Below are positions 1 to 64,000 of a DNA stretch of 64,000 nucleotides, piece by piece. The stretch spans positions 310,001-374,000 of the forward strand of contig NZ_JAINRD010000005.1 of NCBI RefSeq assembly GCF_020400605.1, written 5' to 3'. The position numbers were made by a program, and so were the translations under genes. The notes below the pieces were generated by a model. The model saw nothing but the letters and a program-made list of their open reading frames with translations, was not told the origin of the DNA and made no database searches. Each line of letters starts with the position of its first letter. The stretch's first letter is position 1. The DNA is from Streptomyces aculeolatus (GTDB taxonomy: Bacteria > Actinomycetota > Actinomycetes > Streptomycetales > Streptomycetaceae).

Positions 1-188
1 CCGACATGGCATGGGGCATGGCCGGTCGCGTGATCCTCTCCATGGTTAACCGGCGGCCGGCGCCCATCGTCGAGATCGGCAAGGTCCGCTCCACGTCGCC
101 CGACACCCACAAGAAGGAGATCGGGCTGTACGTCCTGACGGCCTACGCGCCCACCCGCGCCGCACGCGAGCGGAGGGCCGCCGCATGA
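1..188 (+). CDS. Hypothetical protein, 5' end possibly outside window
   Basis: The reading frame is open to the left edge, so the true start may lie upstream; the first ATG is at position 6 with no clear ribosome site. The visible 60 residues end in an Arg/Ala-rich tail. The stop overlaps the start of the next gene by 4 bases (ATGA), as is usual in this early operon. I do not recognise the family. Confidence 0.5.
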   Translation, partial: DMAWGMAGRVILSMVNRRPAPIVEIGKVRSTSPDTHKKEIGLYVLTAYAPTRAARERRAAA

Positions 189-466
189 CGACCACCCTCG
201 CCCTGCTCGCCGCCGGGGTCCTCCTCGCCGCCGCAGTCCACTGCATCCGCCGCGCCGCACACCACGTGCGCGCCCTGCAGCGCGAGTACCGCGACGCCAC
301 GGCGAAGACCGACTTCGACAACCACTGCGACGAACTGCTCGCCATCGTCCACGACACCCAGCCCGGCCGCAACGAGAACGCGCGGCGGCTGCTGGAGGAG
401 ATGTGGCGGCAGCCCGCCGCCACCCAGCGCAACACCGGACCCCGCCCTCGGAAGGAGCAGCAGTGA
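185..466 (+). CDS. Small membrane-anchored hypothetical protein
   Basis: 93 residues. An N-terminal hydrophobic stretch (about residues 4-18, rich in Leu and Ala) looks like a membrane anchor, followed by a charged, probably helical region. ATGA overlap with the gene before and GTGA overlap with the gene after indicate translational coupling. Function unknown. Confidence 0.65.
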   Translation: MTTTLALLAAGVLLAAAVHCIRRAAHHVRALQREYRDATAKTDFDNHCDELLAIVHDTQPGRNENARRLLEEMWRQPAATQRNTGPRPRKEQQ

Positions 467-1326
467 GCACCCCCACGAAGCGCCGCGTCCGCCAGCCCGG
501 ACCCATGCCCGACCACGGAACCCCCAGCCGCTACCACCGCGGATGCCGCTGCGACTCCTGCACCCGAGCCAAGAGCGCCGACGTCGAACGCTGGAACTAC
601 CTCCGCGCCACCGGCCGCCCCGGGCGCGTCCCCATCGAACCCGCCCGCCGGCACCTCCAGCGCCTCCAAGCCGCCGGCATGCCCAACAAGGACATCATGC
701 GCGCCGCACGCATCACCGCCGAGATGCTGTGCCGCATCGCCCGCGGCGAAGGGCGGATCCTCCACAGCACACAGGCCCGCCTCCTCGCAGTCCCGCCCCC
801 AGCGCAGCCCGGCCGCACCTCACGCACCCTCGACGGCACCGGCACCCGCCGCAGGCTGCAAGCCCTCATCGCCATCGGCTTCACCCGCGCCGTCATCGCC
901 CAGCACATCCCCGAGGGCATGACGAAGGAGTACATCGGCTACCTGCTGCGCACCGACGGGCCCGTGACCACATGGAACGCCGGCCGCATCAACCGGGCGT
1001 ACCAAGAACTCGCCGACCGGCGGCCCGAGGACCACGGCGTGGCCCGCCACCACGCACGCGCCGCCCGCGCCCAGGCCCAACGCCAAGGCTGGGCGCCCCC
1101 CATCTGCTGGGACGACGACACGATCGACGACCCCGCAGCGCAGGCCAACTACGGCGAGGACACCCCGAAGTTCGTCGCCCTCGCGGAGAACGCCCTCGAA
1201 CTCGAAGCCCAGGGCTACACCCGCGGCCAGGCCGCCGAGCGCCTCGGCGAGACCAAGCAGAACGTCCAGGCTGCCATCAGCCGGTGGCGCCGGCGGGTCC
1301 AGAGCGATATGGAGACCGCGGCATGA
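463..1326 (+). CDS. Helix-turn-helix DNA-binding protein of actinophage type
   Basis: 287 residues from a GTG preceded by GAAGGAG; the frame is open further upstream but this start has the ribosome site and overlaps the previous stop. Near the N terminus is a Cys/His cluster (HGTPSRYHRGCRCDSC) followed by Arg-rich sequence, a pattern seen in actinophage and WhiB-associated proteins. The C-terminal part (GQAAERLGETKQNVQAAISR) looks like a helix-turn-helix. It lies directly upstream of and overlaps the WhiB-like gene, so a role in early phage transcription is likely but inferred. Confidence 0.7.
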   Translation: MSTPTKRRVRQPGPMPDHGTPSRYHRGCRCDSCTRAKSADVERWNYLRATGRPGRVPIEPARRHLQRLQAAGMPNKDIMRAARITAEMLCRIARGEGRILHSTQARLLAVPPPAQPGRTSRTLDGTGTRRRLQALIAIGFTRAVIAQHIPEGMTKEYIGYLLRTDGPVTTWNAGRINRAYQELADRRPEDHGVARHHARAARAQAQRQGWAPPICWDDDTIDDPAAQANYGEDTPKFVALAENALELEAQGYTRGQAAERLGETKQNVQAAISRWRRRVQSDMETAA

Positions 1327-1739
1327 GCGCCCCCGACTGGCGCACGGCCGCCGCCTGCCGCGACGAGCCCACCGACCTCCACTTCCCAGTCGGCGACCGC
1401 GGCCAGATCGAGCTGGCGAAGGACGTCTGCCGACGCTGCCCGTCGCGTCAGCAGTGCCTGGCGTTCGCACTGAAGATCGGCGCCAGCGACGGCATCTGGG
1501 GCGGCCTCGACGAAAGGGAACGCGCCAACCTTGCACGACGCATCGCACGACGGTCCGGGACAGAGCAGCAGCGGCGGCATGGCGGCGGGCGGCCGAAGTC
1601 GGACTGCGGCACCTACGCCGCGTACCGCCGGCACCTCGACCGCGGCGAGCCCGTCGACGACGCCTGCGCCGAGGCACACGAGGCGGACAAGGCGCGGCGG
1701 CGCAAGGCGAAGTGGACGACGCCGGCAGGTGCGGCGTGA
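1323..1739 (+). CDS. WhiB-like [4Fe-4S] transcription factor
   Basis: 138 residues. Four cysteines at about 12, 36, 39 and 45 (ACRDEP; VCRRCPSRQQC) and the GIWGG turn at about 57-61 are the Wbl signature: an iron-sulfur cluster site followed by a turn and basic DNA-contacting residues. After the usual Wbl body comes an unusual tail (GRPKSDCGTYAAYRRH...) resembling the Cys/His element of the neighbouring gene. In mycobacteriophage TM4 a phage WhiB interferes with host WhiB2 and septation; a similar host-control or superinfection role is plausible here. Starts at ATG overlapping the previous stop. Confidence 0.9.
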   Translation: MSAPDWRTAAACRDEPTDLHFPVGDRGQIELAKDVCRRCPSRQQCLAFALKIGASDGIWGGLDERERANLARRIARRSGTEQQRRHGGGRPKSDCGTYAAYRRHLDRGEPVDDACAEAHEADKARRRKAKWTTPAGAA

Positions 1740-1741
1740 GG

Positions 1742-1975
1742 CTACTTCTCCAGCGACTCGAGGCGTGCTCGGTCCTCGAGGGCCTGCCGGTAGAACTCCG
1801 GCGACACGATCACGGCTGCTTCCTTGCCGCGGTTGATGAGGATCGTCGGTTCGCCGGCGAAGCGGGCGCGCGCGATCACCTCTCCGAGGACGTTGCGGGC
1901 CTCGGCGATCTTCGCTCGGTGCTCAGTGGGGGTCGCGCTCATAGGCAAAGCGTAGCTGACGGCTTGGATGGACAT
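1742..1975 (-). CDS. Phd/YefM-family antitoxin, no partner toxin adjacent
   Basis: 77 residues. The N-terminal half (AKIAEARNVLGEVIARA, then GEPTILINRGKEAAVIVSPEFYRQ) matches the Phd/YefM fold, which binds operator DNA and neutralises RelE/Doc-type toxins through a flexible C terminus. The ATG at 1975 is chosen over the inner ATG at 1942 because a GGAGG lies 6 bases upstream. No toxin gene is adjacent: it ends 2 bases from the convergent WhiB gene. It may be an anti-toxin or anti-addiction gene, or simply a repressor of the promoter region behind it. Confidence 0.8.
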   Translation of the reverse strand: MSIQAVSYALPMSATPTEHRAKIAEARNVLGEVIARARFAGEPTILINRGKEAAVIVSPEFYRQALEDRARLESLEK

Positions 1976-1995
1976 CTTAGCCTCCGTAGCGTTCT

Positions 1996-2010
1996 TAGCT
2001 ATAATAGCTA
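1996..2010. promoter_or_regulatory. Perfect 15-bp palindrome overlapping divergent promoters
   Basis: TAGCTAT-A-ATAGCTA is a perfect inverted repeat in an AT-rich island, rare in this GC-rich DNA. It contains TATAAT on the plus strand (2000-2005, towards the replication gene) and TATTAT on the minus strand (towards the antitoxin gene), so it probably holds both -10 boxes. Phd/YefM proteins bind short palindromes over their own promoters, so this is the expected autoregulatory operator. Confidence 0.65.
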
Positions 2011-2097
2011 CGCCGGGAGTGAGATCACCATCCCGCCCTAAGGGCTTTGGTTCCGCGCTCAGACCCCCGTCAGCACCACCATCGAAAGAAGACGCCA

Positions 2098-3009
2098 GTG
2101 ACCTTGGATGCCATGCACTGGGTGTGGAACCACTCCCAGACAAGGGGTAACGCCCGGCTCGCCATGCTGCACGTGGCGGACCAGGTGCGAACTCCGGCGT
2201 GCGAGGTACGGCTGAGCTACGCCGACTTCAGCGCCGCCCTTAACGCCTCCCGGTCGGTGGCGAGGGCGGCAGTGCGGGCGGCGGTCGACAGCGGCGAACT
2301 TCAAATCGTCGAGCAGGGCAAGGGCACCCGGTCGTCTCTGTACTGCCTTCCGAAGGCGGCCGGGTTCATCCGCCCCGCCACTCCTAGTGGGCCGGAATCA
2401 GGCCCACTAGACCCCTCCGAAGATCACGCTAGTGGGCCGGAATCAGGCCCACTAAGCGTTGCTAGTGGGCCGGAATTGAGCCCACTAGAGGGATCTTCGG
2501 ATTCGCCTAGTGGGCCGGAATCAGGCCCTCTGGAGGCCGCTAGTGGGCCGGAATCAGGCCCACATCTCCCACATACACCCAGCAAGCAAGAGAGGGAGCC
2601 AGAGCGCCCGGTCTTCGACGACTACGGCATCCCCGAGTGGGCGCGCCCACTCATCGACGGCCTCAGCAACCGGGGCGTGATCGTCCGCTGGCCCTTCCGC
2701 GCCAACCAGTGGTTCCCCGTCCACTCACTGATCTTGAAGTCCGGCATCCCCGCCATGGTCGACCACGCCGCAAAGGTCGCCGCCCGGACCAACGTCGAGT
2801 CCGCCAAGTACTTCATGCAGGGCTGGGCGGAACTACCGCCCCTCCCGCGGCGGCCCTCGCCTTCGGCCCGCGACTCGCCGCGGCCCACCCGACCCCCGTG
2901 CGGCGGCTGCGACCCGGACACCCGCCTCGTCGAGATCGAACACGACGGGCTGCCCTCCCTCGCACCCTGCCCCGACTGCCACCCCAAAGCTGAAGGAAGC
3001 CGCCCGTGA
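2098..3009 (+). CDS. Phage replication initiator (lambda O-like) with iterons in its coding sequence
   Basis: 303 residues from GTG 2098 (an in-frame start also exists at 2047). The N-terminal about 85 residues look like a winged helix (LSYADFSAALNASRSVARAAV...GELQIVEQGKGTRSSLY). The middle is a low-complexity stretch repeating SGPESGPL about five times, encoded by dyad repeats. The C terminus ends with a Cys-rich zinc-ribbon-like region (CGGCDPD...APCPDCHP). It is followed, with a 4-base overlap, by a DnaB-type helicase. An initiator with an origin inside its gene next to a helicase gene is the lambda O-P arrangement; the assignment rests on that architecture, not on close sequence recognition. 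Confidence 0.7.
   Translation: MTLDAMHWVWNHSQTRGNARLAMLHVADQVRTPACEVRLSYADFSAALNASRSVARAAVRAAVDSGELQIVEQGKGTRSSLYCLPKAAGFIRPATPSGPESGPLDPSEDHASGPESGPLSVASGPELSPLEGSSDSPSGPESGPLEAASGPESGPHLPHTPSKQEREPERPVFDDYGIPEWARPLIDGLSNRGVIVRWPFRANQWFPVHSLILKSGIPAMVDHAAKVAARTNVESAKYFMQGWAELPPLPRRPSPSARDSPRPTRPPCGGCDPDTRLVEIEHDGLPSLAPCPDCHPKAEGSRP
2384..2566 (+). repeat. Five dyad iterons, candidate replication origin
   Basis: Five 27-bp units start at 2384, 2429, 2462, 2507 and 2540. Each begins CTAGTGGGCC, has a 7-base spacer (GGAATCA, or GGAATTG in unit 3) and ends in the inverted arm GGCCCACTAG, perfect in unit 1 and slightly decayed in the others. Start-to-start distances alternate 45, 33, 45, 33. A 9-bp inverted repeat (CCGAAGATC at 2417-2425, GATCTTCGG at 2492-2500) brackets units 2 and 3. 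All spacings keep the reading frame. Confidence 0.75.
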
Positions 3010-4409
3010 ACGACCACGACCAGCCGCCGCCAGACGACACCATCGCCGCACCGCCACCCCACGACCTCGGCGCCGAACAGTCCGTCCTCGGTGGCATGCT
3101 CCTGTCCCCGGACGCCGCCGTAGACGCCGAATCCGTCCTCGGCGACGGCCACGCCTTCTACCGCCCCGCCCACGAAACGATCTACCACGCGATCCTCGCC
3201 GTCCACGGCAAGCCCGGCGTCCGCGCCGACCCCATCACCGTCACCGACCGGCTCCGCCGCACCGGCGACCTTGAGCGCGTAGGCGGCGCGACCTACCTCC
3301 ACACGCTCGTCCACAACACCCCCACCGCCGGGAACGCCGGCTTCTACGCCGAGATCGTCGCGAAGCTCGCCACCCTCCGGGACCTCATCGAGATCACCAC
3401 CAGGGCCCTGCAGCGCGCCTGCGAAGCCGACGCCGACCCCGGCGACATCCTCGACGAACTCTCCACCGCCACCAGCAAGCTCATCGCTGACTCGGCAGGC
3501 AGCGAAACCGAAGAAGACCTCTCCGTCGCCGGAAACTGGGAACCGTTCGTCGACGAACTCGCCGCCGGCCGCGACCCCGACGCCCTCGACTCCCCGTGGG
3601 TCGACCTGAACGCCGCCGTGCAGTTCAAGCCCAAGGAGCTGACCGTCGTCGGCGCCGCCACCGGAGGCGGCAAGTCCCTCCTCGGCATGAACCTCGCCGC
3701 GCACATTGCCTTGCGTCGCGGCCTGCCCGTCCTCGTCGCCTCCATGGAGATGAGCCGCAAGGAACTCCTCGCCCGCCTCACCGCCGCCGAAGCCGGCGTC
3801 GAACTCAACCACCTGGTCCACCGCAAGCTCACCGACCGCGACTGGCACTCCATCGCCAAGGTCACCGACCGCATGGTCAAGGCCGACAACTTCATCCTCG
3901 ACGACTCTCCCGCCCTCACCGTGCCGAAGATCCGCGCCCGCGTCCGGTGGATGGCCGCCAACGGGACGCCGCCCGCCATGGTCGTCGTCGACTACATGCA
4001 GTTGATCACCCCCGAGCACACCCCGCGCAGCGACGCCTCCCGCGCCCAGGAGGTCGCCAAGATCTCCCGCGGGCTGAAGCTCCTCGCCGCCGAGGCCGGG
4101 ATCCCCGTCGTCGCCCTGGCCCAGTTCAACCGCGGCCACGTCGGGCGCACGCCGCTCGTCACCGACTTCAAGGACTCCAGCCAGATCGAGCAGGACGCAT
4201 CCGTGATCATCCTGCTCCACCGCGAACTCGCCGCTGACGGCACCGACACCGGGCCCCGCGCCGGCGAAGTCGACCTGATCGTAGGCAAGAACCGCAACGG
4301 CCAGCAGGGCGTGACGATCACCCTCCAGTTCCAGGGCCGGTACGGGCGCCTGCGCTCCCACCAGAAGACCGAATGGACCCCCACCGGATCGATCGAAGGA
4401 GCGGCGTGA
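3006..4409 (+). CDS. Replicative DNA helicase, DnaB type
   Basis: 467 residues, about the normal DnaB length. The N-terminal DnaB domain begins at LGAEQSVLGGMLL; the RecA-like motor has Walker A GAATGGGKS at about 216-224, SMEMS, Walker B VVVDYMQLI and ALAQFNRG. This ring helicase unwinds DNA ahead of the host replisome. GTG start overlaps the stop of the initiator gene, so loader/initiator and helicase are co-translated. The family is certain; that it serves phage rather than plasmid-type replication is inferred from its position. Confidence 0.95.
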   Translation: MNDHDQPPPDDTIAAPPPHDLGAEQSVLGGMLLSPDAAVDAESVLGDGHAFYRPAHETIYHAILAVHGKPGVRADPITVTDRLRRTGDLERVGGATYLHTLVHNTPTAGNAGFYAEIVAKLATLRDLIEITTRALQRACEADADPGDILDELSTATSKLIADSAGSETEEDLSVAGNWEPFVDELAAGRDPDALDSPWVDLNAAVQFKPKELTVVGAATGGGKSLLGMNLAAHIALRRGLPVLVASMEMSRKELLARLTAAEAGVELNHLVHRKLTDRDWHSIAKVTDRMVKADNFILDDSPALTVPKIRARVRWMAANGTPPAMVVVDYMQLITPEHTPRSDASRAQEVAKISRGLKLLAAEAGIPVVALAQFNRGHVGRTPLVTDFKDSSQIEQDASVIILLHRELAADGTDTGPRAGEVDLIVGKNRNGQQGVTITLQFQGRYGRLRSHQKTEWTPTGSIEGAA

Positions 4410-5152
4410 TGACCCTCCAAGAGGACTTCGACGGCCGCGACATATTCGAGGCCCTGATCGACGACCTGGAGACCTCCCGGGCGCGGAGAGACCGGACAGC
4501 CGGACAACTCGATGGAGACATGACCACCGAGGCACTGCCGACTGCGTACCGCGGCACCATCTTCCGGTCCGCCCTTGAGGCGTCCTGGGCGGCCACCCTC
4601 GACTCCCTCGGCATCACCTGGGAGTACGAGCCGAGGAAGGTGACCCTGCCATCCGGCGCGGGCTACGTGCCCGACTTCCACCTGCCCGAGATCGGCACCT
4701 GGGTCGAAGTGAAGGGCACCGGCGTCCCGCGCATCGAGAAGGCCATTGAGTACGGGCAAGCCCTCGCCTGCCACTGCCCCCGCATCCGCGGCATCCAGCA
4801 CTGCAGGTGCCGCTGGCCTGGCGGCGAACTCGTGCTGATCGGCCATCCGCCTCGCCCGATGCACCCCTGGGGCGACGAGTCCTACGACCATTTGCACCCC
4901 TACGCGAAGCTCCGACTGGCATGGAGGCACGGCGGCTTCCTCAGGTGGGAGTCCACTCGCGGCCGGCGTACCTGGCTGGCGAGGTGCCTGGACTGCCGCC
5001 TCGTTACGTGGTTCGACTCTGCGCGCTGCCGGGCCTGCCGCGGCCCTCTCGCCGGCGCCCGCGGCCTTCTATCCGGCGACGGCGAGGTCGAGTTCATCCG
5101 CATCAGCGGCTCCGCACTCAGCCATGCCGAGCCCGATAGCGAAACCACATGA
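4409..5152 (+). CDS. PD-(D/E)XK nuclease with C-terminal zinc ribbon
   Basis: 247 residues. Residues about 45-105 show a restriction-like nuclease core: an early Glu in FRSALEASWA, then VPDFHLPE and WVEVKGTG, i.e. E-PDF-ExK. The C terminus has CLDCR...CRACRG, a four-cysteine zinc ribbon. Such phage nucleases act in recombination, Holliday junction processing or host DNA breakdown. The ATG overlaps the helicase stop (TGATG). Confidence 0.8.
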   Translation: MTLQEDFDGRDIFEALIDDLETSRARRDRTAGQLDGDMTTEALPTAYRGTIFRSALEASWAATLDSLGITWEYEPRKVTLPSGAGYVPDFHLPEIGTWVEVKGTGVPRIEKAIEYGQALACHCPRIRGIQHCRCRWPGGELVLIGHPPRPMHPWGDESYDHLHPYAKLRLAWRHGGFLRWESTRGRRTWLARCLDCRLVTWFDSARCRACRGPLAGARGLLSGDGEVEFIRISGSALSHAEPDSETT

Positions 5153-5196
5153 CCCCCGCCCGACCCGAGATCACCTAACCGAAGGAGCACCCCGCC

Positions 5197-5667
5197 ATGC
5201 CGAACCACCCCTCGATCATCGCCCGCCCCCGCGGCGCGAGCGGCTTCGAAGGCCGCTACGTCCACAACGGCGGCCACCCCGCGTTCCGCGTGCCTCTGCT
5301 GCACGCCCTGTACGCCGGGCCGTTCGCCGGCGACCTCGACGCGATGGGCCGCTTCCTGATCGACGAGCACCCCGCCGGCTGGTCGCAGCTCGGACCGGAC
5401 CCGGCGGTCGACACCGGGTGGATCAACCCGATGCCGCCGGTCGGCGACCGCAACTTCCGCTGCTACTGCCACGGCGACCGGGCCGAGACCCCGCTGACGC
5501 TCACCGACGAGACGGAGGACGTTGTGTGGCTGCACGACTGGGTGTTCGTGCTGCGGCCGGCGGGCGTGGACATCTGGCAGTCCTTCGACGGCGTGTGGCT
5601 GCGGCACGGCGTGCGGGGGTGGAAGCCGAAGGCGCGGCCGGCGGCCGACCAGGGCGAGACCGCGTGA
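5197..5667 (+). CDS. Hypothetical phage protein
   Basis: 156 residues, preceded by GAAGGAG. Contains aromatic-rich stretches (FDGVWLRHGVRGW) and CYCHGDR but no family I recognise. Lies 44 bases after the nuclease gene and overlaps the next start by 4 bases. Confidence 0.7.
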   Translation: MPNHPSIIARPRGASGFEGRYVHNGGHPAFRVPLLHALYAGPFAGDLDAMGRFLIDEHPAGWSQLGPDPAVDTGWINPMPPVGDRNFRCYCHGDRAETPLTLTDETEDVVWLHDWVFVLRPAGVDIWQSFDGVWLRHGVRGWKPKARPAADQGETA

Positions 5668-6050
5668 GTACCCACCCGAATCCGCTGCTGCTGGACTCCC
5701 TGCAGCTCACCGTCCCGCTCCTCCAGCAGAAGCTCCGCGGCCTGCCTGAGGACACGATGCGGCAGCTCCTCGACAGGGCCCTCGCTTCCCGCGGGCTGGA
5801 CTACGCCGACGACTTGATGTTCGGAGGCGGCCGGTGCGGCGAGTCGTTCGCGGCGTTCGCCGAGGTGCTGGCGGTGATGTCTCTGACCGCGTGGGGCGGC
5901 GTGACGTTCGCCGGCGTCCACTGGTGCACCACACCGGGCTGTCCGCGGGTCGACGCCGGGCACGAGCAGCCGTACCCGTGGTCGCCGCCTCCGAAGCCGG
6001 CCCCCCGGCCGGTCGCCGACATGCCCCTGCCCGCTGGGGAGGTGTCGTGA
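5664..6050 (+). CDS. Hypothetical phage protein
   Basis: 128 residues from GTG. The first half is helical (LLDSLQLTVPLLQQKLRGLPED); a later CTTPGCPRVDAGH could bind a metal; the C terminus is Pro-rich. Coupled to both neighbours by 4-base overlaps. Function unknown. Confidence 0.7.
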   Translation: MSTHPNPLLLDSLQLTVPLLQQKLRGLPEDTMRQLLDRALASRGLDYADDLMFGGGRCGESFAAFAEVLAVMSLTAWGGVTFAGVHWCTTPGCPRVDAGHEQPYPWSPPPKPAPRPVADMPLPAGEVS

Positions 6051-6769
6051 TCCCCACCCGCCCGTCCGCGTGGACCGTCGGCCACGGCTACAGCCTCGCC
6101 GACGTCGACCGGCTCGCCCGCACCTCGGTCGCCGCCGCGCGCGGTGCTGGTGTCGATGCCGCGACCCGCTACGGGCTTGCCTGGTCGGCGATCGCCGAAA
6201 CCATCGTCGGCGCTACCGAGCCGCCGGCCCGCGCCGAACTGGTGCAGGCCGGATGGAAAGCCATCCACGCCGAGTTGCGGGCCGTGCTCCACGCCCGCGG
6301 CTACCGCGACGGCCACGTGTACGAGGGCGCCGGGTCGTCGCCGCGGTACTGGCGCTACTGGTGGACGCCGGCCGACGAAGGCGCTGTCGACCGCGTCACG
6401 GATGCGATCGCCGTGCAGCAGGCCCTCGCCGTACTCACACCCACGCAGCTCGACGCTGTGGCGGCGCTCGCCGCGCACGACGACTACGCGGCGGCGGCCG
6501 AGGCCCTGGGCTGGCCGTACAAGCGGCTCGCGTCCCGGGTCGCGGAGGGGCGCCGGCGAATCGCCGCGGCCTGGTACGCACCCGACAGCCCGCCGGCGCG
6601 GCGCGGGCACGACAAGCGCCGCGGCACGCATGCGCCGCGTGAACGGTGCAGCGCCGGCCACCTGCTGGACGGCGACAACGTGCGCGTGCGGCGCCGTAGG
6701 GGCGGCAAGGCGGAGCGGATCTGCCGCTCCTGCGAGGCCGCCCGCTCCCAGGCTCGGGCCGCCGCATGA
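6047..6769 (+). CDS. Sigma-region-4-like HTH protein with small zinc motif
   Basis: 240 residues from GTG. Residues about 125-175 (LTPTQLDAVAALAAHDDY, then AAEALGWPYKRLASRVAEGR) look like a sigma-70 region 4 or LuxR-type helix-turn-helix. The C terminus carries CSAGHLL...ICRSCEA, a zinc-knuckle pattern frequent in actinophage DNA-binding proteins. Ends 6 bases before the tRNA gene. Probably a DNA-binding early regulator. Confidence 0.65.
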   Translation: MIPTRPSAWTVGHGYSLADVDRLARTSVAAARGAGVDAATRYGLAWSAIAETIVGATEPPARAELVQAGWKAIHAELRAVLHARGYRDGHVYEGAGSSPRYWRYWWTPADEGAVDRVTDAIAVQQALAVLTPTQLDAVAALAAHDDYAAAAEALGWPYKRLASRVAEGRRRIAAAWYAPDSPPARRGHDKRRGTHAPRERCSAGHLLDGDNVRVRRRRGGKAERICRSCEAARSQARAAA

Positions 6770-6775
6770 ACCCCG

Positions 6776-6850
6776 GCCCGGGTCGCGCAACCGGTAGACG
6801 CGCCCACCTTAAAAGTGGATCAAGTGCGGGTTCGAATCCCGCTCCGGGTG
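6776..6850 (+). tRNA. tRNA with UAA anticodon (Leu-like, short variable loop)
   Basis: Acceptor GCCCGGG (6776-6782) pairs with TCCGGGT (6843-6849) with G-U at both ends. D arm: 3-bp stem GCG/CGC with GGTAGA in the loop. Anticodon stem CCAC/GTGG (the outer pair is a C-A mismatch), loop CTTAAAA at 6808-6814, anticodon TAA at 6810-6812. T arm GCGGG-TTCGAAT-CCCGC. The discriminator is G and CCA is not encoded exactly (CCCA follows). The ends resemble tRNA-Leu(UAA), but the variable region is only about 6 bases instead of the long class II arm. It would read UUA codons, the codon served by bldA in Streptomyces. Confidence 0.85.
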
Positions 6851-6900
6851 CCCAACGTTCCCGCCACCGACCGCCGCTGCAACCGACAGGAGACCCGCTG

Positions 6901-7095
6901 ATGCCCGAGTCAAGCCCGCCCCCGACCCGCGTGATGTTCCGCGGTGGCCGCGTCGTGCACGCCGTCCGCCCGGGCGAAGGCGCCCGAACCGTGTGCGGCA
7001 GCCGCCTGCTGCCCGGCGAGGACCGGCCGCAGCCTGACGACGCGCCGATCACCTGCCCCCGGTGCTGCCGACTGACCTCCGAGGCTGCCCGCTGA
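6901..7095 (+). CDS. Small hypothetical protein with Cys pairs
   Basis: 64 residues; ATG preceded by AGGAG. Residues VCGSR...TCPRCCRL could form a zinc site. Small proteins beginning with a VHAV-type strand and ending CPRCC are common in Streptomyces phages. Function unknown. Confidence 0.65.
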   Translation: MPESSPPPTRVMFRGGRVVHAVRPGEGARTVCGSRLLPGEDRPQPDDAPITCPRCCRLTSEAAR

Positions 7096-7271
7096 TGCCC
7101 CGCCGCCCGCTGCCGCTAGGTGCGTGGCCGCCGCCCCGCCCCTGGTGGCGCCAGCCCACCGAAATCCTCTGGCTCCCCGTCCACGCCGCCGCCGAAGCTG
7201 TCAACACCTGGGAACGCCTCGGACTCCCCACCCCACACACCATCCGCAACCGACGAAAGGCCCGCCCATGA
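7095..7271 (+). CDS. Small hypothetical protein
   Basis: 58 residues, rich in Pro and Trp (LPLGAWPPPRPWW). ATG overlaps the previous stop and the stop overlaps the next ATG, so it sits in a coupled chain of small early genes. No family recognised. Confidence 0.6.
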   Translation: MPRRPLPLGAWPPPRPWWRQPTEILWLPVHAAAEAVNTWERLGLPTPHTIRNRRKARP

Positions 7272-7465
7272 CCACCCCGATCGACTGGTCGACCGTAGAG
7301 ATCACCGTCCGGCACATCGACCCGCCCCTCCCGCTGTGCGCCACCTGCCGGACCGTCCACGCCCCGTACCTGTCGTGCGAGGGCGCGGCGCTACAGCGGG
7401 GCCGGTGGGAGCCGCTGCTGCGCGCGGTGTCGGAGCAGTTCGCCACCCCGGGGGTCAGGCCGTGA
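7268..7465 (+). CDS. Small hypothetical protein with CATC motif
   Basis: 65 residues. Contains CATCRTVHAPYLSC, a possible metal site. Overlaps neighbours by 4 bases on both sides. Function unknown. Confidence 0.6.
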   Translation: MTTPIDWSTVEITVRHIDPPLPLCATCRTVHAPYLSCEGAALQRGRWEPLLRAVSEQFATPGVRP

Positions 7466-8517
7466 CCGACCGCCCGACCGCGAGCACGATCACCGACGAC
7501 GAGTTGGACGCCCTGTACGCCCGCCTCGATCTGCTGGAGCGGCGCGACTGCGGCGCCAGACCTGACGGCTTCGTGGTGTTCGACACCTACGTGCCGGGCC
7601 TCGCCGCCATCACCGAGCGGCCGGTTCTGCGGCAGTCACCGCAGAGTGCCGCAGCCGCCCCACGCCCCGATGCCCCGGGAACCATGCCAGGCGCCCGCGA
7701 GAGCGCCGAACACCCCCTCTCGGGCGTGGAGCAGCGCCCGGGGGGTGAGATAGGCGCTCACGCGGGCGCTGAGGGCGTCGACCCTCCCGCCGCCCCCTGC
7801 ACCGCCACGAACACCCGGCCATGGGGCAACGGCCCCACCATCAACTGCACCCTCCCCGCCAACCACTACGACGAGGACAACGAGCCCACCTTCAACGAGG
7901 ACGGCACCACGATCACCCCCGGCGGCTGGCACCACGGCCTCATGGACGGCCTCGACCTGCGGTGGTGCGACCGCGCCGAAGGAGCCACACCCCACACCCC
8001 GGCGCAGCCCGCCCCCGACCAGTCGGAATGCTCCGACCCTGCCCACAACTTCTTCGGACGGTGCAACGCGCCCGAGAAGCACGCCCCGCCCGCCGGCGCG
8101 CTGCGCGACACGATCGCCGAGGCCGTCCACGCCACGTCGGTGTGCGAGGTCGGCGACCCGGTCCGCTGCGGTGGCGGCTGCCGGGACGCTGCCGACGCCG
8201 TGCTGCCGGTCGTACAGGCCGAACTCGCCCGCGTCCCCGACCTCCACGCCGACACCGAGCGCCGGCTGCGCGCCGACCTCGCCGCCGAGGTGCGGAAGCG
8301 GGAGGAGGCGGAGACCACCGCCCGCACCCTCGGCGGCCTCTACGAGAGCGCGGAGGCCACCGTGACCCGCGTCCACGAGTACGTGCAGAACCTCGACCAG
8401 ATGGCCGAATCCACCGCCAGTGCCGACGACCGGCGGTTGTACCGCGCGCTCGCCGCCGACCTGCGGAAACGGCTCGGCTACGACACCAACGACGTCCCGA
8501 AGGAGCCCACCCCGTGA
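7462..8517 (+). CDS. Hypothetical protein with C-terminal coiled coil
   Basis: 351 residues from GTG. The N-terminal 40 residues are helical, the middle is Pro/Gly-rich and contains a conserved-looking block (GPTINCTLPANHY...GGWHHG), and residues about 230-330 are long charged helices (ERRLRADLAAEVRKREEAET). It also has scattered Cys/His pairs. Actinophages often carry such a modular protein among early genes; no function can be assigned. Confidence 0.65.
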   Translation: MTDRPTASTITDDELDALYARLDLLERRDCGARPDGFVVFDTYVPGLAAITERPVLRQSPQSAAAAPRPDAPGTMPGARESAEHPLSGVEQRPGGEIGAHAGAEGVDPPAAPCTATNTRPWGNGPTINCTLPANHYDEDNEPTFNEDGTTITPGGWHHGLMDGLDLRWCDRAEGATPHTPAQPAPDQSECSDPAHNFFGRCNAPEKHAPPAGALRDTIAEAVHATSVCEVGDPVRCGGGCRDAADAVLPVVQAELARVPDLHADTERRLRADLAAEVRKREEAETTARTLGGLYESAEATVTRVHEYVQNLDQMAESTASADDRRLYRALAADLRKRLGYDTNDVPKEPTP

Positions 8518-8711
8518 CCAGCACCGACGCCATCCTCGACCAGATCGACGCCGCCCTCGGCGACGGCAGCGTCAGCCCCGACGCCATGCGCTGCGGGCCA
8601 GCGCCCGACGACGAGCCGCGCGCCGCCCAGGCCACGTCACGTGCCGCGGTCAGCGCCGCCCCTGACGCCTACCACCTCCGCCTCGCCGAGCGGCTCGCCC
8701 GCCGCCCCTGA
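8514..8711 (+). CDS. Small hypothetical protein
   Basis: 65 residues from GTG, overlapping the previous stop by 4 bases. Acidic N terminus (TDAILDQIDAALGDG) and basic C terminus (LRLAERLARRP). Unknown function. Confidence 0.55.
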   Translation: MTSTDAILDQIDAALGDGSVSPDAMRCGPAPDDEPRAAQATSRAAVSAAPDAYHLRLAERLARRP

Positions 8712-8735
8712 ACCGCCCGCACAAGGAGCACAACC

Positions 8736-8939
8736 ATGGCCGCCGATCCGCTTCGGTTCCTCGACCAGCTTGAACACGACTGGCACGCCGCGCAGTCCGC
8801 CGCCCCGGATCGCGACCGCCGGCTCGACCCGCTGCTCGACGCCGCGCTCATCCACCTGGCCGTGCAATCCGGCGTGCACCCCGAGGAAGCCCGCCGGCAG
8901 GTCGCAGCCGCCCGCCGCGCGCTGGACGACCGCCCATGA
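8736..8939 (+). CDS. Small hypothetical protein
   Basis: 67 residues, ATG after AAGGAG. Predicted all-helical (LRFLDQLEHDWHAAQ...HPEEARRQVAAARRAL). Unknown function. Confidence 0.6.
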   Translation: MAADPLRFLDQLEHDWHAAQSAAPDRDRRLDPLLDAALIHLAVQSGVHPEEARRQVAAARRALDDRP

Positions 8940-8965
8940 CCCGCACCACCGAACGGAGCACGACG

Positions 8966-9577
8966 ATGCACGACACGGACGCGATGGAATCCTGGCCCTG
9001 CATGCTCTGCGACCGCCCGTCCCGCTGGCGGATACACCCCGGCTGCCAGCGGAAGGTCGACGAGAACCTGGCCGCCCTCCCGGCCCTGTATCGCGCCCTC
9101 GAGGCCATCCTGCCTCCCGGCCGGCGGGGCGGCGACGGCCGCATGGCAACCCGCAGCGCGCCCATCCCGGCCAACATCGACGTCCTCGACCTCCGGGCCC
9201 GCGGCGGCATCGAAGGGATGGTGGGCACCTGGGCCCGCGACCTGTGCGAGCGCGAAGGTTGGGAACTCCCCGAGTACGGCAGCATCGAGGCCGCGGTGGA
9301 CGCGTACACGGGACTGCTCCGCAACAACCTCAACGCCATCTGCGACGACCACCCCGCCGTCCGGGAGTTCGCGGACGAGATCAGGAAGACCGCCGGCCAG
9401 GCTCGACGCCTCGTCACCGGGGAGAAGCCGGAGCGCCGCATCGGCGTCGTCTGCACCTGCGGGGCGGTGCTGCGGATCACCCTCTCCACGCCGGGCAAGA
9501 AGTGCGGCGACTGCGGCGAGCACCACGGCTTCGCGGCGCTCCGCCACCTCGACCCGGCGCCGAGGAGCGCGGCGTGA
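8966..9577 (+). CDS. Zinc-finger-containing hypothetical phage protein
   Basis: 203 residues. The ATG at 8966 is preferred because CGGAG lies 8 bases before it; an in-frame ATG at 8936 overlaps the previous stop. An N-terminal CMLCDRPSRWRIHPGC and a C-terminal CTCGAVL...CGDCGEHHG look like two zinc sites flanking a helical middle. Similar proteins occur in Streptomyces phages without known function. Confidence 0.65.
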   Translation: MHDTDAMESWPCMLCDRPSRWRIHPGCQRKVDENLAALPALYRALEAILPPGRRGGDGRMATRSAPIPANIDVLDLRARGGIEGMVGTWARDLCEREGWELPEYGSIEAAVDAYTGLLRNNLNAICDDHPAVREFADEIRKTAGQARRLVTGEKPERRIGVVCTCGAVLRITLSTPGKKCGDCGEHHGFAALRHLDPAPRSAA

Positions 9578-9816
9578 CCGACGACGACGCGCCGGTGCGG
9601 CACGCATCTGACAGCATCCCCATCGTCACCGCAGTCGACGGCCAGCCCATCATGCGGGTCGACGCTGCCGTCGCACTCCTGCGGGCCATCGCCGAGAGCC
9701 ACCGCAACCTCGCCGACGACCCCGACTGCGACCTCCGCACCGCTGCTGCGGCGATCGACCTTGAGGCTGACGCGCTGGAGGTGCGGGCCATCGGGTACAC
9801 CCGGGCGTCGGCGTGA
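9574..9816 (+). CDS. Small hypothetical protein, last gene of the early plus-strand operon
   Basis: 80 residues from GTG overlapping the previous stop. Contains a helical DAAVALLRAIAESHRNLADD segment. Followed at once by a strong terminator. Function unknown. Confidence 0.6.
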   Translation: MTDDDAPVRHASDSIPIVTAVDGQPIMRVDAAVALLRAIAESHRNLADDPDCDLRTAAAAIDLEADALEVRAIGYTRASA

Positions 9817-9850
9817 CGAAGCCCCCGACCAACCGGTCGGGGGCTTCGTC
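9815..9850. terminator. Strong bidirectional terminator between convergent operons
   Basis: A 16-bp perfect stem (GACGAAGCCCCCGACC / GGTCGGGGGCTTCGTC) with loop AACC lies between the stop of the plus-strand early operon and the end of the minus-strand operon. Confidence 0.9.
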
Positions 9851-9857
9851 GTGTCCG

Positions 9858-10073
9858 CTACGTGCCGGCCTGCTCCTCCTTCACCCGCTCCACCAGAACC
9901 TCCAGGCCGCGGCCCGAGGCGACCCGCCGCGCGATACCGTCCAGGCACCCGAGCCAGTCCCGCAGACCCTCGTCCGCGACCTCCAGCGCCGCCGCGAACA
10001 CCTGCCCACGAGCCATCAGCAGACGAACCTCCGGCGCGTCCTCCGGATCCGTCAGGACCGTCGGCGTGCTCAC
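9858..10073 (-). CDS. Small hypothetical protein
   Basis: 71 residues from GTG overlapping the stop of the 58-residue gene upstream. Helical (RLLMARGQVFAAALEVADEG). Second gene of a two-gene minus-strand operon; function unknown. Confidence 0.6.
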   Translation of the reverse strand: MSTPTVLTDPEDAPEVRLLMARGQVFAAALEVADEGLRDWLGCLDGIARRVASGRGLEVLVERVKEEQAGT

Positions 10074-10246
10074 GCGACCACCCCCCGGCGCAGCAGCGCC
10101 TCCAACTCGTCACACTCCGGCGACAAGGCGGGGAACAGGCGCCGGACCGTCGCCAGATCCGCCAAGCGGTCCGCGAGGGACAGGGGCGGCGGTGGCTGCG
10201 CGACGATCGCGGCGAGGGTGTCGGGCGTCGGGAGTAAGGTGGTCAT
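10070..10246 (-). CDS. 58-residue hypothetical protein with a TTA codon at position 4
   Basis: Begins MTTLLPTPDTLAAIVAQ and ends LEALLRRGVVA; GAGAGG lies about 8 bases before the ATG at 10246. The fourth codon is TTA (plus-strand 10235-10237), the rare leucine codon read in Streptomyces only by the bldA tRNA. The stop overlaps the GTG of the next gene. On a manual scan this was the only in-frame TTA I found in the element, which also encodes a UAA-anticodon tRNA. Confidence 0.65.
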   Translation of the reverse strand: MTTLLPTPDTLAAIVAQPPPPLSLADRLADLATVRRLFPALSPECDELEALLRRGVVA

Positions 10247-10425
10247 GGAGCTACCTCTCTTCGCGGAGTGGAGTTTCTGATCAGCGGGTGGCCGCCCGCT
10301 TTGATCGCTTCAGGGGCCGGGTGTTCTTACGAGCGCTCGGCCTCTGCTGTGCGCCCCCACTGTAGGGACACAAGCCTTCTACCTGCACGGATAGTTGCAT
10401 AACTCGTCAAAGACGTGCATTTAGG

Positions 10426-10683
10426 TCATAGTCGCTGGACAGACAGGACGTAGACGACCTGCCGCACCCGGTACTCCTGGAACCAGACCATCCAGCGGCC
10501 CTCGGCGAACGTCTGCACCGGAGCCCGCCCCGCCTCAGCAGCCGGCGGATCACTCAGGTACTTCACCTCCGCCGCGTCCGCGAGACGCCGGGCGATCACC
10601 TCAACCTCGGCGCGCTGCCCATCCGGCAGACCGCCCACCGTGTGCTCGGCGCCCGACAGGTACTCCCAGCGCCAATCGCTCAC
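10426..10683 (-). CDS. RelE/ParE-like toxin of a DUF6247 pair
   Basis: 85 residues from GTG overlapping the upstream stop. The layout (GQRAEVEVIARRLADAAEV, then GRWMVWFQEYRVRQVVYVLSVQRL) fits small RelE/ParE-fold proteins, which end in a strand carrying basic residues and act as mRNA endonucleases or gyrase poisons. Co-transcribed behind a DUF6247-type gene, a pairing common in Streptomyces. Weak sequence similarity makes the activity an inference. Confidence 0.6.
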   Translation of the reverse strand: MSDWRWEYLSGAEHTVGGLPDGQRAEVEVIARRLADAAEVKYLSDPPAAEAGRAPVQTFAEGRWMVWFQEYRVRQVVYVLSVQRL

Positions 10684-11039
10684 GCGGCAAGAACCTCCGC
10701 CGACGCGGCAGCCAGCAAGTCGCCGATCTCCGCCGCGGCCTCCCGCGCCTCCTTCTCCGACTCGGCCGAACCCACGACACGCTCCAATTCCCGCAGCCGC
10801 GCCGACCGCGCCGGATACCGATGCAACGCAACGTGCACCGCCCACTTCCGGAGGAAGGCGTGCATCGGAACCGTGCTGTCCGCCTGCAACGCCTGCTCCC
10901 ACGCCGTGTGGAACTCCCGCTCGAAGTCCACCGCAGCCACCGGATCCAGCCGCTGAACCGCCGCCCGCAACGCCGCCTCCGACACCGCTGGCATAGCAAT
11001 CACTGGGTCGTCCGACGACTCGAAAGGCTGTGCACTCAC
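10680..11039 (-). CDS. DUF6247-type protein, probable antitoxin
   Basis: 119 residues from GTG with AGGAG 8 bases upstream. Sequence such as FEREFHTAWEQAL and HAFLRKWAVHVALHRYPA is typical of the short DUF6247 proteins encoded just before RelE-like toxins in actinomycetes. Antitoxin-first order and 4-base overlap support a type II module that could stabilise the element. Confidence 0.65.
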   Translation of the reverse strand: MSAQPFESSDDPVIAMPAVSEAALRAAVQRLDPVAAVDFEREFHTAWEQALQADSTVPMHAFLRKWAVHVALHRYPARSARLRELERVVGSAESEKEAREAAAEIGDLLAAASAEVLAA

Positions 11040-11054
11040 AGTGAGACTCCTGGA

Positions 11055-11065
11055 TACGGTCCGTA
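11055..11065. promoter_or_regulatory. Short inverted repeat upstream of the toxin-antitoxin pair
   Basis: TACGG-T-CCGTA lies 16 bases upstream of the DUF6247 start, where an autoregulatory operator would be expected. Short, so only suggestive. Confidence 0.3.
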
Positions 11066-11170
11066 CAGAACGGGGCGGGAGGTAACCCCGAGACAGTCTG
11101 CCGCAGCGAGGGCGGGTGGCGAAGGGTTCCGCTGTTGCTGAGCTGTTGCCGAGTGGGTGTAGGCACGGGG

Positions 11171-11701
11171 TCACCGGTCCTCGGTGAGATCGCGAACGCG
11201 GTAGCCACTGCACCCGGCCAGCTTCTCCAGCAGTCCGTCGTCGGCCAGGGACCGTAGAACCTTGTACACGGTGGGCATACTCAGCCCGTACCGTCTGGCG
11301 ACGGCGCGTCCGGAAAGGAACCGGCTCCCCGCCGGGTACAGGCCGGTCTGGATGTCGACCTTGATCGCCTTGGCCACTCGCAAGTAGAGCGGAGTGCCGC
11401 GGTCGTCCTCGACTTCAACGTCAGGCTTCACCCACTTGGCGACGGGCCGCCCCGCGGGGACTTTCGACCGGTTGTTCAGTGGCCGCTCGCCCTCAATCGC
11501 CCGGGTTTCCGCGCGTTCGGCAGCGTTGCGGTCCGAGAACCACTCCACCGTTTGACTGGCCACGGAAGGCCACCAGGTGTCGCCATTGAAATATGCGTGC
11601 TGCTTCCAGCGCTGCTTGGGGTCCGTGGTGATCCCCACATAGAGAAGCCTGTTCTTCGCGTCGTACAGGCGGTACAGGGCGGTGCGTTCCGGTCCGGTCA
11701 T
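11171..11701 (-). CDS. GIY-YIG domain fused to a GntR-type winged helix
   Basis: 176 residues from ATG 11701 (GAGAGG just upstream). Residues about 6-80 form a GIY-YIG-like domain (LYRLYDAKNRLLYVGITTD, then WKQHAYFN and Glu-rich AAERAETRAIEGERPLNN). Residues about 105-170 are a GntR winged helix (YLRVAKAIKVDIQTG, SGRAVARRYGLSMPTVYKVL). A nuclease fold joined to a regulator could bind or cut at specific sites. It is divergent from a GntR/UTRA gene with possible operators between them. Confidence 0.8.
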   Translation of the reverse strand: MTGPERTALYRLYDAKNRLLYVGITTDPKQRWKQHAYFNGDTWWPSVASQTVEWFSDRNAAERAETRAIEGERPLNNRSKVPAGRPVAKWVKPDVEVEDDRGTPLYLRVAKAIKVDIQTGLYPAGSRFLSGRAVARRYGLSMPTVYKVLRSLADDGLLEKLAGCSGYRVRDLTEDR

Positions 11702-11796
11702 GGCCTCTCTCGGTCCTAGGACTTGTGGATGATCTGTGGTGGTCCCGCGGCTGATCACTTCCGGTTTCTGCGGGCTGGCGCGTAGCCTTGGACTGG

Positions 11797-11812
11797 TGTA
11801 CGGGTATACCGG
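11797..11812. promoter_or_regulatory. Candidate GntR operator in the divergent promoter
   Basis: TGTACGGGTATACCGG lies between the divergent GIY-YIG/GntR and GntR/UTRA genes, 15 bases before the latter's start. TGTACGGGTA recurs at 12658-12667, upstream of the next gene, so the two sites may be bound by the same GntR-family regulator. Confidence 0.5.
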
Positions 11813-11826
11813 AGAACGGAGTGATC

Positions 11827-12582
11827 ATGGTTCGGGGTGAAGAGCTGAAGTACGTGCAGCTCGCCAACACGCTGCGCGACGGCATCAGAGACGGCACCTA
11901 CCCTGCGGGCAGCGAGTTGCCTACCGTCACCGAGCTGCGGGAGCAGCACAGGGTGACCGTCGTGACGGTGCAAGAAGCGCTGAAGATGCTCAAGCGTGAG
12001 GGGCTGATCGACAGTGCCCAGGGGCGCCGCTCCAAGGTGCTCAAGGAGCGCCAAATCCTCCAGCGCTCTGCTTCGTATGTCGCGCCTGGCCCTGACGGGA
12101 AGTGGCTGACCTGGAAGCAGCAGTGCGCCGAACTCGGCATCGACGGATGGCAGGAACTTGGTCGCGTCGGCGAGGTGCCGGCGCCAGAGGAGATCGCCAC
12201 GATCTTCGGCCTGGAGCCGGAGGCGCCGGTGCTCGTTCGGCCGCGTGTGATGTTCGCGGATGGTGAGCCCGTCGAGGTGGTCGACTCGTACTACCCGGTC
12301 GAGGTGGCATCCGGTACGCCGCTGGCGCAGCAGCGGCTCGTGAGCGGCGGCTCCATCAAGGTGCTGACCGAGGCGGGGTATGCCCCGGTCGACTGCACGG
12401 AGGAGCTGACCTTTCCGCTGGCCACGCAGGACGAGCGGAACCGACTGAACCTGAGCGTGGAGGACAGGGTCGTTCGGATGGTGCGCACACTGTCCGCCGC
12501 CGAGGGGCGGCCCGTTGAGGTGCATGTTGCGGCCCTCAAGGCGGACCGTCACCGGCTGACGTACCGGCTGCCAGTGCACTGA
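11827..12582 (+). CDS. GntR-family regulator with UTRA domain (KorSA-like role)
   Basis: 251 residues, ATG with GGAG upstream. N-terminal winged helix (YVQLANTLRDGIRDGTYPAGS...VTVVTVQEALKMLKREGLI) and a C-terminal UTRA ligand-binding fold (about 75-245, ending VEVHVAALKADRHRLTYRLP). In AICEs and Streptomyces plasmids a GntR repressor (KorSA of pSAM2, KorA of pIJ101) controls transfer and kill genes. Its place at the head of the transfer block and the repeated motif in both flanking promoters support that role. Confidence 0.85.
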   Translation: MVRGEELKYVQLANTLRDGIRDGTYPAGSELPTVTELREQHRVTVVTVQEALKMLKREGLIDSAQGRRSKVLKERQILQRSASYVAPGPDGKWLTWKQQCAELGIDGWQELGRVGEVPAPEEIATIFGLEPEAPVLVRPRVMFADGEPVEVVDSYYPVEVASGTPLAQQRLVSGGSIKVLTEAGYAPVDCTEELTFPLATQDERNRLNLSVEDRVVRMVRTLSAAEGRPVEVHVAALKADRHRLTYRLPVH

Positions 12583-12657
12583 ACACCCCCTTCCCTTCGG
12601 CGGGATCCCGCATGCACCGCGGGGTCCCGCCTTTGTTGTACCCAACTACCCGACGCT

Positions 12658-12687
12658 GTACGGGTAGAGCTTGACGGATACCGGTAT
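12658..12687. promoter_or_regulatory. Promoter and operator region of the transfer operon
   Basis: Contains TGTACGGGTA (also at 11797), a TTGACG -35-like hexamer at 12671 and the perfect palindrome ATACCGGTAT at 12678-12687. CACTAT at 12694-12699 is a possible -10 at 17 bases, which would put transcription start almost on an ATG (12707) and give a leaderless mRNA. It probably drives the transfer genes under GntR control. Confidence 0.5.
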
Positions 12688-12697
12688 AGCACTCACT

Positions 12698-12943
12698 ATG
12701 GAGCACATGGAAGAGGGACGGACGAAAGAAACGACGGGGCGTCAGACGCCCTACAGGGTCGGGGAGATCGCCCGGAAGCTGGGGGTCTCGCCCAAGACGA
12801 TCTACGCCGAGATCGCCGAAGGCGCGCTCGTCGCATTGCTCATCGGCGGCACCTACCGCGTGGAGCACGACGAGTTCGAGGCGTATAAGGCCCTCTGCCG
12901 CGCCCGTGCCCTCCGTGTCCCGACTCCGACGGAGGCTGCGTGA
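12698..12943 (+). CDS. Excisionase-like helix-turn-helix protein
   Basis: 81 residues if started at ATG 12698; ATG 12707 is equally possible because neither has a clear ribosome site. The core YRVGEIARKLGVSPKTIYAEI...GGTYRVEHDEFEAYK is the MerR-like HTH of excisionase (Xis/HTH_17) proteins. As first gene of the operon leading to tra it may be a transcription activator, or the directionality factor for excision. No integrase gene is visible nearby. Confidence 0.75.
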   Translation: MEHMEEGRTKETTGRQTPYRVGEIARKLGVSPKTIYAEIAEGALVALLIGGTYRVEHDEFEAYKALCRARALRVPTPTEAA

Positions 12944-13215
12944 TGACCGTGCTGACCACCCCCACCCCCAAGTCGGCGGCCGACGTCGCCGCCCACGCCG
13001 CGGCGAGCTACGTCCGCACCCCCGCCCCGCTGTCCCCGCAGACCCGCGCCGCGGTCCTCGCAGAGCTGCGCGCCGCGGTCGCCGAGGGCAACTGGGGTCG
13101 GGTCCTCGACATCGAGCTGATCGCGGTCGAGGAGGACCAGCGCCACCCCGACCAGCCGCGGTTGATGAACGAGGTTCGCGCGGTCGTCGGCTCGGCGCGA
13201 GAGGTGGCGGCCTAA
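12943..13215 (+). CDS. Hypothetical protein of the transfer block
   Basis: 90 residues; ATG overlaps the previous stop (TGATG; GTG at 12940 is also in frame). Ala-rich helical protein (LSPQTRAAVLAELRAAVAEGNW). Its stop overlaps the next ATG. Function unknown, but genes of this size regularly precede kilB/spd genes in Streptomyces plasmids. Confidence 0.65.
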   Translation: MTVLTTPTPKSAADVAAHAAASYVRTPAPLSPQTRAAVLAELRAAVAEGNWGRVLDIELIAVEEDQRHPDQPRLMNEVRAVVGSAREVAA

Positions 13216-13643
13216 TGGGTACGACGATCATCGCCGTGGTCGGCGCCCTGGCCGGCGCGTTCGGCACGACTGCGCTGCAGTACGTGACGACGACCCGCCA
13301 GCAGCGCCGCCAGGCCCTCGCGGATGCCGTGAAGGCCCTGCTCGCCGCCATCGTCGGCCACCGTGAGCACCAGTGGCTGAAGATCGCCGCGCGCCGGGAT
13401 GGCCTGCGGGACGTCGAGGGCGCGCGCGAGAAGCGTTACGCCGCGCGCTCATCTGTCACATCCGCCATGGACGCGGTGTACATGGCCACCCGGGACTCCG
13501 CGCTGCTGGCCGCCGCTCAGGAGGCTATCGACGCGGCGTTCGCCCTCGGGGACGCCCCGGAGGACGAGATCGACGCGGCCGGGGAGCGGGCCCGCAAGGC
13601 GCACACCGCGCTGAGGCTCGCCGCCGCGAAGGCGGTGGCTTGA
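13215..13643 (+). CDS. KilB-like membrane-anchored protein
   Basis: 142 residues. N-terminal transmembrane helix (TTIIAVVGALAGAFGTTALQ) followed by a long charged helix, the layout of the KilB-type proteins linked to Streptomyces plasmid transfer and pock formation. No catalytic motif. Assignment is by layout and context; sequence identity to KilB is not demonstrable by eye. Confidence 0.6.
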   Translation: MGTTIIAVVGALAGAFGTTALQYVTTTRQQRRQALADAVKALLAAIVGHREHQWLKIAARRDGLRDVEGAREKRYAARSSVTSAMDAVYMATRDSALLAAAQEAIDAAFALGDAPEDEIDAAGERARKAHTALRLAAAKAVA

Positions 13644-13644
13644 G

Positions 13645-13866
13645 ATGCGTACCCGACCGGCTGTCGTCCTCGCCGAACTGCTGACCATCGCCCTGTTCCT
13701 CGCCGCCCCGCAGGCGTTCGGGGCCGCGGCCAACGCAGCCCTCGCGACGTTGCACTTCCTCCTGACGACCGAGCCGGGCGCCGTGCTCCTCGGGGTCGCG
13801 CTCGCGGCGACGCTGCTGTGGCTGGCCGCCTCGTCGCTGGGCCGGCCGCGCGGGAGGTGCGCGTGA
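13645..13866 (+). CDS. Small two-helix membrane protein (Spd-like)
   Basis: 73 residues, mostly hydrophobic with two probable membrane spans (VVLAELLTIALFLAAPQAF and EPGAVLLGVALAATLLWLA). Small membrane Spd proteins assist intermycelial plasmid spread in Streptomyces; context is the only support. Confidence 0.6.
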   Translation: MRTRPAVVLAELLTIALFLAAPQAFGAAANAALATLHFLLTTEPGAVLLGVALAATLLWLAASSLGRPRGRCA

Positions 13867-14045
13867 TGGCCGGCCCGGACGGCATGCCGCCGCTGGCCGC
13901 CGCGCGCGTCACGGCCCGAGAGGTGCTCGACCACTACCGGGTGACCGACGTCAACGACCTCGACGCGCTCGCCGAGGCGTACAGCGCACTGCACACCACC
14001 CTCGGGCGCCTTCTGGACGCCCACGACCGAGAGGAAGGACTGTGA
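13866..14045 (+). CDS. Small hypothetical protein of the transfer block
   Basis: 59 residues; ATG overlaps the previous stop and the stop overlaps the next GTG. Helical (ALAEAYSALHTTLGRLLDAHDREEG). Unknown function. Confidence 0.6.
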   Translation: MAGPDGMPPLAAARVTAREVLDHYRVTDVNDLDALAEAYSALHTTLGRLLDAHDREEGL

Positions 14046-15001
14046 CCACCCCGCCGACGAACGGCACGCCCGTCGGGTCGTTCGAGGGCTTCCGCCCGCT
14101 GCTGCCGCTCCAGGCCGAGCCGGACCCGGCGCAGCAGGCCGCGATCGACCACCACGCCCGGCGCATCAAGGAATTGGAGGCGCAGCTTGACGGGATTCGG
14201 AAGCAGCGTGAGGAGCGCCGCCCGCCGAAGCCGGAGCCCGCTACCGCGGTGAAGCCGGACCGCGCGGAGCGGTTCGACACGTGGTCGCTGCGCCTGGCGC
14301 TGGCCGCGACGATCGGCCTGACCGCCTCCGGCGAGTACGCGCTCGCGAAGCTCGCGGGCTGGCCCGGGTCGCTGGCGTGGCTGCTGCCGGTCGCGATCGA
14401 CGTGTACGTCGTGCAGACGTTCCGCCGGCACCGCGACGTTCTGCCCGCCCTGCTGCTGATGATCGCCGCGAACGCGATCTACCACCTCGCGGACCGGACC
14501 GAGTTCGGCATGGCCGCGAAGGACCGCCCGGAGTGGTGGCTCATCGTCGGCGTGGCCGCTATCGCGCCGGTCGTGATGTGGCGCATCCACCGCATCGGCC
14601 GACCGCGCGAGAGTGCCCCGGCGCCGAGTGCGAGTGCTCCCGTTGAGAGTCCCGCGCCCTCCGTGGATGAGAGTGCGAGTGAGGCACCGCGCGTGGATGA
14701 GAGTCCGCGTGAGAGTGCGCCCGCTGAGAGCCCCGGTGCGAGCGGTGAGAGCGCGCCCCCGCCCCCGCCGCGCGAGAGCAAGCCGAAGCCCCGGCGCCGT
14801 GCACGCGAGAGCAAGCCGACGGTGTCGGCCATAGGCGACCGTGAGCGCGAGATCGACGACCTCGTCGCTCTCATGCGAAAGCGCGGCGACGCCGACGCGG
14901 TGAAGCTCTCAGACGCTCAGGCGATCGTCGCCAGCAACTCCGAAGCGACCGCCGCCCGCCGCCTGAAGGCGGCTCGTGAGACCTACCGCCAATCCGCGTA
15001 A
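14042..15001 (+). CDS. DUF2637/SpdB-like membrane protein with Ser-Pro-rich linker and C-terminal HTH
   Basis: 319 residues from GTG. A short coiled coil (RRIKELEAQLDGIRKQREER) precedes about four membrane spans (residues 80-185, containing ASGEYALAKLAGWPGS and AIDVYVVQTF, typical of DUF2637 proteins of actinomycete plasmids). A roughly 90-residue linker of Glu-Ser-Ala-Pro repeats follows, then a charged domain (DLVALMRKRGDADAVKLSDAQAI...) that may bind DNA. SpdB-type proteins form or support the septal cross-wall channel used by Tra. Confidence 0.75.
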   Translation: MTTPPTNGTPVGSFEGFRPLLPLQAEPDPAQQAAIDHHARRIKELEAQLDGIRKQREERRPPKPEPATAVKPDRAERFDTWSLRLALAATIGLTASGEYALAKLAGWPGSLAWLLPVAIDVYVVQTFRRHRDVLPALLLMIAANAIYHLADRTEFGMAAKDRPEWWLIVGVAAIAPVVMWRIHRIGRPRESAPAPSASAPVESPAPSVDESASEAPRVDESPRESAPAESPGASGESAPPPPPRESKPKPRRRARESKPTVSAIGDREREIDDLVALMRKRGDADAVKLSDAQAIVASNSEATAARRLKAARETYRQSA

Positions 15002-15021
15002 CCCCAACCTGAAGGAGTCTG

Positions 15022-15564
15022 ATGGCTACCCCGATCCCGCGCCCGTCGGCACCTGCGCCGAACGGCCGCCCGACGCCGAACGGACGTGGCCGCCCGAGCG
15101 CCCCCGCGCCGAAGATCAAGAACGGCGGCGGGTTCAACACGTCGCTGAACCCCACGATCAACATCACCAAGATCCAGGGCGGTGCGCCTGCGCCTGCCGT
15201 CACTAAGGACGGACAGCAGGGCTCCCCGGGCGGCGACTTCATGTCGAACGAGGACATCCGGGCGTTCTCCGAGTATGTGCGCAAGGCTGCGCGGAAGCGG
15301 GCGGTCGAGCGGGCGCTGGACGCGGAGATGCTGGAGGCCCGGCTGCGGAACATCCCGGACGGGTACGGGTCGATGTCCGGTTCGCGGGCCCGCGCCCGTC
15401 GTGTGAGCCGGCATCTGAAGCGGATCGCGCAGGCCGAGAAGCTGATCGCAAAGTACGGCTCGGCGCTGTACGCCGCGTTCGAGCGCGAGTACGAGGCCGA
15501 GCTGATGAAGATCGGCAAGGCGCGCACGCAGCAGAAGCGGCCGCAGAAGTTCGGCTGGTTCTGA
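15022..15564 (+). CDS. Hypothetical transfer-block protein
   Basis: 180 residues, ATG after GAAGGAG. N-terminal Pro/Asn/Gly-rich region, then basic helices (YVRKAARKRAVERALDAEML, RARRVSRHLKRIAQAEKLIAKYG). Basic helical proteins lie beside tra in AICEs, but I do not recognise this one. Overlaps the next ATG by 3 bases. Confidence 0.65.
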   Translation: MATPIPRPSAPAPNGRPTPNGRGRPSAPAPKIKNGGGFNTSLNPTINITKIQGGAPAPAVTKDGQQGSPGGDFMSNEDIRAFSEYVRKAARKRAVERALDAEMLEARLRNIPDGYGSMSGSRARARRVSRHLKRIAQAEKLIAKYGSALYAAFEREYEAELMKIGKARTQQKRPQKFGWF

Positions 15565-15713
15565 TGCCGGACCTGTTGATCGCTGCCGGGGCCGCGCTGC
15601 TGTTCGCGGTGTGGCTCCGGCTGGAGTTCTACGTCCTGATCCACGACGGCCTGATGATCGCCGCCGGGCTGTTCTTCGCCTACATCCTCGTCGCCGCGCA
15701 GGTTCGCGGCTGA
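15564..15713 (+). CDS. 49-residue membrane protein (Spd-like)
   Basis: Begins MPDLLIAAGAALLFAVW and ends YILVAAQVRG; two hydrophobic helices around a short charged turn. Starts at an ATG overlapping the previous stop and ends 37 bases before tra, in the position of small spd genes. Confidence 0.65.
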   Translation: MPDLLIAAGAALLFAVWLRLEFYVLIHDGLMIAAGLFFAYILVAAQVRG

Positions 15714-15750
15714 CACCCCTCTGACCTGCACCGACACTGGAGCTGACATC

Positions 15751-17757
15751 GTGGCTGACACCCTCAAGAACGATGCGTGGAAGGGCGTGAAAAGCCCGCA
15801 CGCCCGCCCGTGGATCGCGCTCGTCGGCCAGGTGCCGGCGACGTTCGCGGCGAACCAGGCGTGGGGCGGCTCGCCCCTCGCCGCCGTCGGCATCACCCTC
15901 GCCTCCGGCGCGCTGACCGCGGCCACCTGGTGGGCGGGGAAGGACACCAGCGAGCCGCGGCGCATCCACGCCACCGCCACTACCGCCTGCGCGACCGGCT
16001 ACTTCACCGCCGCGACCTACTCCGACCCGCTCGGCTCGACGCAGCTCTCGTGGCTGGCGATCGGCGGGGCGGCGCTCGCCGCCTCGTGGAACGTCCGTAA
16101 GACGCTGCGGGTCAACCCCGACAAGCAGCAGGGCGAGCAGCAGGCAGGGGAGACCGGCGTGCTGGTCAAGAGCCTCGGGAAGGCGAAGGCCAAACTCAGG
16201 GGCGAGCCAACTGTGGAGCCCAACAAGGTCACCGCCGACCTGCAGCTCGACTCGGGTCATGTCACCCCCGACGACCTGACCGGCCGCGTCAAGAACATCG
16301 CCTCTGAGCTGCAGGTATCGCCCAACTCGATCCGCTTCGTCACCGACCCGGAGCGCGCCGACCGCCTCACGATGGTCGTCGTGCCCGAGGACATGCTGAA
16401 GGAGCCCACCCCCTGGCCGGGGTTCTCCAACCCCGGCGGGTCGATCACCGACCCGATCCACATCGGGGTTTACGAAGACGGACAGGCCGCGGTGCTCTGG
16501 TTCCCCGCCGACCCGGGCACCAACAGGAACGCCACCCACCTCCTGGTGCCGGGCATGACCGGCTCCGGAAAGACCGAGGGCCTGTCCGTGGCTCACCTTG
16601 AGGTGCTGTCCAAGCGGGACGTGTTCATCTGGGCCGCCGACCCCTCCAAGGGGCAGCAGTCCTTCGGCCCGTTCCTGCCGTGGCTGGACTGGGTGGAGAT
16701 GTCAGAGGCGGGTGGCGAGGCGATGATCGACGCCCTGCAGCAGGTCATCACCGCCCGCGCCGATGCCCTCGGTCGCGCCGGGTTCAAGAACTGGACCCCG
16801 GAGGCGTTCGAGCAGTTGGGCATGAAGTACGGCATCGTGTGGATCGAGGAGGCTGGCCGGTTCTTCCGCAACGGCACGGAGATGGAGGCCCTGGTCATGG
16901 AGGCCCGCTCCGCCGGCCTCAGCGTGGAGATCAGCCTGCAGCGCCCTTCGTCCACCTCGATGCCCACTGACGTGCGCGAACAGCTCGGCGCAGTGCTCTG
17001 CTTCGGCGTCAAGAAGAGCGAGACCGCCGACATGGCGCTGCCGGAGGACGTGCGTGACGCCGGCGCCCGCCCGGAGGCGTGGGAGAACCGCAAGCCCGGC
17101 TACGCCTACCTCGTCGCACCCGGCGTGGACGAGGAGCGCTACCCCATGCCGCTGCGCACCTACCGGACGAAGCCCGAGGTGATGGCCGTCGCGCTGGCCC
17201 AGCTTCCGCGCAGCGAGGCCGACGCCGTAACCGCTGTCGCCGCAGGTGAGGCGTATGCCAACCGCACGATCTACCTGCCCGACGACGCGCCGCAGCAGAC
17301 CGAAGGGGTCACGATGACCAAGGAACAGCACGACGAGCAGCGCGCGGCCGACGAAGAGACGCTGCTGGAGCGGCAAGTCGAGCGGGACATCGCTGCCCGC
17401 CTCGGCGACGACGACGGCGACGACGCCGACCTGCAGGGCATCGACCCGGACCGGGAGATCCCGCCGATCCCGGCGGGTCAGGTGTGGCAGTTCGCCGAGC
17501 CGTCGCAGGCACGGGAGCGCACTCCCGACGAGGCGATGGCCGAACTGTTGGCGATGCTCGACGAGTTCCGCGCGAACGGGTTGGAGCACGTCGGCCCGAA
17601 GGACTTCAAGCCCTACGGGAAGGACTCGCGGATCGGCCGCTCCCGGTCGTGGATCTCGGAGAAGCTGACCGACCTCGCCGACGACTCCATCCACCTGGAG
17701 GAGACCGAGGAGGCCGGCGTGTACCGGCTGCTCTACCCGGAGCTGGCATCCGCCTGA
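15751..17757 (+). CDS. FtsK/SpoIIIE-type conjugative DNA translocase (Tra)
   Basis: 668 residues from GTG with GGAG upstream. The N terminus has membrane segments (about residues 25-65 and 75-105). The motor domain has Walker A GMTGSGKT at 268-275, FIWAADPSKGQQSFGP, Walker B IVWIEEAG and SLQRPSSTSMPTDVR. A linker leads to a C-terminal winged helix (about 609-668: GPKDFKP...GRSRSWISEKLTDL). Streptomyces Tra proteins are hexameric pumps that move double-stranded DNA between mycelia without a relaxase, recognising the clt locus through a C-terminal winged helix. Such a gene is unusual inside a tailed-phage genome. Confidence 0.9.
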   Translation: MADTLKNDAWKGVKSPHARPWIALVGQVPATFAANQAWGGSPLAAVGITLASGALTAATWWAGKDTSEPRRIHATATTACATGYFTAATYSDPLGSTQLSWLAIGGAALAASWNVRKTLRVNPDKQQGEQQAGETGVLVKSLGKAKAKLRGEPTVEPNKVTADLQLDSGHVTPDDLTGRVKNIASELQVSPNSIRFVTDPERADRLTMVVVPEDMLKEPTPWPGFSNPGGSITDPIHIGVYEDGQAAVLWFPADPGTNRNATHLLVPGMTGSGKTEGLSVAHLEVLSKRDVFIWAADPSKGQQSFGPFLPWLDWVEMSEAGGEAMIDALQQVITARADALGRAGFKNWTPEAFEQLGMKYGIVWIEEAGRFFRNGTEMEALVMEARSAGLSVEISLQRPSSTSMPTDVREQLGAVLCFGVKKSETADMALPEDVRDAGARPEAWENRKPGYAYLVAPGVDEERYPMPLRTYRTKPEVMAVALAQLPRSEADAVTAVAAGEAYANRTIYLPDDAPQQTEGVTMTKEQHDEQRAADEETLLERQVERDIAARLGDDDGDDADLQGIDPDREIPPIPAGQVWQFAEPSQARERTPDEAMAELLAMLDEFRANGLEHVGPKDFKPYGKDSRIGRSRSWISEKLTDLADDSIHLEETEEAGVYRLLYPELASA

Positions 17758-17936
17758 CCTGCACCAACATGCACCAGCACCGGCTGGCATGTCAGCGGCG
17801 AATGTCAGCCGGTCTGGCAGCCCCGCCCACCTAGGTCAACGCGCGCGCGAGAGCGCCTGACACCCCCCTCTGGCACCCCCGCCGGGACCGCCTGGCCTTC
17901 CAGTCGTCACAAACCACAACAAACCTCACCATAATG
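17758..17936 (+). other. Repeat-rich spacer after tra, candidate clt (transfer recognition) site
   Basis: No convincing gene. Contains CTGACCTGCACC (17754-17765), also found just before tra at 15721-15732; tandem ATGTCAGC copies (17789-17808); CCGGCTGGCA at 17780-17789, repeated at 18793-18802 and as CCGGTCTGGCA nearby; and TGACACCCCCCTCTGG (17858-17873), a variant of a sequence before tra. Clt loci of Streptomyces plasmids lie next to tra and carry short direct repeats bound by Tra. Confidence 0.45.
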
Positions 17937-17952
17937 AAAGGAGGCGTTGAGC

Positions 17953-18741
17953 GTGCTTGCCTCGTTCGATACCGCCTGGTGCTTCGCCCGAACCGAAGAC
18001 GGTCAGTGCCCCGCGTCGGCCGCCATCGCCGCCCCGATCCCGCTCTGCAGGGCGCACCAGATCGAGGTGGCCCTTCAGGTCGTGCCCGGTGCGCTGGCCG
18101 AACTGTGGAGCAGCGCCCGCGCGGCGCAGATACGACCCGAAGGCGTCACCGCCGAAGCCCTGCCGGTCGTCGTCCCGGCGCAACTGCCGCGGGCCCACGC
18201 CTCCGTCGTGTACTTCATCCAGAACGGCAATCGAGTCAAGATCGGTCACACCACGCGGCTGCCGAACAGACTCGCCACGCTCACCCTCCGGAAGACGAAC
18301 GTGCTCCTCCTCCTGCAAGGAGGGAGCGAGCTGGAGTCGGCACTGCACGCCAGGTTCCAGCAGGCGCGCGTGGACCGCACGGAGTGGTTCAGGACTACGC
18401 AGGAGCTGCTGACGTTCATCCGCGAGAAGCAGCAGTCCGCCCTCAAGGGCGAGCTGGTGGCCATGGATGTGGACGTGGAGGGGGAGGACAGGCTTCCGCC
18501 CGGCGTCGCCCGTCAGCGCCTCCTCGACCACATCCGGGCGCACCGGGACTCCGGGGAGGAGCTGATCGGCCCTCGGCACTTCAAGCCCGTCCTGGGTGCC
18601 CTCTCGCGGTCCCGCGCGTGGGTGTCGGGAGAACTCAAGCAGCTCGCCGCCGAGGGAGCCCTCGCGCCGGGCGACGAGCCCGGCGACTACCTGATCGTTT
18701 CTCTGCCAGGCGAAGGCGCCGAGGAGGCCGACCGCGGCTGA
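17953..18741 (+). CDS. GIY-YIG-like protein sharing Tra's C-terminal DNA-binding domain
   Basis: 262 residues from GTG 17953, 8 bases after AAAGGAGG (a TTG 6 bases earlier is too close to it). Residues about 78-160 resemble the GIY-YIG relatives of the T5orf172/MUG113 type (SVVYFIQNGNRVKIGHTTRL, then LESALHARFQQARVDRTEWF). Residues about 200-250 (LIGPRHFKPVLGALSRSRAW, VSGELKQLAAEG) align by eye with the Tra C terminus: GP-x2-FKP, RSR-x-W-[IV]-S and a following leucine-rich helix. The protein could therefore bind the same site as Tra and nick or regulate it; activity is untested. Confidence 0.75.
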   Translation: MLASFDTAWCFARTEDGQCPASAAIAAPIPLCRAHQIEVALQVVPGALAELWSSARAAQIRPEGVTAEALPVVVPAQLPRAHASVVYFIQNGNRVKIGHTTRLPNRLATLTLRKTNVLLLLQGGSELESALHARFQQARVDRTEWFRTTQELLTFIREKQQSALKGELVAMDVDVEGEDRLPPGVARQRLLDHIRAHRDSGEELIGPRHFKPVLGALSRSRAWVSGELKQLAAEGALAPGDEPGDYLIVSLPGEGAEEADRG

Positions 18742-18823
18742 CGGCTGCCCGCGCCGCCGGTCCCGCACCGGCGGCAAGGGGAGTTGTCAGCGCCGGCTGG
18801 CACCCACACGAGAGGAGACCACC

Positions 18824-19009
18824 GTGAGCATCCGTGCCCGCCACGCCGCCGTGCGTGAACTGAAGGCCGCCGAGGAGGCCCTCGCAGGCCTGTACGACGA
18901 GACCGATCAGACACCGCGCTGGTACGAGGCGAACCGGCGGGTTGCCGACGCCGAAGAGAACCCGCACCTGCCGGACCGCTACCGCGACCCCCGCGACCGC
19001 TGCGGCTGA
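18824..19009 (+). CDS. Small charged protein, first of a tandem group
   Basis: 61 residues from GTG with GAGGAG upstream. Acidic/basic helical sequence (AVRELKAAEEALAGLYDETD...PHLPDRYRDP). Resembles the next gene product in layout (helix, DET/EET, NRR/NNR, LP-R). Function unknown. Confidence 0.6.
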   Translation: MSIRARHAAVRELKAAEEALAGLYDETDQTPRWYEANRRVADAEENPHLPDRYRDPRDRCG

Positions 19010-19045
19010 CCGGGCACCTGTCCGGCACGACGGGAGGAGATCGAG

Positions 19046-19222
19046 ATGGGATTCATGGATCGGATCATCGGCACCCCGGAGGCGCGCGCCGCGCACCGCG
19101 AGGCCCGCGAGCACCTGGACGAGGTGTCGCGCAGGGACCGCGAGGAGACCGACGAGTTCCTGGACGCGAACAACCGGGTGATCGAGACCGAGAAGGACCT
19201 GCCGCGGTGGCGTCGCGGCTAG
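19046..19222 (+). CDS. Small charged protein, second of a tandem group
   Basis: 58 residues (MGFMDRIIGTPEARAAHREA...DLPRWRRG). ATG preceded by GGAGGAGATCGAG. Probable distant paralogue of the gene before it. Function unknown. Confidence 0.65.
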   Translation: MGFMDRIIGTPEARAAHREAREHLDEVSRRDREETDEFLDANNRVIETEKDLPRWRRG

Positions 19223-19257
19223 GGCAGACCGGCCGAACCAACAGAGAGGAGATCGAC

Positions 19258-19356
19258 ATGGGAACGAGCGACGGACTGTCCAGCTACTCCGGGGCCGACG
19301 AGGAGATGCGGACCGGCCAGGACCGGGACAAAGGCAAGACCGAGCGCCGCGGCTGA
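19258..19356 (+). CDS. 32-residue small protein, third of a tandem group
   Basis: MGTSDGLSSYSGADEEM then a basic tail KGKTERRG. The leader GAGGAGATCGACATGGG is almost identical to those of the genes on either side, which is the main reason to believe it is translated. Confidence 0.5.
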   Translation: MGTSDGLSSYSGADEEMRTGQDRDKGKTERRG

Positions 19357-19432
19357 CGGCTGCCTGTCCTGCCCGGCGCCGCCGGGTGGGGCTGGGAGCC
19401 GGAACAGACCCGGACACCGAAAGGAGATCGAC

Positions 19433-19597
19433 ATGGGCAAGAAGGAGACCCAGGCTGCCGTGGACGCACTGCGCGTCGCGCACCAGGTCGTGCACGACTA
19501 CGGCGAGGACTCCCCGGAGGCATGGAGCGCGGCGGAGGCGGCGGTCGACGCCGCCCGGCGCCCGGGAGTCAACCCCGACGACCACAACAACGCCTGA
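19433..19597 (+). CDS. 54-residue small protein, fourth of a tandem group
   Basis: MGKKETQAAVDALRVAHQVV, helical with an acidic centre (DYGEDSPEAW) and a PDDHNNA end. Leader AAAGGAGATCGACATGGG. Unknown function. Confidence 0.6.
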   Translation: MGKKETQAAVDALRVAHQVVHDYGEDSPEAWSAAEAAVDAARRPGVNPDDHNNA

Positions 19598-19609
19598 GGA
19601 GGACTGATC

Positions 19610-19906
19610 ATGACCGCAACGAAGACCCGCACCATCGACGGACTCATCGCCGAGTACGCCGAGCCGATCGCCGGCGCCGTCGGCATCGAAGTCGACGGCG
19701 GCCTCACCCTGCCCGGCTTCACCCGGCTGCTGTCCGACGCCGCGGACACGCTGAGCCCCGCGGACTCCATCCGCGAGTACCTGGAGGACGCCGCCGAAGC
19801 GCTCGGCGCGCTGGCCTACGTGGACACGGACAGCGCCCGGCAGGCCGTGCTCCGCAAGGTGGACGGGCTGCTGTACGAGGCCAACAGCGACCTGGAGCTG
19901 ATCTGA
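19610..19906 (+). CDS. Hypothetical protein
   Basis: 98 residues, ATG with GAGGA upstream. Helical and acidic (DSIREYLEDAAEALGALAYVD). The stop overlaps the ATG of the next tiny gene. Unknown. Confidence 0.65.
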   Translation: MTATKTRTIDGLIAEYAEPIAGAVGIEVDGGLTLPGFTRLLSDAADTLSPADSIREYLEDAAEALGALAYVDTDSARQAVLRKVDGLLYEANSDLELI

Positions 19907-20013
19907 TGATCCGCCGACTGATCGCCATGGCCGCGGGCTGGACCTGCGGCATCTGCGGCGACTGGAACGGAAGCCAGGAACTGACGTGCGCCTGCGGCGC
20001 AGGGAGGGGTTGA
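19906..20013 (+). CDS. 35-residue zinc-ribbon-like peptide
   Basis: MIRRLIAMAAGWTCGICGDW then TCACGAGRG: two Cys pairs (CGIC, CAC) suit a small zinc site. Start overlaps the previous stop; ends 5 bases before the Nudix gene. Too short for firm assignment. Confidence 0.5.
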   Translation: MIRRLIAMAAGWTCGICGDWNGSQELTCACGAGRG

Positions 20014-20018
20014 CCACC

Positions 20019-20459
20019 ATGACCACCGAGACCGAGCCCGAGACCATCCGCTACACCGCCGACGTGGTGTGCATCCGGAGCGGCGCCGTCCTGCTGATCG
20101 AGCGCGGTCACCCGCCGCACAAGGGGGCGTGGGCGCTGCCCGGGGGCCACGTCGACACCGGAGAGACCAGCCGTGCCGCGGCTGCCCGCGAACTGGCCGA
20201 GGAGACGGGCGTGAAGGTCGCCCCCGCGCACCTGCACCAGATCGGCGTGTGGGACGCCCCCGGCCGTGACCCCCGCGGCCGGTACGTCGGTGTCGCCTAC
20301 CTCGCCGTCGTGCCCGCCGGCACCGAGGCGGTCGCCGGGGATGACGCGCGCCGTGCCGAGTGGTGGCCGCTGGACGCGCTGCCGGACCTTGCCTTCGACC
20401 ACGCCGACATCATCGCCGCCGCCGAAGGCGAGTTCGGCGAGCTTCACAGGAGGGACTGA
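20019..20459 (+). CDS. Nudix hydrolase
   Basis: 146 residues. A complete Nudix box GGHVDTGETSRAAAARELAEETGV (split here as G-x5-E-x7-REL-x-EE-x-G, about residues 42-65) marks a hydrolase of nucleoside diphosphates linked to another moiety. A Nudix gene is a recurring companion of pra/tra genes in AICEs such as pSAM2, where it is thought to influence element replication and spread; the same may hold here. Confidence 0.9.
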   Translation: MTTETEPETIRYTADVVCIRSGAVLLIERGHPPHKGAWALPGGHVDTGETSRAAAARELAEETGVKVAPAHLHQIGVWDAPGRDPRGRYVGVAYLAVVPAGTEAVAGDDARRAEWWPLDALPDLAFDHADIIAAAEGEFGELHRRD

Positions 20460-20462
20460 CCG

Positions 20463-20762
20463 ATGTTCGAGACCACCACCACCGCGTGGCCGGAGGGCGT
20501 CATCGCCCGCTACCTGACCGTCGGCGGGGCGACCGTCGACCTGACTCACCGGCTCACCGTGCACAAGCACCCGGAGCCGTTCGCGACCCGCGCCTCCTGT
20601 TCCGCCTGCCCGGCCTCCAACGAGTTCAGCCACTGGTTCCGCTCCGGCTGGAGCTCCGACAAGGAGGAGCGCGACGAGGAGAAGGCCAACGAGCACGCCC
20701 GCGAGTGGGCCCAGTCCCACGCCGAGGTCTGCCGCGCCCTGCCCAAGCCCGAGGGAGTCTGA
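20463..20762 (+). CDS. Hypothetical protein with CSAC motif
   Basis: 99 residues. Contains HRLTVHKHPEPFATRASCSA and CPASN, followed by acidic helix (SDKEERDEEKANEHAREWAQ) and HAEVCRALP. The His/Cys pattern suggests a metal site. Similar proteins accompany Nudix genes in Streptomyces elements; function unknown. Confidence 0.65.
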   Translation: MFETTTTAWPEGVIARYLTVGGATVDLTHRLTVHKHPEPFATRASCSACPASNEFSHWFRSGWSSDKEERDEEKANEHAREWAQSHAEVCRALPKPEGV

Positions 20763-20767
20763 CCGCC

Positions 20768-20974
20768 ATGCGATTTAGCGACGAGGACTGCGCCCGCATC
20801 GCCACCGAGTACGACGAACGCGCGGATGACCTGGAAGGGATTGCCGACAATCTCGCTGCCATGGGCTGGTCGTTGGCCGCCGAGTACAAGCGCAGCAGCG
20901 CGCAGGCTGCCCGCGAAGTCGCCGACGCAGCCCGCGAGGGTGGCAGCGCTCTGACCCAGATGTGGGGGGACTGA
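20768..20974 (+). CDS. Small hypothetical protein
   Basis: 68 residues, acidic helical (IATEYDERADDLEGIADNLA). ATG soon after the previous stop without strong ribosome site. Unknown. Confidence 0.6.
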   Translation: MRFSDEDCARIATEYDERADDLEGIADNLAAMGWSLAAEYKRSSAQAAREVADAAREGGSALTQMWGD

Positions 20975-20977
20975 CCG

Positions 20978-21481
20978 ATGCCCAAGCCGCTGCCCGAGAC
21001 GCCGCGCCCCGAGGTGGGGCAGCGGCCCGTACCCGCCGCGATGACCGAGGAGGAAGCCGCGGTCGCCGGGGACGCCATCATCCGACGGGCGCTGAGCGAC
21101 CAGCCGGTGCCGACCTCGTTCCGCGACGACACCCCCCTGCCCGCTGTTGGCTCGACGCCGCCGGTCGCGCAGCCTGGCCGGCCGCCGATGTCCCAGGCCG
21201 CGACCGACGCGTCCGGGCTGATGCTCGCCGCCGGTGTCGGCTCCCTCGGTGTCGGCGGCGCCGTGTCGCTGGTGCTGTTCGCGTCCGGGTACGCCGACCC
21301 GGTGGTGGTGGCGCTCCTCGGCGGGGCGCCCGTCGCGCTCGTGGCCGCTCTCTCCCGGCTCGCCAAGCGGGCCCGGCCCGAGCCCGAGCACCACCACCAC
21401 TACACCGGCCCCGTCGTGCACGAGCACCGCGAGGTCACCAACCACAACCGGTGGTGGGGCAAGTCCACCAGCAGCAGCTAA
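20978..21481 (+). CDS. Two-span membrane protein with His-rich tail
   Basis: 167 residues. A soluble Pro-rich N terminus of about 80 residues, then two membrane helices (LMLAAGVGSLGVGGAVSLVL and DPVVVALLGGAPVALVAALS), then a His-rich tail (EPEHHHHYTGPVVHEH). This architecture is recurrent in AICE and Streptomyces plasmid accessory proteins (Spd class). Membrane association is clear, role inferred. Confidence 0.65.
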   Translation: MPKPLPETPRPEVGQRPVPAAMTEEEAAVAGDAIIRRALSDQPVPTSFRDDTPLPAVGSTPPVAQPGRPPMSQAATDASGLMLAAGVGSLGVGGAVSLVLFASGYADPVVVALLGGAPVALVAALSRLAKRARPEPEHHHHYTGPVVHEHREVTNHNRWWGKSTSSS

Positions 21482-21490
21482 GGAGGGGGC

Positions 21491-21730
21491 ATGGCCTGGA
21501 TCCCGCCCGGCTACACGCCGGCCGAGTACGTCGACGCCCTGCTCGTCACCGCGTTCCCCGCCGCCTACGCGTTCGAGGGGGCCACCGACTGCGACGTCAC
21601 CATGTACCTGAGCGAACCGGACGGCATCGCCCAACTGCAGCGGTTCGTCGCGGACGCACCCGACGCGCGGATCCCCGAGTGGATGCGCGGCCGGCTCCGT
21701 GACGCCGCCGCCGGTATCCCTGCGACTTGA
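21491..21730 (+). CDS. Small hypothetical protein
   Basis: 79 residues, ATG after AAGGAGG. Begins MAWIPPGYTPAEYVDALLV. Unknown function; conserved-looking small soluble protein. Confidence 0.6.
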   Translation: MAWIPPGYTPAEYVDALLVTAFPAAYAFEGATDCDVTMYLSEPDGIAQLQRFVADAPDARIPEWMRGRLRDAAAGIPAT

Positions 21731-21761
21731 GGGCCGACACCGACGCGAGGAGAAATGACCA

Positions 21762-22076
21762 ATGGGCTACATGCACTACGAGATCACCCGCAATGGCGAG
21801 ACCATCCAGGCCGGCTACGGCGTCGAGACCATCTGCGAGGAGGACGGTTGCACGGAGCAGATCGACCGCGGGCTGGGCTGCCTGTGCGGGGAGACGCCGG
21901 GTGGCGACGAGCACGGCTGCGGCGGCTACTTCTGCGGCAAGCACCTGTTCATCGGCTCCGGCGTCGGCGAGGGCCTGTGCAAGCGCTGCGACGACCGCTA
22001 CGAGGCCGAGCACGGCGAGCCGGAGGACTTCGAAGGCGACGCGATGACCGTCACGTTCGCCCACAACGGAGGATGA
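21762..22076 (+). CDS. Cysteine-rich zinc-binding hypothetical protein
   Basis: 104 residues with about ten cysteines in pairs (CEEDGC, CLCG, CGGYFCGKH, CKRCDD), consistent with two zinc fingers or a treble-clef site. GAGGAG lies 9 bases before the ATG. Unknown role. Confidence 0.7.
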   Translation: MGYMHYEITRNGETIQAGYGVETICEEDGCTEQIDRGLGCLCGETPGGDEHGCGGYFCGKHLFIGSGVGEGLCKRCDDRYEAEHGEPEDFEGDAMTVTFAHNGG

Positions 22077-22084
22077 TGGGCGGC

Positions 22085-22453
22085 ATGGACGATCTGGTGG
22101 CGTTCCTGCGGGCGCGGCTGGGCGAGGGCGAGGCCGCGCTCATCCGGTACCGCGACGGCCACGACGGGCCCTGCCTCAACTACCGCGGCCAGGAGCCCGA
22201 GGGCTACGACGAGTACGACTCGTGCTACCTGCATATCGAGACCGCGGACGCCACGCCGTACCGGGACGTGGCGTTCGGTCTCGCCGACATCGACGCCAAG
22301 AGGCGGATCGCCGATCTGCACCAGGCTGATGACGAGAAGGCGGAAGCCCCCATCTGCACCACATGCCTGTATGCGCCGCCATGCGAGACCCTGCGTGCCC
22401 TCGCCCTGCCTTACGCCGACCACCCGGACTACCGCGAGGAGTGGCGACCGTAG
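22085..22453 (+). CDS. DUF6221-like protein
   Basis: 122 residues from MDDLVAFLRARLGEGEAALI, the usual beginning of the DUF6221 family common in Streptomyces; in-frame ATGs at 22073 and 22076 are too close to the GGAGG. Contains CTTCLYAPPCETLRALALPY near the end. Function of the family unknown. It is the last gene before a terminator closing the transfer block. Confidence 0.7.
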   Translation: MDDLVAFLRARLGEGEAALIRYRDGHDGPCLNYRGQEPEGYDEYDSCYLHIETADATPYRDVAFGLADIDAKRRIADLHQADDEKAEAPICTTCLYAPPCETLRALALPYADHPDYREEWRP

Positions 22454-22480
22454 GGCCGTCCGGCCCATCCGCCCGCCGTC

Positions 22481-22508
22481 GAGCGCCCCGTACACTCCCG
22501 GGGCGCTC
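22481..22508 (+). terminator. Terminator closing the transfer block
   Basis: GAGCGCCCCG / CGGGGCGCTC stem of 10 bp with an 8-base loop, 27 bases after the last gene of the block and before a lipoprotein gene. Confidence 0.8.
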
Positions 22509-22528
22509 GCATCATTTCAGGGGGGATC

Positions 22529-23224
22529 ATGCGTATCCGCACCATCGCCGCCGCAGTCGCGGCACTCGCCCTGCCGCTCACCGCATGCGGCAGCGACGGC
22601 GGGACCGTCAGCCAGTCCAAGGGCTCCTGCAAGGACGCCATCCGGGACCTCGTCAAGGATCCGGACGCCGCAGGCGACGAGAAGCCGCCAGCCTGTGAAG
22701 GCTTCACCGACGCCGAGCTGGAGGACATGGCGAAGGAGGTCCTCGGCGACGAACTCGCCGGCAGCCTCGACGTCGATGCGGAGGAGCCCGCCGAGGAGAA
22801 GCCGGCGGCGGACACGTCGCTGACGGTCGGCGAGACGTTCACCTACGACGACGGCCTCGCGGTCACCGTCGACTCGATCCGGGAGTTCAGCGACTTCGGC
22901 GAGTTCGACTACCCGCCGGAGGACGGCGACACCGCGTTCCGGATCAACCTCACCTTCGACAACGGCACCAAGAAGCCCTTCTCCCTCGACGACCTGTACC
23001 TGTCGGTGGAGGGCGCGACGAACGGAGGCGCGGCCGAGGGCAACTACTGGGAGAACGGCTCCAAGGAGATCACGGGCCGCGTCGCTCCCGGCGTGGCGAC
23101 CAACGGCACCTCGGACCACACGCTCGCGGCCAAGTACGGCCGGGACGTCGTCGTGACCCTCGGCCGGCTCGACGAGGCCAACCTGATGGCGGACGACCTC
23201 GAATGGTCCGGCAGCATCAAGTGA
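22529..23224 (+). CDS. Secreted lipoprotein, DUF4352-like
   Basis: 231 residues. Signal peptide with lipobox LTAC at about residues 17-20 (MRIRTIAAAVAALALPLTAC). An acidic linker precedes a beta-rich domain (about 95-231: VGETFTYDDGLAVTVDSIRE...FRINLTFDNG...) of the DUF4352 type, immunoglobulin-like. Preceded by its own terminator and possible independent promoter, so it may be expressed in the lysogen. Phage-encoded surface lipoproteins often block superinfection; that role is inference. Confidence 0.8.
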   Translation: MRIRTIAAAVAALALPLTACGSDGGTVSQSKGSCKDAIRDLVKDPDAAGDEKPPACEGFTDAELEDMAKEVLGDELAGSLDVDAEEPAEEKPAADTSLTVGETFTYDDGLAVTVDSIREFSDFGEFDYPPEDGDTAFRINLTFDNGTKKPFSLDDLYLSVEGATNGGAAEGNYWENGSKEITGRVAPGVATNGTSDHTLAAKYGRDVVVTLGRLDEANLMADDLEWSGSIK

Positions 23225-23565
23225 CCGGGATAATGGGCTGCATGGACCCCTTCCCGCCGCTCGGCTGCCGCCTCCACGGTCAGTGCTGCTCGGTGCCTTG
23301 GGGATACGACCCCGACCACACCGACTCCGCCCGCCCGTACACGGTGGATGAGCTGGCCGAACGGCTGGAAGCACCGCACCGCTACGCCTACGGGCCGTAC
23401 CGGGACTACGAAGTCGCCTTCCATGTGTGGCGGTCGATGCGCCGCGACTCCCGGCTGAACGCCGAGGAGGAGGATGTTCATGTGCTCGGCCGGATCGAGA
23501 ACGCCGGGCTCATGGACGTCTTGCGGGACCACCCGGAGATCGCCGAAGCTCTCGGAGTCGCTTGA
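23221..23565 (+). CDS. Hypothetical protein coupled to the lipoprotein gene
   Basis: 114 residues from GTG overlapping the lipoprotein stop by 4 bases. Contains LGCRLHGQCCSVPWGYD, then helices (YTVDELAERLEAP). No family recognised. A TTGACA lies at its stop codon (23562), a possible -35 for the genes beyond. Confidence 0.6.
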   Translation: MTGIMGCMDPFPPLGCRLHGQCCSVPWGYDPDHTDSARPYTVDELAERLEAPHRYAYGPYRDYEVAFHVWRSMRRDSRLNAEEEDVHVLGRIENAGLMDVLRDHPEIAEALGVA

Positions 23566-23617
23566 CAACCAGACCTGCACCGAAGGATCATTCCAGGCAA
23601 CCTAGAACTTCTGTCGC

Positions 23618-23643
23618 AAGGGCCACTCACGCGAGTGGCCCTT
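23618..23643 (+). terminator. Rho-independent-type hairpin
   Basis: AAGGGCCACTC-ACGC-GAGTGGCCCTT: 11-bp perfect stem between the lipoprotein pair and the next HTH gene; separates two transcription units or attenuates read-through. Confidence 0.8.
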
Positions 23644-23667
23644 CGTCATTTCCGGCGGGAGGTGCAC

Positions 23668-23895
23668 ATGCCTCCGATCCTCGTGGCAGCCGACGAGGCC
23701 GCCTACTACAGCGGCCGGTCCGTGGGCGCCATCTGGCGGTGGGCGTCCGAAGGTCGCATCACCCGGCACCGGTCCGGCCGCCGAGTCCGCTACGACCTCG
23801 ACGAGCTGCCGCACGCGATCCGCGACGAGGACACCCGCGAGGTCATCGACATCCCGCCCGCGCCGCCGCTGCCCGAAGGCACGCAAGCCGCCTGA
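23668..23895 (+). CDS. Second excisionase-like helix-turn-helix protein
   Basis: 75 residues, ATG preceded by GGGAGG. ILVAADEAAYYSGRSVGAIW, then RHRSGRRVRYDLDELP, is the HTH_17/excisionase pattern. As the first gene ahead of the packaging and head genes it could be either a directionality factor for excision or an activator of late transcription. Confidence 0.7.
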   Translation: MPPILVAADEAAYYSGRSVGAIWRWASEGRITRHRSGRRVRYDLDELPHAIRDEDTREVIDIPPAPPLPEGTQAA

Positions 23896-23908
23896 GCCTG
23901 GAGGCCCC

Positions 23909-24061
23909 ATGGAAATGATCCGCCGCGGCATCGACTACATCTGCGCCCGCTACGGCAGGAAGGCGCGCCCCTTCCCCGTGCAGTATCACGTCGGCGGCAC
24001 GATCGATGGTGCTGAACTCCAGCGTGCCGTCCAAGGCTGCCGGGCTGGCCGAATCCGCTGA
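23909..24061 (+). CDS. 50-residue hypothetical protein
   Basis: MEMIRRGIDYICARYGRKAR then VQYHVGGTIDGAELQRAVQG. GGAGG lies close upstream. Short but with coding-like third positions. Unknown. Confidence 0.5.
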   Translation: MEMIRRGIDYICARYGRKARPFPVQYHVGGTIDGAELQRAVQGCRAGRIR

Positions 24062-24273
24062 CCCCCTGATCGCCTCCGCTCCACTTCCCCCGGGGCGTAG
24101 AGGCCCTGCGGCCCGCCCGGTCACGGGCAACGGGCGGGCCGCCACACTCTCCCGCTGTCCGGCGATGGGACCGAAGAGATCCTCCCGCGGCCGTTAACGC
24201 GGTCGCGGTGTGCGCGCAGCGACCGGACAGCGGGGCACACGCCCGAACCCGCAACCCGCTGAGGAGCCCGCCC

Positions 24274-24453
24274 ATGGCGAACCCGCTTGCGCACCTCGTT
24301 GGCAGTGTCTTCGTCGGGACCGACGACGAAGGCAACGTCATCGCATCGGGCCGCATCACCGAAGCCGAGTATGTCGACGGGGCGGTCACGTTGACCGTCC
24401 ACGGGTACGAGGACCCTCCCTCGCTGACCCAGCCCCCCAGCGCTACCCCGTAG
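24274..24453 (+). CDS. Small hypothetical protein, probable structural region gene
   Basis: 59 residues, ATG with GAGGAG upstream. Beta-strand pattern (LVGSVFVGTDDEGNVIASGR). Lies just before the next structural-like gene. The 212 bases between it and the previous gene hold no gene I can see. Confidence 0.55.
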   Translation: MANPLAHLVGSVFVGTDDEGNVIASGRITEAEYVDGAVTLTVHGYEDPPSLTQPPSATP

Positions 24454-24462
24454 GAGTCCGCC

Positions 24463-24795
24463 ATGCCCCGTACCGCGCTCACCGTCACCCAGGCCACGCG
24501 CGCAGGCGTAGCGCTCCCCGCAGCCACCGCAGGCGACGTCGCCAACGGCAACAGCGTGGCCAACAACGGGCGGGTCATCCTGCTCGTCACCAACACCAAC
24601 GCATCCACCACGGCGCGCACCATCACGTTCAACACCGTGCGCACAGTCGACGGACTCACCGCACCCGAGCGCGTGGAGTCCATCCCCGCGGGCGAGACGC
24701 AGTTGTTCGGGCCGTTCGACCCCACCGACTACGGGCCCAGCCTCGCCATCGACCCCGAGCACGCTGAGGTCACCATCCAGGCCATCCGGGTGTGA
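24463..24795 (+). CDS. Probable minor structural protein
   Basis: 110 residues of beta-rich sequence (RVILLVTNTNASTTARTITF, ETQLFGPFDPTDYGPSLAI) resembling the small head-decoration or fibre-like proteins encoded at the start of actinophage structural modules. Assignment rests on composition and place. Confidence 0.55.
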   Translation: MPRTALTVTQATRAGVALPAATAGDVANGNSVANNGRVILLVTNTNASTTARTITFNTVRTVDGLTAPERVESIPAGETQLFGPFDPTDYGPSLAIDPEHAEVTIQAIRV

Positions 24796-24799
24796 GCCC

Positions 24800-25156
24800 A
24801 TGGCCCGCCGTGGACTGAGGGTGTGCAGCACACCCGGCTGCCCCGAGTACACCGAGGGCGGCAAGTGCGCGGGCTGCAAGGGCGATGCCGAGCGCAGGCG
24901 CGGCACCTCCACGCAGCGCGGCTACGGCACCGCACACCGGCGCCGCTTCCGGGCCGCCGTCCTCGACCGCGACCCCGTGTGCACCGTGTGCGGGCAGGCC
25001 CCGTCCCGGCACGCCGACCACCACCCCCTCAGCCGGCGCGAGCTGGAGGAGCAAGGGCTCGACCCCAACGACCCCAGGCACGGGCGTGGCTTGTGCGGGC
25101 CGTGTCACTCGGCGGAGACCGCAGCCCATCAGCCCGGCGGGTGGAACGCCCGGTGA
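24800..25156 (+). CDS. HNH endonuclease
   Basis: 118 residues. CSTPGCPEYTEGGKCAGC zinc pair, then the HNH core CTVCGQAPSRHADHHPLSRR and GRGLCGPCHSAETA. Phage HNH proteins next to terminase genes nick DNA at cos sites and are needed for packaging in several siphoviruses. Its position directly before the terminase small subunit fits. Confidence 0.9.
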   Translation: MARRGLRVCSTPGCPEYTEGGKCAGCKGDAERRRGTSTQRGYGTAHRRRFRAAVLDRDPVCTVCGQAPSRHADHHPLSRRELEEQGLDPNDPRHGRGLCGPCHSAETAAHQPGGWNAR

Positions 25157-25318
25157 CCGCGAGCGGTTACGGAGGGTGGGGGGTCACCCCCGGCGAGCAT
25201 GATCCACAGACCGCCGGGGAGGGTTCTGGGAGGTCTGCGGGGTTCAGAGATCCACTGCCGGTGACGCAACGTGACCGGCCTCGTGTCGCGCAAGGCGACC
25301 AACCGAAGGAAGATCACC
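25157..25318 (+). other. Spacer between HNH and terminase, candidate packaging (cos) region
   Basis: No gene seen. Contains GGGGGTCACCCCC (a perfect hairpin) and GC-rich near-repeats (GGGGAGGGTTC, GGGAGGTCTGCGGGG). In HNH-encoding siphoviruses the cos site usually lies beside the HNH or terminase small-subunit gene. Position is the only real support. Confidence 0.3.
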
Positions 25319-25777
25319 ATGCCGAAGGGTGGTGCACGTACCCGATCGGGCCCGGCCCCTGATCCCAATGCGCTTCAGCGTGAGCGGGACGCGGGCGAGT
25401 GGACGATCCTCCCCGCCCAGGGGCGTGCTGGCGCAACGCCGGTGTGGCCGCTGACGGAGGAGTCGCGGCGTGAGGCCGAGCTGTGGGAGCGGCTCTGGCG
25501 GTTGCCGCAGGCGTTGATGTGGGAGCGATACGGCCAGGAGGTGGAGGTCGCGCTGTATGTGCGGCGCCTCGCCGAGGCTGAGGAGCCGGAGTCGAAGGTC
25601 ACGGTCGGCACGCTGGTGCGCCAGATGGCCGACAGTCTGGGGCTGACGACGCCTGGGATGCGGGCGAACCGGTGGCGGGTCGACGCCGGGCAGGAGCCGG
25701 CCCCGTCCGCTCGCCCCGCGGCGAAGCGCGCGTCTGCGCGGTCGCGGCTGAAGGTCGTGCCGGGTGGTGACGGCTGA
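25319..25777 (+). CDS. Terminase small subunit-like protein
   Basis: 152 residues; ATG with GAAGGAAG upstream. Basic N terminus, then a helical core (AELWERLWRLPQALMWERYG...EVEVALYVRRLAEA) and LGLTTPGMRANRWRVD, typical of P27-like small terminase subunits that bind the packaging site and load the large subunit. Followed, with a small intervening gene, by the large subunit. Confidence 0.75.
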   Translation: MPKGGARTRSGPAPDPNALQRERDAGEWTILPAQGRAGATPVWPLTEESRREAELWERLWRLPQALMWERYGQEVEVALYVRRLAEAEEPESKVTVGTLVRQMADSLGLTTPGMRANRWRVDAGQEPAPSARPAAKRASARSRLKVVPGGDG

Positions 25778-25959
25778 TGGACGAGCAGCGGGTGTTCCTG
25801 GTCAAGCCCGGTGACCTTCTGGTGTTCGGCAACGTAGGCGAGGTGCCTGCGGATTCTGTGCAAGCCCTGAGCCATCTGCTGCGCGAAGAGATCGGCGTGC
25901 GTGCCGTCGTGTTCGCGGCGGACATCGACATGGCTGCGGTGCCCGGTGGAGACGCCTGA
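25777..25959 (+). CDS. Small hypothetical protein between terminase subunits
   Basis: 60 residues (MDEQRVFLVKPGDLLVFGNV...). ATG overlaps the stop of the small subunit; its end overlaps the large-subunit start. Actinophages often carry a tiny gene here; no function known. Confidence 0.65.
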   Translation: MDEQRVFLVKPGDLLVFGNVGEVPADSVQALSHLLREEIGVRAVVFAADIDMAAVPGGDA

Positions 25960-27565
25960 CGGGTTCGTCGTCGACTTCCCGACGTTGTGGGTGGGCATCG
26001 ACTGGATCGAGCACCACTGCGTGGTCCCGGACGGGTTCCGCAAGGGCGAGTCGTTCGAGATGTACGACTGGCAGTTGTGGTGCACCGCGAACCATTACCG
26101 GATCAAGCCGAGGGCGAAGCAGGGTCAGCTCGCGCCGGCATTCCACAGTCGGCGCAGCCAGTGCGTCGCCCCGCAGAAGACGGGTAAGGGCCCGTGGTCG
26201 GCGGGGATCTGCGCTCTTGAGGGTGTGGGGCCGGCGGTGTTCGACGGCTGGGCCCGCGGCGGCGAGGTGTACGAGTGCCGGACGTGGGGCTGCGGCTGCG
26301 GCTGGGTGTACGAGTACGAGCCCGGCGAGGCGATGGGCCGGCCGTGGCCGACGCCGCTGATCCAGATCACGGCGTTCTCGGAGGAGCAGACGGACAACGT
26401 CTACCGCCCTCTGCAGTCGATGATCCGCAATGGTCGGCTCGGTGAGTTGATGCGGGTCGGCGAGCAGTTCATCCGGCTGCCGAACGAGGGCCGCATCGAC
26501 GTCGTCACGTCGTCCGCGCAGTCGCGCCTGGGTAACCCGGTGACGTTCGTGCTGCAGGACGAAACGGGCCTGTGGACGGTCGGGAACAAGATGACCCGGG
26601 TCGCGGAGACGCAGCGTCGCGGCGCGGCCGGTATGGGCGGCCGGACGATGGAAACGACGAACTGCTGGGACCCGTCCGAGGAGTCCGTGGCGCAACGCAC
26701 GTCCGAGGCGAAGGTCCAGGACATCTTCCGCTTCCACCGCACCCCGCCGGCGAGTCTGTCGTACCGGAACAAGGCGGAGCGGCGGCGGATCCACCGGTTC
26801 GTGTATGCCGGGTCGACGCACGTTGATCTGGATGCGATCGAGGCTGAGGCCGCCGAGCTGTTGGAGCGAGATCCGGAGCAGGCTGAGCGGTTCTTCGGCA
26901 ACCGGGTGGTGTACGGCGCCGGGTCGTGGGCGAACGGAGACCTGTGGGACAGCCGGGCCGAGCCCCGCGAGGTACCGGACGGCACGCCGGTGGTGGGCGG
27001 CTTCGACGGCTCCGATGTGGACGACTGGACGGCACTGCGGCTGGAGACGCTGGACGGCTACCAGTTCACCCCCACCTACGGCCCGGACAGCCTGCCGACA
27101 ATCTGGAATCCGGCGGACTTCGGCGGACAGGTGCCGCGGCTGGAGGTCGAGGCCGCGGTGGACGAGATGTTCGCGCGGTTCGACGTGGTGAGGTTCTACG
27201 TGGACCCGCCGTACTGGGAGTCGGAGGTCGACGCCTGGGCTGAGCGGTACGGGGAGAAGCGGGTGGTCCGCTGGTACACGTACCGCACGGTGCAGATGCA
27301 CGCGGCGGCTGAGCGGCTGCTGACGGACATCGGGAAGGCCGAGTCGACGTTCCGGCACGACGGTTGCCAGATCACCGCGACGCACATCCGGAACGCCCGG
27401 AAGGCGGCCCGGCCCGGGGGTCGGTATGTGCTGGCGAAGGCGAGCCCCACGCAGAAGATCGACGCGGCGATCCCCTCGATCGTTGCCCACGAAGCCGCCG
27501 GTGACGCGGTCGCGGCCGGGCTGGCGAGGCCGCGGAAGAAGTCCCGGATGATCGTGCTGAGGTGA
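25946..27565 (+). CDS. Terminase large subunit
   Basis: 539 residues from GTG. ATPase: deviant Walker A APQKTGKGPWSA, Walker B VTFVLQDETG and ITAFSEEQTDN. Nuclease (RNase H fold): GGFDGSDVDDWTAL, later YVDPPYWESEVDAW and the C-terminal HDGCQ...IPSIVAHEAAGDAV. It pumps DNA into the prohead and cuts it. A Cys-rich insertion (CRTWGCGCGW) between Walker motifs is typical of actinophage relatives. Confidence 0.9.
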   Translation: METPDGFVVDFPTLWVGIDWIEHHCVVPDGFRKGESFEMYDWQLWCTANHYRIKPRAKQGQLAPAFHSRRSQCVAPQKTGKGPWSAGICALEGVGPAVFDGWARGGEVYECRTWGCGCGWVYEYEPGEAMGRPWPTPLIQITAFSEEQTDNVYRPLQSMIRNGRLGELMRVGEQFIRLPNEGRIDVVTSSAQSRLGNPVTFVLQDETGLWTVGNKMTRVAETQRRGAAGMGGRTMETTNCWDPSEESVAQRTSEAKVQDIFRFHRTPPASLSYRNKAERRRIHRFVYAGSTHVDLDAIEAEAAELLERDPEQAERFFGNRVVYGAGSWANGDLWDSRAEPREVPDGTPVVGGFDGSDVDDWTALRLETLDGYQFTPTYGPDSLPTIWNPADFGGQVPRLEVEAAVDEMFARFDVVRFYVDPPYWESEVDAWAERYGEKRVVRWYTYRTVQMHAAAERLLTDIGKAESTFRHDGCQITATHIRNARKAARPGGRYVLAKASPTQKIDAAIPSIVAHEAAGDAVAAGLARPRKKSRMIVLR

Positions 27566-27574
27566 GGTGAGCCC

Positions 27575-29002
27575 GTGGAGCGGACCGACCTGCAGTGGCT
27601 CACCCACCTGATCGACTGCCACGACACGGAGAAGCGGGAGCTGAAGCTCCTCGACTCGTACTACGAGGGCGAGCAGCCGCTGTCGTACATGGCGCCGGAG
27701 TTGCTGGCGGAGATGGACGACCGCGTTCGCCAGGTGGTGGTGAACTGGCCGCAGTTGGTGGCCGACTCGATCGAGGAGCGCCTCGATGTGGAGGGCTTCC
27801 GCTTCCCGGGCGAGCCGGCGGCGGATGAGGATCTGTGGCGGATCTGGCAGGCGAACAACCTGGATGAGCAGTCCCAGCAGGGACATCTCGACGCGCTGGT
27901 CATGCGCCGGTCGTATGTGGTCATCGGCACCGGCGACGAGGACGACATTCCGCTGATCACGGTGGAGTCCGCGTTGGACATGTTCGCCGAGCACGACCCG
28001 CGGACGCGTCGGCTGGCGGCGGCGGTGAAGCGGTGGCGCGAGGAGCAGCCGGATGGCTCTCCGGTGGACTTCGCGACGCTGTACCGGCCGGATGCCACGT
28101 CGTGGTGGGTGAAGGGCTCGGACGGGGTATGGGCCGAGTACGAGCGGGATGAGCACGATCTCGGCGAGGTCCCGGTGGTGGTGCTCGCGAACCGGACCCG
28201 GCTGAAGCGCCTGGGCGGCGTCAGCGAGTTCAAGGCGGTCATTCCGCTGTCCGATGCCGCATGCAAGATCGCCACGGACATGATGGTCAGCGCCGAGTAT
28301 CACGCGACTCCGCGGCGGGTGGCGTTCGGGTTCGGCGAGGAAGACTTCGTCGACGAGCAGGGCCGCAAGGTCTCGGCGTTCAGCCGGATCATCGGCCGCA
28401 TGTGGGCGACGGAGAAGAACCGCAAGGAAGACGGCGCGGACGTCGTCCAGTTCCCCGAGGCGTCGCTCAGCAACTTCCACGACACGATCAACCAACTCGC
28501 GAGGCTCGTCGCGTCGCTCGCCGGCCTGCCGCCGCACTTCCTCGGCTACGCCACGGAAAACCCCACGTCGGCGGACGCGATCCGCTCCTCCGAGGCCCGG
28601 CTCGTGAAGCGCGCCGAGCGTAAGCAGCGGGCATGGGGCGAGGCGTGGGAGCAGGTGATGAGGATCGCGATCCGCGTCCGCGATAGGGCGTGGAACCCGG
28701 AGGCGCGGGCGCTGGAGACGATCTGGCGCGACGCATCCACCCCGACGGTCGGCATGAAGGCCGATGCCGCGGTCAAGCTCCACACCGCGAAGATCGTGCC
28801 GCTGCGGCAGACCCGCGAGGACATGGGCTACACGCAGGTGCAGATCGCCCGTATGGAGGAGCAGGACGAGCAGGCCGCACAGGACGCTCTGACGCGCATC
28901 GCCGGTGGCGACGTGGCCGCCATGTTCGGGCCCAAGTCGGCCGACGATCCTGACGGCGACGCCGAGCGGGAGCCGGAGGCGGCCGGTGCCGCCGCGGGAT
29001 GA
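27575..29002 (+). CDS. Portal protein (SPP1 gp6-like)
   Basis: 475 residues from GTG. Features of the family: an N-terminal YYEGEQPLSYM, RRSYVVIGTGDEDD, a wing domain, and ASLAGLPPHFLGYATENPTS followed by long helices (ADAIRSSEARLVKRAERKQR). Forms the dodecameric vertex through which DNA passes. Length is normal for the family. Overlaps the MuF gene start by 17 bases. Confidence 0.9.
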   Translation: MERTDLQWLTHLIDCHDTEKRELKLLDSYYEGEQPLSYMAPELLAEMDDRVRQVVVNWPQLVADSIEERLDVEGFRFPGEPAADEDLWRIWQANNLDEQSQQGHLDALVMRRSYVVIGTGDEDDIPLITVESALDMFAEHDPRTRRLAAAVKRWREEQPDGSPVDFATLYRPDATSWWVKGSDGVWAEYERDEHDLGEVPVVVLANRTRLKRLGGVSEFKAVIPLSDAACKIATDMMVSAEYHATPRRVAFGFGEEDFVDEQGRKVSAFSRIIGRMWATEKNRKEDGADVVQFPEASLSNFHDTINQLARLVASLAGLPPHFLGYATENPTSADAIRSSEARLVKRAERKQRAWGEAWEQVMRIAIRVRDRAWNPEARALETIWRDASTPTVGMKADAAVKLHTAKIVPLRQTREDMGYTQVQIARMEEQDEQAAQDALTRIAGGDVAAMFGPKSADDPDGDAEREPEAAGAAAG

Positions 29003-29993
29003 AGCGGATGCCGTCGCGGTTGCCCGCTACCGGCAGATCCAGGCGGTGTCCAGGCAGGTTGTCACCGAGGTGCAGGGCATCTGGGCAGGCCTTCCGGCGC
29101 ACCGCATCGAAGCGGAACTCGCCGGGGAGGCTGGCGCGCGGATCGTCGCCGCGGTGGTCGCAGGACAGTTGAGCGTGGCGCAGGGCGCGCAGGCGTTCCT
29201 GGCCGCGATCCTCGCCGCTCAGGGCGTGGCCGCAGCGCCGGTCGGCGCGGTGGCTGCCGCCGCGTTCGCGGGCGTCGCCTCCGACGGTCGCCCGCTGGAG
29301 ACGCTGCTGTTCCTACCGGCGCTGGCGGTGACGCAGGCGCTGGCCGCGGGCCTGTCGCCAGCGGATGCGATGCTGCGGGGCCTCGCAACGTTGGCCCGCT
29401 ACGCGGGTACGCAGATCGCCGACGCGGGCCGCGGCGCGGATCAGGTGGCGATGGTCGCCGAGCGCCGCGTGGTGATGTACACGCGCGTCGTGCAACTCCC
29501 GGCCTGCGCCCGCTGCATCATCCTCGCGGGCCAGACGTACAGCTACTCGAAGGGCTTCCGCCGGCATCCGATGTGCGACTGCACGATCAGGCCACTCACC
29601 GAGCGCGAGTACGACGCCGCCGCGTCGCCGCGGGAACTCTTCCAGCAGATGAGCGCGGCGGAGCAGCGCCGCCGCTTCGGCGAGGCGGGGGCCCGGGCGA
29701 TCCGCGAGGGCGCCGACATGGGGCAGATCGTCAACGCCCGCCGCGGCATGAGCACCGCAGGTGCCACCACTTCGGAGGGCACCACTCGCCGCGGCTGGTA
29801 CGCCCACACCGCCCGCCGCGCCGGCTCCGAGTTTGACCGGTCGCCCGGCACGCGCTTCGGGCAAGCCACCTCGACCCGCTACGGCCGCACGACGACACCG
29901 CGGCTGATGCCCGAGGAGATCTACCGCCAAGCCGGCGGCGACCGCGACGCCGCACTGCGGCTGCTGCGCCGCAACGGCTACCTCGACCAGTAA
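28986..29993 (+). CDS. MuF-like minor head protein
   Basis: 335 residues from GTG inside the portal gene's end. The signature is in the middle: QLPACARCIILAGQTYSYSK and FRRHPMCDCTIRP, the Cys-rich core of MuF-type head morphogenesis proteins. C terminus is Gly/Arg/Thr-rich. Located between portal and scaffold as expected. Confidence 0.8.
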   Translation: MPPRDEADAVAVARYRQIQAVSRQVVTEVQGIWAGLPAHRIEAELAGEAGARIVAAVVAGQLSVAQGAQAFLAAILAAQGVAAAPVGAVAAAAFAGVASDGRPLETLLFLPALAVTQALAAGLSPADAMLRGLATLARYAGTQIADAGRGADQVAMVAERRVVMYTRVVQLPACARCIILAGQTYSYSKGFRRHPMCDCTIRPLTEREYDAAASPRELFQQMSAAEQRRRFGEAGARAIREGADMGQIVNARRGMSTAGATTSEGTTRRGWYAHTARRAGSEFDRSPGTRFGQATSTRYGRTTTPRLMPEEIYRQAGGDRDAALRLLRRNGYLDQ

Positions 29994-30050
29994 CTCAACC
30001 CTGGCCGCGCGCAAGGCGTGGCCGGCCGACGTCCCGCAACGGGAGACACG

Positions 30051-30743
30051 ATGCACCTGACCGCCTGCCGGACGACTGCCGCCCACGGCGCAGCCTGGTT
30101 CCGGCTCAACCGCCACGACGACCCCGAACCGGCTGACCCGCCCGAGGCCGACCCTGGGCCCGACGAGCCCGAGCCGGCCGACCCGGAGCCCGAATCCGAC
30201 CCGGAGGGCGCCGACGCGCTCGGTGACGCCGGGAAGAAGGCCCTGGACCGGATGAAGGCCGAGCGGGCGGCAGCCCGGCGGGAGGCCGCTGCCGCGAAGA
30301 AGGCCGCCGCGGAGGCCCAGCGCAAAGTCGACGAGTACGAGAACCTCAACAAGACGGAGCTGGAGAAGGCCACCAGCCGCGCCGAGGCGGCCGAGAAGCG
30401 CGCCACGGCCGCGGTGCAGCAGGCAGTGAAGGCCGAAGTGAAGGCCCTCGCCGCCAGGGAGTTCGCGGACCCCACCGACGCCGACCTCCTGGGCGACCTG
30501 TCGCGCTACGTCGGCGACGACGGCAACGTCGACACCGAGCAGATCGCCGCGGACCTTGACGGCCTGCTGGAACGCAAGCCGCACCTGCGCAAGCAGGCAC
30601 CCGCCCCGGAGAAGCCGAAGGCGCCCCGACCGGACCCGTCGCAGGGGGCCCGGCCCGAGACGCCGCCGACCGACTACAGCAACGCCCCCCGCGACGAGCT
30701 GGCGAAGAAGCTCGGCGAGTACGGCGTGCGCCTCCGCGCGTGA
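30051..30743 (+). CDS. Scaffolding protein
   Basis: 230 residues, ATG with GGGAG upstream. Acidic Pro-Glu-Asp-rich segment (30-65), then a long coiled coil (AERAAARREAAAAKKAAAEA... to about 145) and a basic C terminus, the standard scaffold layout. Near the N terminus residues 16-23 read WFRLNRHD, matching the capsid protein's WFRLDRHD; this may be a processing site for the Prp-like protease encoded next. Confidence 0.85.
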   Translation: MHLTACRTTAAHGAAWFRLNRHDDPEPADPPEADPGPDEPEPADPEPESDPEGADALGDAGKKALDRMKAERAAARREAAAAKKAAAEAQRKVDEYENLNKTELEKATSRAEAAEKRATAAVQQAVKAEVKALAAREFADPTDADLLGDLSRYVGDDGNVDTEQIAADLDGLLERKPHLRKQAPAPEKPKAPRPDPSQGARPETPPTDYSNAPRDELAKKLGEYGVRLRA

Positions 30744-30928
30744 TCCACGTCCGGGCCCGACTGGGCGCCGGGCGAACCTCAATCGAGGTGACCGGTCACG
30801 AGGAGCACACCGAGCAGGGGCGGGTCTGCGCCGCGGTGTCGGCCATCACCCAAACCGCGCTGCTGGGCCTGGAGCAGGTCGCGCAGCATCACCCGGACCT
30901 CGTGTCCATCGAGATCACTCAGGAGTAG
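30740..30928 (+). CDS. prp: Prp-like cysteine protease, candidate prohead maturation protease
   Basis: 62 residues from GTG overlapping the scaffold stop. GHEEHTEQG-RVCAAVSAITQTALLGL carries the Prp catalytic pair, His20 and Cys30, with the family's CAAVSA motif; shorter than Firmicute Prp (about 105 residues) and with two fewer residues between His and Cys. Prp trims ribosomal protein L27 in Firmicutes and, in staphylococcal phage 80alpha, processes capsid and scaffold at an L27-like motif. It sits between scaffold and capsid genes whose N termini share WFRL[ND]RHD. Confidence 0.75.
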   Translation: MIHVRARLGAGRTSIEVTGHEEHTEQGRVCAAVSAITQTALLGLEQVAQHHPDLVSIEITQE

Positions 30929-30930
30929 AG

Positions 30931-32259
30931 ATGACCGTACAGACGGCTGCCAAGCCGTGGTTCCGGCTCGACCGCCACGATGTGCGGTCCACCCTGCCGG
31001 CGTCGATCCGCGCCATCATGCAGAACGGGCTGCTCGACGGCATGTTCCGCCAGTCCCTCGCGCCGGAGCTGCTGTTCCCGCAGGTCGCCGACGTCGAGCC
31101 GTGGCAGGGCGCCAAGGGCGACACGAAGATCATGACCCGGAACGGGCTCATGACGCCCGACCCGACGCCGACCACCGGCTCCGACGCGAGCACCGGCACG
31201 TACTCCATCGAGCAGTGGACCGTGACGATGGACCAGTACGGCAAGTCCATTGACACCGACCTGCTGGTGTCCTCGATGACGCAGGCGTCGAAGTACCTCA
31301 ACGACGTCAGCCGGCTGGCGATCCAGGCCGGGCAGACCCTCAACCTGCTCGCCCGCAACAAGCTGTACGCGGCCTACGCGGGCGGCCGGACGTGGGCTTC
31401 GTCCGCGGGCACCTCGGACACGTCGCTTGAGGTCGCCTCCGTGGACGGCTTCACGCACGTCCTGGTCAACGGCGTGCCGACGGCAGTGTCCGCGTCGACC
31501 CCGCTGAACGTCACCGTCGACGGCGTCGCCAACACGGTCACCGGCGTGAACACCTCCACGCGGGTGCTCACCCTGGGCACGGCGCGCGTCGATGTCGCCG
31601 GCGACGCCGTGGTCTCCAGCCAGGCGCCGTATGCGGTGCGGGCGGGCTCGTCGAACGACACGGCGTTCGACCTCGGCGCCGGCGACCTGATCAAGTTCTC
31701 CCACTTCCGGGCCGCGGTCGCCCGGCTGCGGCGCATGCACGTGCCGCCGGCGGAGGGCTCCAACTACATCGCCCACATCGACTCCGTCACCGAGAGCCAG
31801 CTCTTCGAGGACACCGAGTTCCAGAACCTCTACCGCGGGCGCGCGGAGTCGGAGACCTACCGCAACCTGGCGCTCGGCGTGTTCGGCGGCATCGTGTGGG
31901 TCCGCAATGAGGTCGTGCCGTACCTCACCTCGGCGGCCACCGGGTACGAGGATCTGACGGCGACGGTGCACCGGCCGCTGGTGATGGGCGCGGGCGCCCT
32001 GATCGCGGCGCCGTTCGAGAACCCGGCCGGCCTGCTGTCGGAGACCGGAGTGCAGGACGTCCCCGACATCTCAATGATCAACGTGGCGCCGGGTGTGGAC
32101 GTCGCGCGGATCGTCCGCCCGCCGCAGGACCGCTACCAGCAGAACGTCGCCACGACCTGGTCGTGGGTCGGCGACTACGGCGTGCCGTCCGACTCGCTCG
32201 CGAACGGCGACCCGGCGCAGTTCAAGCGCGCCGTGGTGCTGGAGCACTCGGCGAACTGA
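30931..32259 (+). CDS. Major capsid protein
   Basis: 442 residues, ATG with AGGAG upstream. N-terminal arm includes WFRLDRHD (10-17), then an HK97-like body (RQSLAPELLFPQVADVEPW...MDQYGKSIDTDLLVSSMTQA...). Residues about 165-235 (VDGFTHVLVNGVPTAVSAST...VTGVNTSTRVLTLG) form a beta-rich insertion. C-terminal GAGALIAAPFENPAGLLSET, then RAVVLEHSAN. Position after scaffold and Prp, and size, fit the major capsid subunit. Confidence 0.85.
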   Translation: MTVQTAAKPWFRLDRHDVRSTLPASIRAIMQNGLLDGMFRQSLAPELLFPQVADVEPWQGAKGDTKIMTRNGLMTPDPTPTTGSDASTGTYSIEQWTVTMDQYGKSIDTDLLVSSMTQASKYLNDVSRLAIQAGQTLNLLARNKLYAAYAGGRTWASSAGTSDTSLEVASVDGFTHVLVNGVPTAVSASTPLNVTVDGVANTVTGVNTSTRVLTLGTARVDVAGDAVVSSQAPYAVRAGSSNDTAFDLGAGDLIKFSHFRAAVARLRRMHVPPAEGSNYIAHIDSVTESQLFEDTEFQNLYRGRAESETYRNLALGVFGGIVWVRNEVVPYLTSAATGYEDLTATVHRPLVMGAGALIAAPFENPAGLLSETGVQDVPDISMINVAPGVDVARIVRPPQDRYQQNVATTWSWVGDYGVPSDSLANGDPAQFKRAVVLEHSAN

Positions 32260-32316
32260 CCCGCACTCCAGCCCGGCCCGCTCATGGGCCGGGCTGGGCA
32301 GCGAGAAGGAGGACTC

Positions 32317-32655
32317 GTGCGCGTCGTCGCCAACGAGAAGATGAAGGTGTTCCACGATCACGTCGCAATCACCCTCGAAGCCGGACAGGAGGTGTCCGGC
32401 AGCCTTGCCGCGATGCTCCTGCAGCGTGCCCACGGGAAGGTCACCCGCCTCGACGGCGACCGCGACCGAAGGGGCGAGGACGGGGGACAGGAGGATGCCC
32501 CCACGTCCCTCGAAGCGGCCGAAACCGCCGCCGCGGTGCTCGCGTGGGTCGGCGATGACCCGGCTCGCGCCGCCGAGGCGCTGGATGCGGAGGAGGCGCG
32601 GGACAAGCCGCGCTCGACCCTGATCAAGCAGCTCTCCAAGCTCATCGAGGACTGA
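32317..32655 (+). CDS. Head-associated protein
   Basis: 112 residues from GTG, GGAGG upstream. N-terminal strand-rich half (MKVFHDHVAITLEAGQEVSG), then an acidic linker and helices. Lies between capsid and connector genes; small proteins here are often accessory head or neck factors. Not recognised further. Confidence 0.6.
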   Translation: MRVVANEKMKVFHDHVAITLEAGQEVSGSLAAMLLQRAHGKVTRLDGDRDRRGEDGGQEDAPTSLEAAETAAAVLAWVGDDPARAAEALDAEEARDKPRSTLIKQLSKLIED

Positions 32656-32668
32656 GGGGGCGGTCGCC

Positions 32669-33301
32669 GTGGCTCTACCCCTGCTGGCGACCGTGCCTGA
32701 CCTTGAGGCCGCGATGCAGTCGCCGGCGCCGCTCAACGAGGCGTCGGCCACGCTGGCTCTGCGCCGCGCGTCGGCCCGGGTGCGCGCCTACACCGGACAG
32801 ACGCTCTCCTTCGTGTCCGGAGAGACCGTGGAGCTGGGCGGCGGGGAGCGGGTGCTGGCCCTTCCGCAACGGCCCCTCGTGGTGGACGACGCCAACCCGC
32901 TGACGGTGGTCGAGCTCCAGGTGTTCGGAACTACCGAGGTGCCGTTGACTGAGGGCACCGACTTCAGCCGGCTCGGCAACGAGCTGACCCGCGGCCAGCC
33001 GTGGTACCAGCCGACCCGGTACATGGGCTGGCCGTGGCAGGCCCGGCTCGGAGTGTGGGCGCCTAAGGTGCGCGTCACCTACTCCCACGGCGACGAAGAG
33101 ATCCCGGACGACGTCGTCGATGTGGTGCTTGACCTGGCGGCCACGAACCTGACGAACCCGCAGGGGTTGCGGTCTTTGACGGTGGGCGGCGAGTCGGCGA
33201 CCTACGCGGTGGAGACCGTCGGGAACGCGAAGCTCACCCGGGAACACCGTGCGGACTTGAGGCGGTACCGGCGGCCCGCATTCACGGTGGTCCCGTCGTG
33301 A
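32669..33301 (+). CDS. Head-tail connector (gp15/gp6-like)
   Basis: 210 residues from GTG. LPLLATVPDLEAAM...EASATLALRRASARVRAYTG at the N terminus and VVDVVLDLAATNLTNPQGL near the C terminus match the helical connector fold with a central beta insertion. Forms the ring under the portal. Overlaps the next start by 4 bases. Confidence 0.75.
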   Translation: MALPLLATVPDLEAAMQSPAPLNEASATLALRRASARVRAYTGQTLSFVSGETVELGGGERVLALPQRPLVVDDANPLTVVELQVFGTTEVPLTEGTDFSRLGNELTRGQPWYQPTRYMGWPWQARLGVWAPKVRVTYSHGDEEIPDDVVDVVLDLAATNLTNPQGLRSLTVGGESATYAVETVGNAKLTREHRADLRRYRRPAFTVVPS

Positions 33302-33645
33302 GCCTGTTCTTCGCCCAGACCGTGAGCCGGCTGCGGGCCCCGCTGGTCACGGACCGGTACAACAACCGGGTCCCCGACTGGCCGAACGCGGCCCGCACGG
33401 ACGTCGCAGGCGTGAACCTGCAGCCCGCATCGTCGCCTTCGGATTCCGACGAGGACACCGTCGACCGGCAGGTCGCGGTCACCGGCTGGCGGCTGTACAC
33501 GCCGCCGGGCATGGATCTGGACCTGCTGGCGACGGACCGGATCGAGTACGGCGGCCGGGTCCTCGAGGTGGTGGGCGAGGTGGGCCGCTGGGAGGTCGCC
33601 GGCCGGGTGCATCACGTGGAGGTCTACCTCCGGGAGGTGACCTGA
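33298..33645 (+). CDS. Head closure / stopper protein
   Basis: 115 residues from GTG. Beta-barrel-like sequence (VAVTGWRLYTPPGMDLDLLA, DRIEYGGRVLEVVGEVGRWE) in the slot of SPP1 gp16-like stoppers. Position-based assignment supported by fold pattern. Confidence 0.7.
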   Translation: MSLFFAQTVSRLRAPLVTDRYNNRVPDWPNAARTDVAGVNLQPASSPSDSDEDTVDRQVAVTGWRLYTPPGMDLDLLATDRIEYGGRVLEVVGEVGRWEVAGRVHHVEVYLREVT

Positions 33646-34014
33646 GTGGCGACGTTCCGGTGGCAGCCGAACCCGAGCGTGTTCCGCGAGATCGCCCGCA
33701 GCTCTGAGATGCGGGACTTGCTGAAGGACCGCGCGGACACCGGCGCCAACGTGGCCCGCGCCACCGCCCCGACGTACACGGGCCCGACGTGGGACCCCGC
33801 GGTCCAGCGTCACGGTGAGTACAAGGCCAGCATCTACTCGGCGGCCACCCTGCGGCCGAACGGCTGGCGCGCGGAGTTCGGCGCCACTGCCGCGATCACG
33901 CTGCAGGTGGAGTTCGGTACCGGGCAGGGGCAGCCGCGTCCGCAGTACGGCGATTCCCCGAAGCACCGCGTCCTGGGCCGGTCCCTGGACGCTCTGAGAG
34001 CAGGGAGCACCTGA
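33646..34014 (+). CDS. Neck / tail completion protein (HK97 gp10-like)
   Basis: 122 residues from GTG. LLKDRADTGANVARATAPTY, GEYKASIYSAA and HRVLGRSLDALR fit the small HK97-gp10 type protein between stopper and tail terminator. Stop overlaps the next ATG. Confidence 0.7.
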   Translation: MATFRWQPNPSVFREIARSSEMRDLLKDRADTGANVARATAPTYTGPTWDPAVQRHGEYKASIYSAATLRPNGWRAEFGATAAITLQVEFGTGQGQPRPQYGDSPKHRVLGRSLDALRAGST

Positions 34015-34238
34015 TGGCGCACATCCGTCTGGCGTCCTTCTACGCCGGCCATTCTCCGGGCGATGTGATCGAGGTGGCGGACGACATGGTGCGCCCGCTC
34101 TGGCGGGACGGCCGCGTCGCTGCGGTCGTGGACGCACCGGCGTCGGAGCCGGCTCCTGAGCCCGAGCCCTCGCCGTCCGACGAGCCGGAGCCGGACGTGG
34201 CCATCACCTCGAAGCGCCGCCGGCGGGCCGAGGAGTGA
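34014..34238 (+). CDS. Small hypothetical structural-region protein
   Basis: 74 residues. A short beta segment (HSPGDVIEVADDMVRPLWRD) followed by a Pro-Glu repeat (SEPAPEPEPSPSDEPEPD) and basic end. Common between neck and tail-terminator genes in actinophages; role unknown. Confidence 0.6.
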   Translation: MAHIRLASFYAGHSPGDVIEVADDMVRPLWRDGRVAAVVDAPASEPAPEPEPSPSDEPEPDVAITSKRRRRAEE

Positions 34239-34642
34239 GCCCGCTGCCGGTCGTCGCCTTCCCTGATGTGGAGGCGGCGCTCGCCGGCTATCTCGACGGC
34301 GTGCTGGACGCTGGCGTCGGGTCGGAGTGGCCGAGTCCGCTGGAGGCCGGCCTGCCGTTCGTGGCTGTGTCCCGCGGCGGCGGCGCGGTGGTGACGCGGT
34401 TCGTCCTTGAGGACGTGACGGTCGACTTCGACGTTCTGGCCGCCTCGAAAGCCGAGGCGCACGACCTGGCGCAGCTCGTCCGGGCGCATGTGTTCGCCGC
34501 GGAGGGCACGGCGCAGGGCGGCGCCCGTATCTACCGCGTGGACGACGTCAGCCTGATCTGGCTGCCGTATGCGCCCGCTGAGGGTGTGGCTCCGTTCGCC
34601 CGCTACGTGCTGGTGATGACCCTGCGCGTCCGCCCCGCCTGA
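34235..34642 (+). CDS. Tail terminator protein
   Basis: 135 residues from GTG. FPDVEAALAGYLDGVLDAGV and ASKAEAHDLAQLVRAHVFAA with beta strands between match gpU/gp17-like terminators that cap the tail tube. Precedes the major tail protein as expected. Confidence 0.7.
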   Translation: MSPLPVVAFPDVEAALAGYLDGVLDAGVGSEWPSPLEAGLPFVAVSRGGGAVVTRFVLEDVTVDFDVLAASKAEAHDLAQLVRAHVFAAEGTAQGGARIYRVDDVSLIWLPYAPAEGVAPFARYVLVMTLRVRPA

Positions 34643-34726
34643 TCAAGACCTAACCCGCTGCTTCCTGTTCACTCTCGCCCGCTCGGCCGTGCCGACGCGG
34701 GTCCTCAGCATGCCTGGAGGCATCCC

Positions 34727-35284
34727 GTGGCGAACGACGCCGACAACGTAAGGGCAGGACTCGACGGCGGCATCTACGTGGCCCCCATCGGGTCGACCGT
34801 CCCGACCGACGTGACGACCGCGTGGGACGCGGCGTGGACCGAGCTGGGCTTCATGTCCGAGGACGGCGTGGAGCTGAACTACAGCACCGACGTCGAGGAC
34901 ATCAACGCGTGGCAGGCCCTGTCGCCCGTCCGCCGCATCCTCACCGGCGTCGACATGACGCTGGGCTTCACCGCGATCGAGCTGAAGGCCGACAGCATCT
35001 CGCTGTACTTCCCGGACTCGACGCTGACGACGACGTCCGGTGTCACCAAGCTCGACATCCCGTCCAGCCCAGCCCCGGCGGAGATGGCGTTCGGCCTGGA
35101 GTGGCGCGACGGCACCATCACCAACCGCCTCATCCTCCCCCGCGGCGAGGTGACGGAGCGCGGCGCGATCTCCCTGCAGCGCGGCGCGGCGGTGGGCCTG
35201 GAGATGACCGTCTCCGCTTACGCCTCGTCCGCGCCGGAGATCGCGACGTGGCTGACGAACGACCCGTCCTGGGTGACGTCCTGA
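34727..35284 (+). CDS. Major tail protein
   Basis: 185 residues from GTG with GGAGG upstream. GGIYVAPIGSTVPTDVTTAW and GFMSEDGVELNYSTDVEDIN followed by VTLG-type strands is the usual start of actinophage tube proteins; the C terminus has VSAYASSAPEIATWLTNDP. Located between terminator and tail assembly chaperones. Confidence 0.85.
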   Translation: MANDADNVRAGLDGGIYVAPIGSTVPTDVTTAWDAAWTELGFMSEDGVELNYSTDVEDINAWQALSPVRRILTGVDMTLGFTAIELKADSISLYFPDSTLTTTSGVTKLDIPSSPAPAEMAFGLEWRDGTITNRLILPRGEVTERGAISLQRGAAVGLEMTVSAYASSAPEIATWLTNDPSWVTS

Positions 35285-35354
35285 TACCCCCGGCGGGCGC
35301 GCTCAGCGGGTCGCGCCTGCCGGGTCCAACCCGCTGACCCGCAAGGAGAACCGC

Positions 35355-35699
35355 ATGACCACGAGCAAGACCGCAGCGAAGAACGGCGGGCGCAAGGTCG
35401 TCTCCCTCGACTCGCTCGCGAAGCAGAAGCGCGACGCCCTGCCGGACCCGGTCACCTACGAACTGTCGGGTGTCGAGTTCACCCTGCCGCCGATGCGGGC
35501 GCTGCCGTTCGAACTCCAGGAGCGCGTCGGCGACCTGAACAACATCGTGGGCGTCCTCAAGGACGTCCTCGGCGACGACACGGTCAAGGCCATGTACGCC
35601 GCCGGGTACACCTTCAGCGACCTGGAGCTGATCGGCGAGGAGTGGCAGAAGAACTCCGGACTGGAGCCGGGGGAATCGGTGGCCTCCTCCAGCTCCTGA
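35355..35699 (+). CDS. Tail assembly chaperone, short form
   Basis: 114 residues, ATG with AAGGAG upstream. Contains VTYELSGVEFTLPPMRALPF. Equivalent to lambda gpG: chaperones the tape measure during tail assembly. A slippery heptamer near its end gives the longer product by -1 frameshift. Confidence 0.8.
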   Translation: MTTSKTAAKNGGRKVVSLDSLAKQKRDALPDPVTYELSGVEFTLPPMRALPFELQERVGDLNNIVGVLKDVLGDDTVKAMYAAGYTFSDLELIGEEWQKNSGLEPGESVASSSS

Positions 35700-36112
35700 G
35701 GGAGCACGGGGAGGCCATCGAGTTCGACGTGGCCCGTTACTGGCCGGGCCGGTCCCTCCTGGAGTTGTACCGCGGGGAGATGTCGTGGCGGGAGCTGAGC
35801 GTCTTCATCCGCTACCTGCCGCCGGACTCGGCGACCGCGCGGGCGCTGCACCGCCGGTCGCCCGAGGAGGAGTTCTGGACGCCTGAGCGGCACCTCGCCG
35901 CGGCGACGGTGGACGGCGTGAACTTCGGCAACGCGCTCGCCGCGTACATCGCCTCAGATCCGAAGAAGCGCGGGCGGTTCAAGGCGCCGCCGCCGATCGA
36001 GCGTCCGGGCGTGAAGCGCAGCAAGGGCAAGTCGATCCGCTTCGGCGGGCGCCACGGATCCGGAGCCCGGGAGCTTTCGCAGGTCTTCGGAGGCGCAGCC
36101 GCACACCAGTGA
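35355..36112 (+). CDS. Tail assembly chaperone, long form by -1 ribosomal frameshift
   Basis: If ribosomes slip back one base at 35669-35675 (G GGG GAA in the zero frame), about 107 residues join to 145 from the -1 frame, giving about 252 residues (lambda gpGT equivalent). The -1 frame segment (LLQLLREHGEAIEFDVARYW...) has no own ribosome site and continues to just before the tape measure, exactly as in other siphoviruses. GGGGGAA is a known slippery sequence of actinophages. Confidence 0.75.
35669..35675 (+). promoter_or_regulatory. Slippery heptamer GGGGGAA for -1 frameshift
   Basis: Codon phase is G GGG GAA. It precedes the zero-frame stop by about 24 bases. The -1 frame is open for a further 145 codons. 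Confidence 0.7.
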
Positions 36113-36127
36113 GCCGGGGGGTGCGCG

Positions 36128-39100
36128 GTGGCCGGTCCCGGTGGTGTCCTCGTCGGACGCGGATACGTCAGCATCCGTCCGGAGTTTCAGGGCGACTGGT
36201 CGCGGCAGGCGTCCTCACGGGCATCGTCCGCCGGCCGCAACGCTGGCGCCGGGTTCACGAAGGCGTTCTCGGTCGGCCTGAAAGGGATCGGCGCGCTGGC
36301 CGGGGTGGCGGTTGGAGCCAACCTGTCCAGCGCCGCGGGCGCCGCCGCCGCCCTGGCCCCGGCGCTGGCGACCGCGGGCACCGCCGCGGGCGCCCTGAAG
36401 ATTGGCCTCAGCGGGGTGGGCGAGGCGTTCAAGGCCGCGTTCGCCGACTCCTCCGCGGACGCGCAGGCCGCCGCGAGCGCGACCCGCGCGGTGGAGTCGG
36501 CGCAGCGGTCCCTCGCCGACGCTCAGCGCGGTGTCGCGGACGCGCGAGTGCAGGCCGCAGAGCGCATCAAGGACGCGCAGCGCGCCGTCGCCGACGCCGA
36601 GCGGAGCCTCACCCGCACCATCGAGGACGCCGCCCGGCGGCAGAAGGACGCGCAGCAGCAGGTACGGGACGCCGTCCGCGACCTCCGTGACGCCCAGACC
36701 GACGCCCGCGACGCACAGAAGGACCTGACAGAGGCGCGACGCGACGCCACCCGCGCGCTGCAGGACATGAACCAGCGGCTCGGCGAGTCGCGGCTCGACG
36801 AGCGCGAGGCCGTCCTCCGGCTGAAAGAGGCCGAGGAGGAACTGAAGAAGGCCCAGGCCAAGCCGGGCACCGACCCGGACGCCCTGGAGCGCCTTCAGAT
36901 CGCCCACGAGCGGGCGAAGCTCAACCTCGCAGAGCAGCGCCGGGAGACGAACAGGCTGGAGAAGGACACGGCCCGCGCCAACAAGGCGGGGGTGTCCGGC
37001 TCGGAGCAGGTGGCCCGCGCGCAGGAGCGCATCTCCGACGCGCAGCGCGGTGTCGCGGACCGGGAGCGGGCGGTCGCCGAGGCGCGGGATGACGCCCGCC
37101 GTGCGGCCGTCGACGGTGCCCGGGACGTCGCCGACGCGCAGCGGTCTCTCGCGGACGCCGAGCGTGGTGTGGCGCAGGCCCGCGCGGACGGGCAGCGGCA
37201 GGTCGAGGACGCCCAGCGGGCGGTCGCCGACGCGGCCCGCGCGCTCGCGGACGCGCAGGCCGCTGCTGCGGCGCAGACGTCGGCGCTCGGCGAGGCGATG
37301 AGCAAGCTCGCGCCCAACGCGAAGGCGTTCGTGGGCGCCGTCGTCGGGCTGAAGCCCGCGTGGGACGGCCTGAGGCTGCCGGTGCAGAACCGCCTGTTCG
37401 CCGGGCTCGACACGACGGTCACGTCCCTGGCTCGCACCACCCTCCCGATCCTCGGGCAGCGGCTCACCGACACCGCGGGCATCTGGAACTCGATCGCGAA
37501 GTCCGCGGCCGACGCCATCACCGAGATGGCCAAGTCCGGGGCGCTGGACCGCGTACTCGCCGGCGCGAACCGCGGCTTCGCGCGGCTGGAGTCGGTCCCC
37601 GCCGACCTGATCAGTGCGTTCGCGACGCTGGCGCAGGCCGCGCAGCCCGCCTTCAACAAGCTGCTCGGGCAGTTCGCTGGCGCCGTGTCGTCGTTCACCG
37701 ACGGGCTCGCGAAAGGCTTCGCGTCCGGTGGTCTACAGGACGCGATCAACGCCGCCTTCGCCGTCATCTCCCAGCTCGGCACGCTCGTCGCGAACGTCGC
37801 CGGGGCGTTCGGCCAGTTGTTCAAGGCCGCGGCAGATGCGGGCGGCGAGATCGTCGGCGTGCTCGGCAGCGTCTTCGGCGAGCTGAAGAAGATCCTGTCC
37901 GCGCCCGAAATCCAGGCGCAGCTACGGACCTTGTTCGGGGCGGTCGCGCAGATCGTCGGCGCGATCCTCCCCGTCGTCGGCGCCGTGGTCCGCGCGATCG
38001 TGCCGCTGCTCGCGGCCATCGCCCCGGCCATCGCGTCGATCGCGAAGGCCCTGGGTCCGGTGCTGTCGCAGCTCGCGACCGCCCTGGGCGCGGCTCTGCT
38101 GCCGATCGTCCGCGCGCTGATGCCGGTGGTCGAGCAGGTCGGCCTCGCCCTGGTGCAGGTCGTCGCTGCGATCACCCCGCTGTTGCAGCCGATCGCGCAG
38201 TTGATCACCGCGATCATCCGTGCCCTGGCGCCGGCTATCCGGCCGCTGCTCGACGTCATCGTCTCGATCGTCGGGGCGCTCGTCGGCCCGCTGACGACGG
38301 TCATCCGTGCGCTGATCCCCGCCGTCCGGCTCATCGGCCGCATCATCGCCCAGGTCTTCACCGCGCTGGAGCCTGTGCTGCGCCCGCTCGTGCGCCTCCT
38401 CGGCACGGTCGCCGGGCTGCTGGCGAACGCCTTCGCCGCCGGGGTGCGCGCGGTGCTGTCCGTGATCCGCCCGCTGATCCCCGTCGGGGTCGAGCTGGTG
38501 CGCACGGTCATCGCAGCGCTGGCGCCGATCCTGCCGCTCGTCGCCAACGCGATCACCACCATGGCGCGCGGCCTGGCCGGGCTGCTGCCGACGATCGTCG
38601 GGGTCGTTAAGGAGTTGGTCGGCGAGTTCGTGCCGATCCTCAACGACCTGATGCCGATCCTCGTGGACATCGCGAGGACGATCATCCGCGGCCTGGTCAA
38701 GGTGCTGCCCGCACTGGTCGACTCCTTCCTGCTGCTCGTGCGCCTCGCGCTGCGCCCGCTGCTGCCGCTGATCGGGCAGATCGCCCAGATCATGGTGAAG
38801 TTCAGCGGCGACCTGTGGCGCGCGCTGCTGCCCGCGCTCGGGGAACTGGTGAAGGCGGTCATCGACCTCCTGGTGGCCCTGCTGCCGATCCTGCCGCCGC
38901 TGATCAAGCTCATCGCCCTCGGGCTGCGGCTCGGGGTCGCCATCACGTCGAAGATCCTGCCGCCGCTCCTGAGGCTCGCGACGTTCATGATCACGTTCGC
39001 GGTGAAGGTCGTCGCGAAGGTCATCACGTGGCTGTCGCGGCTGACGGTGTGGCTGCGCAAGCATGTCGGCGGCGCCTTCAAGTGGCTGTACGAGAAGGTA

Positions 39101-40858
39101 GTGCGGCCGGTGTGGCGCGGCATCCGCAGCGCCATCAGTACCGCATGGGACGCGATCCGCAAGGTGTTCAGCGCCATGCAGGACCGCATCCGCGGTCCGT
39201 TCGCCGGCGCCTGGCGGTGGCTGCGCGACAAGGTCATCGGGCCGGTGTGGAACTGGATCAGTTCGAAGATCAGCCGCGTCTGGCGCGACGGCATCCGGCC
39301 CGCGTTCGACTCGATCAGGCGGGCCGTGGGCCGGGTTGGCGACGCCTTCCGCGACGCGAAGGACGCGATCGGCAAGGCCTGGGACAAGATCCGCGGGCTG
39401 ACGAAGAAGCCCATCAACTGGGTCTTGAGGGTGGTCTGGAACGACGGCATCGTCAAAGTCTGGAAGAAGATCGCCGGGTGGATCCCGGGGGTGCCGGACC
39501 TGAAGAAGTTGCCGCTGCTCGCGAAGGGCGGGACGGTCCCGGCGGGGCCCGGCATCTTCAACAGACCCACGGCGATCGTCGGCGAGGGCAACCCGCGGCA
39601 CCCGGAATTCGTCATTCCGACCGATCCGAAGTACCGGTCGCGGGCGCTGAATCTGTGGAACGCCGCGGGCGGTCAGCTCATGGAATCTGGCGGCATCATC
39701 GGCGACCTGGGCCGCCTCGTCGGCATCGGAACCAGCGGAACGTCGCGCGCCGCGAAGTTCATGTCGGACCCCGTCGGCAACTTGGGCAAGCTGCTCGACC
39801 CGCTCCTCAGGCCGCTCCGAAAGATGGACGACACGGCGTGGGGCGCGATGGTCGCGGGCCTTCCGCGGATGATCGTCGAAGGGCTGAAGGGCATAGTCGC
39901 CGGGGCCGGCGGCGGTGAGCGAGTCAGCGCGGCGCTGCGGTTCGCGCGGGCGCAGGTCGGCAAGCCGTACCTGTGGGGCGGCGTCGGCCCCAGCGGCTTC
40001 GACTGCACCGGCATCCTCTCGGCGATCCAGAACGTGATCCAGGGCCGCAACCCGTATCAGCGGGTCTTCTCGACGCACTCCTTCGCGGGCGGCAACGCCC
40101 CCGACGGGTGGGTTCGCGGCCTCCGGGCCCCGTACATGATCGGCATCACGCATGCCGGTGTCGGGCACGCGGGCGGCACGCTCAACGGCGTCAACGTCGA
40201 GTCCGCAGGCGGTGTGGGCGTGCGCATGGGCAAGAGCGCGCGCGGCGCGTTCAACCCGATGTTCTCCTCCTGGTACGGCTTCCGCCCGTCCATCGCTGCG
40301 AGCGCCACCGGGAAGTCCCCGGCTGCGGCGAAGGCTGCCGCGCGGGAGATGCTGGGCCGGTGGGGCTGGGGACAGAACCAATGGCCCTCCCTGGAACGGC
40401 TGTGGACCCGCGAATCCGGATGGCGCTGGAACGCCGACAACCCCACGTCCGACGCCTACGGCATCCCGCAGGCGCTCCCCGGCTCGAAGATGGCCAGCGC
40501 CGGCAAGGACTGGCGCACCAACCCCGTCACCCAGATCAGGTGGGGCCTCGGGTACATCAAGGGCCGCTACGGCAGCCCGGCCGGCGCCATGTCGTTCTGG
40601 AACCGGCACAACTGGTACGACAGCGGCGGTTACCTCGAGCCGGGTCTGACTATGGCGTACAACGGCACCGGCTCCCCGGAGGCGGTGCTTACCCCGCGGC
40701 AGACCGCCGCCCTGGAGGACGGCGTGCTCGCCGCGATGGGCGACCGGCCGAACGTCACCTACCAGATCAACGCCCGCACCGCGGACTTCAAGGTGCGGGA
40801 CCTGGACCGGGTGACGCGGCAGAAGGAGACGGAGCTGCGCGTGGGGAGGGCAGGCTAG
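36128..40858 (+). CDS. Tape measure protein with NlpC/P60-like and lytic transglycosylase domains
   Basis: 1576 residues from GTG; determines tail length. Residues about 110-390 are a long coiled coil with ADA(Q/R)R repeats; about 580-1000 are hydrophobic helices rich in Pro/Leu/Val (membrane-active). Residues about 1275-1370 form an NlpC/P60-like peptidase with Cys1293 (GFDCTG) and candidate His1342 and His1347 (HAGVGHAGG). Residues about 1405-1505 are an SLT-type transglycosylase with Glu1429 (RLWTRESGWRW) and AYGIPQALPGSKM. The wall hydrolases would open peptidoglycan for DNA entry. Confidence 0.9.
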   Translation: MAGPGGVLVGRGYVSIRPEFQGDWSRQASSRASSAGRNAGAGFTKAFSVGLKGIGALAGVAVGANLSSAAGAAAALAPALATAGTAAGALKIGLSGVGEAFKAAFADSSADAQAAASATRAVESAQRSLADAQRGVADARVQAAERIKDAQRAVADAERSLTRTIEDAARRQKDAQQQVRDAVRDLRDAQTDARDAQKDLTEARRDATRALQDMNQRLGESRLDEREAVLRLKEAEEELKKAQAKPGTDPDALERLQIAHERAKLNLAEQRRETNRLEKDTARANKAGVSGSEQVARAQERISDAQRGVADRERAVAEARDDARRAAVDGARDVADAQRSLADAERGVAQARADGQRQVEDAQRAVADAARALADAQAAAAAQTSALGEAMSKLAPNAKAFVGAVVGLKPAWDGLRLPVQNRLFAGLDTTVTSLARTTLPILGQRLTDTAGIWNSIAKSAADAITEMAKSGALDRVLAGANRGFARLESVPADLISAFATLAQAAQPAFNKLLGQFAGAVSSFTDGLAKGFASGGLQDAINAAFAVISQLGTLVANVAGAFGQLFKAAADAGGEIVGVLGSVFGELKKILSAPEIQAQLRTLFGAVAQIVGAILPVVGAVVRAIVPLLAAIAPAIASIAKALGPVLSQLATALGAALLPIVRALMPVVEQVGLALVQVVAAITPLLQPIAQLITAIIRALAPAIRPLLDVIVSIVGALVGPLTTVIRALIPAVRLIGRIIAQVFTALEPVLRPLVRLLGTVAGLLANAFAAGVRAVLSVIRPLIPVGVELVRTVIAALAPILPLVANAITTMARGLAGLLPTIVGVVKELVGEFVPILNDLMPILVDIARTIIRGLVKVLPALVDSFLLLVRLALRPLLPLIGQIAQIMVKFSGDLWRALLPALGELVKAVIDLLVALLPILPPLIKLIALGLRLGVAITSKILPPLLRLATFMITFAVKVVAKVITWLSRLTVWLRKHVGGAFKWLYEKVVRPVWRGIRSAISTAWDAIRKVFSAMQDRIRGPFAGAWRWLRDKVIGPVWNWISSKISRVWRDGIRPAFDSIRRAVGRVGDAFRDAKDAIGKAWDKIRGLTKKPINWVLRVVWNDGIVKVWKKIAGWIPGVPDLKKLPLLAKGGTVPAGPGIFNRPTAIVGEGNPRHPEFVIPTDPKYRSRALNLWNAAGGQLMESGGIIGDLGRLVGIGTSGTSRAAKFMSDPVGNLGKLLDPLLRPLRKMDDTAWGAMVAGLPRMIVEGLKGIVAGAGGGERVSAALRFARAQVGKPYLWGGVGPSGFDCTGILSAIQNVIQGRNPYQRVFSTHSFAGGNAPDGWVRGLRAPYMIGITHAGVGHAGGTLNGVNVESAGGVGVRMGKSARGAFNPMFSSWYGFRPSIAASATGKSPAAAKAAAREMLGRWGWGQNQWPSLERLWTRESGWRWNADNPTSDAYGIPQALPGSKMASAGKDWRTNPVTQIRWGLGYIKGRYGSPAGAMSFWNRHNWYDSGGYLEPGLTMAYNGTGSPEAVLTPRQTAALEDGVLAAMGDRPNVTYQINARTADFKVRDLDRVTRQKETELRVGRAG

Positions 40859-41821
40859 GTGCCGATCATCGTCGGCGGCGTTATCGAGCCGCCCCCCGCG
40901 GAGCCGCCGCCGCCAGTCGACCTGCCGGGCGTCGGGAAGGCGTCGGCGATCTACTACGACCCGACCGGGACGGCGTGGCCGCTCACGGACTACGACCGCG
41001 GGTGGCACACGCTGCCGCAGGTGGGCGGCCTCGGCGCGGTCGTGTACGAGCACACCATCGACCCGCAGCCCCGCGGCGGCGGCCGGCTGCGGCACTCCCA
41101 GCCGCAGGTGCGTGACGTGATCTGGCCGCTGCACGTCCGGGGTTCCGACCACATGGAGTTCGTCGACCGGTGGCGGGTACTCGCGCGGGCATTCACCCGC
41201 ACACTCCGCGGCGAGGGCCCGGGGGTCCTGGAGATCGCGCGGCCGGACGGCACTCGCCGGCGGCTGCGGGTCACCTACCGGGAGGGCTGGGAAGGGCAAG
41301 CCGACCAGGGCTACGGCCGGCTCGCCGACAACGCCGTGCTGACGCTCATGGCAGAGGATCCGTACTGGTACGACCCCGAGCCGATCAGCGTCCACCGCGA
41401 GCACGCGACCGGCACCCCGTTCCTCAACCCGTTCCCCACGATCAGCTCGGGCCAGGTGCTCGGCGCGACGACGGTCACGAACCCGGGCGACGTAGTTGTC
41501 TGGCCGACCTGGGTCATCACCGGCCCGGCGTCGGGCGTGACGTTCACCAACACAGGGACGGGCGAGTCTTTCACCCTCGACCCCGACGCCGCCCCGATCA
41601 GCCACGGCAACCTCCTCGCGGGCGAGCAGGTGACGGTCAGGACCGACCCCATACAGGTCCGTTACCAGGACGGCACCAACTGGACGCCCACCCTGAACTG
41701 GCCGGACGCGCAGTTGTGGGGCCTGCAGCCCGGGGACAACCAGGTGACGTTCGCCCTCTCCGGCTCGGGCCCCGGCAGCGCCGTGGACTTGGTGTACAAC
41801 CCGCGCTACGAGACCGCGTGA
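40859..41821 (+). CDS. Distal tail protein (Dit-like)
   Basis: 320 residues from GTG directly after the tape measure stop. N-terminal DYDRGWHTLPQVGGLGAVVY and VIWPLHVRGSDHMEFVDRWR...TFTRTL match the tail-tube hub proteins of siphoviruses; the C-terminal half is a galectin-like beta domain (VVWPTWVITGPASGVTFTNT). Probably the baseplate hub. Confidence 0.75.
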   Translation: MPIIVGGVIEPPPAEPPPPVDLPGVGKASAIYYDPTGTAWPLTDYDRGWHTLPQVGGLGAVVYEHTIDPQPRGGGRLRHSQPQVRDVIWPLHVRGSDHMEFVDRWRVLARAFTRTLRGEGPGVLEIARPDGTRRRLRVTYREGWEGQADQGYGRLADNAVLTLMAEDPYWYDPEPISVHREHATGTPFLNPFPTISSGQVLGATTVTNPGDVVVWPTWVITGPASGVTFTNTGTGESFTLDPDAAPISHGNLLAGEQVTVRTDPIQVRYQDGTNWTPTLNWPDAQLWGLQPGDNQVTFALSGSGPGSAVDLVYNPRYETA

Positions 41822-41833
41822 AGGGGGTGGCCC

Positions 41834-42985
41834 ATGGCGGTCACCCTCCTCATTACCTCCAAGACGCTGCAGCCGCTGGGCGATCCGCTCGACGGCTGGA
41901 GCAACCTCGCCGCCGAGGTTCGGTTCAACGAGCCGGGCACCGGGACTGTGGACCTCCCGGCGTGGCCGGAGGTCGTGGAGCTGCTGCAGCCCGGCAACCG
42001 GCTGGTCGTCATCCGCGACGGTGCGATCTGGATGGCGGGGCCGCTGGAGGAGCCGCAGTCCGGCGAGTGGTCCGCGGACGGCGAGGCCGACCCGGGCGTG
42101 GTGAAGGCGGCGTTCTCCGACGACCTCGCCCGCGTCGCCGGGTACGTCACCTACCCCAACCCGGCAGCGACGTTCGAGTCCCAGACGACCGCTTCAGAGG
42201 CCACGCGGCAGATCACCGCAACGGGCGCGGGCAGCATCATCCGCACGTTGGTCGACGAGAACTGCGGGCCCGGCGCGCTGTCGGCCCGGCGCATCGAGCA
42301 GATGGTGTTGGACTCCGCGACGGGGATCGGCAGTAGTACGGCGATCACGACGAGGTTCGAGCCGCTGATCGACGCCTGCCGCACCGTGGCGTCCGGCGAC
42401 GGGCTCGGCTTCCGTACCGTCCAGGTGGGCGATCAGATCCATTTCCAGGTGTACGAGCCCCAAGACCTGACGGCGACCGCCCGGTTCTCCCGCGACCTGG
42501 GGAACCTGCGGGCGTACAACTACACGCTCGCCGCCCCCACCGCCACGTCCCAGCTCGTCATCGGCGGCGACGAGGGATCCCGCGCGTTCGTGGAGGTCAC
42601 CTCCGGCGCGCACGCGGACTGGTACCGCGTCGAGAAGGTCGTCGACCAGAGCGGCACGACGAACGCGAACGGCGAGCTGACGCAGGCTGGCGCGCTGGAG
42701 TTCGGCAACGACAACCCCACCGCGAGCCTGTCCACGGTCACCGTCGACACCGAAGACCTCCGTGCTGGTATCGACTTCGGCCTCGGCGACAAGGTCAGCG
42801 TCGTGCTGCCCACCGGCCTTGAGGTCGCCGACATCGTGCGCAGCATCCGCCTCGATGTCAGCCCCAACGAGGGCGAGCTGGTCACATCCGTCATCGGCAC
42901 CGGTGACCAGACGACCGACACCCGCCTCGTCAAGCAGATCCGCACCCTCGCCCGTCGCCTCGGGCGCGTAGAGACCAGGAGGTGA
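41834..42985 (+). CDS. Tail protein, ReqiPepy6 Gp37-like
   Basis: 383 residues, ATG. The start (VTLLITSKTLQPLGDPLDGW) and FNEPGTGTVDLPAWPEVVEL...GNRLVVIRDG fit the Siphovirus ReqiPepy6 Gp37-like family, tail-tip components just after Dit. Ends in the helix KQIRTLARRLGRVETRR. Confidence 0.8.
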   Translation: MAVTLLITSKTLQPLGDPLDGWSNLAAEVRFNEPGTGTVDLPAWPEVVELLQPGNRLVVIRDGAIWMAGPLEEPQSGEWSADGEADPGVVKAAFSDDLARVAGYVTYPNPAATFESQTTASEATRQITATGAGSIIRTLVDENCGPGALSARRIEQMVLDSATGIGSSTAITTRFEPLIDACRTVASGDGLGFRTVQVGDQIHFQVYEPQDLTATARFSRDLGNLRAYNYTLAAPTATSQLVIGGDEGSRAFVEVTSGAHADWYRVEKVVDQSGTTNANGELTQAGALEFGNDNPTASLSTVTVDTEDLRAGIDFGLGDKVSVVLPTGLEVADIVRSIRLDVSPNEGELVTSVIGTGDQTTDTRLVKQIRTLARRLGRVETRR

Positions 42986-42989
42986 CGGG

Positions 42990-43946
42990 GTGGCGCAGAC
43001 GTCCTTCCCCGAGAGCGACTACAACAGCGGCGCCCTGACGGAGGGCGAGTGGGAGCGCGTGGCATCCCGCTACACGGACGACGGTGTCGACGGCAACCCG
43101 TCGCAGAGCGCCGTCGTCACCGCGGGCGTCGGCCTGGCGGTGTCGATCGCCGCGGACCGACGCGGGCAGGTGCGCGGCTTCAACTGGGAGACCGACGGCA
43201 CCGGCGACATCCTGGAGATCGCCGCGAACAGCTCCGGCTCCCCGCGGGTCGACTGGGTGTGCCTGCGGCTCGACCGCTCCACGTGGGAGGTGCGGGCGGT
43301 CGTCAAGCAGGGCACCCCGGGCTCCGGGTCGCCGTCACTTCTGCGGCAGGACTCGTCAGCCGGCGGCACGGTGTGGGAGGTGCCGCTCGCGCTCGTCTCG
43401 ATCCCCAACGGGGCGTCCAGCGTCAGCGTCACCCGCTACGAGCAGTACATCGGGAGCCGGATCACGCCGTGCACCTCCAGCACCCGGCCGGTCCTGCCCC
43501 GCCGAGGCGACCAGATCCACGAGACGGACACCGGGCGATGGCTCGGCTGGGACGGCTCCGCCTGGCGGGTCCTCTACAACGACTCCGGGCCCGTCGTCGT
43601 CAACGGCAGCGCATCAGGCTGGTCGATCAACGTGGACACGGTGGTGGAGCACCGCAGCGGCAGCGCGCACCTGAGGCTCGGCGCGTTCACCCGCACCGGC
43701 GGCACGCTGTCGGGCGGCACCGACTCCCGCCTGCCCGTGTCCATCCCCAGCACCTACCGGCACCCCAACCGCGACATGCACGGGATCATCTACATCACAG
43801 GCAGCGGCGCGGGCGCCGGAAGGGTGACCGTGTACGCCAACAACAGCACCAACGGCCGGGCGGGCGAAATCTGGCTGACGAACCACCCAGGCGTACCACG
43901 CGACGAGAGCGTCACCGGCTCCACGATCTCCTGGGTGGTGAACTGA
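42990..43946 (+). CDS. Minor tail / baseplate protein
   Basis: 318 residues from GTG. The N-terminal half (SFPESDYNSGALTEGEWERV...GNPSQSAVVTAGVGLAVSI) is a conserved adaptor seen at the front of actinophage tail fibres; the C-terminal half is beta-rich (HLRLGAFTRTGGTLSGGTDS). Likely links the tail tip to receptor-binding proteins. Confidence 0.7.
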   Translation: MAQTSFPESDYNSGALTEGEWERVASRYTDDGVDGNPSQSAVVTAGVGLAVSIAADRRGQVRGFNWETDGTGDILEIAANSSGSPRVDWVCLRLDRSTWEVRAVVKQGTPGSGSPSLLRQDSSAGGTVWEVPLALVSIPNGASSVSVTRYEQYIGSRITPCTSSTRPVLPRRGDQIHETDTGRWLGWDGSAWRVLYNDSGPVVVNGSASGWSINVDTVVEHRSGSAHLRLGAFTRTGGTLSGGTDSRLPVSIPSTYRHPNRDMHGIIYITGSGAGAGRVTVYANNSTNGRAGEIWLTNHPGVPRDESVTGSTISWVVN

Positions 43947-43947
43947 C

Positions 43948-45663
43948 GTGGCACGACACCTGTTCGGCGGCGTCGCCGACTACGTCATCGCGCTCGGCAC
44001 CGACGACGCCGCCACCCTCCAGCCCGGCGCATCGGTCACCTGCTGGAACGCCATCTCTGGGGGCAGCCAGCACACCGACCTGCTGACCGGGGTCGACTCC
44101 ACGCCCATCGAGGGCGGAACGCTGACGGCCGACAGCAACGGCGCCGTGCCGGAGTTCTTCGGACCCGACGGCGTGACCGAGCTGTACTTCGACGCCAACG
44201 CCGGCGGCGGCCCGCGGCGGCGGGCAGTGGCGACGGACCTGGGCAGCGACATCAGCGGCGTGCGCGCCGACCTGGATGCGCACACGGCCGCACCGAATCC
44301 GCACGGCACCGAACTACTCGACCTCGATGACGTCTACGACCCGAGCATCGCGAACCTGATCGCCACCACGCCGTTCGCCATCGCCCACCGGGGCAGCGGC
44401 GGCGAGTTCCCCGAGCACACCCTCGCCGCCTACACTGCGGCGCTCGCCGCCGGCGCGAAGGCGATCGAGGTGTCCGTGCACCTGACCGCGGACGGCGTCC
44501 CGGTCTGCTTCCACGACACCACGCTCGACAGGGTCACCGATCACACGGGGCCGATCGCGGATTGGACGTATGCGGCGCTGCGCGAGCAGGTGCGCGTCAC
44601 CCCGCAGGGCCTCCTCGGCGCCGGCTGGGCGGATCAGCCCATCCCGACCCTCGCCGAGGTGCTGGACGCCCTCTACGGCAGGTGCGTCATCTTCCTGGAG
44701 GCGAAGAGCAACCCGGCGATCGTGCCGCTGCGGGACTTCATGCTGGACCGCTACCCGGGCTGCACGCGCAGCGTCGTGTGGAAGGCGCACTACGGGCAGG
44801 GCGGCCTGGCGGACCGCGCGGGGGAGGGCTGGACGGTGTGGGCGTACATGGACGCCGGCACCCTGGACGCGGCGCTCGACGCGGTCGACGCCAGCGTCGA
44901 CATGTGGGGCGTCCCCTACGGCATGACGGACACGCGCATCGGTGACGTCGTCGCTCGCGGCAAGCCGGTCATCTGCTGGGAAGTCCACCGCAACATGGAG
45001 ATCACCCGGCTGACGGGCCTCGGCGTCGTTGGGCTGATGGAAGCCCAATGGGTGTACCTCAACAAGGGCCTCACGCTGGCGGCCGACCTGTTCGATGCTC
45101 AGGTCACGCAGCCTGGGACCCTCGGCATCGCCAACTACAGCGAGGACTACGCCCCGAAGTTCGACGGCGCCGGCGGCATGTATCTGAACAAGGTGCCCAA
45201 CGACTCGATCCTGATGGGCGGGCACAAGGCACCCGCCGCCGACGGGTACGTGATCAGCTTCGCGATGAAGTGGGACACGGTGCCGGCCGCGTCGCAGCAC
45301 TCCGGTGTCGCGTTCGGCAAGGCCAGCGACGACAAGTACCAGTTCTCGACCGCCAACGCCTCCGGCGGGTACCACGCGCTGATCCGCGGGAACGGCGACA
45401 TCCAGCTCTACACGCACACCGCCGGGGTGACCACCGGCACGCAGCTCGGGACCCTCGCCACCGTCGCGCCCGTCGCAAGCACGCCCATGACGTTTGAGAT
45501 CGAGGTGACCTCGACGCAGGTGATCCTGCGGCGCACGGACGTCGGCCCCTACGTGCTGACCGTCAACAACACGGCCTACCGCGGCCGGTACTGGCACGTC
45601 ACGAACGGCTCGGTGACCACTCTCAGCAGCAAGCCGGTCTGGTCGAACATCTCCGTCGCCTGA
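43948..45663 (+). CDS. Tail fibre protein with glycerophosphodiester phosphodiesterase domain
   Basis: 571 residues from GTG. Residues 1-140 are a structural adaptor (…FGPDGVTELYFDANAGG…). Residues about 142-380 form a GDPD TIM barrel: HRG at 147-149, EHT at 156-158, IEVSVHLTADGVPVCFHD, and FLEAKSN. Residues 390-571 are a beta-sandwich (lectin-like, FDGAGGMYLNKVPNDSILMG). GDPD domains on phage tails cleave glycerophosphate teichoic acids on Gram-positive walls; such polymers occur in Streptomyces walls. Confidence 0.85.
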   Translation: MARHLFGGVADYVIALGTDDAATLQPGASVTCWNAISGGSQHTDLLTGVDSTPIEGGTLTADSNGAVPEFFGPDGVTELYFDANAGGGPRRRAVATDLGSDISGVRADLDAHTAAPNPHGTELLDLDDVYDPSIANLIATTPFAIAHRGSGGEFPEHTLAAYTAALAAGAKAIEVSVHLTADGVPVCFHDTTLDRVTDHTGPIADWTYAALREQVRVTPQGLLGAGWADQPIPTLAEVLDALYGRCVIFLEAKSNPAIVPLRDFMLDRYPGCTRSVVWKAHYGQGGLADRAGEGWTVWAYMDAGTLDAALDAVDASVDMWGVPYGMTDTRIGDVVARGKPVICWEVHRNMEITRLTGLGVVGLMEAQWVYLNKGLTLAADLFDAQVTQPGTLGIANYSEDYAPKFDGAGGMYLNKVPNDSILMGGHKAPAADGYVISFAMKWDTVPAASQHSGVAFGKASDDKYQFSTANASGGYHALIRGNGDIQLYTHTAGVTTGTQLGTLATVAPVASTPMTFEIEVTSTQVILRRTDVGPYVLTVNNTAYRGRYWHVTNGSVTTLSSKPVWSNISVA

Positions 45664-45723
45664 GCGCCCCTGCACGTCCTTCGCCCCGCCACGTCGGGGC
45701 CATTCCCATGCCCAGGAGGCGCC

Positions 45724-46782
45724 ATGGCGACCCCTCTGTCCGCCACCCAGATGAAGACGGTCCTGAAGCGCGAGGGCTGCGAAGTCATCGAGTACCGGTC
45801 GTGGGAGACCCACGAGCGGGACGCCGCGACCGGCCTGCACTTCGGCCCGGTGAACGGCGTGATGATCCACCACACGGTGACGTCGGGCACGGACGGGTCG
45901 GTGAGCCTCTGCTACAACGGCCGCTCCGACCTCCCGGGCCCGCTGTGCCACGCCGTCGCCGCGAAGGACGGCCGCATCTTCCTCGTCTCCAACGGCAGGT
46001 CGAACCACGCCGGCTCCGGTGACGACGACGTGCTGCGCGCGGTCATCGCCGAGTCCTACGGCTCCACGCCGCCGGCGCCCAACGAGCAGAACACGGACGG
46101 CAACGACCGCTTCTACGGCATCGAGTGCGTCAACCTCGGCAACGGGCGCGACCCGTGGCCGGAGGTACAGGTCGACGCGATGGCCCGCTGGGCGGCGGCG
46201 ATCTGCCGGGCGCACGGCTGGTCGGAGAAGTCGGTGATCGGCCACAAGGAGTGGACGAACCAGAAGATCGACCCGCGGCCGTCGCCCGGCGGCGCGGACG
46301 TGTCGATGCCCGCGTTCCGTGCCCGTGTGAAGAAGCTGCTCGCCGCGAAGCCGGGAGACGACGTGCCGATCGTGACCAACCCCCAGGAGGACGACGTGCC
46401 GCAGACCGTAGGCCGCACCGACGACGGCCAGAAGACCCGCGCGCCGGGCGACTGGAAGGCGCTGTCGATCGACGGCGTCGACATCGTGAAGGGCGCGCAG
46501 GCGTACAGCGTGACCGTGCACCTGGCGCTGAAGGCGCCGGCCGGATCGACGCTGCAGGGCCGCTTCTACCACCACCGTCCGGACGGCTCGCGCTGGAAGG
46601 GCTCGATCATCGAGCGGCTCACGACCGCCGGCAGCAGCTTCGTCGACTTCCACCACGACGGCGACATCAAGAGCGCCGAGTCGCTGCGCTTCGAGCTGGC
46701 GTACTTCCCCGCGAAGTCCGGCGACACCGCCGAGGCGGTCATCACCCGCAGCCGCGTCCGCGGCCTGTACTGGAAGGCGTGA
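45724..46782 (+). CDS. Endolysin, N-acetylmuramoyl-L-alanine amidase (PGRP type)
   Basis: 352 residues, ATG with AGGAGG upstream. Amidase_2/PGRP fold: MIHHTVTSGTD (zinc His about 49-50), SNHAGSGDD, FYGIECVNLGNG and VIGHKEWTNQKIDPRPS. A C-terminal beta domain (about 235-352) probably binds the wall. No signal peptide, so release needs the holins encoded downstream. Confidence 0.9.
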   Translation: MATPLSATQMKTVLKREGCEVIEYRSWETHERDAATGLHFGPVNGVMIHHTVTSGTDGSVSLCYNGRSDLPGPLCHAVAAKDGRIFLVSNGRSNHAGSGDDDVLRAVIAESYGSTPPAPNEQNTDGNDRFYGIECVNLGNGRDPWPEVQVDAMARWAAAICRAHGWSEKSVIGHKEWTNQKIDPRPSPGGADVSMPAFRARVKKLLAAKPGDDVPIVTNPQEDDVPQTVGRTDDGQKTRAPGDWKALSIDGVDIVKGAQAYSVTVHLALKAPAGSTLQGRFYHHRPDGSRWKGSIIERLTTAGSSFVDFHHDGDIKSAESLRFELAYFPAKSGDTAEAVITRSRVRGLYWKA

Positions 46783-46783
46783 C

Positions 46784-47365
46784 GTGGTCGCGATCGACTA
46801 CGACCTGGAGTTCCTGGAGGACGGCCGCACCATCGACCTGATCTCGATCGGGATGGTCGCCGACGACGGGCGCGAGTACTACGCGGTGAGCAGCGATGCG
46901 CCGTGGGATGAGATCAAGAAGAGTGACTGGCTCGTCCGGAACGTCCTGCCGTCGCTGCCTCTCGTGAGTCGGTCGGCTCTGGACGGCTACCTCAAGATCC
47001 CGCAGAACAGCCACCCGAAGCCGTCCCTACAGTACGTCGCCGTCAACACCAGGGATACGCAGGTCAAGCCGCAGTGGGTGATCGCCAACGAGGTACGCGA
47101 CTTCATCCAGGCGACCGACGACGCCGAGCTGTGGGCGAACTACGGCGCCTACGACCACGTGTGCCTCGCCCAGCTCTGGGGCCCGATGGTGGCGCTCCCC
47201 AGCGGGGTGCCGATGTTCACCAACGACATTCAGCAGGAGGCCCGCAGGCAGGGCCTGTCCTGGGATGACCTGCCGAAGCAGGAGTCCGGGGAGCACAACG
47301 CGCTCGCCGACGCCCTCCATAACCAGACCGTCCGGCGCTGGCTCGCCGAACGCGCACAGAAGTGA
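46784..47365 (+). CDS. DEDDh 3'-5' exonuclease/exoribonuclease
   Basis: 193 residues from GTG. Catalytic motifs: YDLEFLEDG (Asp-x-Glu), ANYGAYDHVCL (Asp) and HNALADA (His-x4-Asp). Resembles the small polyadenylate-specific type exoribonucleases found in actinobacteria. Its location between endolysin and holin is unusual for a nuclease and suggests a cargo (moron) gene. Confidence 0.8.
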   Translation: MVAIDYDLEFLEDGRTIDLISIGMVADDGREYYAVSSDAPWDEIKKSDWLVRNVLPSLPLVSRSALDGYLKIPQNSHPKPSLQYVAVNTRDTQVKPQWVIANEVRDFIQATDDAELWANYGAYDHVCLAQLWGPMVALPSGVPMFTNDIQQEARRQGLSWDDLPKQESGEHNALADALHNQTVRRWLAERAQK

Positions 47366-47372
47366 GACACCC

Positions 47373-47558
47373 ATGAAGATCAGCGGCATCGTCAAGTCGC
47401 TCCTCGCCGGCGTCGCCGCCGGCTCTGCCGCGGCCATCACAGCCGTGCAGGACAACGCGCTCACCACCGGCGAGGGCGTGACCATCGCGCTCGCGGTCCT
47501 CGGCGCCTGGGGCATCGTCTACGCCGTGCCCAACAAGCAGTCCGCGCCCGGCGCCTGA
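47373..47558 (+). CDS. Holin-like membrane protein 1
   Basis: 61 residues. Two hydrophobic segments (IVKSLLAGVAAGSAAAITAV and GVTIALAVLGAWGIVYAV) with a short charged end, as in small actinophage holins that permeabilise the membrane for endolysin. Follows the lysin pair. Confidence 0.75.
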   Translation: MKISGIVKSLLAGVAAGSAAAITAVQDNALTTGEGVTIALAVLGAWGIVYAVPNKQSAPGA

Positions 47559-47573
47559 CCCTGGGGGTGAACG

Positions 47574-47864
47574 GTGGATGAGCCGACCAACGGCGAGCTG
47601 GGGCGGCTCATCCAAGCCCTCCGCAGCGATGTTCGCGACGACCTCGGGCAGATCAACGCCCGCCTCGACCGGGTCGTCCCGATGGACGTCTACACGGTCG
47701 AGAAGACGACGATCACCGACCGGGTCACCGCGCTGGAACAGGCCCGCGAGAAGGACGCCACCCGCATCACCGCGACGCGCCGGTGGGTCATCGGCACCGT
47801 CATCACCGTGGTGGCGGTCCTCCTGCCGTACCTGGGGACCGTCGTGAGGGGAGCCGGAGCGTGA
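47574..47864 (+). CDS. Holin-like / XhlA-type membrane protein 2
   Basis: 96 residues from GTG with an N-terminal coiled coil (GRLIQALRSDVRDDLGQINA...RVTALEQAREK) and one C-terminal membrane helix (WVIGTVITVVAVLLPYLGTV). This is the layout of XhlA-like partners of holins. Stop overlaps the next start by 4 bases. Confidence 0.7.
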   Translation: MDEPTNGELGRLIQALRSDVRDDLGQINARLDRVVPMDVYTVEKTTITDRVTALEQAREKDATRITATRRWVIGTVITVVAVLLPYLGTVVRGAGA

Positions 47865-48529
47865 AGCACAAGCAGCGCCGCCGCACCCTCGCCGGAGACG
47901 CCGCCGCCGTCGGGGCCGCGCTGCTCGCCGGCGCCGCGATCGTCACCGTGCAGCAGCTCGCCGACGACCTCCACGACGCCAACAAGGCGCGCGACGCCCT
48001 GGCGCAGCAGGTGGAACGCCTCGGCGGCGATCCGGTGGCCGGCCCGCCCGGATCCCGCGGCGAGCCGGGCGACTCTGTCACCGGTCCGCGGGGACCTCAA
48101 GGCGAACAGGGGGAGCCTGGCCGCGACGCCCCCACCCCGTCGCCGAGCCCAGGGCCCCGAGGAGCGAAGGGCGAGCCCGGCGAGGACTCCACCGTCCCCG
48201 GCCCCGCGGGCAGCCCCGGCGCTGACGGCGCGGCGGGTGCCGACAGCACGATGCCGGGGCCGCAGGGTCCCGCCGGGCCGCCTGGCGCCGCTGGCGCCGA
48301 CGGGAAGGACGGCAAGGACGGTGCCGTTGGCGAGCGCGGGCCCGCCGGACCGCCACCCTCGTCGTGGACGTTCACGCACGGCGGCGTCACCTACACCTGC
48401 ACGCCGACCGCGGACGGCTCCACCCAGTACACGTGCGCGGCCGACGGGCCGCCCCCCGACGACAACCCGGGCGGCGGGAACGGGCCGCTCGCCCTGGCGC
48501 TCGACCCGAACCGACGGCAGTACTCGTGA
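47861..48529 (+). CDS. Membrane-anchored collagen-like protein
   Basis: 222 residues from GTG. N-terminal membrane helix (DAAAVGAALLAGAAIVTVQQ), short helix, then about 115 residues of Gly-X-Y triplets (GPPGSRGEPGDS, GPRGPQGEQGEPG, GPQGPAGPPGAAGADGKDG), then a small Cys-containing domain (FTHGGVTYTCTPTADGS...YTC). Collagen-like stretches are usual in tail fibres; here the gene is the last of the lysis operon and is membrane-anchored, so its role is unclear (surface exposure or trimeric spanin-like element). Confidence 0.75.
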   Translation: MKHKQRRRTLAGDAAAVGAALLAGAAIVTVQQLADDLHDANKARDALAQQVERLGGDPVAGPPGSRGEPGDSVTGPRGPQGEQGEPGRDAPTPSPSPGPRGAKGEPGEDSTVPGPAGSPGADGAAGADSTMPGPQGPAGPPGAAGADGKDGKDGAVGERGPAGPPPSSWTFTHGGVTYTCTPTADGSTQYTCAADGPPPDDNPGGGNGPLALALDPNRRQYS

Positions 48530-48531
48530 CA

Positions 48532-48566
48532 GAAGCCCCGCCGCCCTTCCCGGGTGGCGGGGCTTC
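48532..48566 (+). terminator. Terminator of the late operon
   Basis: GAAGCCCCGCC / GGCGGGGCTTC stem with additional pairing inside (GCCC/GGGT), just after the collagen-like gene and before a convergent small gene. Confidence 0.85.
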
Positions 48567-48579
48567 TTCGTGTGCGCGG

Positions 48580-48753
48580 TCAGTGGGCGCTGCAGAAGCA
48601 GAACGAACTCCCGCACGGGTAGCAGCGCGGCCTCCCGTTGCAGCGGTTGCAGCGTTTCGATGTCTCTGCGCAGTACACCGGCTCGGTGTGCTCCTTGACC
48701 GCTGCCTCGTCCGTCTCGTCGTACTCGGTGCGGCAGATGGTGCATGTCGTCAT
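48580..48753 (-). CDS. 57-residue cysteine-rich zinc ribbon protein
   Basis: MTTCTICRTEYDETDEAAVK..., then CNRCNGRPRCYPCGSSFCFC: about ten Cys in C-x2-C pairs in 57 residues. Small zinc ribbons like this often regulate lysogeny in actinophages, but no specific role can be given. Confidence 0.65.
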   Translation of the reverse strand: MTTCTICRTEYDETDEAAVKEHTEPVYCAETSKRCNRCNGRPRCYPCGSSFCFCSAH

Positions 48754-48907
48754 GGCGGGAGTGTGGCATGGGACCCGGCGGGCGTGTCGAGAAACGACCG
48801 TCTGGCGACGTTGGTCACCCCAACTGCGTTCCCCCAGCGCAGAAGTGACGAGAACCCGTGTCCTCAACTACGTCTCGCAAAGGGTTCGGAATCGCTACAC
48901 TAGAGCC
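48754..48907. promoter_or_regulatory. Intergenic region upstream of the resolvase, candidate recombination site
   Basis: 154 bases between divergent genes. Resolvase target sites usually lie just upstream of the recombinase gene. Imperfect half-site-like copies (TGTCGAGAAACGAC, TGACGAGAAC, CGTCTCGCAAAG) are present, but no clean dyad; weak support. Confidence 0.25.
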
Positions 48908-49477
48908 ATGAGAATCGGATACGGGCGCGTCTCCACGCGCGACCAGAACCCCGACGCACAGGAGGACGCACTCACGGCAGCCGGCTGCGACCCCGTCTTC
49001 GTCGACAAGGCATCCGGCACACTCGCGTCACGCCCCGAACTCGACAAGGCGCTCATCGCTGCGCGTGATGGCGACGAGTTCGTCATCACGAAGCTGGACC
49101 GGCTCGGCCGCTCCCTGAAGAACCTCATCGAGCTGTCCGAGCAACTGGACAAGAAGGGCGCCGCCCTCGTCGTCCTCAGCCAGGGCATCGACACCAGCAC
49201 CCCGGCCGGACGGATGTTCTTCCACATCCTCGGCGCCATCGCCGAGTTCGAGCGGTCCCTCATCGTCGAACGCACCCGCGACGGGCTCGAAGCCGCGCGT
49301 GCCCGCGGACGGAAGGGCGGACGGAAGGCGGCCCTCAAGCCCCGCCAAGTGCAGCTCGCCCAGGAGATGTACGACGAACTCGGCGACGACGGCAAGCGGA
49401 AGCACACCGTGCAGGACATCGCCACCGAACTCGGCGTCGCCCGCACCACCATCTACCGCTACCTGGAGCGCGGGTGA
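48908..49477 (+). CDS. Serine recombinase of the resolvase/invertase family
   Basis: 189 residues, typical for the family. Catalytic Ser9 in YGRVSTRDQN; KLDRLGRSLKNLIEL, GRMFFHILGAIAEFERSLIV, then a C-terminal HTH (TVQDIATELGVARTTIYRYL). Could resolve multimers, invert a segment or, less likely, mediate integration (phage serine integrases are much larger, over 450 residues). It is the only site-specific recombinase in the window. Confidence 0.9.
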   Translation: MRIGYGRVSTRDQNPDAQEDALTAAGCDPVFVDKASGTLASRPELDKALIAARDGDEFVITKLDRLGRSLKNLIELSEQLDKKGAALVVLSQGIDTSTPAGRMFFHILGAIAEFERSLIVERTRDGLEAARARGRKGGRKAALKPRQVQLAQEMYDELGDDGKRKHTVQDIATELGVARTTIYRYLERG

Positions 49478-49552
49478 CCGCACCCCTCCCGCCGTCGACG
49501 GCCCGACCTGGGGCCTACCAGCGTGGCGGGGCAGAGGCCCCCGGAGACGCGA

Positions 49553-49578
49553 ACGCCCCCTCCCGGAGGAGGGGGCGT
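49553..49578. terminator. Terminator between convergent genes
   Basis: ACGCCCCCTCC-CGGA-GGAGGGGGCGT: 11-bp perfect stem, 75 bases after the resolvase stop and 15 bases from the end of the convergent gene. Confidence 0.85.
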
Positions 49579-49593
49579 CGTGCTGTGCGGGGA

Positions 49594-50088
49594 TCAGAGG
49601 GCCTTCTCGGCGGCCTGCCGCAGCCATGCGGCACGCGAGAGCCCAGCCTTGGCGGCGGCAGCATCGACCCTCTTGAGGAGGTCGGGCTGATAGGACACGC
49701 TGATCGCCGGGCCGATGGCGGGACGGCCGCCCTTAGGGCCCGACTCCTCCGGCAGGTCGGGCCACAGGCGCTGCAGGGCTTCCTCTGCGACCTCGGCGTT
49801 ATCGTCGTGCCCCTCGGCGGACCTGACAAGCCACGCTTTCGCCTGGTCGTCGGTCAGCCACTCGTACCGGTCGGGTCCGTCGTACTCCGGCCTTTGGTCC
49901 TCGTGGAGGACCCAGCGCCCTCCCTCGGTGAGCATCAAGTAGGCCCGGTTGATCTGCATGCCCGAGCAGACTCCGATGCGGCTTCCCATGCCTTCTTCCC
50001 ACCGGGTGGACTCGGGGATCTTCTCGCGGACGCTGTCGTCGTCGAACCAGTCCGTCTTCCCGTTGGCGCGTACAGTTCTGCGCGTCAT
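49594..50088 (-). CDS. Hypothetical protein with C-terminal ribbon-helix-helix
   Basis: 164 residues, ATG with AAGG upstream. The last 45 residues (PAISVSYQPDLLKRVDAAAAKAGLSRAAWLRQAAE) match CopG/MetJ-type ribbon-helix-helix DNA-binding or partition-associated proteins. The N-terminal part (TDWFDDDSVREKIPESTRWE...) is not recognised. Likely regulator. Confidence 0.65.
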   Translation of the reverse strand: MTRRTVRANGKTDWFDDDSVREKIPESTRWEEGMGSRIGVCSGMQINRAYLMLTEGGRWVLHEDQRPEYDGPDRYEWLTDDQAKAWLVRSAEGHDDNAEVAEEALQRLWPDLPEESGPKGGRPAIGPAISVSYQPDLLKRVDAAAAKAGLSRAAWLRQAAEKAL

Positions 50089-50119
50089 GGGGTGCCTTCC
50101 TATCTGTGGTGGCGCGGGG

Positions 50120-50611
50120 TCAGAGGGCGGCGACCGCGGTGCGGACGCCGGTGAAAATGTGGTCGGCCAGGTCATCCAAGGCGGTGCGACGGAGGGTGCT
50201 GTAGCCCCACTGGATGTGCAGCTTGTTGTCGGCGGCGTCGAAGTACAGCTTGTCGACGGCGCCCATCAGGCGGCGGGCCTCGCTGTTGGAGATGTGCTCG
50301 CCGCCGAGGGAGGCGCTGGAGATGTTGCCGGTGTTGTAGCGGTGGATCTCCAGCCCGGCGAACTGCTGCCAGTCGAGGTAGACGCGGTGCTTGCCGTAGC
50401 GGGCCCACTCGTTGCCGCCGATGGCGGTCATGGTCTCGACGGAGTAGACGATGGGGCGGGGGGTGTCGAGGGAGAGGCGGTAGTCGAGGCTGGCTTCGTC
50501 GATGACCCACCGGCCGCTGACCTTGGCCGCCTCGACGACGCCGCGTCGGCACCAGGTGCGGATGGTGGCGGCGGTGCGGCGGGCCTTGGTGGCTGCGGCG
50601 GTGGTGTTCAT
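50120..50611 (-). CDS. Helix-turn-helix regulator
   Basis: 163 residues, ATG with GGAGGG upstream. The N terminus (RTAATIRTWCRRGVVEAAKV, then GRWVIDEASL) is a MerR/excisionase-like HTH; the rest is unrecognised. Its own promoter contains a direct repeat (see next entry), so autoregulation is likely. Confidence 0.65.
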   Translation of the reverse strand: MNTTAAATKARRTAATIRTWCRRGVVEAAKVSGRWVIDEASLDYRLSLDTPRPIVYSVETMTAIGGNEWARYGKHRVYLDWQQFAGLEIHRYNTGNISSASLGGEHISNSEARRLMGAVDKLYFDAADNKLHIQWGYSTLRRTALDDLADHIFTGVRTAVAAL

Positions 50612-50631
50612 GGACCCTCCCCGGGTTTCCG

Positions 50632-50679
50632 ATATGGATAACCTACGCCGCGTGGCGGGGGTAGTCAATATGGAAAACC
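50632..50679 (-). promoter_or_regulatory. Promoter with direct-repeat operators
   Basis: On the minus strand TTGACT (50668-50663) and TAGGTT (50645-50640) are spaced 17 bases, an excellent Streptomyces promoter. It overlaps two copies of ATATGGATAACC / ATATGGAAAACC (plus-strand 50632-50643 and 50668-50679), 36 bases apart: probable repressor sites flanking the polymerase site. Confidence 0.6.
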
Positions 50680-50720
50680 CAGTCTGGTCATGATTCTTCC
50701 GGGCTCAGCCGCACCGCCCC

Positions 50721-51035
50721 CTACTCAGCCACCCGCATCGCCCCCGGGTCCCACAGGTACGTGCGGCAGTGCGCCCCGAGCTGCCCGCCGAGGTCCGCGA
50801 CGGGCAGCCGGATCGTCGTCTGCACGGTGATCATTCCGGAGGGCCAGTCGTGCCGCGCCATCACCTCGGCATCCCTCCATTCGCCGTCCACGCGCACCTG
50901 GAGGCGCGGCACCCCGCGGGCGGGGTAGACGGTCACCCGCGGCGGGCGGCCCATGTCGGCGCGCCACGGCGGGACTTCGACGGCGTCGTGCGGGGTCGGT
51001 TCGTCCGGGGTGGCAGGATCAGGGGAATCGGGCAC
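50721..51035 (-). CDS. Hypothetical protein
   Basis: 104 residues from GTG 51035 (no clear ribosome site; ATG 50954 would give 77 residues). Beta-rich C-terminal part (PRVTVYPARGVPRLQVRVDG...MITVQTTIRLPVADLGGQLG). Follows the RHH-like gene in the same orientation. Unknown. Confidence 0.5.
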   Translation of the reverse strand: MPDSPDPATPDEPTPHDAVEVPPWRADMGRPPRVTVYPARGVPRLQVRVDGEWRDAEVMARHDWPSGMITVQTTIRLPVADLGGQLGAHCRTYLWDPGAMRVAE

Positions 51036-51045
51036 GCGTTCGATT

Positions 51046-51243
51046 CTAGGGCTGGGGCGGGTCTTCGCCCCCAGGTCGTTCCGGGAGTTCGGCGCCGGGC
51101 CGACGCACGTACCACTCCCACAGGGCCCGGGTGATGGCGGACCGGTCGGAGCCTGCGGCGCGCGCTGCGGCGTCGAGGTCGTTCCACAGGTCGCTGTCGA
51201 CGCCTCGAATGCCTCGGAGGGGGTGCTTGTGCGCGTTGGCCAT
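51046..51243 (-). CDS. Small ribbon-helix-helix-like DNA-binding protein
   Basis: 65 residues. GIRGVDSDLWNDLDAAARAA...SAITRALWEWYVRRPG resembles the RHH proteins that regulate lysogeny or plasmid copy. Divergent from the 51330 gene across a palindromic operator region, so it may repress both. Confidence 0.6.
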   Translation of the reverse strand: MANAHKHPLRGIRGVDSDLWNDLDAAARAAGSDRSAITRALWEWYVRRPGAELPERPGGEDPPQP

Positions 51244-51259
51244 GAGGGAATCTTCGCAA

Positions 51260-51310
51260 GGTGGTTGACCACCCGTCAAGGGCGTGCCATATTGGAGGTG
51301 GATAACCACC
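51260..51310. promoter_or_regulatory. Divergent promoter with two GGTGG-N4-CCACC operators
   Basis: GGTGGTTGACCACC (51260-51273) and GGTGGATAACCACC (51297-51310) are dyads with 5-bp arms, 37 bases apart. On the plus strand TTGACC (51265-51270) and CATATT (51288-51293) are spaced 17 bases, so the first operator covers the -35 and the second the region just past the -10. Confidence 0.65.
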
Positions 51311-51329
51311 CTGGAACTGGGGAGAAGGC

Positions 51330-51629
51330 GTGAATCGTATAGTCATCGACCAGACGAAGATCCGGATCAGTGACGAGATCACCGTCAAGCCCGGATCTGA
51401 GTTCCCCCGCCCGCTGTGGTGGTGGCAGCGCTGGACCCCCGTCTGGCTTGACGTCTCGGAGAACGCCGACGGACACCTGGTGTTCGAGGCGAACGGAAAG
51501 CGCGCCGACGGGAAGGTCTTCGAGGTAACGCCCCAACTGCGACGTAACGCCCTACGGGGCGCTCGTAGGTGGATGGCCGACTTGAGGTATCTCGACTTCT
51601 CTGACGCGCTCGTCGCTGATCTCGACTGA
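51330..51629 (+). CDS. Hypothetical protein
   Basis: 99 residues from GTG with GGGGAGAAGG upstream. Contains PRPLWWWQRWTPVWLDVSEN and a basic helical end. First gene of the plus-strand unit driven by the operator-bearing promoter. Unknown. Confidence 0.6.
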   Translation: MNRIVIDQTKIRISDEITVKPGSEFPRPLWWWQRWTPVWLDVSENADGHLVFEANGKRADGKVFEVTPQLRRNALRGARRWMADLRYLDFSDALVADLD

Positions 51630-51688
51630 TCCAAGCCCCGCCCCGGGCGGGGGCCGTGTTGCGCAACACCGAGAGGGGACTGACCATC

Positions 51689-51910
51689 ATGCGAAGCATG
51701 GACCGTATCCGCCGCGAGACGATCGAGCAGTACGGAGACGCGCCCGCCACGCCCACGGAGGCGCTGGCGCACGTTCTGGCGCTCTTCGCCGACGAGCCGA
51801 ACAGCCGCCTCATGGTGGAGGCTACGAGCGGCATCTACGGCCAGGGTGTGCGCACCGGCCTCACCATGGGCGACCTCCGCGCGCTGCACGCCCAGCTTTC
51901 CGTCGACTGA
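51689..51910 (+). CDS. Small hypothetical protein
   Basis: 73 residues, ATG after GAGAGGGG. MRSMDRIRRETIEQYGDAPA..., helical. Second gene of the plus-strand unit. Unknown. Confidence 0.6.
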   Translation: MRSMDRIRRETIEQYGDAPATPTEALAHVLALFADEPNSRLMVEATSGIYGQGVRTGLTMGDLRALHAQLSVD

Positions 51911-51927
51911 AACCGCGCGCCTACCCC

Positions 51928-51950
51928 AGCCCCCGCTCTCCGCGGGGGCT
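51928..51950. terminator. Bidirectional terminator
   Basis: AGCCCCCGC-TCTCC-GCGGGGGCT between the ends of two convergent units. Confidence 0.8.
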
Positions 51951-51953
51951 GTG

Positions 51954-52130
51954 TCACGCCGCCTCGACGACCTCCGCGCGCTCCGCCGCGAGCCACTCCG
52001 CCCACAGCCCCGGCAGCACCTCACGCCGCGGATCCAGCCGCACCCGCAGCGCCTCCGGCAGCGTCAGCCACGCGTCGATGTCCCGCTGCACCAGGGCAGC
52101 GGGGCGCGGCGGGGCGGGTGACGGCGACAT
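51954..52130 (-). CDS. 58-residue hypothetical protein
   Basis: MSPSPAPPRPAALVQRDIDA...EWLAAERAEVVEAA. Starts 11 bases after the end of the disrupted GntR gene on the same strand, so the two were probably an operon. Weak ribosome site. Unknown. Confidence 0.55.
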   Translation of the reverse strand: MSPSPAPPRPAALVQRDIDAWLTLPEALRVRLDPRREVLPGLWAEWLAAERAEVVEAA

Positions 52131-52140
52131 GTCAGACAGG

Positions 52141-52389
52141 TTACGACCCGGCAGTGTCAGCCGGCGGGGGCTCGATCACGTAGGTGCCCTTCGCCGCCAG
52201 CGTCGCCACCAGCCCGCGGTCCCGCAGCTCGCGCACCGCACGCCGGGCCGTGCCGATGCTCACCTAGTAGATGTCCGTCATCTCCCGCTCCCCGGGCAGC
52301 CGCGCGCCCACCGGCAGCCGCCCCGACCGGATGTCAGCCTCGATCCGGTCGGCGAGCTTCTCGTAGTCGTACCGCGGCAGACCGCTCAT
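52141..52389 (-). pseudogene. GntR-family winged-helix regulator interrupted by an amber codon
   Basis: An 82-codon frame starts MSGLPRYDYEKLADRIEADI and reaches REMTDIY, then TAG at codon 42 (plus-strand 52264-52266), then continues in frame VSIGTARRAVRELRDRGLVA...KGTYVIEPPPAD to TAA. The stop falls just before the recognition helix of the GntR HTH, so the short product cannot bind DNA normally. GTG directly follows the TAG and could allow restart. Either a decayed repressor, a sequencing error or a regulated readthrough. Confidence 0.75.
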
Positions 52390-52433
52390 GATCACAGCCT
52401 GACGCTGGCCACCGCACCCGGCATCTGGGGAAC

Positions 52434-52477
52434 GCGTCCCACCGCGGTGGGACGCAGTAGGACGCAGGGGGACGCAG
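52434..52477. promoter_or_regulatory. Palindrome plus three half sites at 10-bp spacing
   Basis: A perfect 22-bp palindrome (52434-52455; arms GCGTCCCACCG and its complement) is followed by GACGCAG at 52451, 52461 and 52471, exactly one helical turn apart. It lies upstream of the broken GntR gene and of the divergent gene at 52562, as an operator array for that regulator would. Confidence 0.6.
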
Positions 52478-52561
52478 TTGGCGGTACCGTGTCGGCAGGA
52501 AGAACCCCCGCGACCGCGGTAACGGTCCGGGGGCGTGGACTCTCTGAGTGGAGCAGGAGCC

Positions 52562-52756
52562 ATGAACCAGGCTAACGGCGGCGCCCCAACCCCCGACAGC
52601 GACCGGCTGCCCGAACCCCGCCCCGCGCCGCGGAAACGCGGGACGCGATGCGCCTGCGGGGCGACACGGAACCTCCGGCCCCTCGGCCAGTGGGGCGTTA
52701 TCTGCCCGCCGTGCCGCCGCGACCGCGGGACGCACACGCAGGGGGTGCGGCCGTGA
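52562..52756 (+). CDS. Small zinc-finger protein
   Basis: 64 residues, ATG after GGAGC. RGTRCACGATRNLRPLGQWG then CPPCRRDRG gives CxC...CxxC. Stop overlaps the next GTG. Unknown. Confidence 0.6.
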   Translation: MNQANGGAPTPDSDRLPEPRPAPRKRGTRCACGATRNLRPLGQWGVICPPCRRDRGTHTQGVRP

Positions 52757-52917
52757 GGTACTGCACGCACTGCGGCCGGCCCGGCACCAAGGAGCACCCG
52801 GTGGAGTCCGTCGGCGAGGCTGGCGAATCCGGCGGCGGATCCATGGTCTACGCGCACCCCGACTGTCTGCCCAAGCCCCGCCGAACAACGCCCTCGCCCG
52901 CCGCCCCGCGGCGCTGA
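52753..52917 (+). CDS. 54-residue zinc-finger protein
   Basis: MRYCTHCGRPGTKEHPVESV ... VYAHPDCLPKP: CxxC and HPDC fit a small zinc site. GTG start overlapping the previous stop. Unknown. Confidence 0.55.
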   Translation: MRYCTHCGRPGTKEHPVESVGEAGESGGGSMVYAHPDCLPKPRRTTPSPAAPRR

Positions 52918-52925
52918 CCCGGACC

Positions 52926-52962
52926 CCCCGCGCCCGGACGGCGATTCCACTCGGGCGCGGGG
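52926..52962 (+). terminator. Terminator after the small zinc-finger genes
   Basis: CCCCGCGCCCG / CGGGCGCGGGG, 11-bp stem with a 15-base loop. Confidence 0.7.
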
Positions 52963-53010
52963 ACGCCCCCCTCGTCGGCGTACCCCCGGTGGCGAGCGGG
53001 GCACCAGACG

Positions 53011-53050
53011 GCCCCGCCTGCCGCGCCGCAGATCCACTGGCAGGCGGGGC
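53011..53050 (-). terminator. Terminator of the XRE-type gene
   Basis: GCCCCGCCTGCC / GGCAGGCGGGGC, 12-bp stem, 4 bases beyond the end of the minus-strand HTH gene. Confidence 0.75.
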
Positions 53051-53054
53051 CCCT

Positions 53055-53288
53055 CTACGTCAGCAGCTCCGTAAGCGGCGCGTCGACGGCGGCGGCGAAG
53101 AGCAGCAGGGGACCCAACGGCGGGTCGGCGGTGCCGGCTTCCCACGCCTGGATGGTGCGCCGGCTGACGCCGACGGCCTCAGCGACGGCCTCCTGGGTGA
53201 GGTTGGCGCGGAGGCGGGCGTCTTGGAGTTGGCGGCCGATGGCGACGCGTCGGGCGTGGACCCACTCCGGTTGATCGTTCTGGCGCAC
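53055..53288 (-). CDS. XRE-family repressor-like protein
   Basis: 77 residues. RQLQDARLRANLTQEAVAEA and VGVSRRTIQAWEAGTADPPL are the Cro/C1-type HTH. Last gene of the element on this side; could be the lysogeny repressor or a Cro-like protein. GATCATG repeats lie just upstream. Confidence 0.85.
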   Translation of the reverse strand: MRQNDQPEWVHARRVAIGRQLQDARLRANLTQEAVAEAVGVSRRTIQAWEAGTADPPLGPLLLFAAAVDAPLTELLT

Positions 53289-53310
53289 CCGGCGACGCTC
53301 GCCGGGCTAC

Positions 53311-53352
53311 GATCATGTGTCAGTACGTGAGCGTGCGCATTTTTTGATCATG
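53311..53352. promoter_or_regulatory. Direct repeats upstream of the XRE gene
   Basis: GATCATGTGTCAG (53311-53323) and GATCATGCTCAG (53346-53357) are 35 bases apart, in the promoter position of the XRE gene; candidate operators. Confidence 0.45.
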
Positions 53353-53357
53353 CTCAG

Positions 53358-53722
53358 TGGGTGGACAGTCGCGCCCGGTACCAGGCGGCTTGTGTCCAGA
53401 AGTCGCGAAAGGTTCACCCGTTCGAGTGAGTGACTGGCATGTGCATCGATCGTTGAATCGGATGAGCACAGCGAGCGCTTACTAAACACCCCATCGCGAT
53501 CGCCCGCGGATTGCCCGTCGCGTCACGGGTCCGCGGGGCAGATGGCCGGCCCCTCGGCAGTGATCACCCCCAGGTGGTAGCCGGGGGGTCGGTCCGTTTG
53601 TGTGCTGGGTGTCGGATGGGAGACGATCTTGCCTGACACCCAGTGAACTAGATCGGACTAGCACTAACTAACGCTACAAGTTCGCAGGTCATTGACCCGT
53701 GAACTGCCAGAACTCCAGGTAG
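53358..53722. other. Non-coding right end of the element, attachment region
   Basis: No gene seen in about 365 bases. AT content is higher than the surroundings. A 9-bp inverted repeat CTGGGTGTC (53605-53613) / GACACCCAG (53635-53643) and short ACTAG/ACTAAC copies (53647-53673) are present. The right attachment site should lie here, because host-type coding sequence resumes at 53723. The core cannot be fixed without the left end. Confidence 0.5.
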
Positions 53723-53782
53723 CCCAAACGCCCGTACAACAACTGGGAGTTCAGCAGGAACTTCGACGCCTACTGGCCGTAG
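53723..53782 (+). pseudogene. 3' remnant of a host gene at the integration junction
   Basis: A 19-codon open frame with 17 of 19 third positions G or C ends at TAG 53780-53782 and encodes PKRPYNNWEFSRNFDAYWP. It has no start codon and an in-frame stop immediately before it. A strong terminator follows 41 bases later. This looks like the C terminus of a host protein separated from the rest of its gene by integration. The protein is not identified. Confidence 0.6.
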
Positions 53783-53823
53783 GCCCGGCTCCCCTCCCCC
53801 GCTCCCCCGGCCTCGCACGCGCG

Positions 53824-53860
53824 CCGCGCCCGCCCCGCAGGAACTGCGGGGCGGGCGCGG
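53824..53860. terminator. Strong bidirectional terminator of the host locus
   Basis: A 17-bp perfect stem (CCGCGCCCGCCCCGCAG and complement) with loop GAA, between the host gene remnant and the convergent snapalysin gene. Confidence 0.9.
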
Positions 53861-53942
53861 TCGGGCCGCCCGGGCGCTCGGCCCGTGGGCGGCGGCCCGA
53901 CGGTCCCGTGTGGGGCCGGGACCGGGCTCGGCCGGCTCCGGC

Positions 53943-54572
53943 TCAGCCGAAGTTGCGGTCCACGCGGGCGGCTTCGGTCGCGTTCGGGTAGGCGTTCATG
54001 CAGGACGTGCCGGGGCCGCCGCCGGACATCAGCTCGCTGCACGGGCCGCTGTAGTTGTCGGGCAGGCCGAGGATGTGGCCGGTCTCGTGGGCGACGACGC
54101 GCAGGGAGTAGTACTGCTGGGTCTGGCGGAGGTCCAGGAAGACGTAGCCGTGGCCGCGCCCGTCGGTCACGGCGTGGCTGCCGCGCGGGTCGTTGCCCTG
54201 GCGGTAGCTGAAGTCGCCGGTGCCGGAGGTCTCCGCGAGCGTGACGTTGTTGGTGGCGTTGTTCCAGATCTGGGTGCTCTGGGCTATGTCCCCCTGGTAG
54301 TTGGGCGCGCTGGCGTCGTTGTACGTGATGGTGATGGCCTGGTAGCCGGGTTCCGCCGCCTGCTTCTCGCGCGCCTTGTCCCGGATCATCTCGAAGAAGG
54401 CCCGGTTCTCGGCCTGCTGGGCCTTGTCGTGCCCGACGTACGCCGCGGAGGCGGTGGCCTGCGTCGTCTGCCGGTCGTGGTGGTCGGCCGCGGGTGCCGG
54501 GGAGGCGGCCAGGCCGGTCAGCGCCAGGCCGAGGCCCAAGGCGGTCGAGACCAGTCTTCCGGAGAGCTTCAT
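53943..54572 (-). CDS. snpA: Snapalysin (M7 secreted metalloprotease)
   Basis: 209 residues. Signal peptide (MKLSGRLVSTALGLGLALTG...SPAPAA), propeptide, then a small zinc protease with VVAHETGHILGLPD (HExxHxxGxxD) and the conserved GPCSELMSGGGPG...CMNAYPN end. Secreted neutral protease used in nutrient release. Divergent from a LysR gene, the known snpA-snpR arrangement of Streptomyces. Confidence 0.95.
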   Translation of the reverse strand: MKLSGRLVSTALGLGLALTGLAASPAPAADHHDRQTTQATASAAYVGHDKAQQAENRAFFEMIRDKAREKQAAEPGYQAITITYNDASAPNYQGDIAQSTQIWNNATNNVTLAETSGTGDFSYRQGNDPRGSHAVTDGRGHGYVFLDLRQTQQYYSLRVVAHETGHILGLPDNYSGPCSELMSGGGPGTSCMNAYPNATEAARVDRNFG

Positions 54573-54759
54573 GGGGGTTTTCTCCTCACGAACGATTGGT
54601 CGGTCGGTCGGTGAGGAGTCTGCGGGCGAACAGGTGGCCGGGGGCAGATCTCATCCGGTGATAGCGGCGTGCGATCCCGGCCCGCCGGTGACCGCGTCCG
54701 GGGCGGAACGGCGCATACGTGTAGTGCCCCTGACAAATAATTGCGGCTATGCTCCCCGC

Positions 54760-55719
54760 GTGGAGCTGGAGTTGAGGCATCTGCGCGCGCTGTGCGCGAT
54801 CTCCGACGCCGGAAGTGTGCACGGGGCGGCCAGGTGGCTCGGAGTCTCCCAGCCCGCCCTCACGGCCCAGTTGAACCGCATCGAACGGGCCGTGGGCGGC
54901 CGGCTGTTCGTACGCGACCGCTCGGGCTGCCGCCCGACCCCGCTCGGCCGCTCCGTGACCGCCCGCGCCCGGCCGCTCATCGCCGAGATGTCCACCCTGG
55001 TCAGCGAGGCCCGCGAGGAGGCCCGCGCGCTGGAGAGCGGACCCCGGCTGCGGCTGGGCAGCACCGCGAACCGGGCGGTGGCCGGCTGGCTCTGCCGGCT
55101 GCACGGGCGGTTCCCGGACACGGACGTCTCCATCCGCGTCGACCCGTCGCCCAACTCGCTGCTGCGGATGGTCGCCGACGGCCAGCTCGACGTCGCGTTC
55201 GTGCACGAGGTCACCGGCTGCCCGCTGCGCGTACCCGACGGCGTCGGCCAGCGCACGCTGCTCTGGCGCGAGCCCCAGTTCGTCGCCCTGCCCTCGGCGC
55301 ACCCCGCCGCGGAGGGCGAGGAGGTGGCGCTCGCCGACCTGTGCGGGCACCCGTGGGTCGTCGACCCGCACGTGGACGGCGAGTGGCACGGCATCCGCCG
55401 GATGTTCGCCAGCGCCGGTCTCGAGCTGCGGGTCATCCAGGGCGACTACCTGACGGGCGCCGACCTGGTACGGGCCGGGGTCGCCGTCACCCCGTGCCAG
55501 CCCACCTCGACCCCCCGCCCCGGGATGGCGATCCGGCCGCTGCGCGGGGACCCGCTGACCGTCCGCCTGCTGCTGGCCGCCCGGGCGGCCTCGACCACCG
55601 ACGGCGAGTTCCACGCCGTCTACACCGCCCTGGAGGACGCCTACCGCGAGGCGGCCAGGTCCACCGAGACGTATCTGCGCTGGCTGCACCGCAACGACAA
55701 CCCGCTGCTGCTCACCTGA
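54760..55719 (+). CDS. LysR-family regulator, probably activator of snapalysin
   Basis: 319 residues from GTG (the frame is open upstream but lacks the LysR start). N-terminal HTH (RHLRALCAISDAGSVHGAAR, LGVSQPALTAQLNRIERAVG) and a periplasmic-binding-like effector domain. LysR activators of snapalysin genes are divergently transcribed from them; the 187-base intergenic region between starts would hold both promoters. Effector unknown. Confidence 0.9.
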   Translation: MELELRHLRALCAISDAGSVHGAARWLGVSQPALTAQLNRIERAVGGRLFVRDRSGCRPTPLGRSVTARARPLIAEMSTLVSEAREEARALESGPRLRLGSTANRAVAGWLCRLHGRFPDTDVSIRVDPSPNSLLRMVADGQLDVAFVHEVTGCPLRVPDGVGQRTLLWREPQFVALPSAHPAAEGEEVALADLCGHPWVVDPHVDGEWHGIRRMFASAGLELRVIQGDYLTGADLVRAGVAVTPCQPTSTPRPGMAIRPLRGDPLTVRLLLAARAASTTDGEFHAVYTALEDAYREAARSTETYLRWLHRNDNPLLLT

Positions 55720-55946
55720 CGCCCGCGCGCACGCGGCCCCGGGCGCCGCCGCCCGCGCCTGGCCGCCGGGCCGCAAGCCGGTTTACTATCCCTTTACCCT
55801 GGTGTCGGAGACACTCGATACGAGACGGTCCCGACACCCACCCACCGACGATCACGAAGGAGCAGCGGTCCCGCAATGGGCGAACCTCCCAGTACCAGCC
55901 GTGCCACAGCCCGCCGGAAGACGAGTGACAGGGCGGGGGTGGCACG

Positions 55947-57338
55947 GTGACCGAGATCCTCCTGCTGCTCGCCGCCCTCGCGCTCACCCTGGCCTGCGCG
56001 ATCTTCGTGGCGGCCGAGTTCTCCCTGACCACCGTCGAGCGGGGTGACCTGGAGCGGGCCGCCGCCGCGGGCGAGCGGGGCGCCGAAGGCGCCCTGAAGG
56101 CCGTCCGCAGGCTCACCTTCCAGCTCTCCGGTGCGCAGCTCGGCATCACCGTGACCTCGCTGGTCATCGGCATGCTCGCCGAGCCCTCGCTCGCCACGCT
56201 GCTGCGCGGCCCGCTGGAGGCCCTGGGCCTGGGCGGCACGGCCCCGCCGGTGGCGACCCTGCTGGGCGTGGCGCTGTCCACGGTGGTCCTGATGGTGATC
56301 GGCGAGCTGGTGCCGAAGAACTGGGCGATCGCCCGGCCGCTGGCCGTGGCGAAGGCCGTGGCCGGCCCGCAGCGCGGCTTCACCGCCGCCTTCGGCCCGT
56401 TCATCCGCCATCTGAACAGCACCGCGAACCGCGTCGTGCGCCGCGTCGGCCTGGAGCCCGCCGAGGAGCTGGCCTCGGCCCGTACGCCCGACGAGCTGGT
56501 CTCGCTGGCCCGGCACTCCGCCGCGGGCGGCGCGCTGGAGCCGGACTCCGCCGAGCTGTTCGTCCGCACCCTGCACCTGCACGAGCTGACCGCGGAGAAC
56601 GTGATGACGCCCCGCGTCGACGTCAAGGCGCTGGAGTCCGGCGCCACCGCCGCCGACGCCGCGAACCTCGCCCACGCCACCGGCCTGTCCCGCTTCCCCG
56701 TCTACGCCCACAGCCTGGACGAGGTCGTCGGCACGGTGCACATCCGCGACGTGCTCGCGCTGGAGCCCCGCGCCCGGGCCGCGACGCCGGTCACCGAGCT
56801 GGCCGCGGAGCCGCTGCTGGTGCCCGAGACGCTGCCCGCCGACCGGCTGCTGGAGCAGCTGCGCGAGCGGCGCACGATGGCCGTGGTCATCGACGAGTAC
56901 GGCGGCACCGCCGGCGTGGCCACGATGGAGGACATCGTCGAGGAGGTCGTCGGCGAGGTGCGCGACGAGCACGACCCGGTCGAGCTGCCCGACCTGCAGC
57001 CTGCGGGTGTCGGCGCGGACGGCCGGCCCACCTGGGACGCGGACGGCAGCGTCCGCCTGGACCAGCTCGCGGAGCTGGGCCTGGAGGCCCCGGAGGGCCC
57101 GTACGAGACGGTCGCCGGGCTGATCGCCACGCTGCTGGCCCGCATCCCCGCCAAGGGCGACGCGGTCCACCTCGCCGGCTGGCGCCTGGACGTCCTGGCC
57201 GTCGAGCACCACCGCGCCGACCGGGTCCGCATCGCCGCGCCCGCCGGCAGCGCGGGCGGCGCGGGAGCCGGCGCGGCGCCGCCGCGCCCGGCCGAAGCGC
57301 CCGACGAGCGCCGGAGCGCCCAGGAGGTGCGCCGGTGA
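55947..57338 (+). CDS. CNNM/HlyC-CorC family membrane protein with CBS domains
   Basis: 463 residues from GTG. DUF21 transmembrane domain (about 1-200: ILLLLAALALTLACAIFVAA; SLVIGMLAEPSLATLL; VLMVIGELVPKNWAIARPL), tandem CBS domains (about 215-335: ENVMTPRVDVKALE) and a CorC-type C-terminal domain. Such proteins are linked to Mg/Co ion efflux. GTG of the next paralogue overlaps its stop. Confidence 0.9.
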   Translation: MTEILLLLAALALTLACAIFVAAEFSLTTVERGDLERAAAAGERGAEGALKAVRRLTFQLSGAQLGITVTSLVIGMLAEPSLATLLRGPLEALGLGGTAPPVATLLGVALSTVVLMVIGELVPKNWAIARPLAVAKAVAGPQRGFTAAFGPFIRHLNSTANRVVRRVGLEPAEELASARTPDELVSLARHSAAGGALEPDSAELFVRTLHLHELTAENVMTPRVDVKALESGATAADAANLAHATGLSRFPVYAHSLDEVVGTVHIRDVLALEPRARAATPVTELAAEPLLVPETLPADRLLEQLRERRTMAVVIDEYGGTAGVATMEDIVEEVVGEVRDEHDPVELPDLQPAGVGADGRPTWDADGSVRLDQLAELGLEAPEGPYETVAGLIATLLARIPAKGDAVHLAGWRLDVLAVEHHRADRVRIAAPAGSAGGAGAGAAPPRPAEAPDERRSAQEVRR

Positions 57339-58357
57339 CCGCGCTGCAACTGTGGATCGGCGCCCTGACGCTGGTCACGAACGCCTTCTTCGTCGGCGCG
57401 GAGTTCGCGATGATCTCCGTACGGCGCAGCCAGATCGAGCCGCAGGCCAGGCGCGGGCACAAGCGCGCCCGCATCACGCTCTACGGCCTCGAACACCTCT
57501 CCGCGATGATGGCCACGGCCCAGCTCGGCATCACCGTCTCCTCGCTGGTGCTGGGCGCGGTCGCCGAGCCGGCCATCGCCCACCTGCTGGAGCCCGGGTT
57601 CGAGGCGGCCAACGTGCCGTCCGCGGCCGTGCACCCGATCGCGTTCGTGATCGCGCTGACGGTGGCGACGTACCTGCACATGCTCATCGGCGAGATGATC
57701 CCGAAGAACATCGCGCTGGCCGCGCCGGTGCCCACCGTGCTGCTGCTGGGCCCGCCGCTGGTCGCGGTGACCCGCGCGCTGCGCCCGGTGGTCTTCGGCA
57801 TCAACGCCTTCGCGAACGCGCTGCTGAAGCTGCTGCGGGTGGAGCCGAAGGACGAGGTGGCCGCGGTCTTCACCGACGACCAGCTCGCCCGGATGGTCAC
57901 CGACGCCAGCCAGGCCGGGCTGCTGGAGCCGGCCGACGGCGAGCGGCTGCGGGACGCGCTGGAGCTGGGCACCCGGCCGGTCGGCGAGATCCTGGTGCCC
58001 GCGGGCACCATGACCACCGTCGAGCACACCGTCACCCCGGCCCGGCTGGAGCGGCTGGCCGCCGAGGCGGGCTTCTCCCGCTTCCCGGTCACCGACCGGG
58101 GCGGGGCGCTGCTGGGCTACCTGCACATCAAGGACACCCTCGGGGTGACGGACCGGGAAGCGCCCTTCCCGCGTACGGCGCTGCACCCGATGACCCGGGT
58201 GGCCATCGACACCCCGCTGGACGACACGCTCACCGCGCTGCGCGCCGCCGGCAGCCACCTGGCCGCCGTCACCGGCGACCAGGGCCGGGTGCTGGGCTTC
58301 GTCACCATGGAGGACGTCCTGTCGGAGCTGGTGGGCCCCGCGCCGTCCGCGGCGTAA
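57335..58357 (+). CDS. Second CNNM/HlyC-CorC family membrane protein
   Basis: 340 residues from GTG. Same DUF21 signature (QLGITVSSLVLGAVAEPAIA, MLIGEMIPKNIALAAPVP) and CBS pair (EILVPAGTMTTVEH...LGYLHIKDTLG), but no CorC C-terminal domain. Probably forms a heteromer with the product of the preceding overlapping gene, a common paired arrangement in Streptomyces. Confidence 0.9.
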   Translation: MTALQLWIGALTLVTNAFFVGAEFAMISVRRSQIEPQARRGHKRARITLYGLEHLSAMMATAQLGITVSSLVLGAVAEPAIAHLLEPGFEAANVPSAAVHPIAFVIALTVATYLHMLIGEMIPKNIALAAPVPTVLLLGPPLVAVTRALRPVVFGINAFANALLKLLRVEPKDEVAAVFTDDQLARMVTDASQAGLLEPADGERLRDALELGTRPVGEILVPAGTMTTVEHTVTPARLERLAAEAGFSRFPVTDRGGALLGYLHIKDTLGVTDREAPFPRTALHPMTRVAIDTPLDDTLTALRAAGSHLAAVTGDQGRVLGFVTMEDVLSELVGPAPSAA

Positions 58358-58503
58358 CGCCCGCACGGGTCCCGCGCGCCGGTCCCGCTCCCGGGTCTTG
58401 CCGGGGCGCGGGCCGGCGGGCGGCGGCGCCGCGCGGAAAACCCCTCGTGCCCGGGGACCGGCCGCGGTACGGTCGCGCTCTCGGCAACGGCGGGAGGCGG
58501 CTC

Positions 58504-59595
58504 ATGCACGGTCGGCCCTCCGGCGTGCCCGCGGGCCCGCCCGGCGGCGTACCCGTGCCCGGCGGCGGGCCGGCGCCCGGGGCGGAGCTGTTCTGCGACG
58601 AGTCGGGCTACGAGGGCGAGAACCTCGTCGGCGGCATCACCGACGTCTTCGCCCACGCCTCCGTGGCCGTCCCGGCCGCGGACGCGGCCGACTGCATTCG
58701 CGAGCTGCGGGACCGCATCCGCTCCCCCGCGACCGTGTACAAGGCGAACCACCTGCAGCGCGAGAAGCACCGCGGCACGATGCTGTGGTTCCTCGGCCCC
58801 GACGGGCCGCTCCCCGGCCGCGCCCGCGTGCACCTGACGGAGAAGGCGTTCTTCGCCGTCGCCAGGATCGTGGACCTGCTGGTGTCGGGGACCGACCCGG
58901 CGGACGCCCCGGCGATGCTGCGGGGCGCGCATGCGCGCGGCCCGGCGGGCGCGCTGTACCGCGAGGGCCCGGAGGTCTACGGCCGCCCGCGCTGGCAGGC
59001 GTTCCTCGCCTCGTTCAACGAGCTGATGTGGATCAACACCCGGCGCGGCGCGGAGACTTCCGCCGACGGCTTCTTCCGGCTTGCCGACGAGCTGCACCGC
59101 GCGGGCGCGCCCGGCGAGGCGGGGCGGGTGCTGGCGCTCGTACGGCAGGCGCGCCCGCGGGCCGACGCGCTGCGTACCGCGCTCCTGGAGGATCCGCGGA
59201 CCGTGCCCGCGCTGGACTCGCTGCTGCCGGCGCTGGCCGCCGCGGTCGCGTACTGGGGCCGCGACGGGGCACCGGTGGCCGTCGTGCACGACCGGCAGAC
59301 GGCGCTGACCGAGGAGCGGACGGCGCGGCTGCACGAGGTGTGCCGGCCGCCCCGGGCGCACCTGCTCGGGCTGCGCTTCGTCGACGCGGAGAGCGATCCG
59401 CGGGTGCAGCTGGCCGACTTCCTCGCGGGGCTCGCGCGCAAGCGGGCCTCCGACGCGCTGGCCGGCCTCGCCGACCCCGAACTCGACGAGCTGCTGCGCC
59501 CGTACGTCGCCGCGGACTCGGCGTGGGGCGACGCGCGGAGCTGGGCGCTGCTGGACCCCGGGCCCGCGCGGCGGGCGGGGCTCACCACGGCGTGA
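58504..59595 (+). CDS. DUF3800-like protein
   Basis: 363 residues, ATG after GGAGGCGG. Core motifs FCDESGYEGEN (start of the RNase H-like fold), AVVHDRQTALTEER and SDPRVQLADFLAGLARKRAS are those of DUF3800, a family of unknown function often near mobile elements and defence genes. No clear operon partner. Confidence 0.8.
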   Translation: MHGRPSGVPAGPPGGVPVPGGGPAPGAELFCDESGYEGENLVGGITDVFAHASVAVPAADAADCIRELRDRIRSPATVYKANHLQREKHRGTMLWFLGPDGPLPGRARVHLTEKAFFAVARIVDLLVSGTDPADAPAMLRGAHARGPAGALYREGPEVYGRPRWQAFLASFNELMWINTRRGAETSADGFFRLADELHRAGAPGEAGRVLALVRQARPRADALRTALLEDPRTVPALDSLLPALAAAVAYWGRDGAPVAVVHDRQTALTEERTARLHEVCRPPRAHLLGLRFVDAESDPRVQLADFLAGLARKRASDALAGLADPELDELLRPYVAADSAWGDARSWALLDPGPARRAGLTTA

Positions 59596-59674
59596 CGCCG
59601 GGGCCGTACCACCGTGTGAGGGCCGGGCGGGGCCGCCCGCGGGTCCGGGCGGCCCGGGACCCGCGGGAGCGCGC

Positions 59675-60331
59675 TCAGCGGGGTGTCGCCGCCAGCCGTA
59701 CGGCCAGGCCCGCGAAGACGGTGCCGCTGAAGATGTTGAGCCCGCGCGCCAGCCGGCGGCTGCGGCGCAGCGCCCGCGACAGCCGGCCGGAGAGCAGGCC
59801 CACCGAGCCGTCGACGCAGAAGCCGACGACGACGCCGGTGATGCCGAGGACGAGCAGCTGCAGCGGGAGATGGCCGCGGCCCGGGTCCACGAACTGCGGC
59901 AGGAACGCGATGTTGAACATGATGACCTTGGGGTTCAGCAGGTTGGTGATCATTCCCTGCCAGAACGCGCGCCGCGGCCGCGGCCCGCTGCGTTTGCCGT
60001 CCGCGCCGGCCGCACCGTCCGCGCCGGCCTCCCCGCCGGGCACGGAGCGGTCCCGGAAGGCGCGGACCGCAAGGTAGAGGAGGTAGGCGGCGCCGAGCCA
60101 GCGGAGCACGTGGTAGAGCACCGGCAGCGCGCCGAAGAGCGCGGAGAGCCCGAGGGCGGCGGCGCAGGCGTGCACGAGCATGCCGCAGGCCACGCCCGCC
60201 GCGGCCATGACGCCCATACCGGAGCCGCCGCGCCCGCCCATGGCCACGATGAACATCATGTCGGGGCCCGGGGTGATGGAGAGCACGAAGATCGCCACGA
60301 CGAAGGCGGCGAGGAGGGACATGTCGACCAT
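59675..60331 (-). CDS. LysE/RhtB-family amino acid exporter
   Basis: 218 residues. Six probable membrane spans; the signature ITPGPDMMFIVAMGGRGGSG near the N terminus and WQGMITNLLNPKVIMFNIAF in the middle are diagnostic. Exports amino acids or homoserine lactones. ATG 60331 or 60322 could be the start; neither has a clear ribosome site. A Gly/Ala-rich insertion (GGEAGADGAAGADG) sits in the cytoplasmic loop. Confidence 0.9.
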   Translation of the reverse strand: MVDMSLLAAFVVAIFVLSITPGPDMMFIVAMGGRGGSGMGVMAAAGVACGMLVHACAAALGLSALFGALPVLYHVLRWLGAAYLLYLAVRAFRDRSVPGGEAGADGAAGADGKRSGPRPRRAFWQGMITNLLNPKVIMFNIAFLPQFVDPGRGHLPLQLLVLGITGVVVGFCVDGSVGLLSGRLSRALRRSRRLARGLNIFSGTVFAGLAVRLAATPR

Positions 60332-60788
60332 GGCGGCGATACTCGCACCGCGCCGGTGTGCCGGGCGACCGAATTCCGGATGCCGGGACGGGCCGCCAGC
60401 CGGACCGTCGCCCGGCCCTCGCGCGCGGCGGGTCCGCGGCACCCCTATGGCCCCGGCATATGCCATCCCCGGTCCCGTACGACCGCGGAACGCTCGCTGA
60501 ACGCCCGCGTCCGCGGGGCAGCTTCGCCCCCCGTGCGGCAGCCGTCTAATGTGGTCTGCCACGACCACCCCGGACCCCGGTGGGCCGTCGCCGGAGCACG
60601 AGCGAGCCGCCCATCGCTGGGAGCAAGTCCCGCTGCGCGCCCATGCCCGACCGGGAACCTTCCCGAGTCCGGCTCCCGAGTTCAGCCACCGTGCCCGGAT
60701 GCGGGCAGCGGGTCGCGCGTGATCTCCGGCGGCACGCCCGGCCGCACATCCGGCCGGCACTGCAGCCGTGAAACGAGGTGACGACCCC
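60332..60788. other. 457-bp intergenic region
   Basis: Holds the divergent promoters of the LysE and GAF/ANTAR genes. No credible ORF with Streptomyces-like codon use was seen and no repeat stands out. Confidence 0.5.
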
Positions 60789-61523
60789 ATGCCCGAGGAG
60801 TCGCGAGAGGAAGGTCTGGCCGCCGCGTTCGTGGACCTGGCCGACACCCTCGTCAGCGATTTCGACGTCGAGCAGCACGCGCGCAGGCTAGCGCTGCACT
60901 GCGCCGAGCTGGTCGACGTCAGCGCCGCGGGCGTCGTCCTCGCCGCCGACGGCGGTGCCGTGCTGACGGCGTCGGCCTCCGACGAGCGCGTGCACGCCCT
61001 GGAGTCGGCGGAGGTGGAGTGGGGCGAGGGCCCCGCCGTCGACTGCTGCCGCACCGCGAGACCGACGCCCGCCACCCCGCTCACCCACGCGCGGGCGCGC
61101 GCCGACTGGCCCCGCTTCACCGACCGGGCGCTGGAGCTGGGCTTCGCCCTCGTGGCCTGCGCACCGATGCACGTGCGGGGCACGACGGTCGGCGCGCTCA
61201 CCCTCTTCCGCGACCGGCCCGGCACCCTGCACGAGGCGCAACTGCGCCTCGGCCAGGCGCTCGCCGACGTCGCCGCGATCGGCATCCTGCAGCAGCGCGC
61301 GCTCGCCGGGCAGACGGCCGTCGCGGCGCAGTTGCAGAACGCCCTCGACTCCCGCATCGTCATCGAGCAGGCCAAGGGTGCCCTCGCCCAGCGCCGGAGC
61401 ATCGCCGTCGACGAGGCGTTCCGCCTGCTGCGCGGGTACGCCCGCAACACCCGCAGGCCGCTGACGGAGGTGGCCCGCGAGGTGGTCGAGGAGGGGCTCG
61501 ACCCGGCGGCTCAGGACGGCTGA
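60789..61523 (+). CDS. GAF and ANTAR domain regulator
   Basis: 244 residues, ATG with GAGGTG upstream (in-frame GTG at 60768 also possible). GAF domain about 20-165 (RRLALHCAELVDVSAAGVVL...VACAPMHVRGTTVGALTLF) and C-terminal ANTAR (SRIVIEQAKGALAQRRSIAV...AFRLLRGYARNTRRPLTEVA). ANTAR proteins bind dual hexaloop RNA hairpins and antiterminate; targets here unknown. Confidence 0.9.
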   Translation: MPEESREEGLAAAFVDLADTLVSDFDVEQHARRLALHCAELVDVSAAGVVLAADGGAVLTASASDERVHALESAEVEWGEGPAVDCCRTARPTPATPLTHARARADWPRFTDRALELGFALVACAPMHVRGTTVGALTLFRDRPGTLHEAQLRLGQALADVAAIGILQQRALAGQTAVAAQLQNALDSRIVIEQAKGALAQRRSIAVDEAFRLLRGYARNTRRPLTEVAREVVEEGLDPAAQDG

Positions 61524-61548
61524 GGCCGCAGCCGGCCGGCGGGGCCCG

Positions 61549-62034
61549 TCAGGACAGGGCGAACGTCGGCGGCACGCTGGGCAGTTCCATCGCGGCGTCC
61601 AGGAACCGGTCCTCGCGCGGCGGCAGGAACTGAAGCGTGCTCGCGTGGGCCGGGCCGTCCGCCGTCATCGCCCACATGCACAGCATCGCCGCGGGCCGCC
61701 CCGCGGGGCCGGGCGACGCCTCCAGCGTGGCGTACCGCACGGGCGCCCCGAGCGGCGCCGTCACCAGCACGAAGTGCGCCTCGGGCGGCGCCACCGCGGG
61801 CGGCGGCGTGACGAGGACGGAGTCGTGCCCCACGAGCCGGCCGGCCGGCCACTCGGCCGACTGCTCCCCGGGCGGCAGGCCCGCTCCGGCCTGCCGCCAC
61901 AGCGCCCGCAGCCCGGCGTCGAGCGAGCCGTCGAGCGCGGCGGCGAGGAGGCGCTCCGGTGCGGTCAGGGCGAGGTCGCGGAGCACGGCGTGGGCGAAGG
62001 CGTAGTGCTGTCGTCGGGCATCCGTAGTATTCAT
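61549..62034 (-). CDS. Hypothetical protein
   Basis: 161 residues, ATG. Begins MNTTDARRQHYAFAHAVLRD and has a beta-rich middle (HFVLVTAPLGAPVRYATLEA). Conserved-looking in Streptomyces but no domain recognised. Convergent with the GAF/ANTAR gene. Confidence 0.65.
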   Translation of the reverse strand: MNTTDARRQHYAFAHAVLRDLALTAPERLLAAALDGSLDAGLRALWRQAGAGLPPGEQSAEWPAGRLVGHDSVLVTPPPAVAPPEAHFVLVTAPLGAPVRYATLEASPGPAGRPAAMLCMWAMTADGPAHASTLQFLPPREDRFLDAAMELPSVPPTFALS

Positions 62035-62120
62035 ACATCAGTTCTATCCGAGCCCACTGACAACGCCGGTGGGCCCGGCGGCCGTTCGCGGGCCGCCGGG
62101 CCCACCGTCCGCCGTCCGGC

Positions 62121-62843
62121 TCAGGGGATGGTGAGCCCGTACGCCGCGAGCACGGGCACCACCGGCTGGTAGAACGCCGTCCCGCCGGAGCTGCACGGGC
62201 TACCGGACACGAGCAGGCCGAGCGCCGTCCCGCCGGAGTACGCGGACGCGCTGTCGCCCGGCTCGACGCAGAGGGTGGCGCGGAACAGGCCGTAGACCGT
62301 GCCCTCGGGGTAGCTGATGGTCTCGTTGACCGAGACGACCGTGCCGCAGTGCACGCCCGTGGTCCGGCCGGCGCGGCACACCTGCTGCCCGACCGAGGGC
62401 TGGGCGGCGCCGGTGATCTCGATCGCCCCGCCGGGCACGCCGGAGGCCAGCTCGCTGGGGTAGGTGAAGTCGGGGTTGTTGTAGCGGATCAGGGCGTAGT
62501 CGCTGACCGGGAAGCTCACGCCCCCGGTCCGGCCGATCTCCACCGTCCTGGCGGCGTCCGCGTACCAGACGGCGCCGGAGTCGCCGACGCAGTGCCCCTG
62601 CATGAGGGCGTAACGCTCCCCGCCGCGGCCCGCGTTGAAGCCGACCGGGCAGGACCGTCCGGTGCTGCTGTAGATGACGTCGCCGCCGCGGACGACCTGT
62701 TCCTGGGCCGCGGCGGCCGGCGGGGCGAGGGCGGTGAGCACGGCGAGGAGCAGTGCGGCCAGGACGGCCGCCAGCGGGGCGGGTTTCACGGGCGCGCCGT
62801 GCGGCGCGTGGTACGGGGTGAGCGGAGCGCGACGTAAGTTCAC
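62121..62843 (-). CDS. Secreted chymotrypsin-like serine protease, TTA codon near the start
   Basis: 240 residues from GTG 62843, chosen for the GGGAGG 5 bases upstream. Signal peptide (about 18-46), then the streptogrisin-type fold: MQGHCVGDSG (His), VSDYALIRYN (Asp), CVEPGDSASAYSGGTALGLL (Ser). No long pro-domain is present, unlike streptogrisins. Codon 3 is TTA (plus-strand 62835-62837), so translation should depend on the bldA tRNA and occur late in development. Confidence 0.85.
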   Translation of the reverse strand: MNLRRAPLTPYHAPHGAPVKPAPLAAVLAALLLAVLTALAPPAAAAQEQVVRGGDVIYSSTGRSCPVGFNAGRGGERYALMQGHCVGDSGAVWYADAARTVEIGRTGGVSFPVSDYALIRYNNPDFTYPSELASGVPGGAIEITGAAQPSVGQQVCRAGRTTGVHCGTVVSVNETISYPEGTVYGLFRATLCVEPGDSASAYSGGTALGLLVSGSPCSSGGTAFYQPVVPVLAAYGLTIP

Positions 62844-63068
62844 GGATCCTCCCGTCGTGGGGTCGGCAGCCGCATTGTCCCGCAGGGCCGAGTGCCCCGT
62901 ACAGCAGGTCCGTTCGGCCCTATTCCGGCGCGGAAGGTCCCGGGCATGCTGGGTTCGCCTCGGAGAGCCGTGGCGTGGGGGGTGAGAGCCGGTGCGGCGT
63001 GGACGGCCGCGCCGCGCCGGCTCGCCTTCGTCCTCCGCCCGGACGAGGCCGGCCGCGCGCCCGCTCCG

Positions 63069-63692
63069 CTACCGCTCGGACGGCCCCGCGCTCCCCTGCC
63101 GCCAGTGCGGCTCCACCCGCGCCCAGCCGCGCTCCCACTCCTCCTCGCGCCTGCGGTCCAGCCGTACGCGCACCACGGTCCTGCCCCCGAACGCCAGGCA
63201 CCCCACCAGCCCGGCCGCCCCGCCGGCCGCCACGGCGCTCTGCATGCCGGTCTCCCCCGGGGCCGGCGGCGGGTCCACCGCGTGCCGGCCCGCGGCGTCC
63301 GTCCAGATCTCCGCCTGCGCGCCCTTGGACAGCCCGGCGGGCACCCGGGCCCGGCCGGTGTGCGCCAGCCCGTCATCGTCCCGCCAGCGCACCTTGGCGC
63401 CCACCTTGCCGCCGGACCACGCGTCGCCCTGCAGCATCGTCAGCGGCGGCGCGTCGCGCACCAGTACGGCCGTCGTGCGCTGCCGCTCGGTGCTGCGGCT
63501 GCTCAACTCCTCGTGCACGGCGGCCCCCGCGCCCCAGGCGGCGGCGGTGCCGCCGAGGGCGAACAGGGCGACGGCGCCGACCGTCGCCCAGCCCTCCAGT
63601 ACGTCCGTACGCCGCCGGAAGGGGTTGCGCCGGCTCCACACTCTGCGTACCGGGCGGTACCTCTCGTGTCCCGCGCCCGCTTCCGCGGCCAT
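63069..63692 (-). CDS. Rv1733c-like membrane protein
   Basis: 207 residues. Two membrane helices (GWATVGAVALFALGGTAAAW and MQSAVAAGGAAGLVGCLAFG) enclose an extracytoplasmic domain with VRWRDDDGLAHTGRARVPAG and AEIWTDAAGRHAVDPP, the pattern of Rv1733c-type proteins common in Streptomyces. Function unknown. ATG 63692; a GTG two codons upstream is also possible. Confidence 0.75.
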   Translation of the reverse strand: MAAEAGAGHERYRPVRRVWSRRNPFRRRTDVLEGWATVGAVALFALGGTAAAWGAGAAVHEELSSRSTERQRTTAVLVRDAPPLTMLQGDAWSGGKVGAKVRWRDDDGLAHTGRARVPAGLSKGAQAEIWTDAAGRHAVDPPPAPGETGMQSAVAAGGAAGLVGCLAFGGRTVVRVRLDRRREEEWERGWARVEPHWRQGSAGPSER

Positions 63693-63914
63693 CGGCACCC
63701 CCAATCCGCTTTCCCTACCGGCCGGGTGAAGGCCCTCTCCCACCGACTGTCGCACTTCCGGCCGGTTCCGGCGAGAACCGGGCGGGCGGGGCCGCCCGGG
63801 TCGTAGCATCCGGGTGCCCCGGACGTGCCGGTCATGGGCCCGTTCGGCCCTACCCCGCGGTACGGCGGCCGAGGACGATCGAGCCAGCCGAGCAGGAGCT
63901 GAAAGGTGCCCGAC

Positions 63915-64000
63915 GTGACAGTGGAAAGGCAATTCTCGGCCGCCCGCCCCATCAGGGTCTTCCTCGTCGACGACCACGAGGTGGTCCGGCGCGGCCTGCG
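63915..64000 (+). CDS. Response regulator (NarL/LuxR type), 3' end outside window
   Basis: Only the first 28 codons are visible: IRVFLVDDHEVVRRGLR is the start of a receiver domain of the NarL class. GTG 63915 has GAAAGG about 8 bases upstream; GTG 63906 is an in-frame alternative. Confidence 0.8.
   Translation, partial: MTVERQFSAARPIRVFLVDDHEVVRRGL

Follow-up and report, generated by a model that had tools for sequence, protein, structure and literature searches.

A putative half-size Prp protease encoded between scaffold and capsid genes with a common N-terminal tag in a Streptomyces prophage

What a 62-residue relative of the cysteine protease Prp might do between the scaffold and capsid genes of a phage, when the products of both neighbours carry nearly the same octapeptide close to their N termini, is the question raised by this prophage of Streptomyces aculeolatus. 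(The window referred to below is the whole stretch of DNA analysed, 64,000 nucleotides long.) The head operon, on the + strand, runs from the large terminase through an SPP1-type portal, a MuF-like minor head protein (28905-29993 as the listed ORF, the real start possibly lying later; PF25310 VG15, 27.7 bits) and a 230-residue head scaffolding protein (30051-30743; phrog_4708, E 1.8e-24) to the 62-residue ORF (30740-30928), whose GTG start overlaps the scaffold stop codon, and the 442-residue major capsid protein (30931-32259; phrog_1357 major head protein, E 1.4e-23). This capsid is 81.2% identical to the major capsid protein of Streptomyces phage Kromp (MH744420), in which gp5-gp6-gp7 are the same genes in the same order with both tags; Kromp gp6 is annotated 'protease' by its depositors, and the displayed feature rows name no cleavage site or tag.

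The octapeptides are WFRLNRHD at scaffold residues 16-23 (30096-30119, + strand) and WFRLDRHD at capsid residues 10-17 (30958-30981, + strand), exactly where an initial annotation of this DNA had placed them. Its statement that the two proteins are otherwise unrelated also holds, BLASTP being convincing for the 8-mer alone (E 0.003; next alignment E 0.83). When all six frames of the window are scanned with a capsid-tag profile, the two sites score 27.5 and 27.9 and the next best 11.9; a third tag of this actinophage type was not found in that scan. On comparative grounds the 62-residue protein is probably (at a probability of about 0.8) a shortened, phage-encoded relative of Prp that is dedicated to virion assembly and cuts both tags after His. 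It would recognise W-F-x-L-x-R-[H/F] close to where scaffold and capsid start, most likely with His as P1, Leu as P4 and Phe as P6, which places the predicted cuts after scaffold His22 (between 30116 and 30117) and capsid His16 (between 30978 and 30979). Cleavage at these bonds would remove 22 scaffold and 16 capsid residues, and the mature capsid would begin D17-V-R-S.

The assignment of the small protein rests on its match to PF04327 (Peptidase_Prp; 35.9 bits against a cut-off of 27, over profile positions 1-57 of 90), which bears out the initial description of a Prp-like ORF with His20 and Cys30 in coordinates and residues alike. (Two deep relatives, L062 and L064, fall below the cut-off with 22.9 and 25.4 bits.) Prp of Staphylococcus aureus (SaPrp; MEROPS C108) processes ribosomal protein L27 and the capsid and scaffold of phage 80alpha (PMC9405229, PMC5744158), and the window protein is homologous to it, with the G-H...C and Ser/Thr positions in place. 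All 47 aligned relatives have Gly19, His20 and Cys30, and the loop separating His from Cys differs in length among them, as would be expected for a catalytic pair. (Alignments were used here because a second GH in some members distorts His-Cys spacing counts of the short set; the partial ORFs of L055, frame-broken, and L128, cut, were excluded from the enzyme sets.) The position of SaPrp Ser38 is Ser34 in the window protein, and Ser (70) or Thr (14) among 84 short Prps.

In two respects the protein departs from SaPrp. It has 62 residues as against 106 (4peo), and the Asp three residues ahead of the Cys, Asp31 of SaPrp, is absent, its place being taken by Gly. Both features are general: 86 of 87 short Prps have 61-68 residues, compared with 91-123 for 40 full-length Prps (the 89-residue ORF of L233, which overlaps the capsid start, was trimmed at 57 for comparison), and the Asp31 position is Gly in 81, Pro in three, Ser in two and Asp in one (L245) of the 87, versus Asp in 39 of the 40. 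In SaPrp, Asp31 makes a bond to the substrate's P3 Gln and is required for activity, D31A being inactive (PMC9405229); the residue is not universal even among full-length enzymes, since 59 full-length phage Prps include 13 with Asn and three with Ser.

The short Prps are about half the size of the full-length proteins and lack one beta-beta-alpha unit: strands one and two, the loop and the helix bearing the Cys are retained, and a last strand-like segment follows directly. Compared by eye, GLEQVAQHHPDLVSIEI of the short Prp resembles GIKAIEDQYPEHVNLEI near the end of the L137 Prp. AF2 models the window enzyme with a mean pLDDT of 95.3 and strands at 3-9 and 12-18, a helix at 28-50, and residues 51-62 without assigned structure, possibly because the last strand pairs in an oligomer. 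A Foldseek search of the PDB with the 62-residue protein gave nothing at E<=0.001, all rows being at chance level; VIA re-alignment ranked first a Prp chain, 2g0j (SMU.848, S. mutans), at a weak Z of 4.5 and an rmsd of 2.4 over 55 residues, and the next at Z 3.1. Because neither the full fold nor the Asp before the Cys was found, the protein is not filed as a canonical C108 Prp. In full-length Prp, substrate residues L4 and L6 are placed at a dimer interface (PMC9405229). The short enzyme is predicted to be catalytically active and to act as an oligomer. A fuller reading, to which we give slightly less than even odds, is that an active stand-alone Prp of ~62 residues, missing one beta-beta-alpha unit and the loop Asp and completed by oligomerization, has had its site re-specified (P3 Gln gone, Arg-His at P2-P1) on transfer of the system into actinobacteria that have no Prp or long L27. 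It is the half-size enzyme that would be the unusual part, the pathway itself resembling that of 80alpha. If active, the 62-residue enzyme could rank among the smallest proteases.

Relatives fetched by the capsid and by the 62-residue protein came, after removal of duplicates, to 101 distinct loci, of which 95, with both Prp and scaffold visible, were counted. (Left out were L057, L116 and L128, in which the scaffold was not found, L065 and L066, whose contigs start at or near the capsid, and L145, a weak and spurious capsid match.) The tag, anchored on R-H, is present in 95 of 95 capsids just ahead of the conserved core, with W in 87, F in 91, L at P4 in 88 and R-H in 95 (this last being the anchor, with no capsid found without it); the residue that follows R-H is D in 59, A in 34 and M and N in one each. 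Many loci are near-identical, so that these counts are not independent. The length of the capsid prefix is variable, 15-42 residues as measured, roughly, from the furthest upstream Met at 94 of the 95 loci. With a profile built from capsid tags alone and 19,000 shuffles, a scaffold site exceeds the 99% shuffle level in 89 of 95 loci and the 99.9% level in 85; of the six misses, L021 and L026 begin inside the gene, L121 is out of frame, and L062, L002 and L058 have diverged. Sequenced genomes that were scanned yielded 16 actinomycete short-Prp loci, with the same capsid adjoining in 16/16 and the tag in 16/16 capsids and 15 scaffolds (L251 is cut upstream). The same-genus loci L140 and L141 share tags and Prp with the Streptomyces records L250 and L256. 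Tandem tag copies (WFRLDRHD, WFDLGRHD) occur within one capsid in L007, L008 and L140.

The initial annotation had called this a new cleavage motif. Its relation to the classical Prp site was examined by sliding one against the other: the two match in the register that makes His P1 (capsid +2.0, scaffold +3.5), and the other six registers are all negative, at -4.9 or lower, a test that leans on a tag pattern in which P1 must be Phe and P4 aliphatic. In the fitted register P1 is His, P4 Leu, P6 Phe and P1' Asp or Ala; four scaffolds, and a weaker site in L002, have Phe as P1. In the SaPrp complex P1 is aromatic, P4 and P6 are both Leu, and P1' is small (PMC9405229). This fit in a single register indicates that WFxLxRH is a diverged Prp site, with the predicted cut RH↓D (the arrow marks predicted cuts throughout), and the claim of novelty falls. 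Like 80alpha, the actinophages have an N-terminal tag common to scaffold and capsid, with hydrophobic P6 and P4 and an aromatic-type P1; their tag differs from that of 80alpha in that P3 Gln is replaced by variable residues and P2 Phe by Arg, P1 is His in most, and P1' is Asp or Ala.

The classical site is itself widespread in phages that encode a full-length Prp. These were collected by searching viral contigs with a profile (the best 80 of 158 loci, with L290 and L137), in which 59 loci were classed as full-length, 10 were counted as short, among them L326 with a 73-residue ORF and a full-length-type loop, and five stayed unclassified. A classical LxLQxF↓A/D tag stands on at least two genes at 45 of the 59 full-length loci; by this pattern seven have no tag and seven have one. 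(The DLQMY↓A of L304 and L305 falls outside the search pattern.) Among 80 control loci, 77 had no classical tag, three had one and none had two or more, and the minus strands of those 59 full-length loci gave none in 51 and one in eight. A bridging tag, YFDLQ[IV]F↓D, is seen in L290, a Lachnospiraceae prophage in which a full-length Prp is followed by a scaffold beginning MKKRYFDLQIF↓DDGG and a capsid beginning MRKRYFDLQVF↓DTPA. L137 has the same design with an NLQLF↓AD tag, a PF03864 capsid and a Gp46-type scaffold. (In single-query searches the L137 Prp matched itself alone, as did the L064 capsid.) The actinophage locus is thus like such loci (L137, L290, L342) in having a Prp near scaffold and capsid, a common N-terminal tag and a self-contained arrangement, and differs in that theirs are full-length enzymes with NLQLF↓A or FDLQIF↓D tags. 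The proposal that this phage has a self-contained maturation system therefore stands as to a Prp-type enzyme that the phage encodes alongside the tagged scaffold and capsid, which comparison supports strongly; as the 45 loci attest, the arrangement is not unique to this phage.

In L311, one of the full-length-Prp loci, the tail tube protein (7579-8109; PF06199) bears the same N-terminal tag, which may mean that tails too are Prp-tagged. A third tagged gene lies ~2.4-2.7 kb past the capsid tag in L303, L308, L309, L320, L342, L343, L345, L351, L352, L358 and L361, the L342 copy having no Pfam family match. The Enterococcus phage record Efs 1-1-1 (L149, OR846610.1) appears to contain a bacterial L21-prp-L27 segment rather than a head operon and may be host chromosome.

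Capsid homologues that lack the enzyme provide the complementary view. The capsid of Komagataeibacter phage phiKX1 is a 30.6% relative, and its annotation has no Prp gene. In the best 80 of 114 phiKX1-type relatives, a profile made from the Prps gathered here (E<=0.01) found Prp at none, eight of these contigs having less than 600 bases, and 20 less than 2 kb, upstream of the capsid, where an upstream gene would be out of view. At 79 of the 80 loci the capsid start codon (78 ATG, one GTG) falls in the column of the predicted P1' residue, L230 having no start codon there; the aligned starts read M-x-I-x-N-F-P in the phiKX1 type versus D-V-R-S-T-L-P in the tagged capsids. (The column was matched to capsids of the RHDVRSTLP type; those of the RHAGVR type are longer by one or two residues.) Among upstream scaffold-like genes one of 62 reached the 95% shuffle score for the tag, these genes, from 62 of the 80 loci, having been picked by composition and some of them looking out of frame. 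Prp, tag and prefix thus appear to come or go jointly. The survey of relatives for co-variation of protease and motif that had been proposed as a check shows co-occurrence here, in what is essentially one evolutionary split between capsids ~30% identical.

Paired changes are seen within the enzyme-bearing groups. P3 Gln is found in none of 95 capsids and one of 89 scaffolds at short-Prp loci, versus 52 of 61 distinct tags at full-length loci, and the joint loss of Asp31 and of the P3 Gln suggests co-adaptation. The link is not strict and carries less weight because the 16 full-length Prps with Asn or Ser keep P3 Gln. Trp at P7 agrees in presence between capsid and scaffold at 86 of 91 loci, and a subgroup of full-length loci whose enzymes have a long loop, with Asn instead of Asp31 (L331, L337, L338, L341-L343, L345, L346, L351, L358, L360, L361, L366), has Asp at P1' in 13 of 13 loci and all 34 tags, versus seven of 39 other tagged loci, both counts being uncorrected for kinship; the latter may represent a second co-variation of enzyme and substrate, subject to the same correction. 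In the deep clade of short Prps the enzyme loops are altered (GHADPSVC, GHAEPSVC, GHADPSAC, GHSRDVAC), and in three of the four loci with both tags seen (L232, L233, L245) both tags end R-H-P, those of L245 being LVRGVLLRH↓PEK and QVRSVLLRH↓PVR and the L232 and L233 pairs similar; the fourth, L062, has R-H↓Q and R-H↓A instead, kinship again being uncorrected. Pro directly after R-H would be an awkward P1' and, with the absent Asp and the viability of uncleavable 80alpha mutants, is a serious reservation about the predicted cleavage.

Tags so alike might have arisen by recent duplication or gene conversion of DNA, with no common function, and the 23 bases at 30096-30118 and 30958-30980 do differ at one position, as had been claimed, being the sole two matches in the window at <=3 mismatches (none in 100 shuffles). 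This match in DNA adds no evidence to that of the peptides, since amino-acid identity and codon bias predict as much. At 89 loci with a scaffold site scoring >10, the same codon is used in 289 of 430 same-residue, non-Trp codon pairs against 285.4 expected (window codon usage having been applied to every locus), and in the window pair alone in five of six against 3.78 expected. Nucleotide identity of the tags spans 13-23 of 24 among the 89 loci while the peptide is kept. It is therefore the peptide that is maintained; the codon test rules out a DNA repeat or gene conversion as the source of the identity, and a duplication empty of function has next to nothing left to recommend it. The common peptide could nevertheless be an assembly or folding signal of scaffold and capsid, bound by a Prp-like protein that acts as chaperone or coordinator and cleaves little or nothing. 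The N-terminal sequence of the 80alpha scaffold is required and its cleavage is not, for which the authors suggest a common chaperone association (PMC5744158); the short enzyme does lack the Asp that is essential in SaPrp, and at three deep-clade loci R-H is followed by Pro. Such a role would not account for His20 and Cys30 being invariant in 47 relatives despite a loop of variable length, for Ser or Thr at the Ser38 position in 84 of 84, or for the lack of a prefix in 79 of 80 homologues that have no Prp, and we regard it as unlikely.

Less likely still is that the tag is cut by another protease, the MuF-like protein or one of the host. The MuF-like protein also tracks the tag, with a match at 87 of 95 Prp-positive loci and at none of 80 without Prp (60 of the latter with at least 2 kb upstream in view), and it matches phrog_1522, labelled head maturation protease, over positions 16-346 of 591; its homologue Kromp gp4 (L001:3494-4510) is annotated capsid maturation protease. 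The MuF-like protein of the window contains no Pfam peptidase family at E up to 1 and does match VG15, for which reasons the label on Kromp gp4 may be wrong. In L134, Prp occurs together with the two tags, the stretch from portal to scaffold contains no MuF-like gene, and a MuF match is absent from the whole locus (the other seven of the eight loci without a match are undecisive, six being short contigs and L061 having a MuF-like ORF by eye), and tags of the same pattern accompany Prp beside other capsid families (PF03864, PF05065). The MuF-like protein is weakened as sole cutter, and cleavage of both tags by the short Prp remains the preferred reading. (L061 also has, at 1376-2209 between its MuF-like ORF and the scaffold, a cysteine-rich ORF that looks HNH-like by eye and is possibly a homing endonuclease.)

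The setting of the short Prp in its host differs from that of SaPrp, in that the enzyme is phage-encoded, the host has no other Prp and its L27 has no extension. The genome contains no second Prp besides the prophage copy, and its L27 begins MAHKKG without an extension for Prp to remove, an in-frame stop lying two codons upstream; in a sample of the phylum, PF04327 was found in two of 396 genomes, this one and another with a weak match below the cut-off that contains an internal stop. The enzyme thus has no L27 job in this host. If the predicted cleavage occurs, head maturation would be independent of the host. Staphylococcal Prp is essential to its host, which hampers tests there; with a phage-owned enzyme and a host L27 that has no site, mutations in the enzyme or the tags should leave the ribosome unaffected. 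Taken together, the enzymes and their tags would offer a natural specificity switch, from LQxF↓A to xRH↓D. Cleavage may be dispensable, since 80alpha remains viable when its capsid or scaffold is mutated so that it cannot be cut (PMC5744158); the same paper describes the function of this processing of phage proteins by Prp as unclear. Neither a phage-encoded short Prp nor this tag figures among the top-ranked literature matches listed, and an earlier mention is possible. Elsewhere in the window, the tape measure protein (36128-40858) appears by eye to have NlpC/P60 and transglycosylase-like segments towards its C-terminal end.
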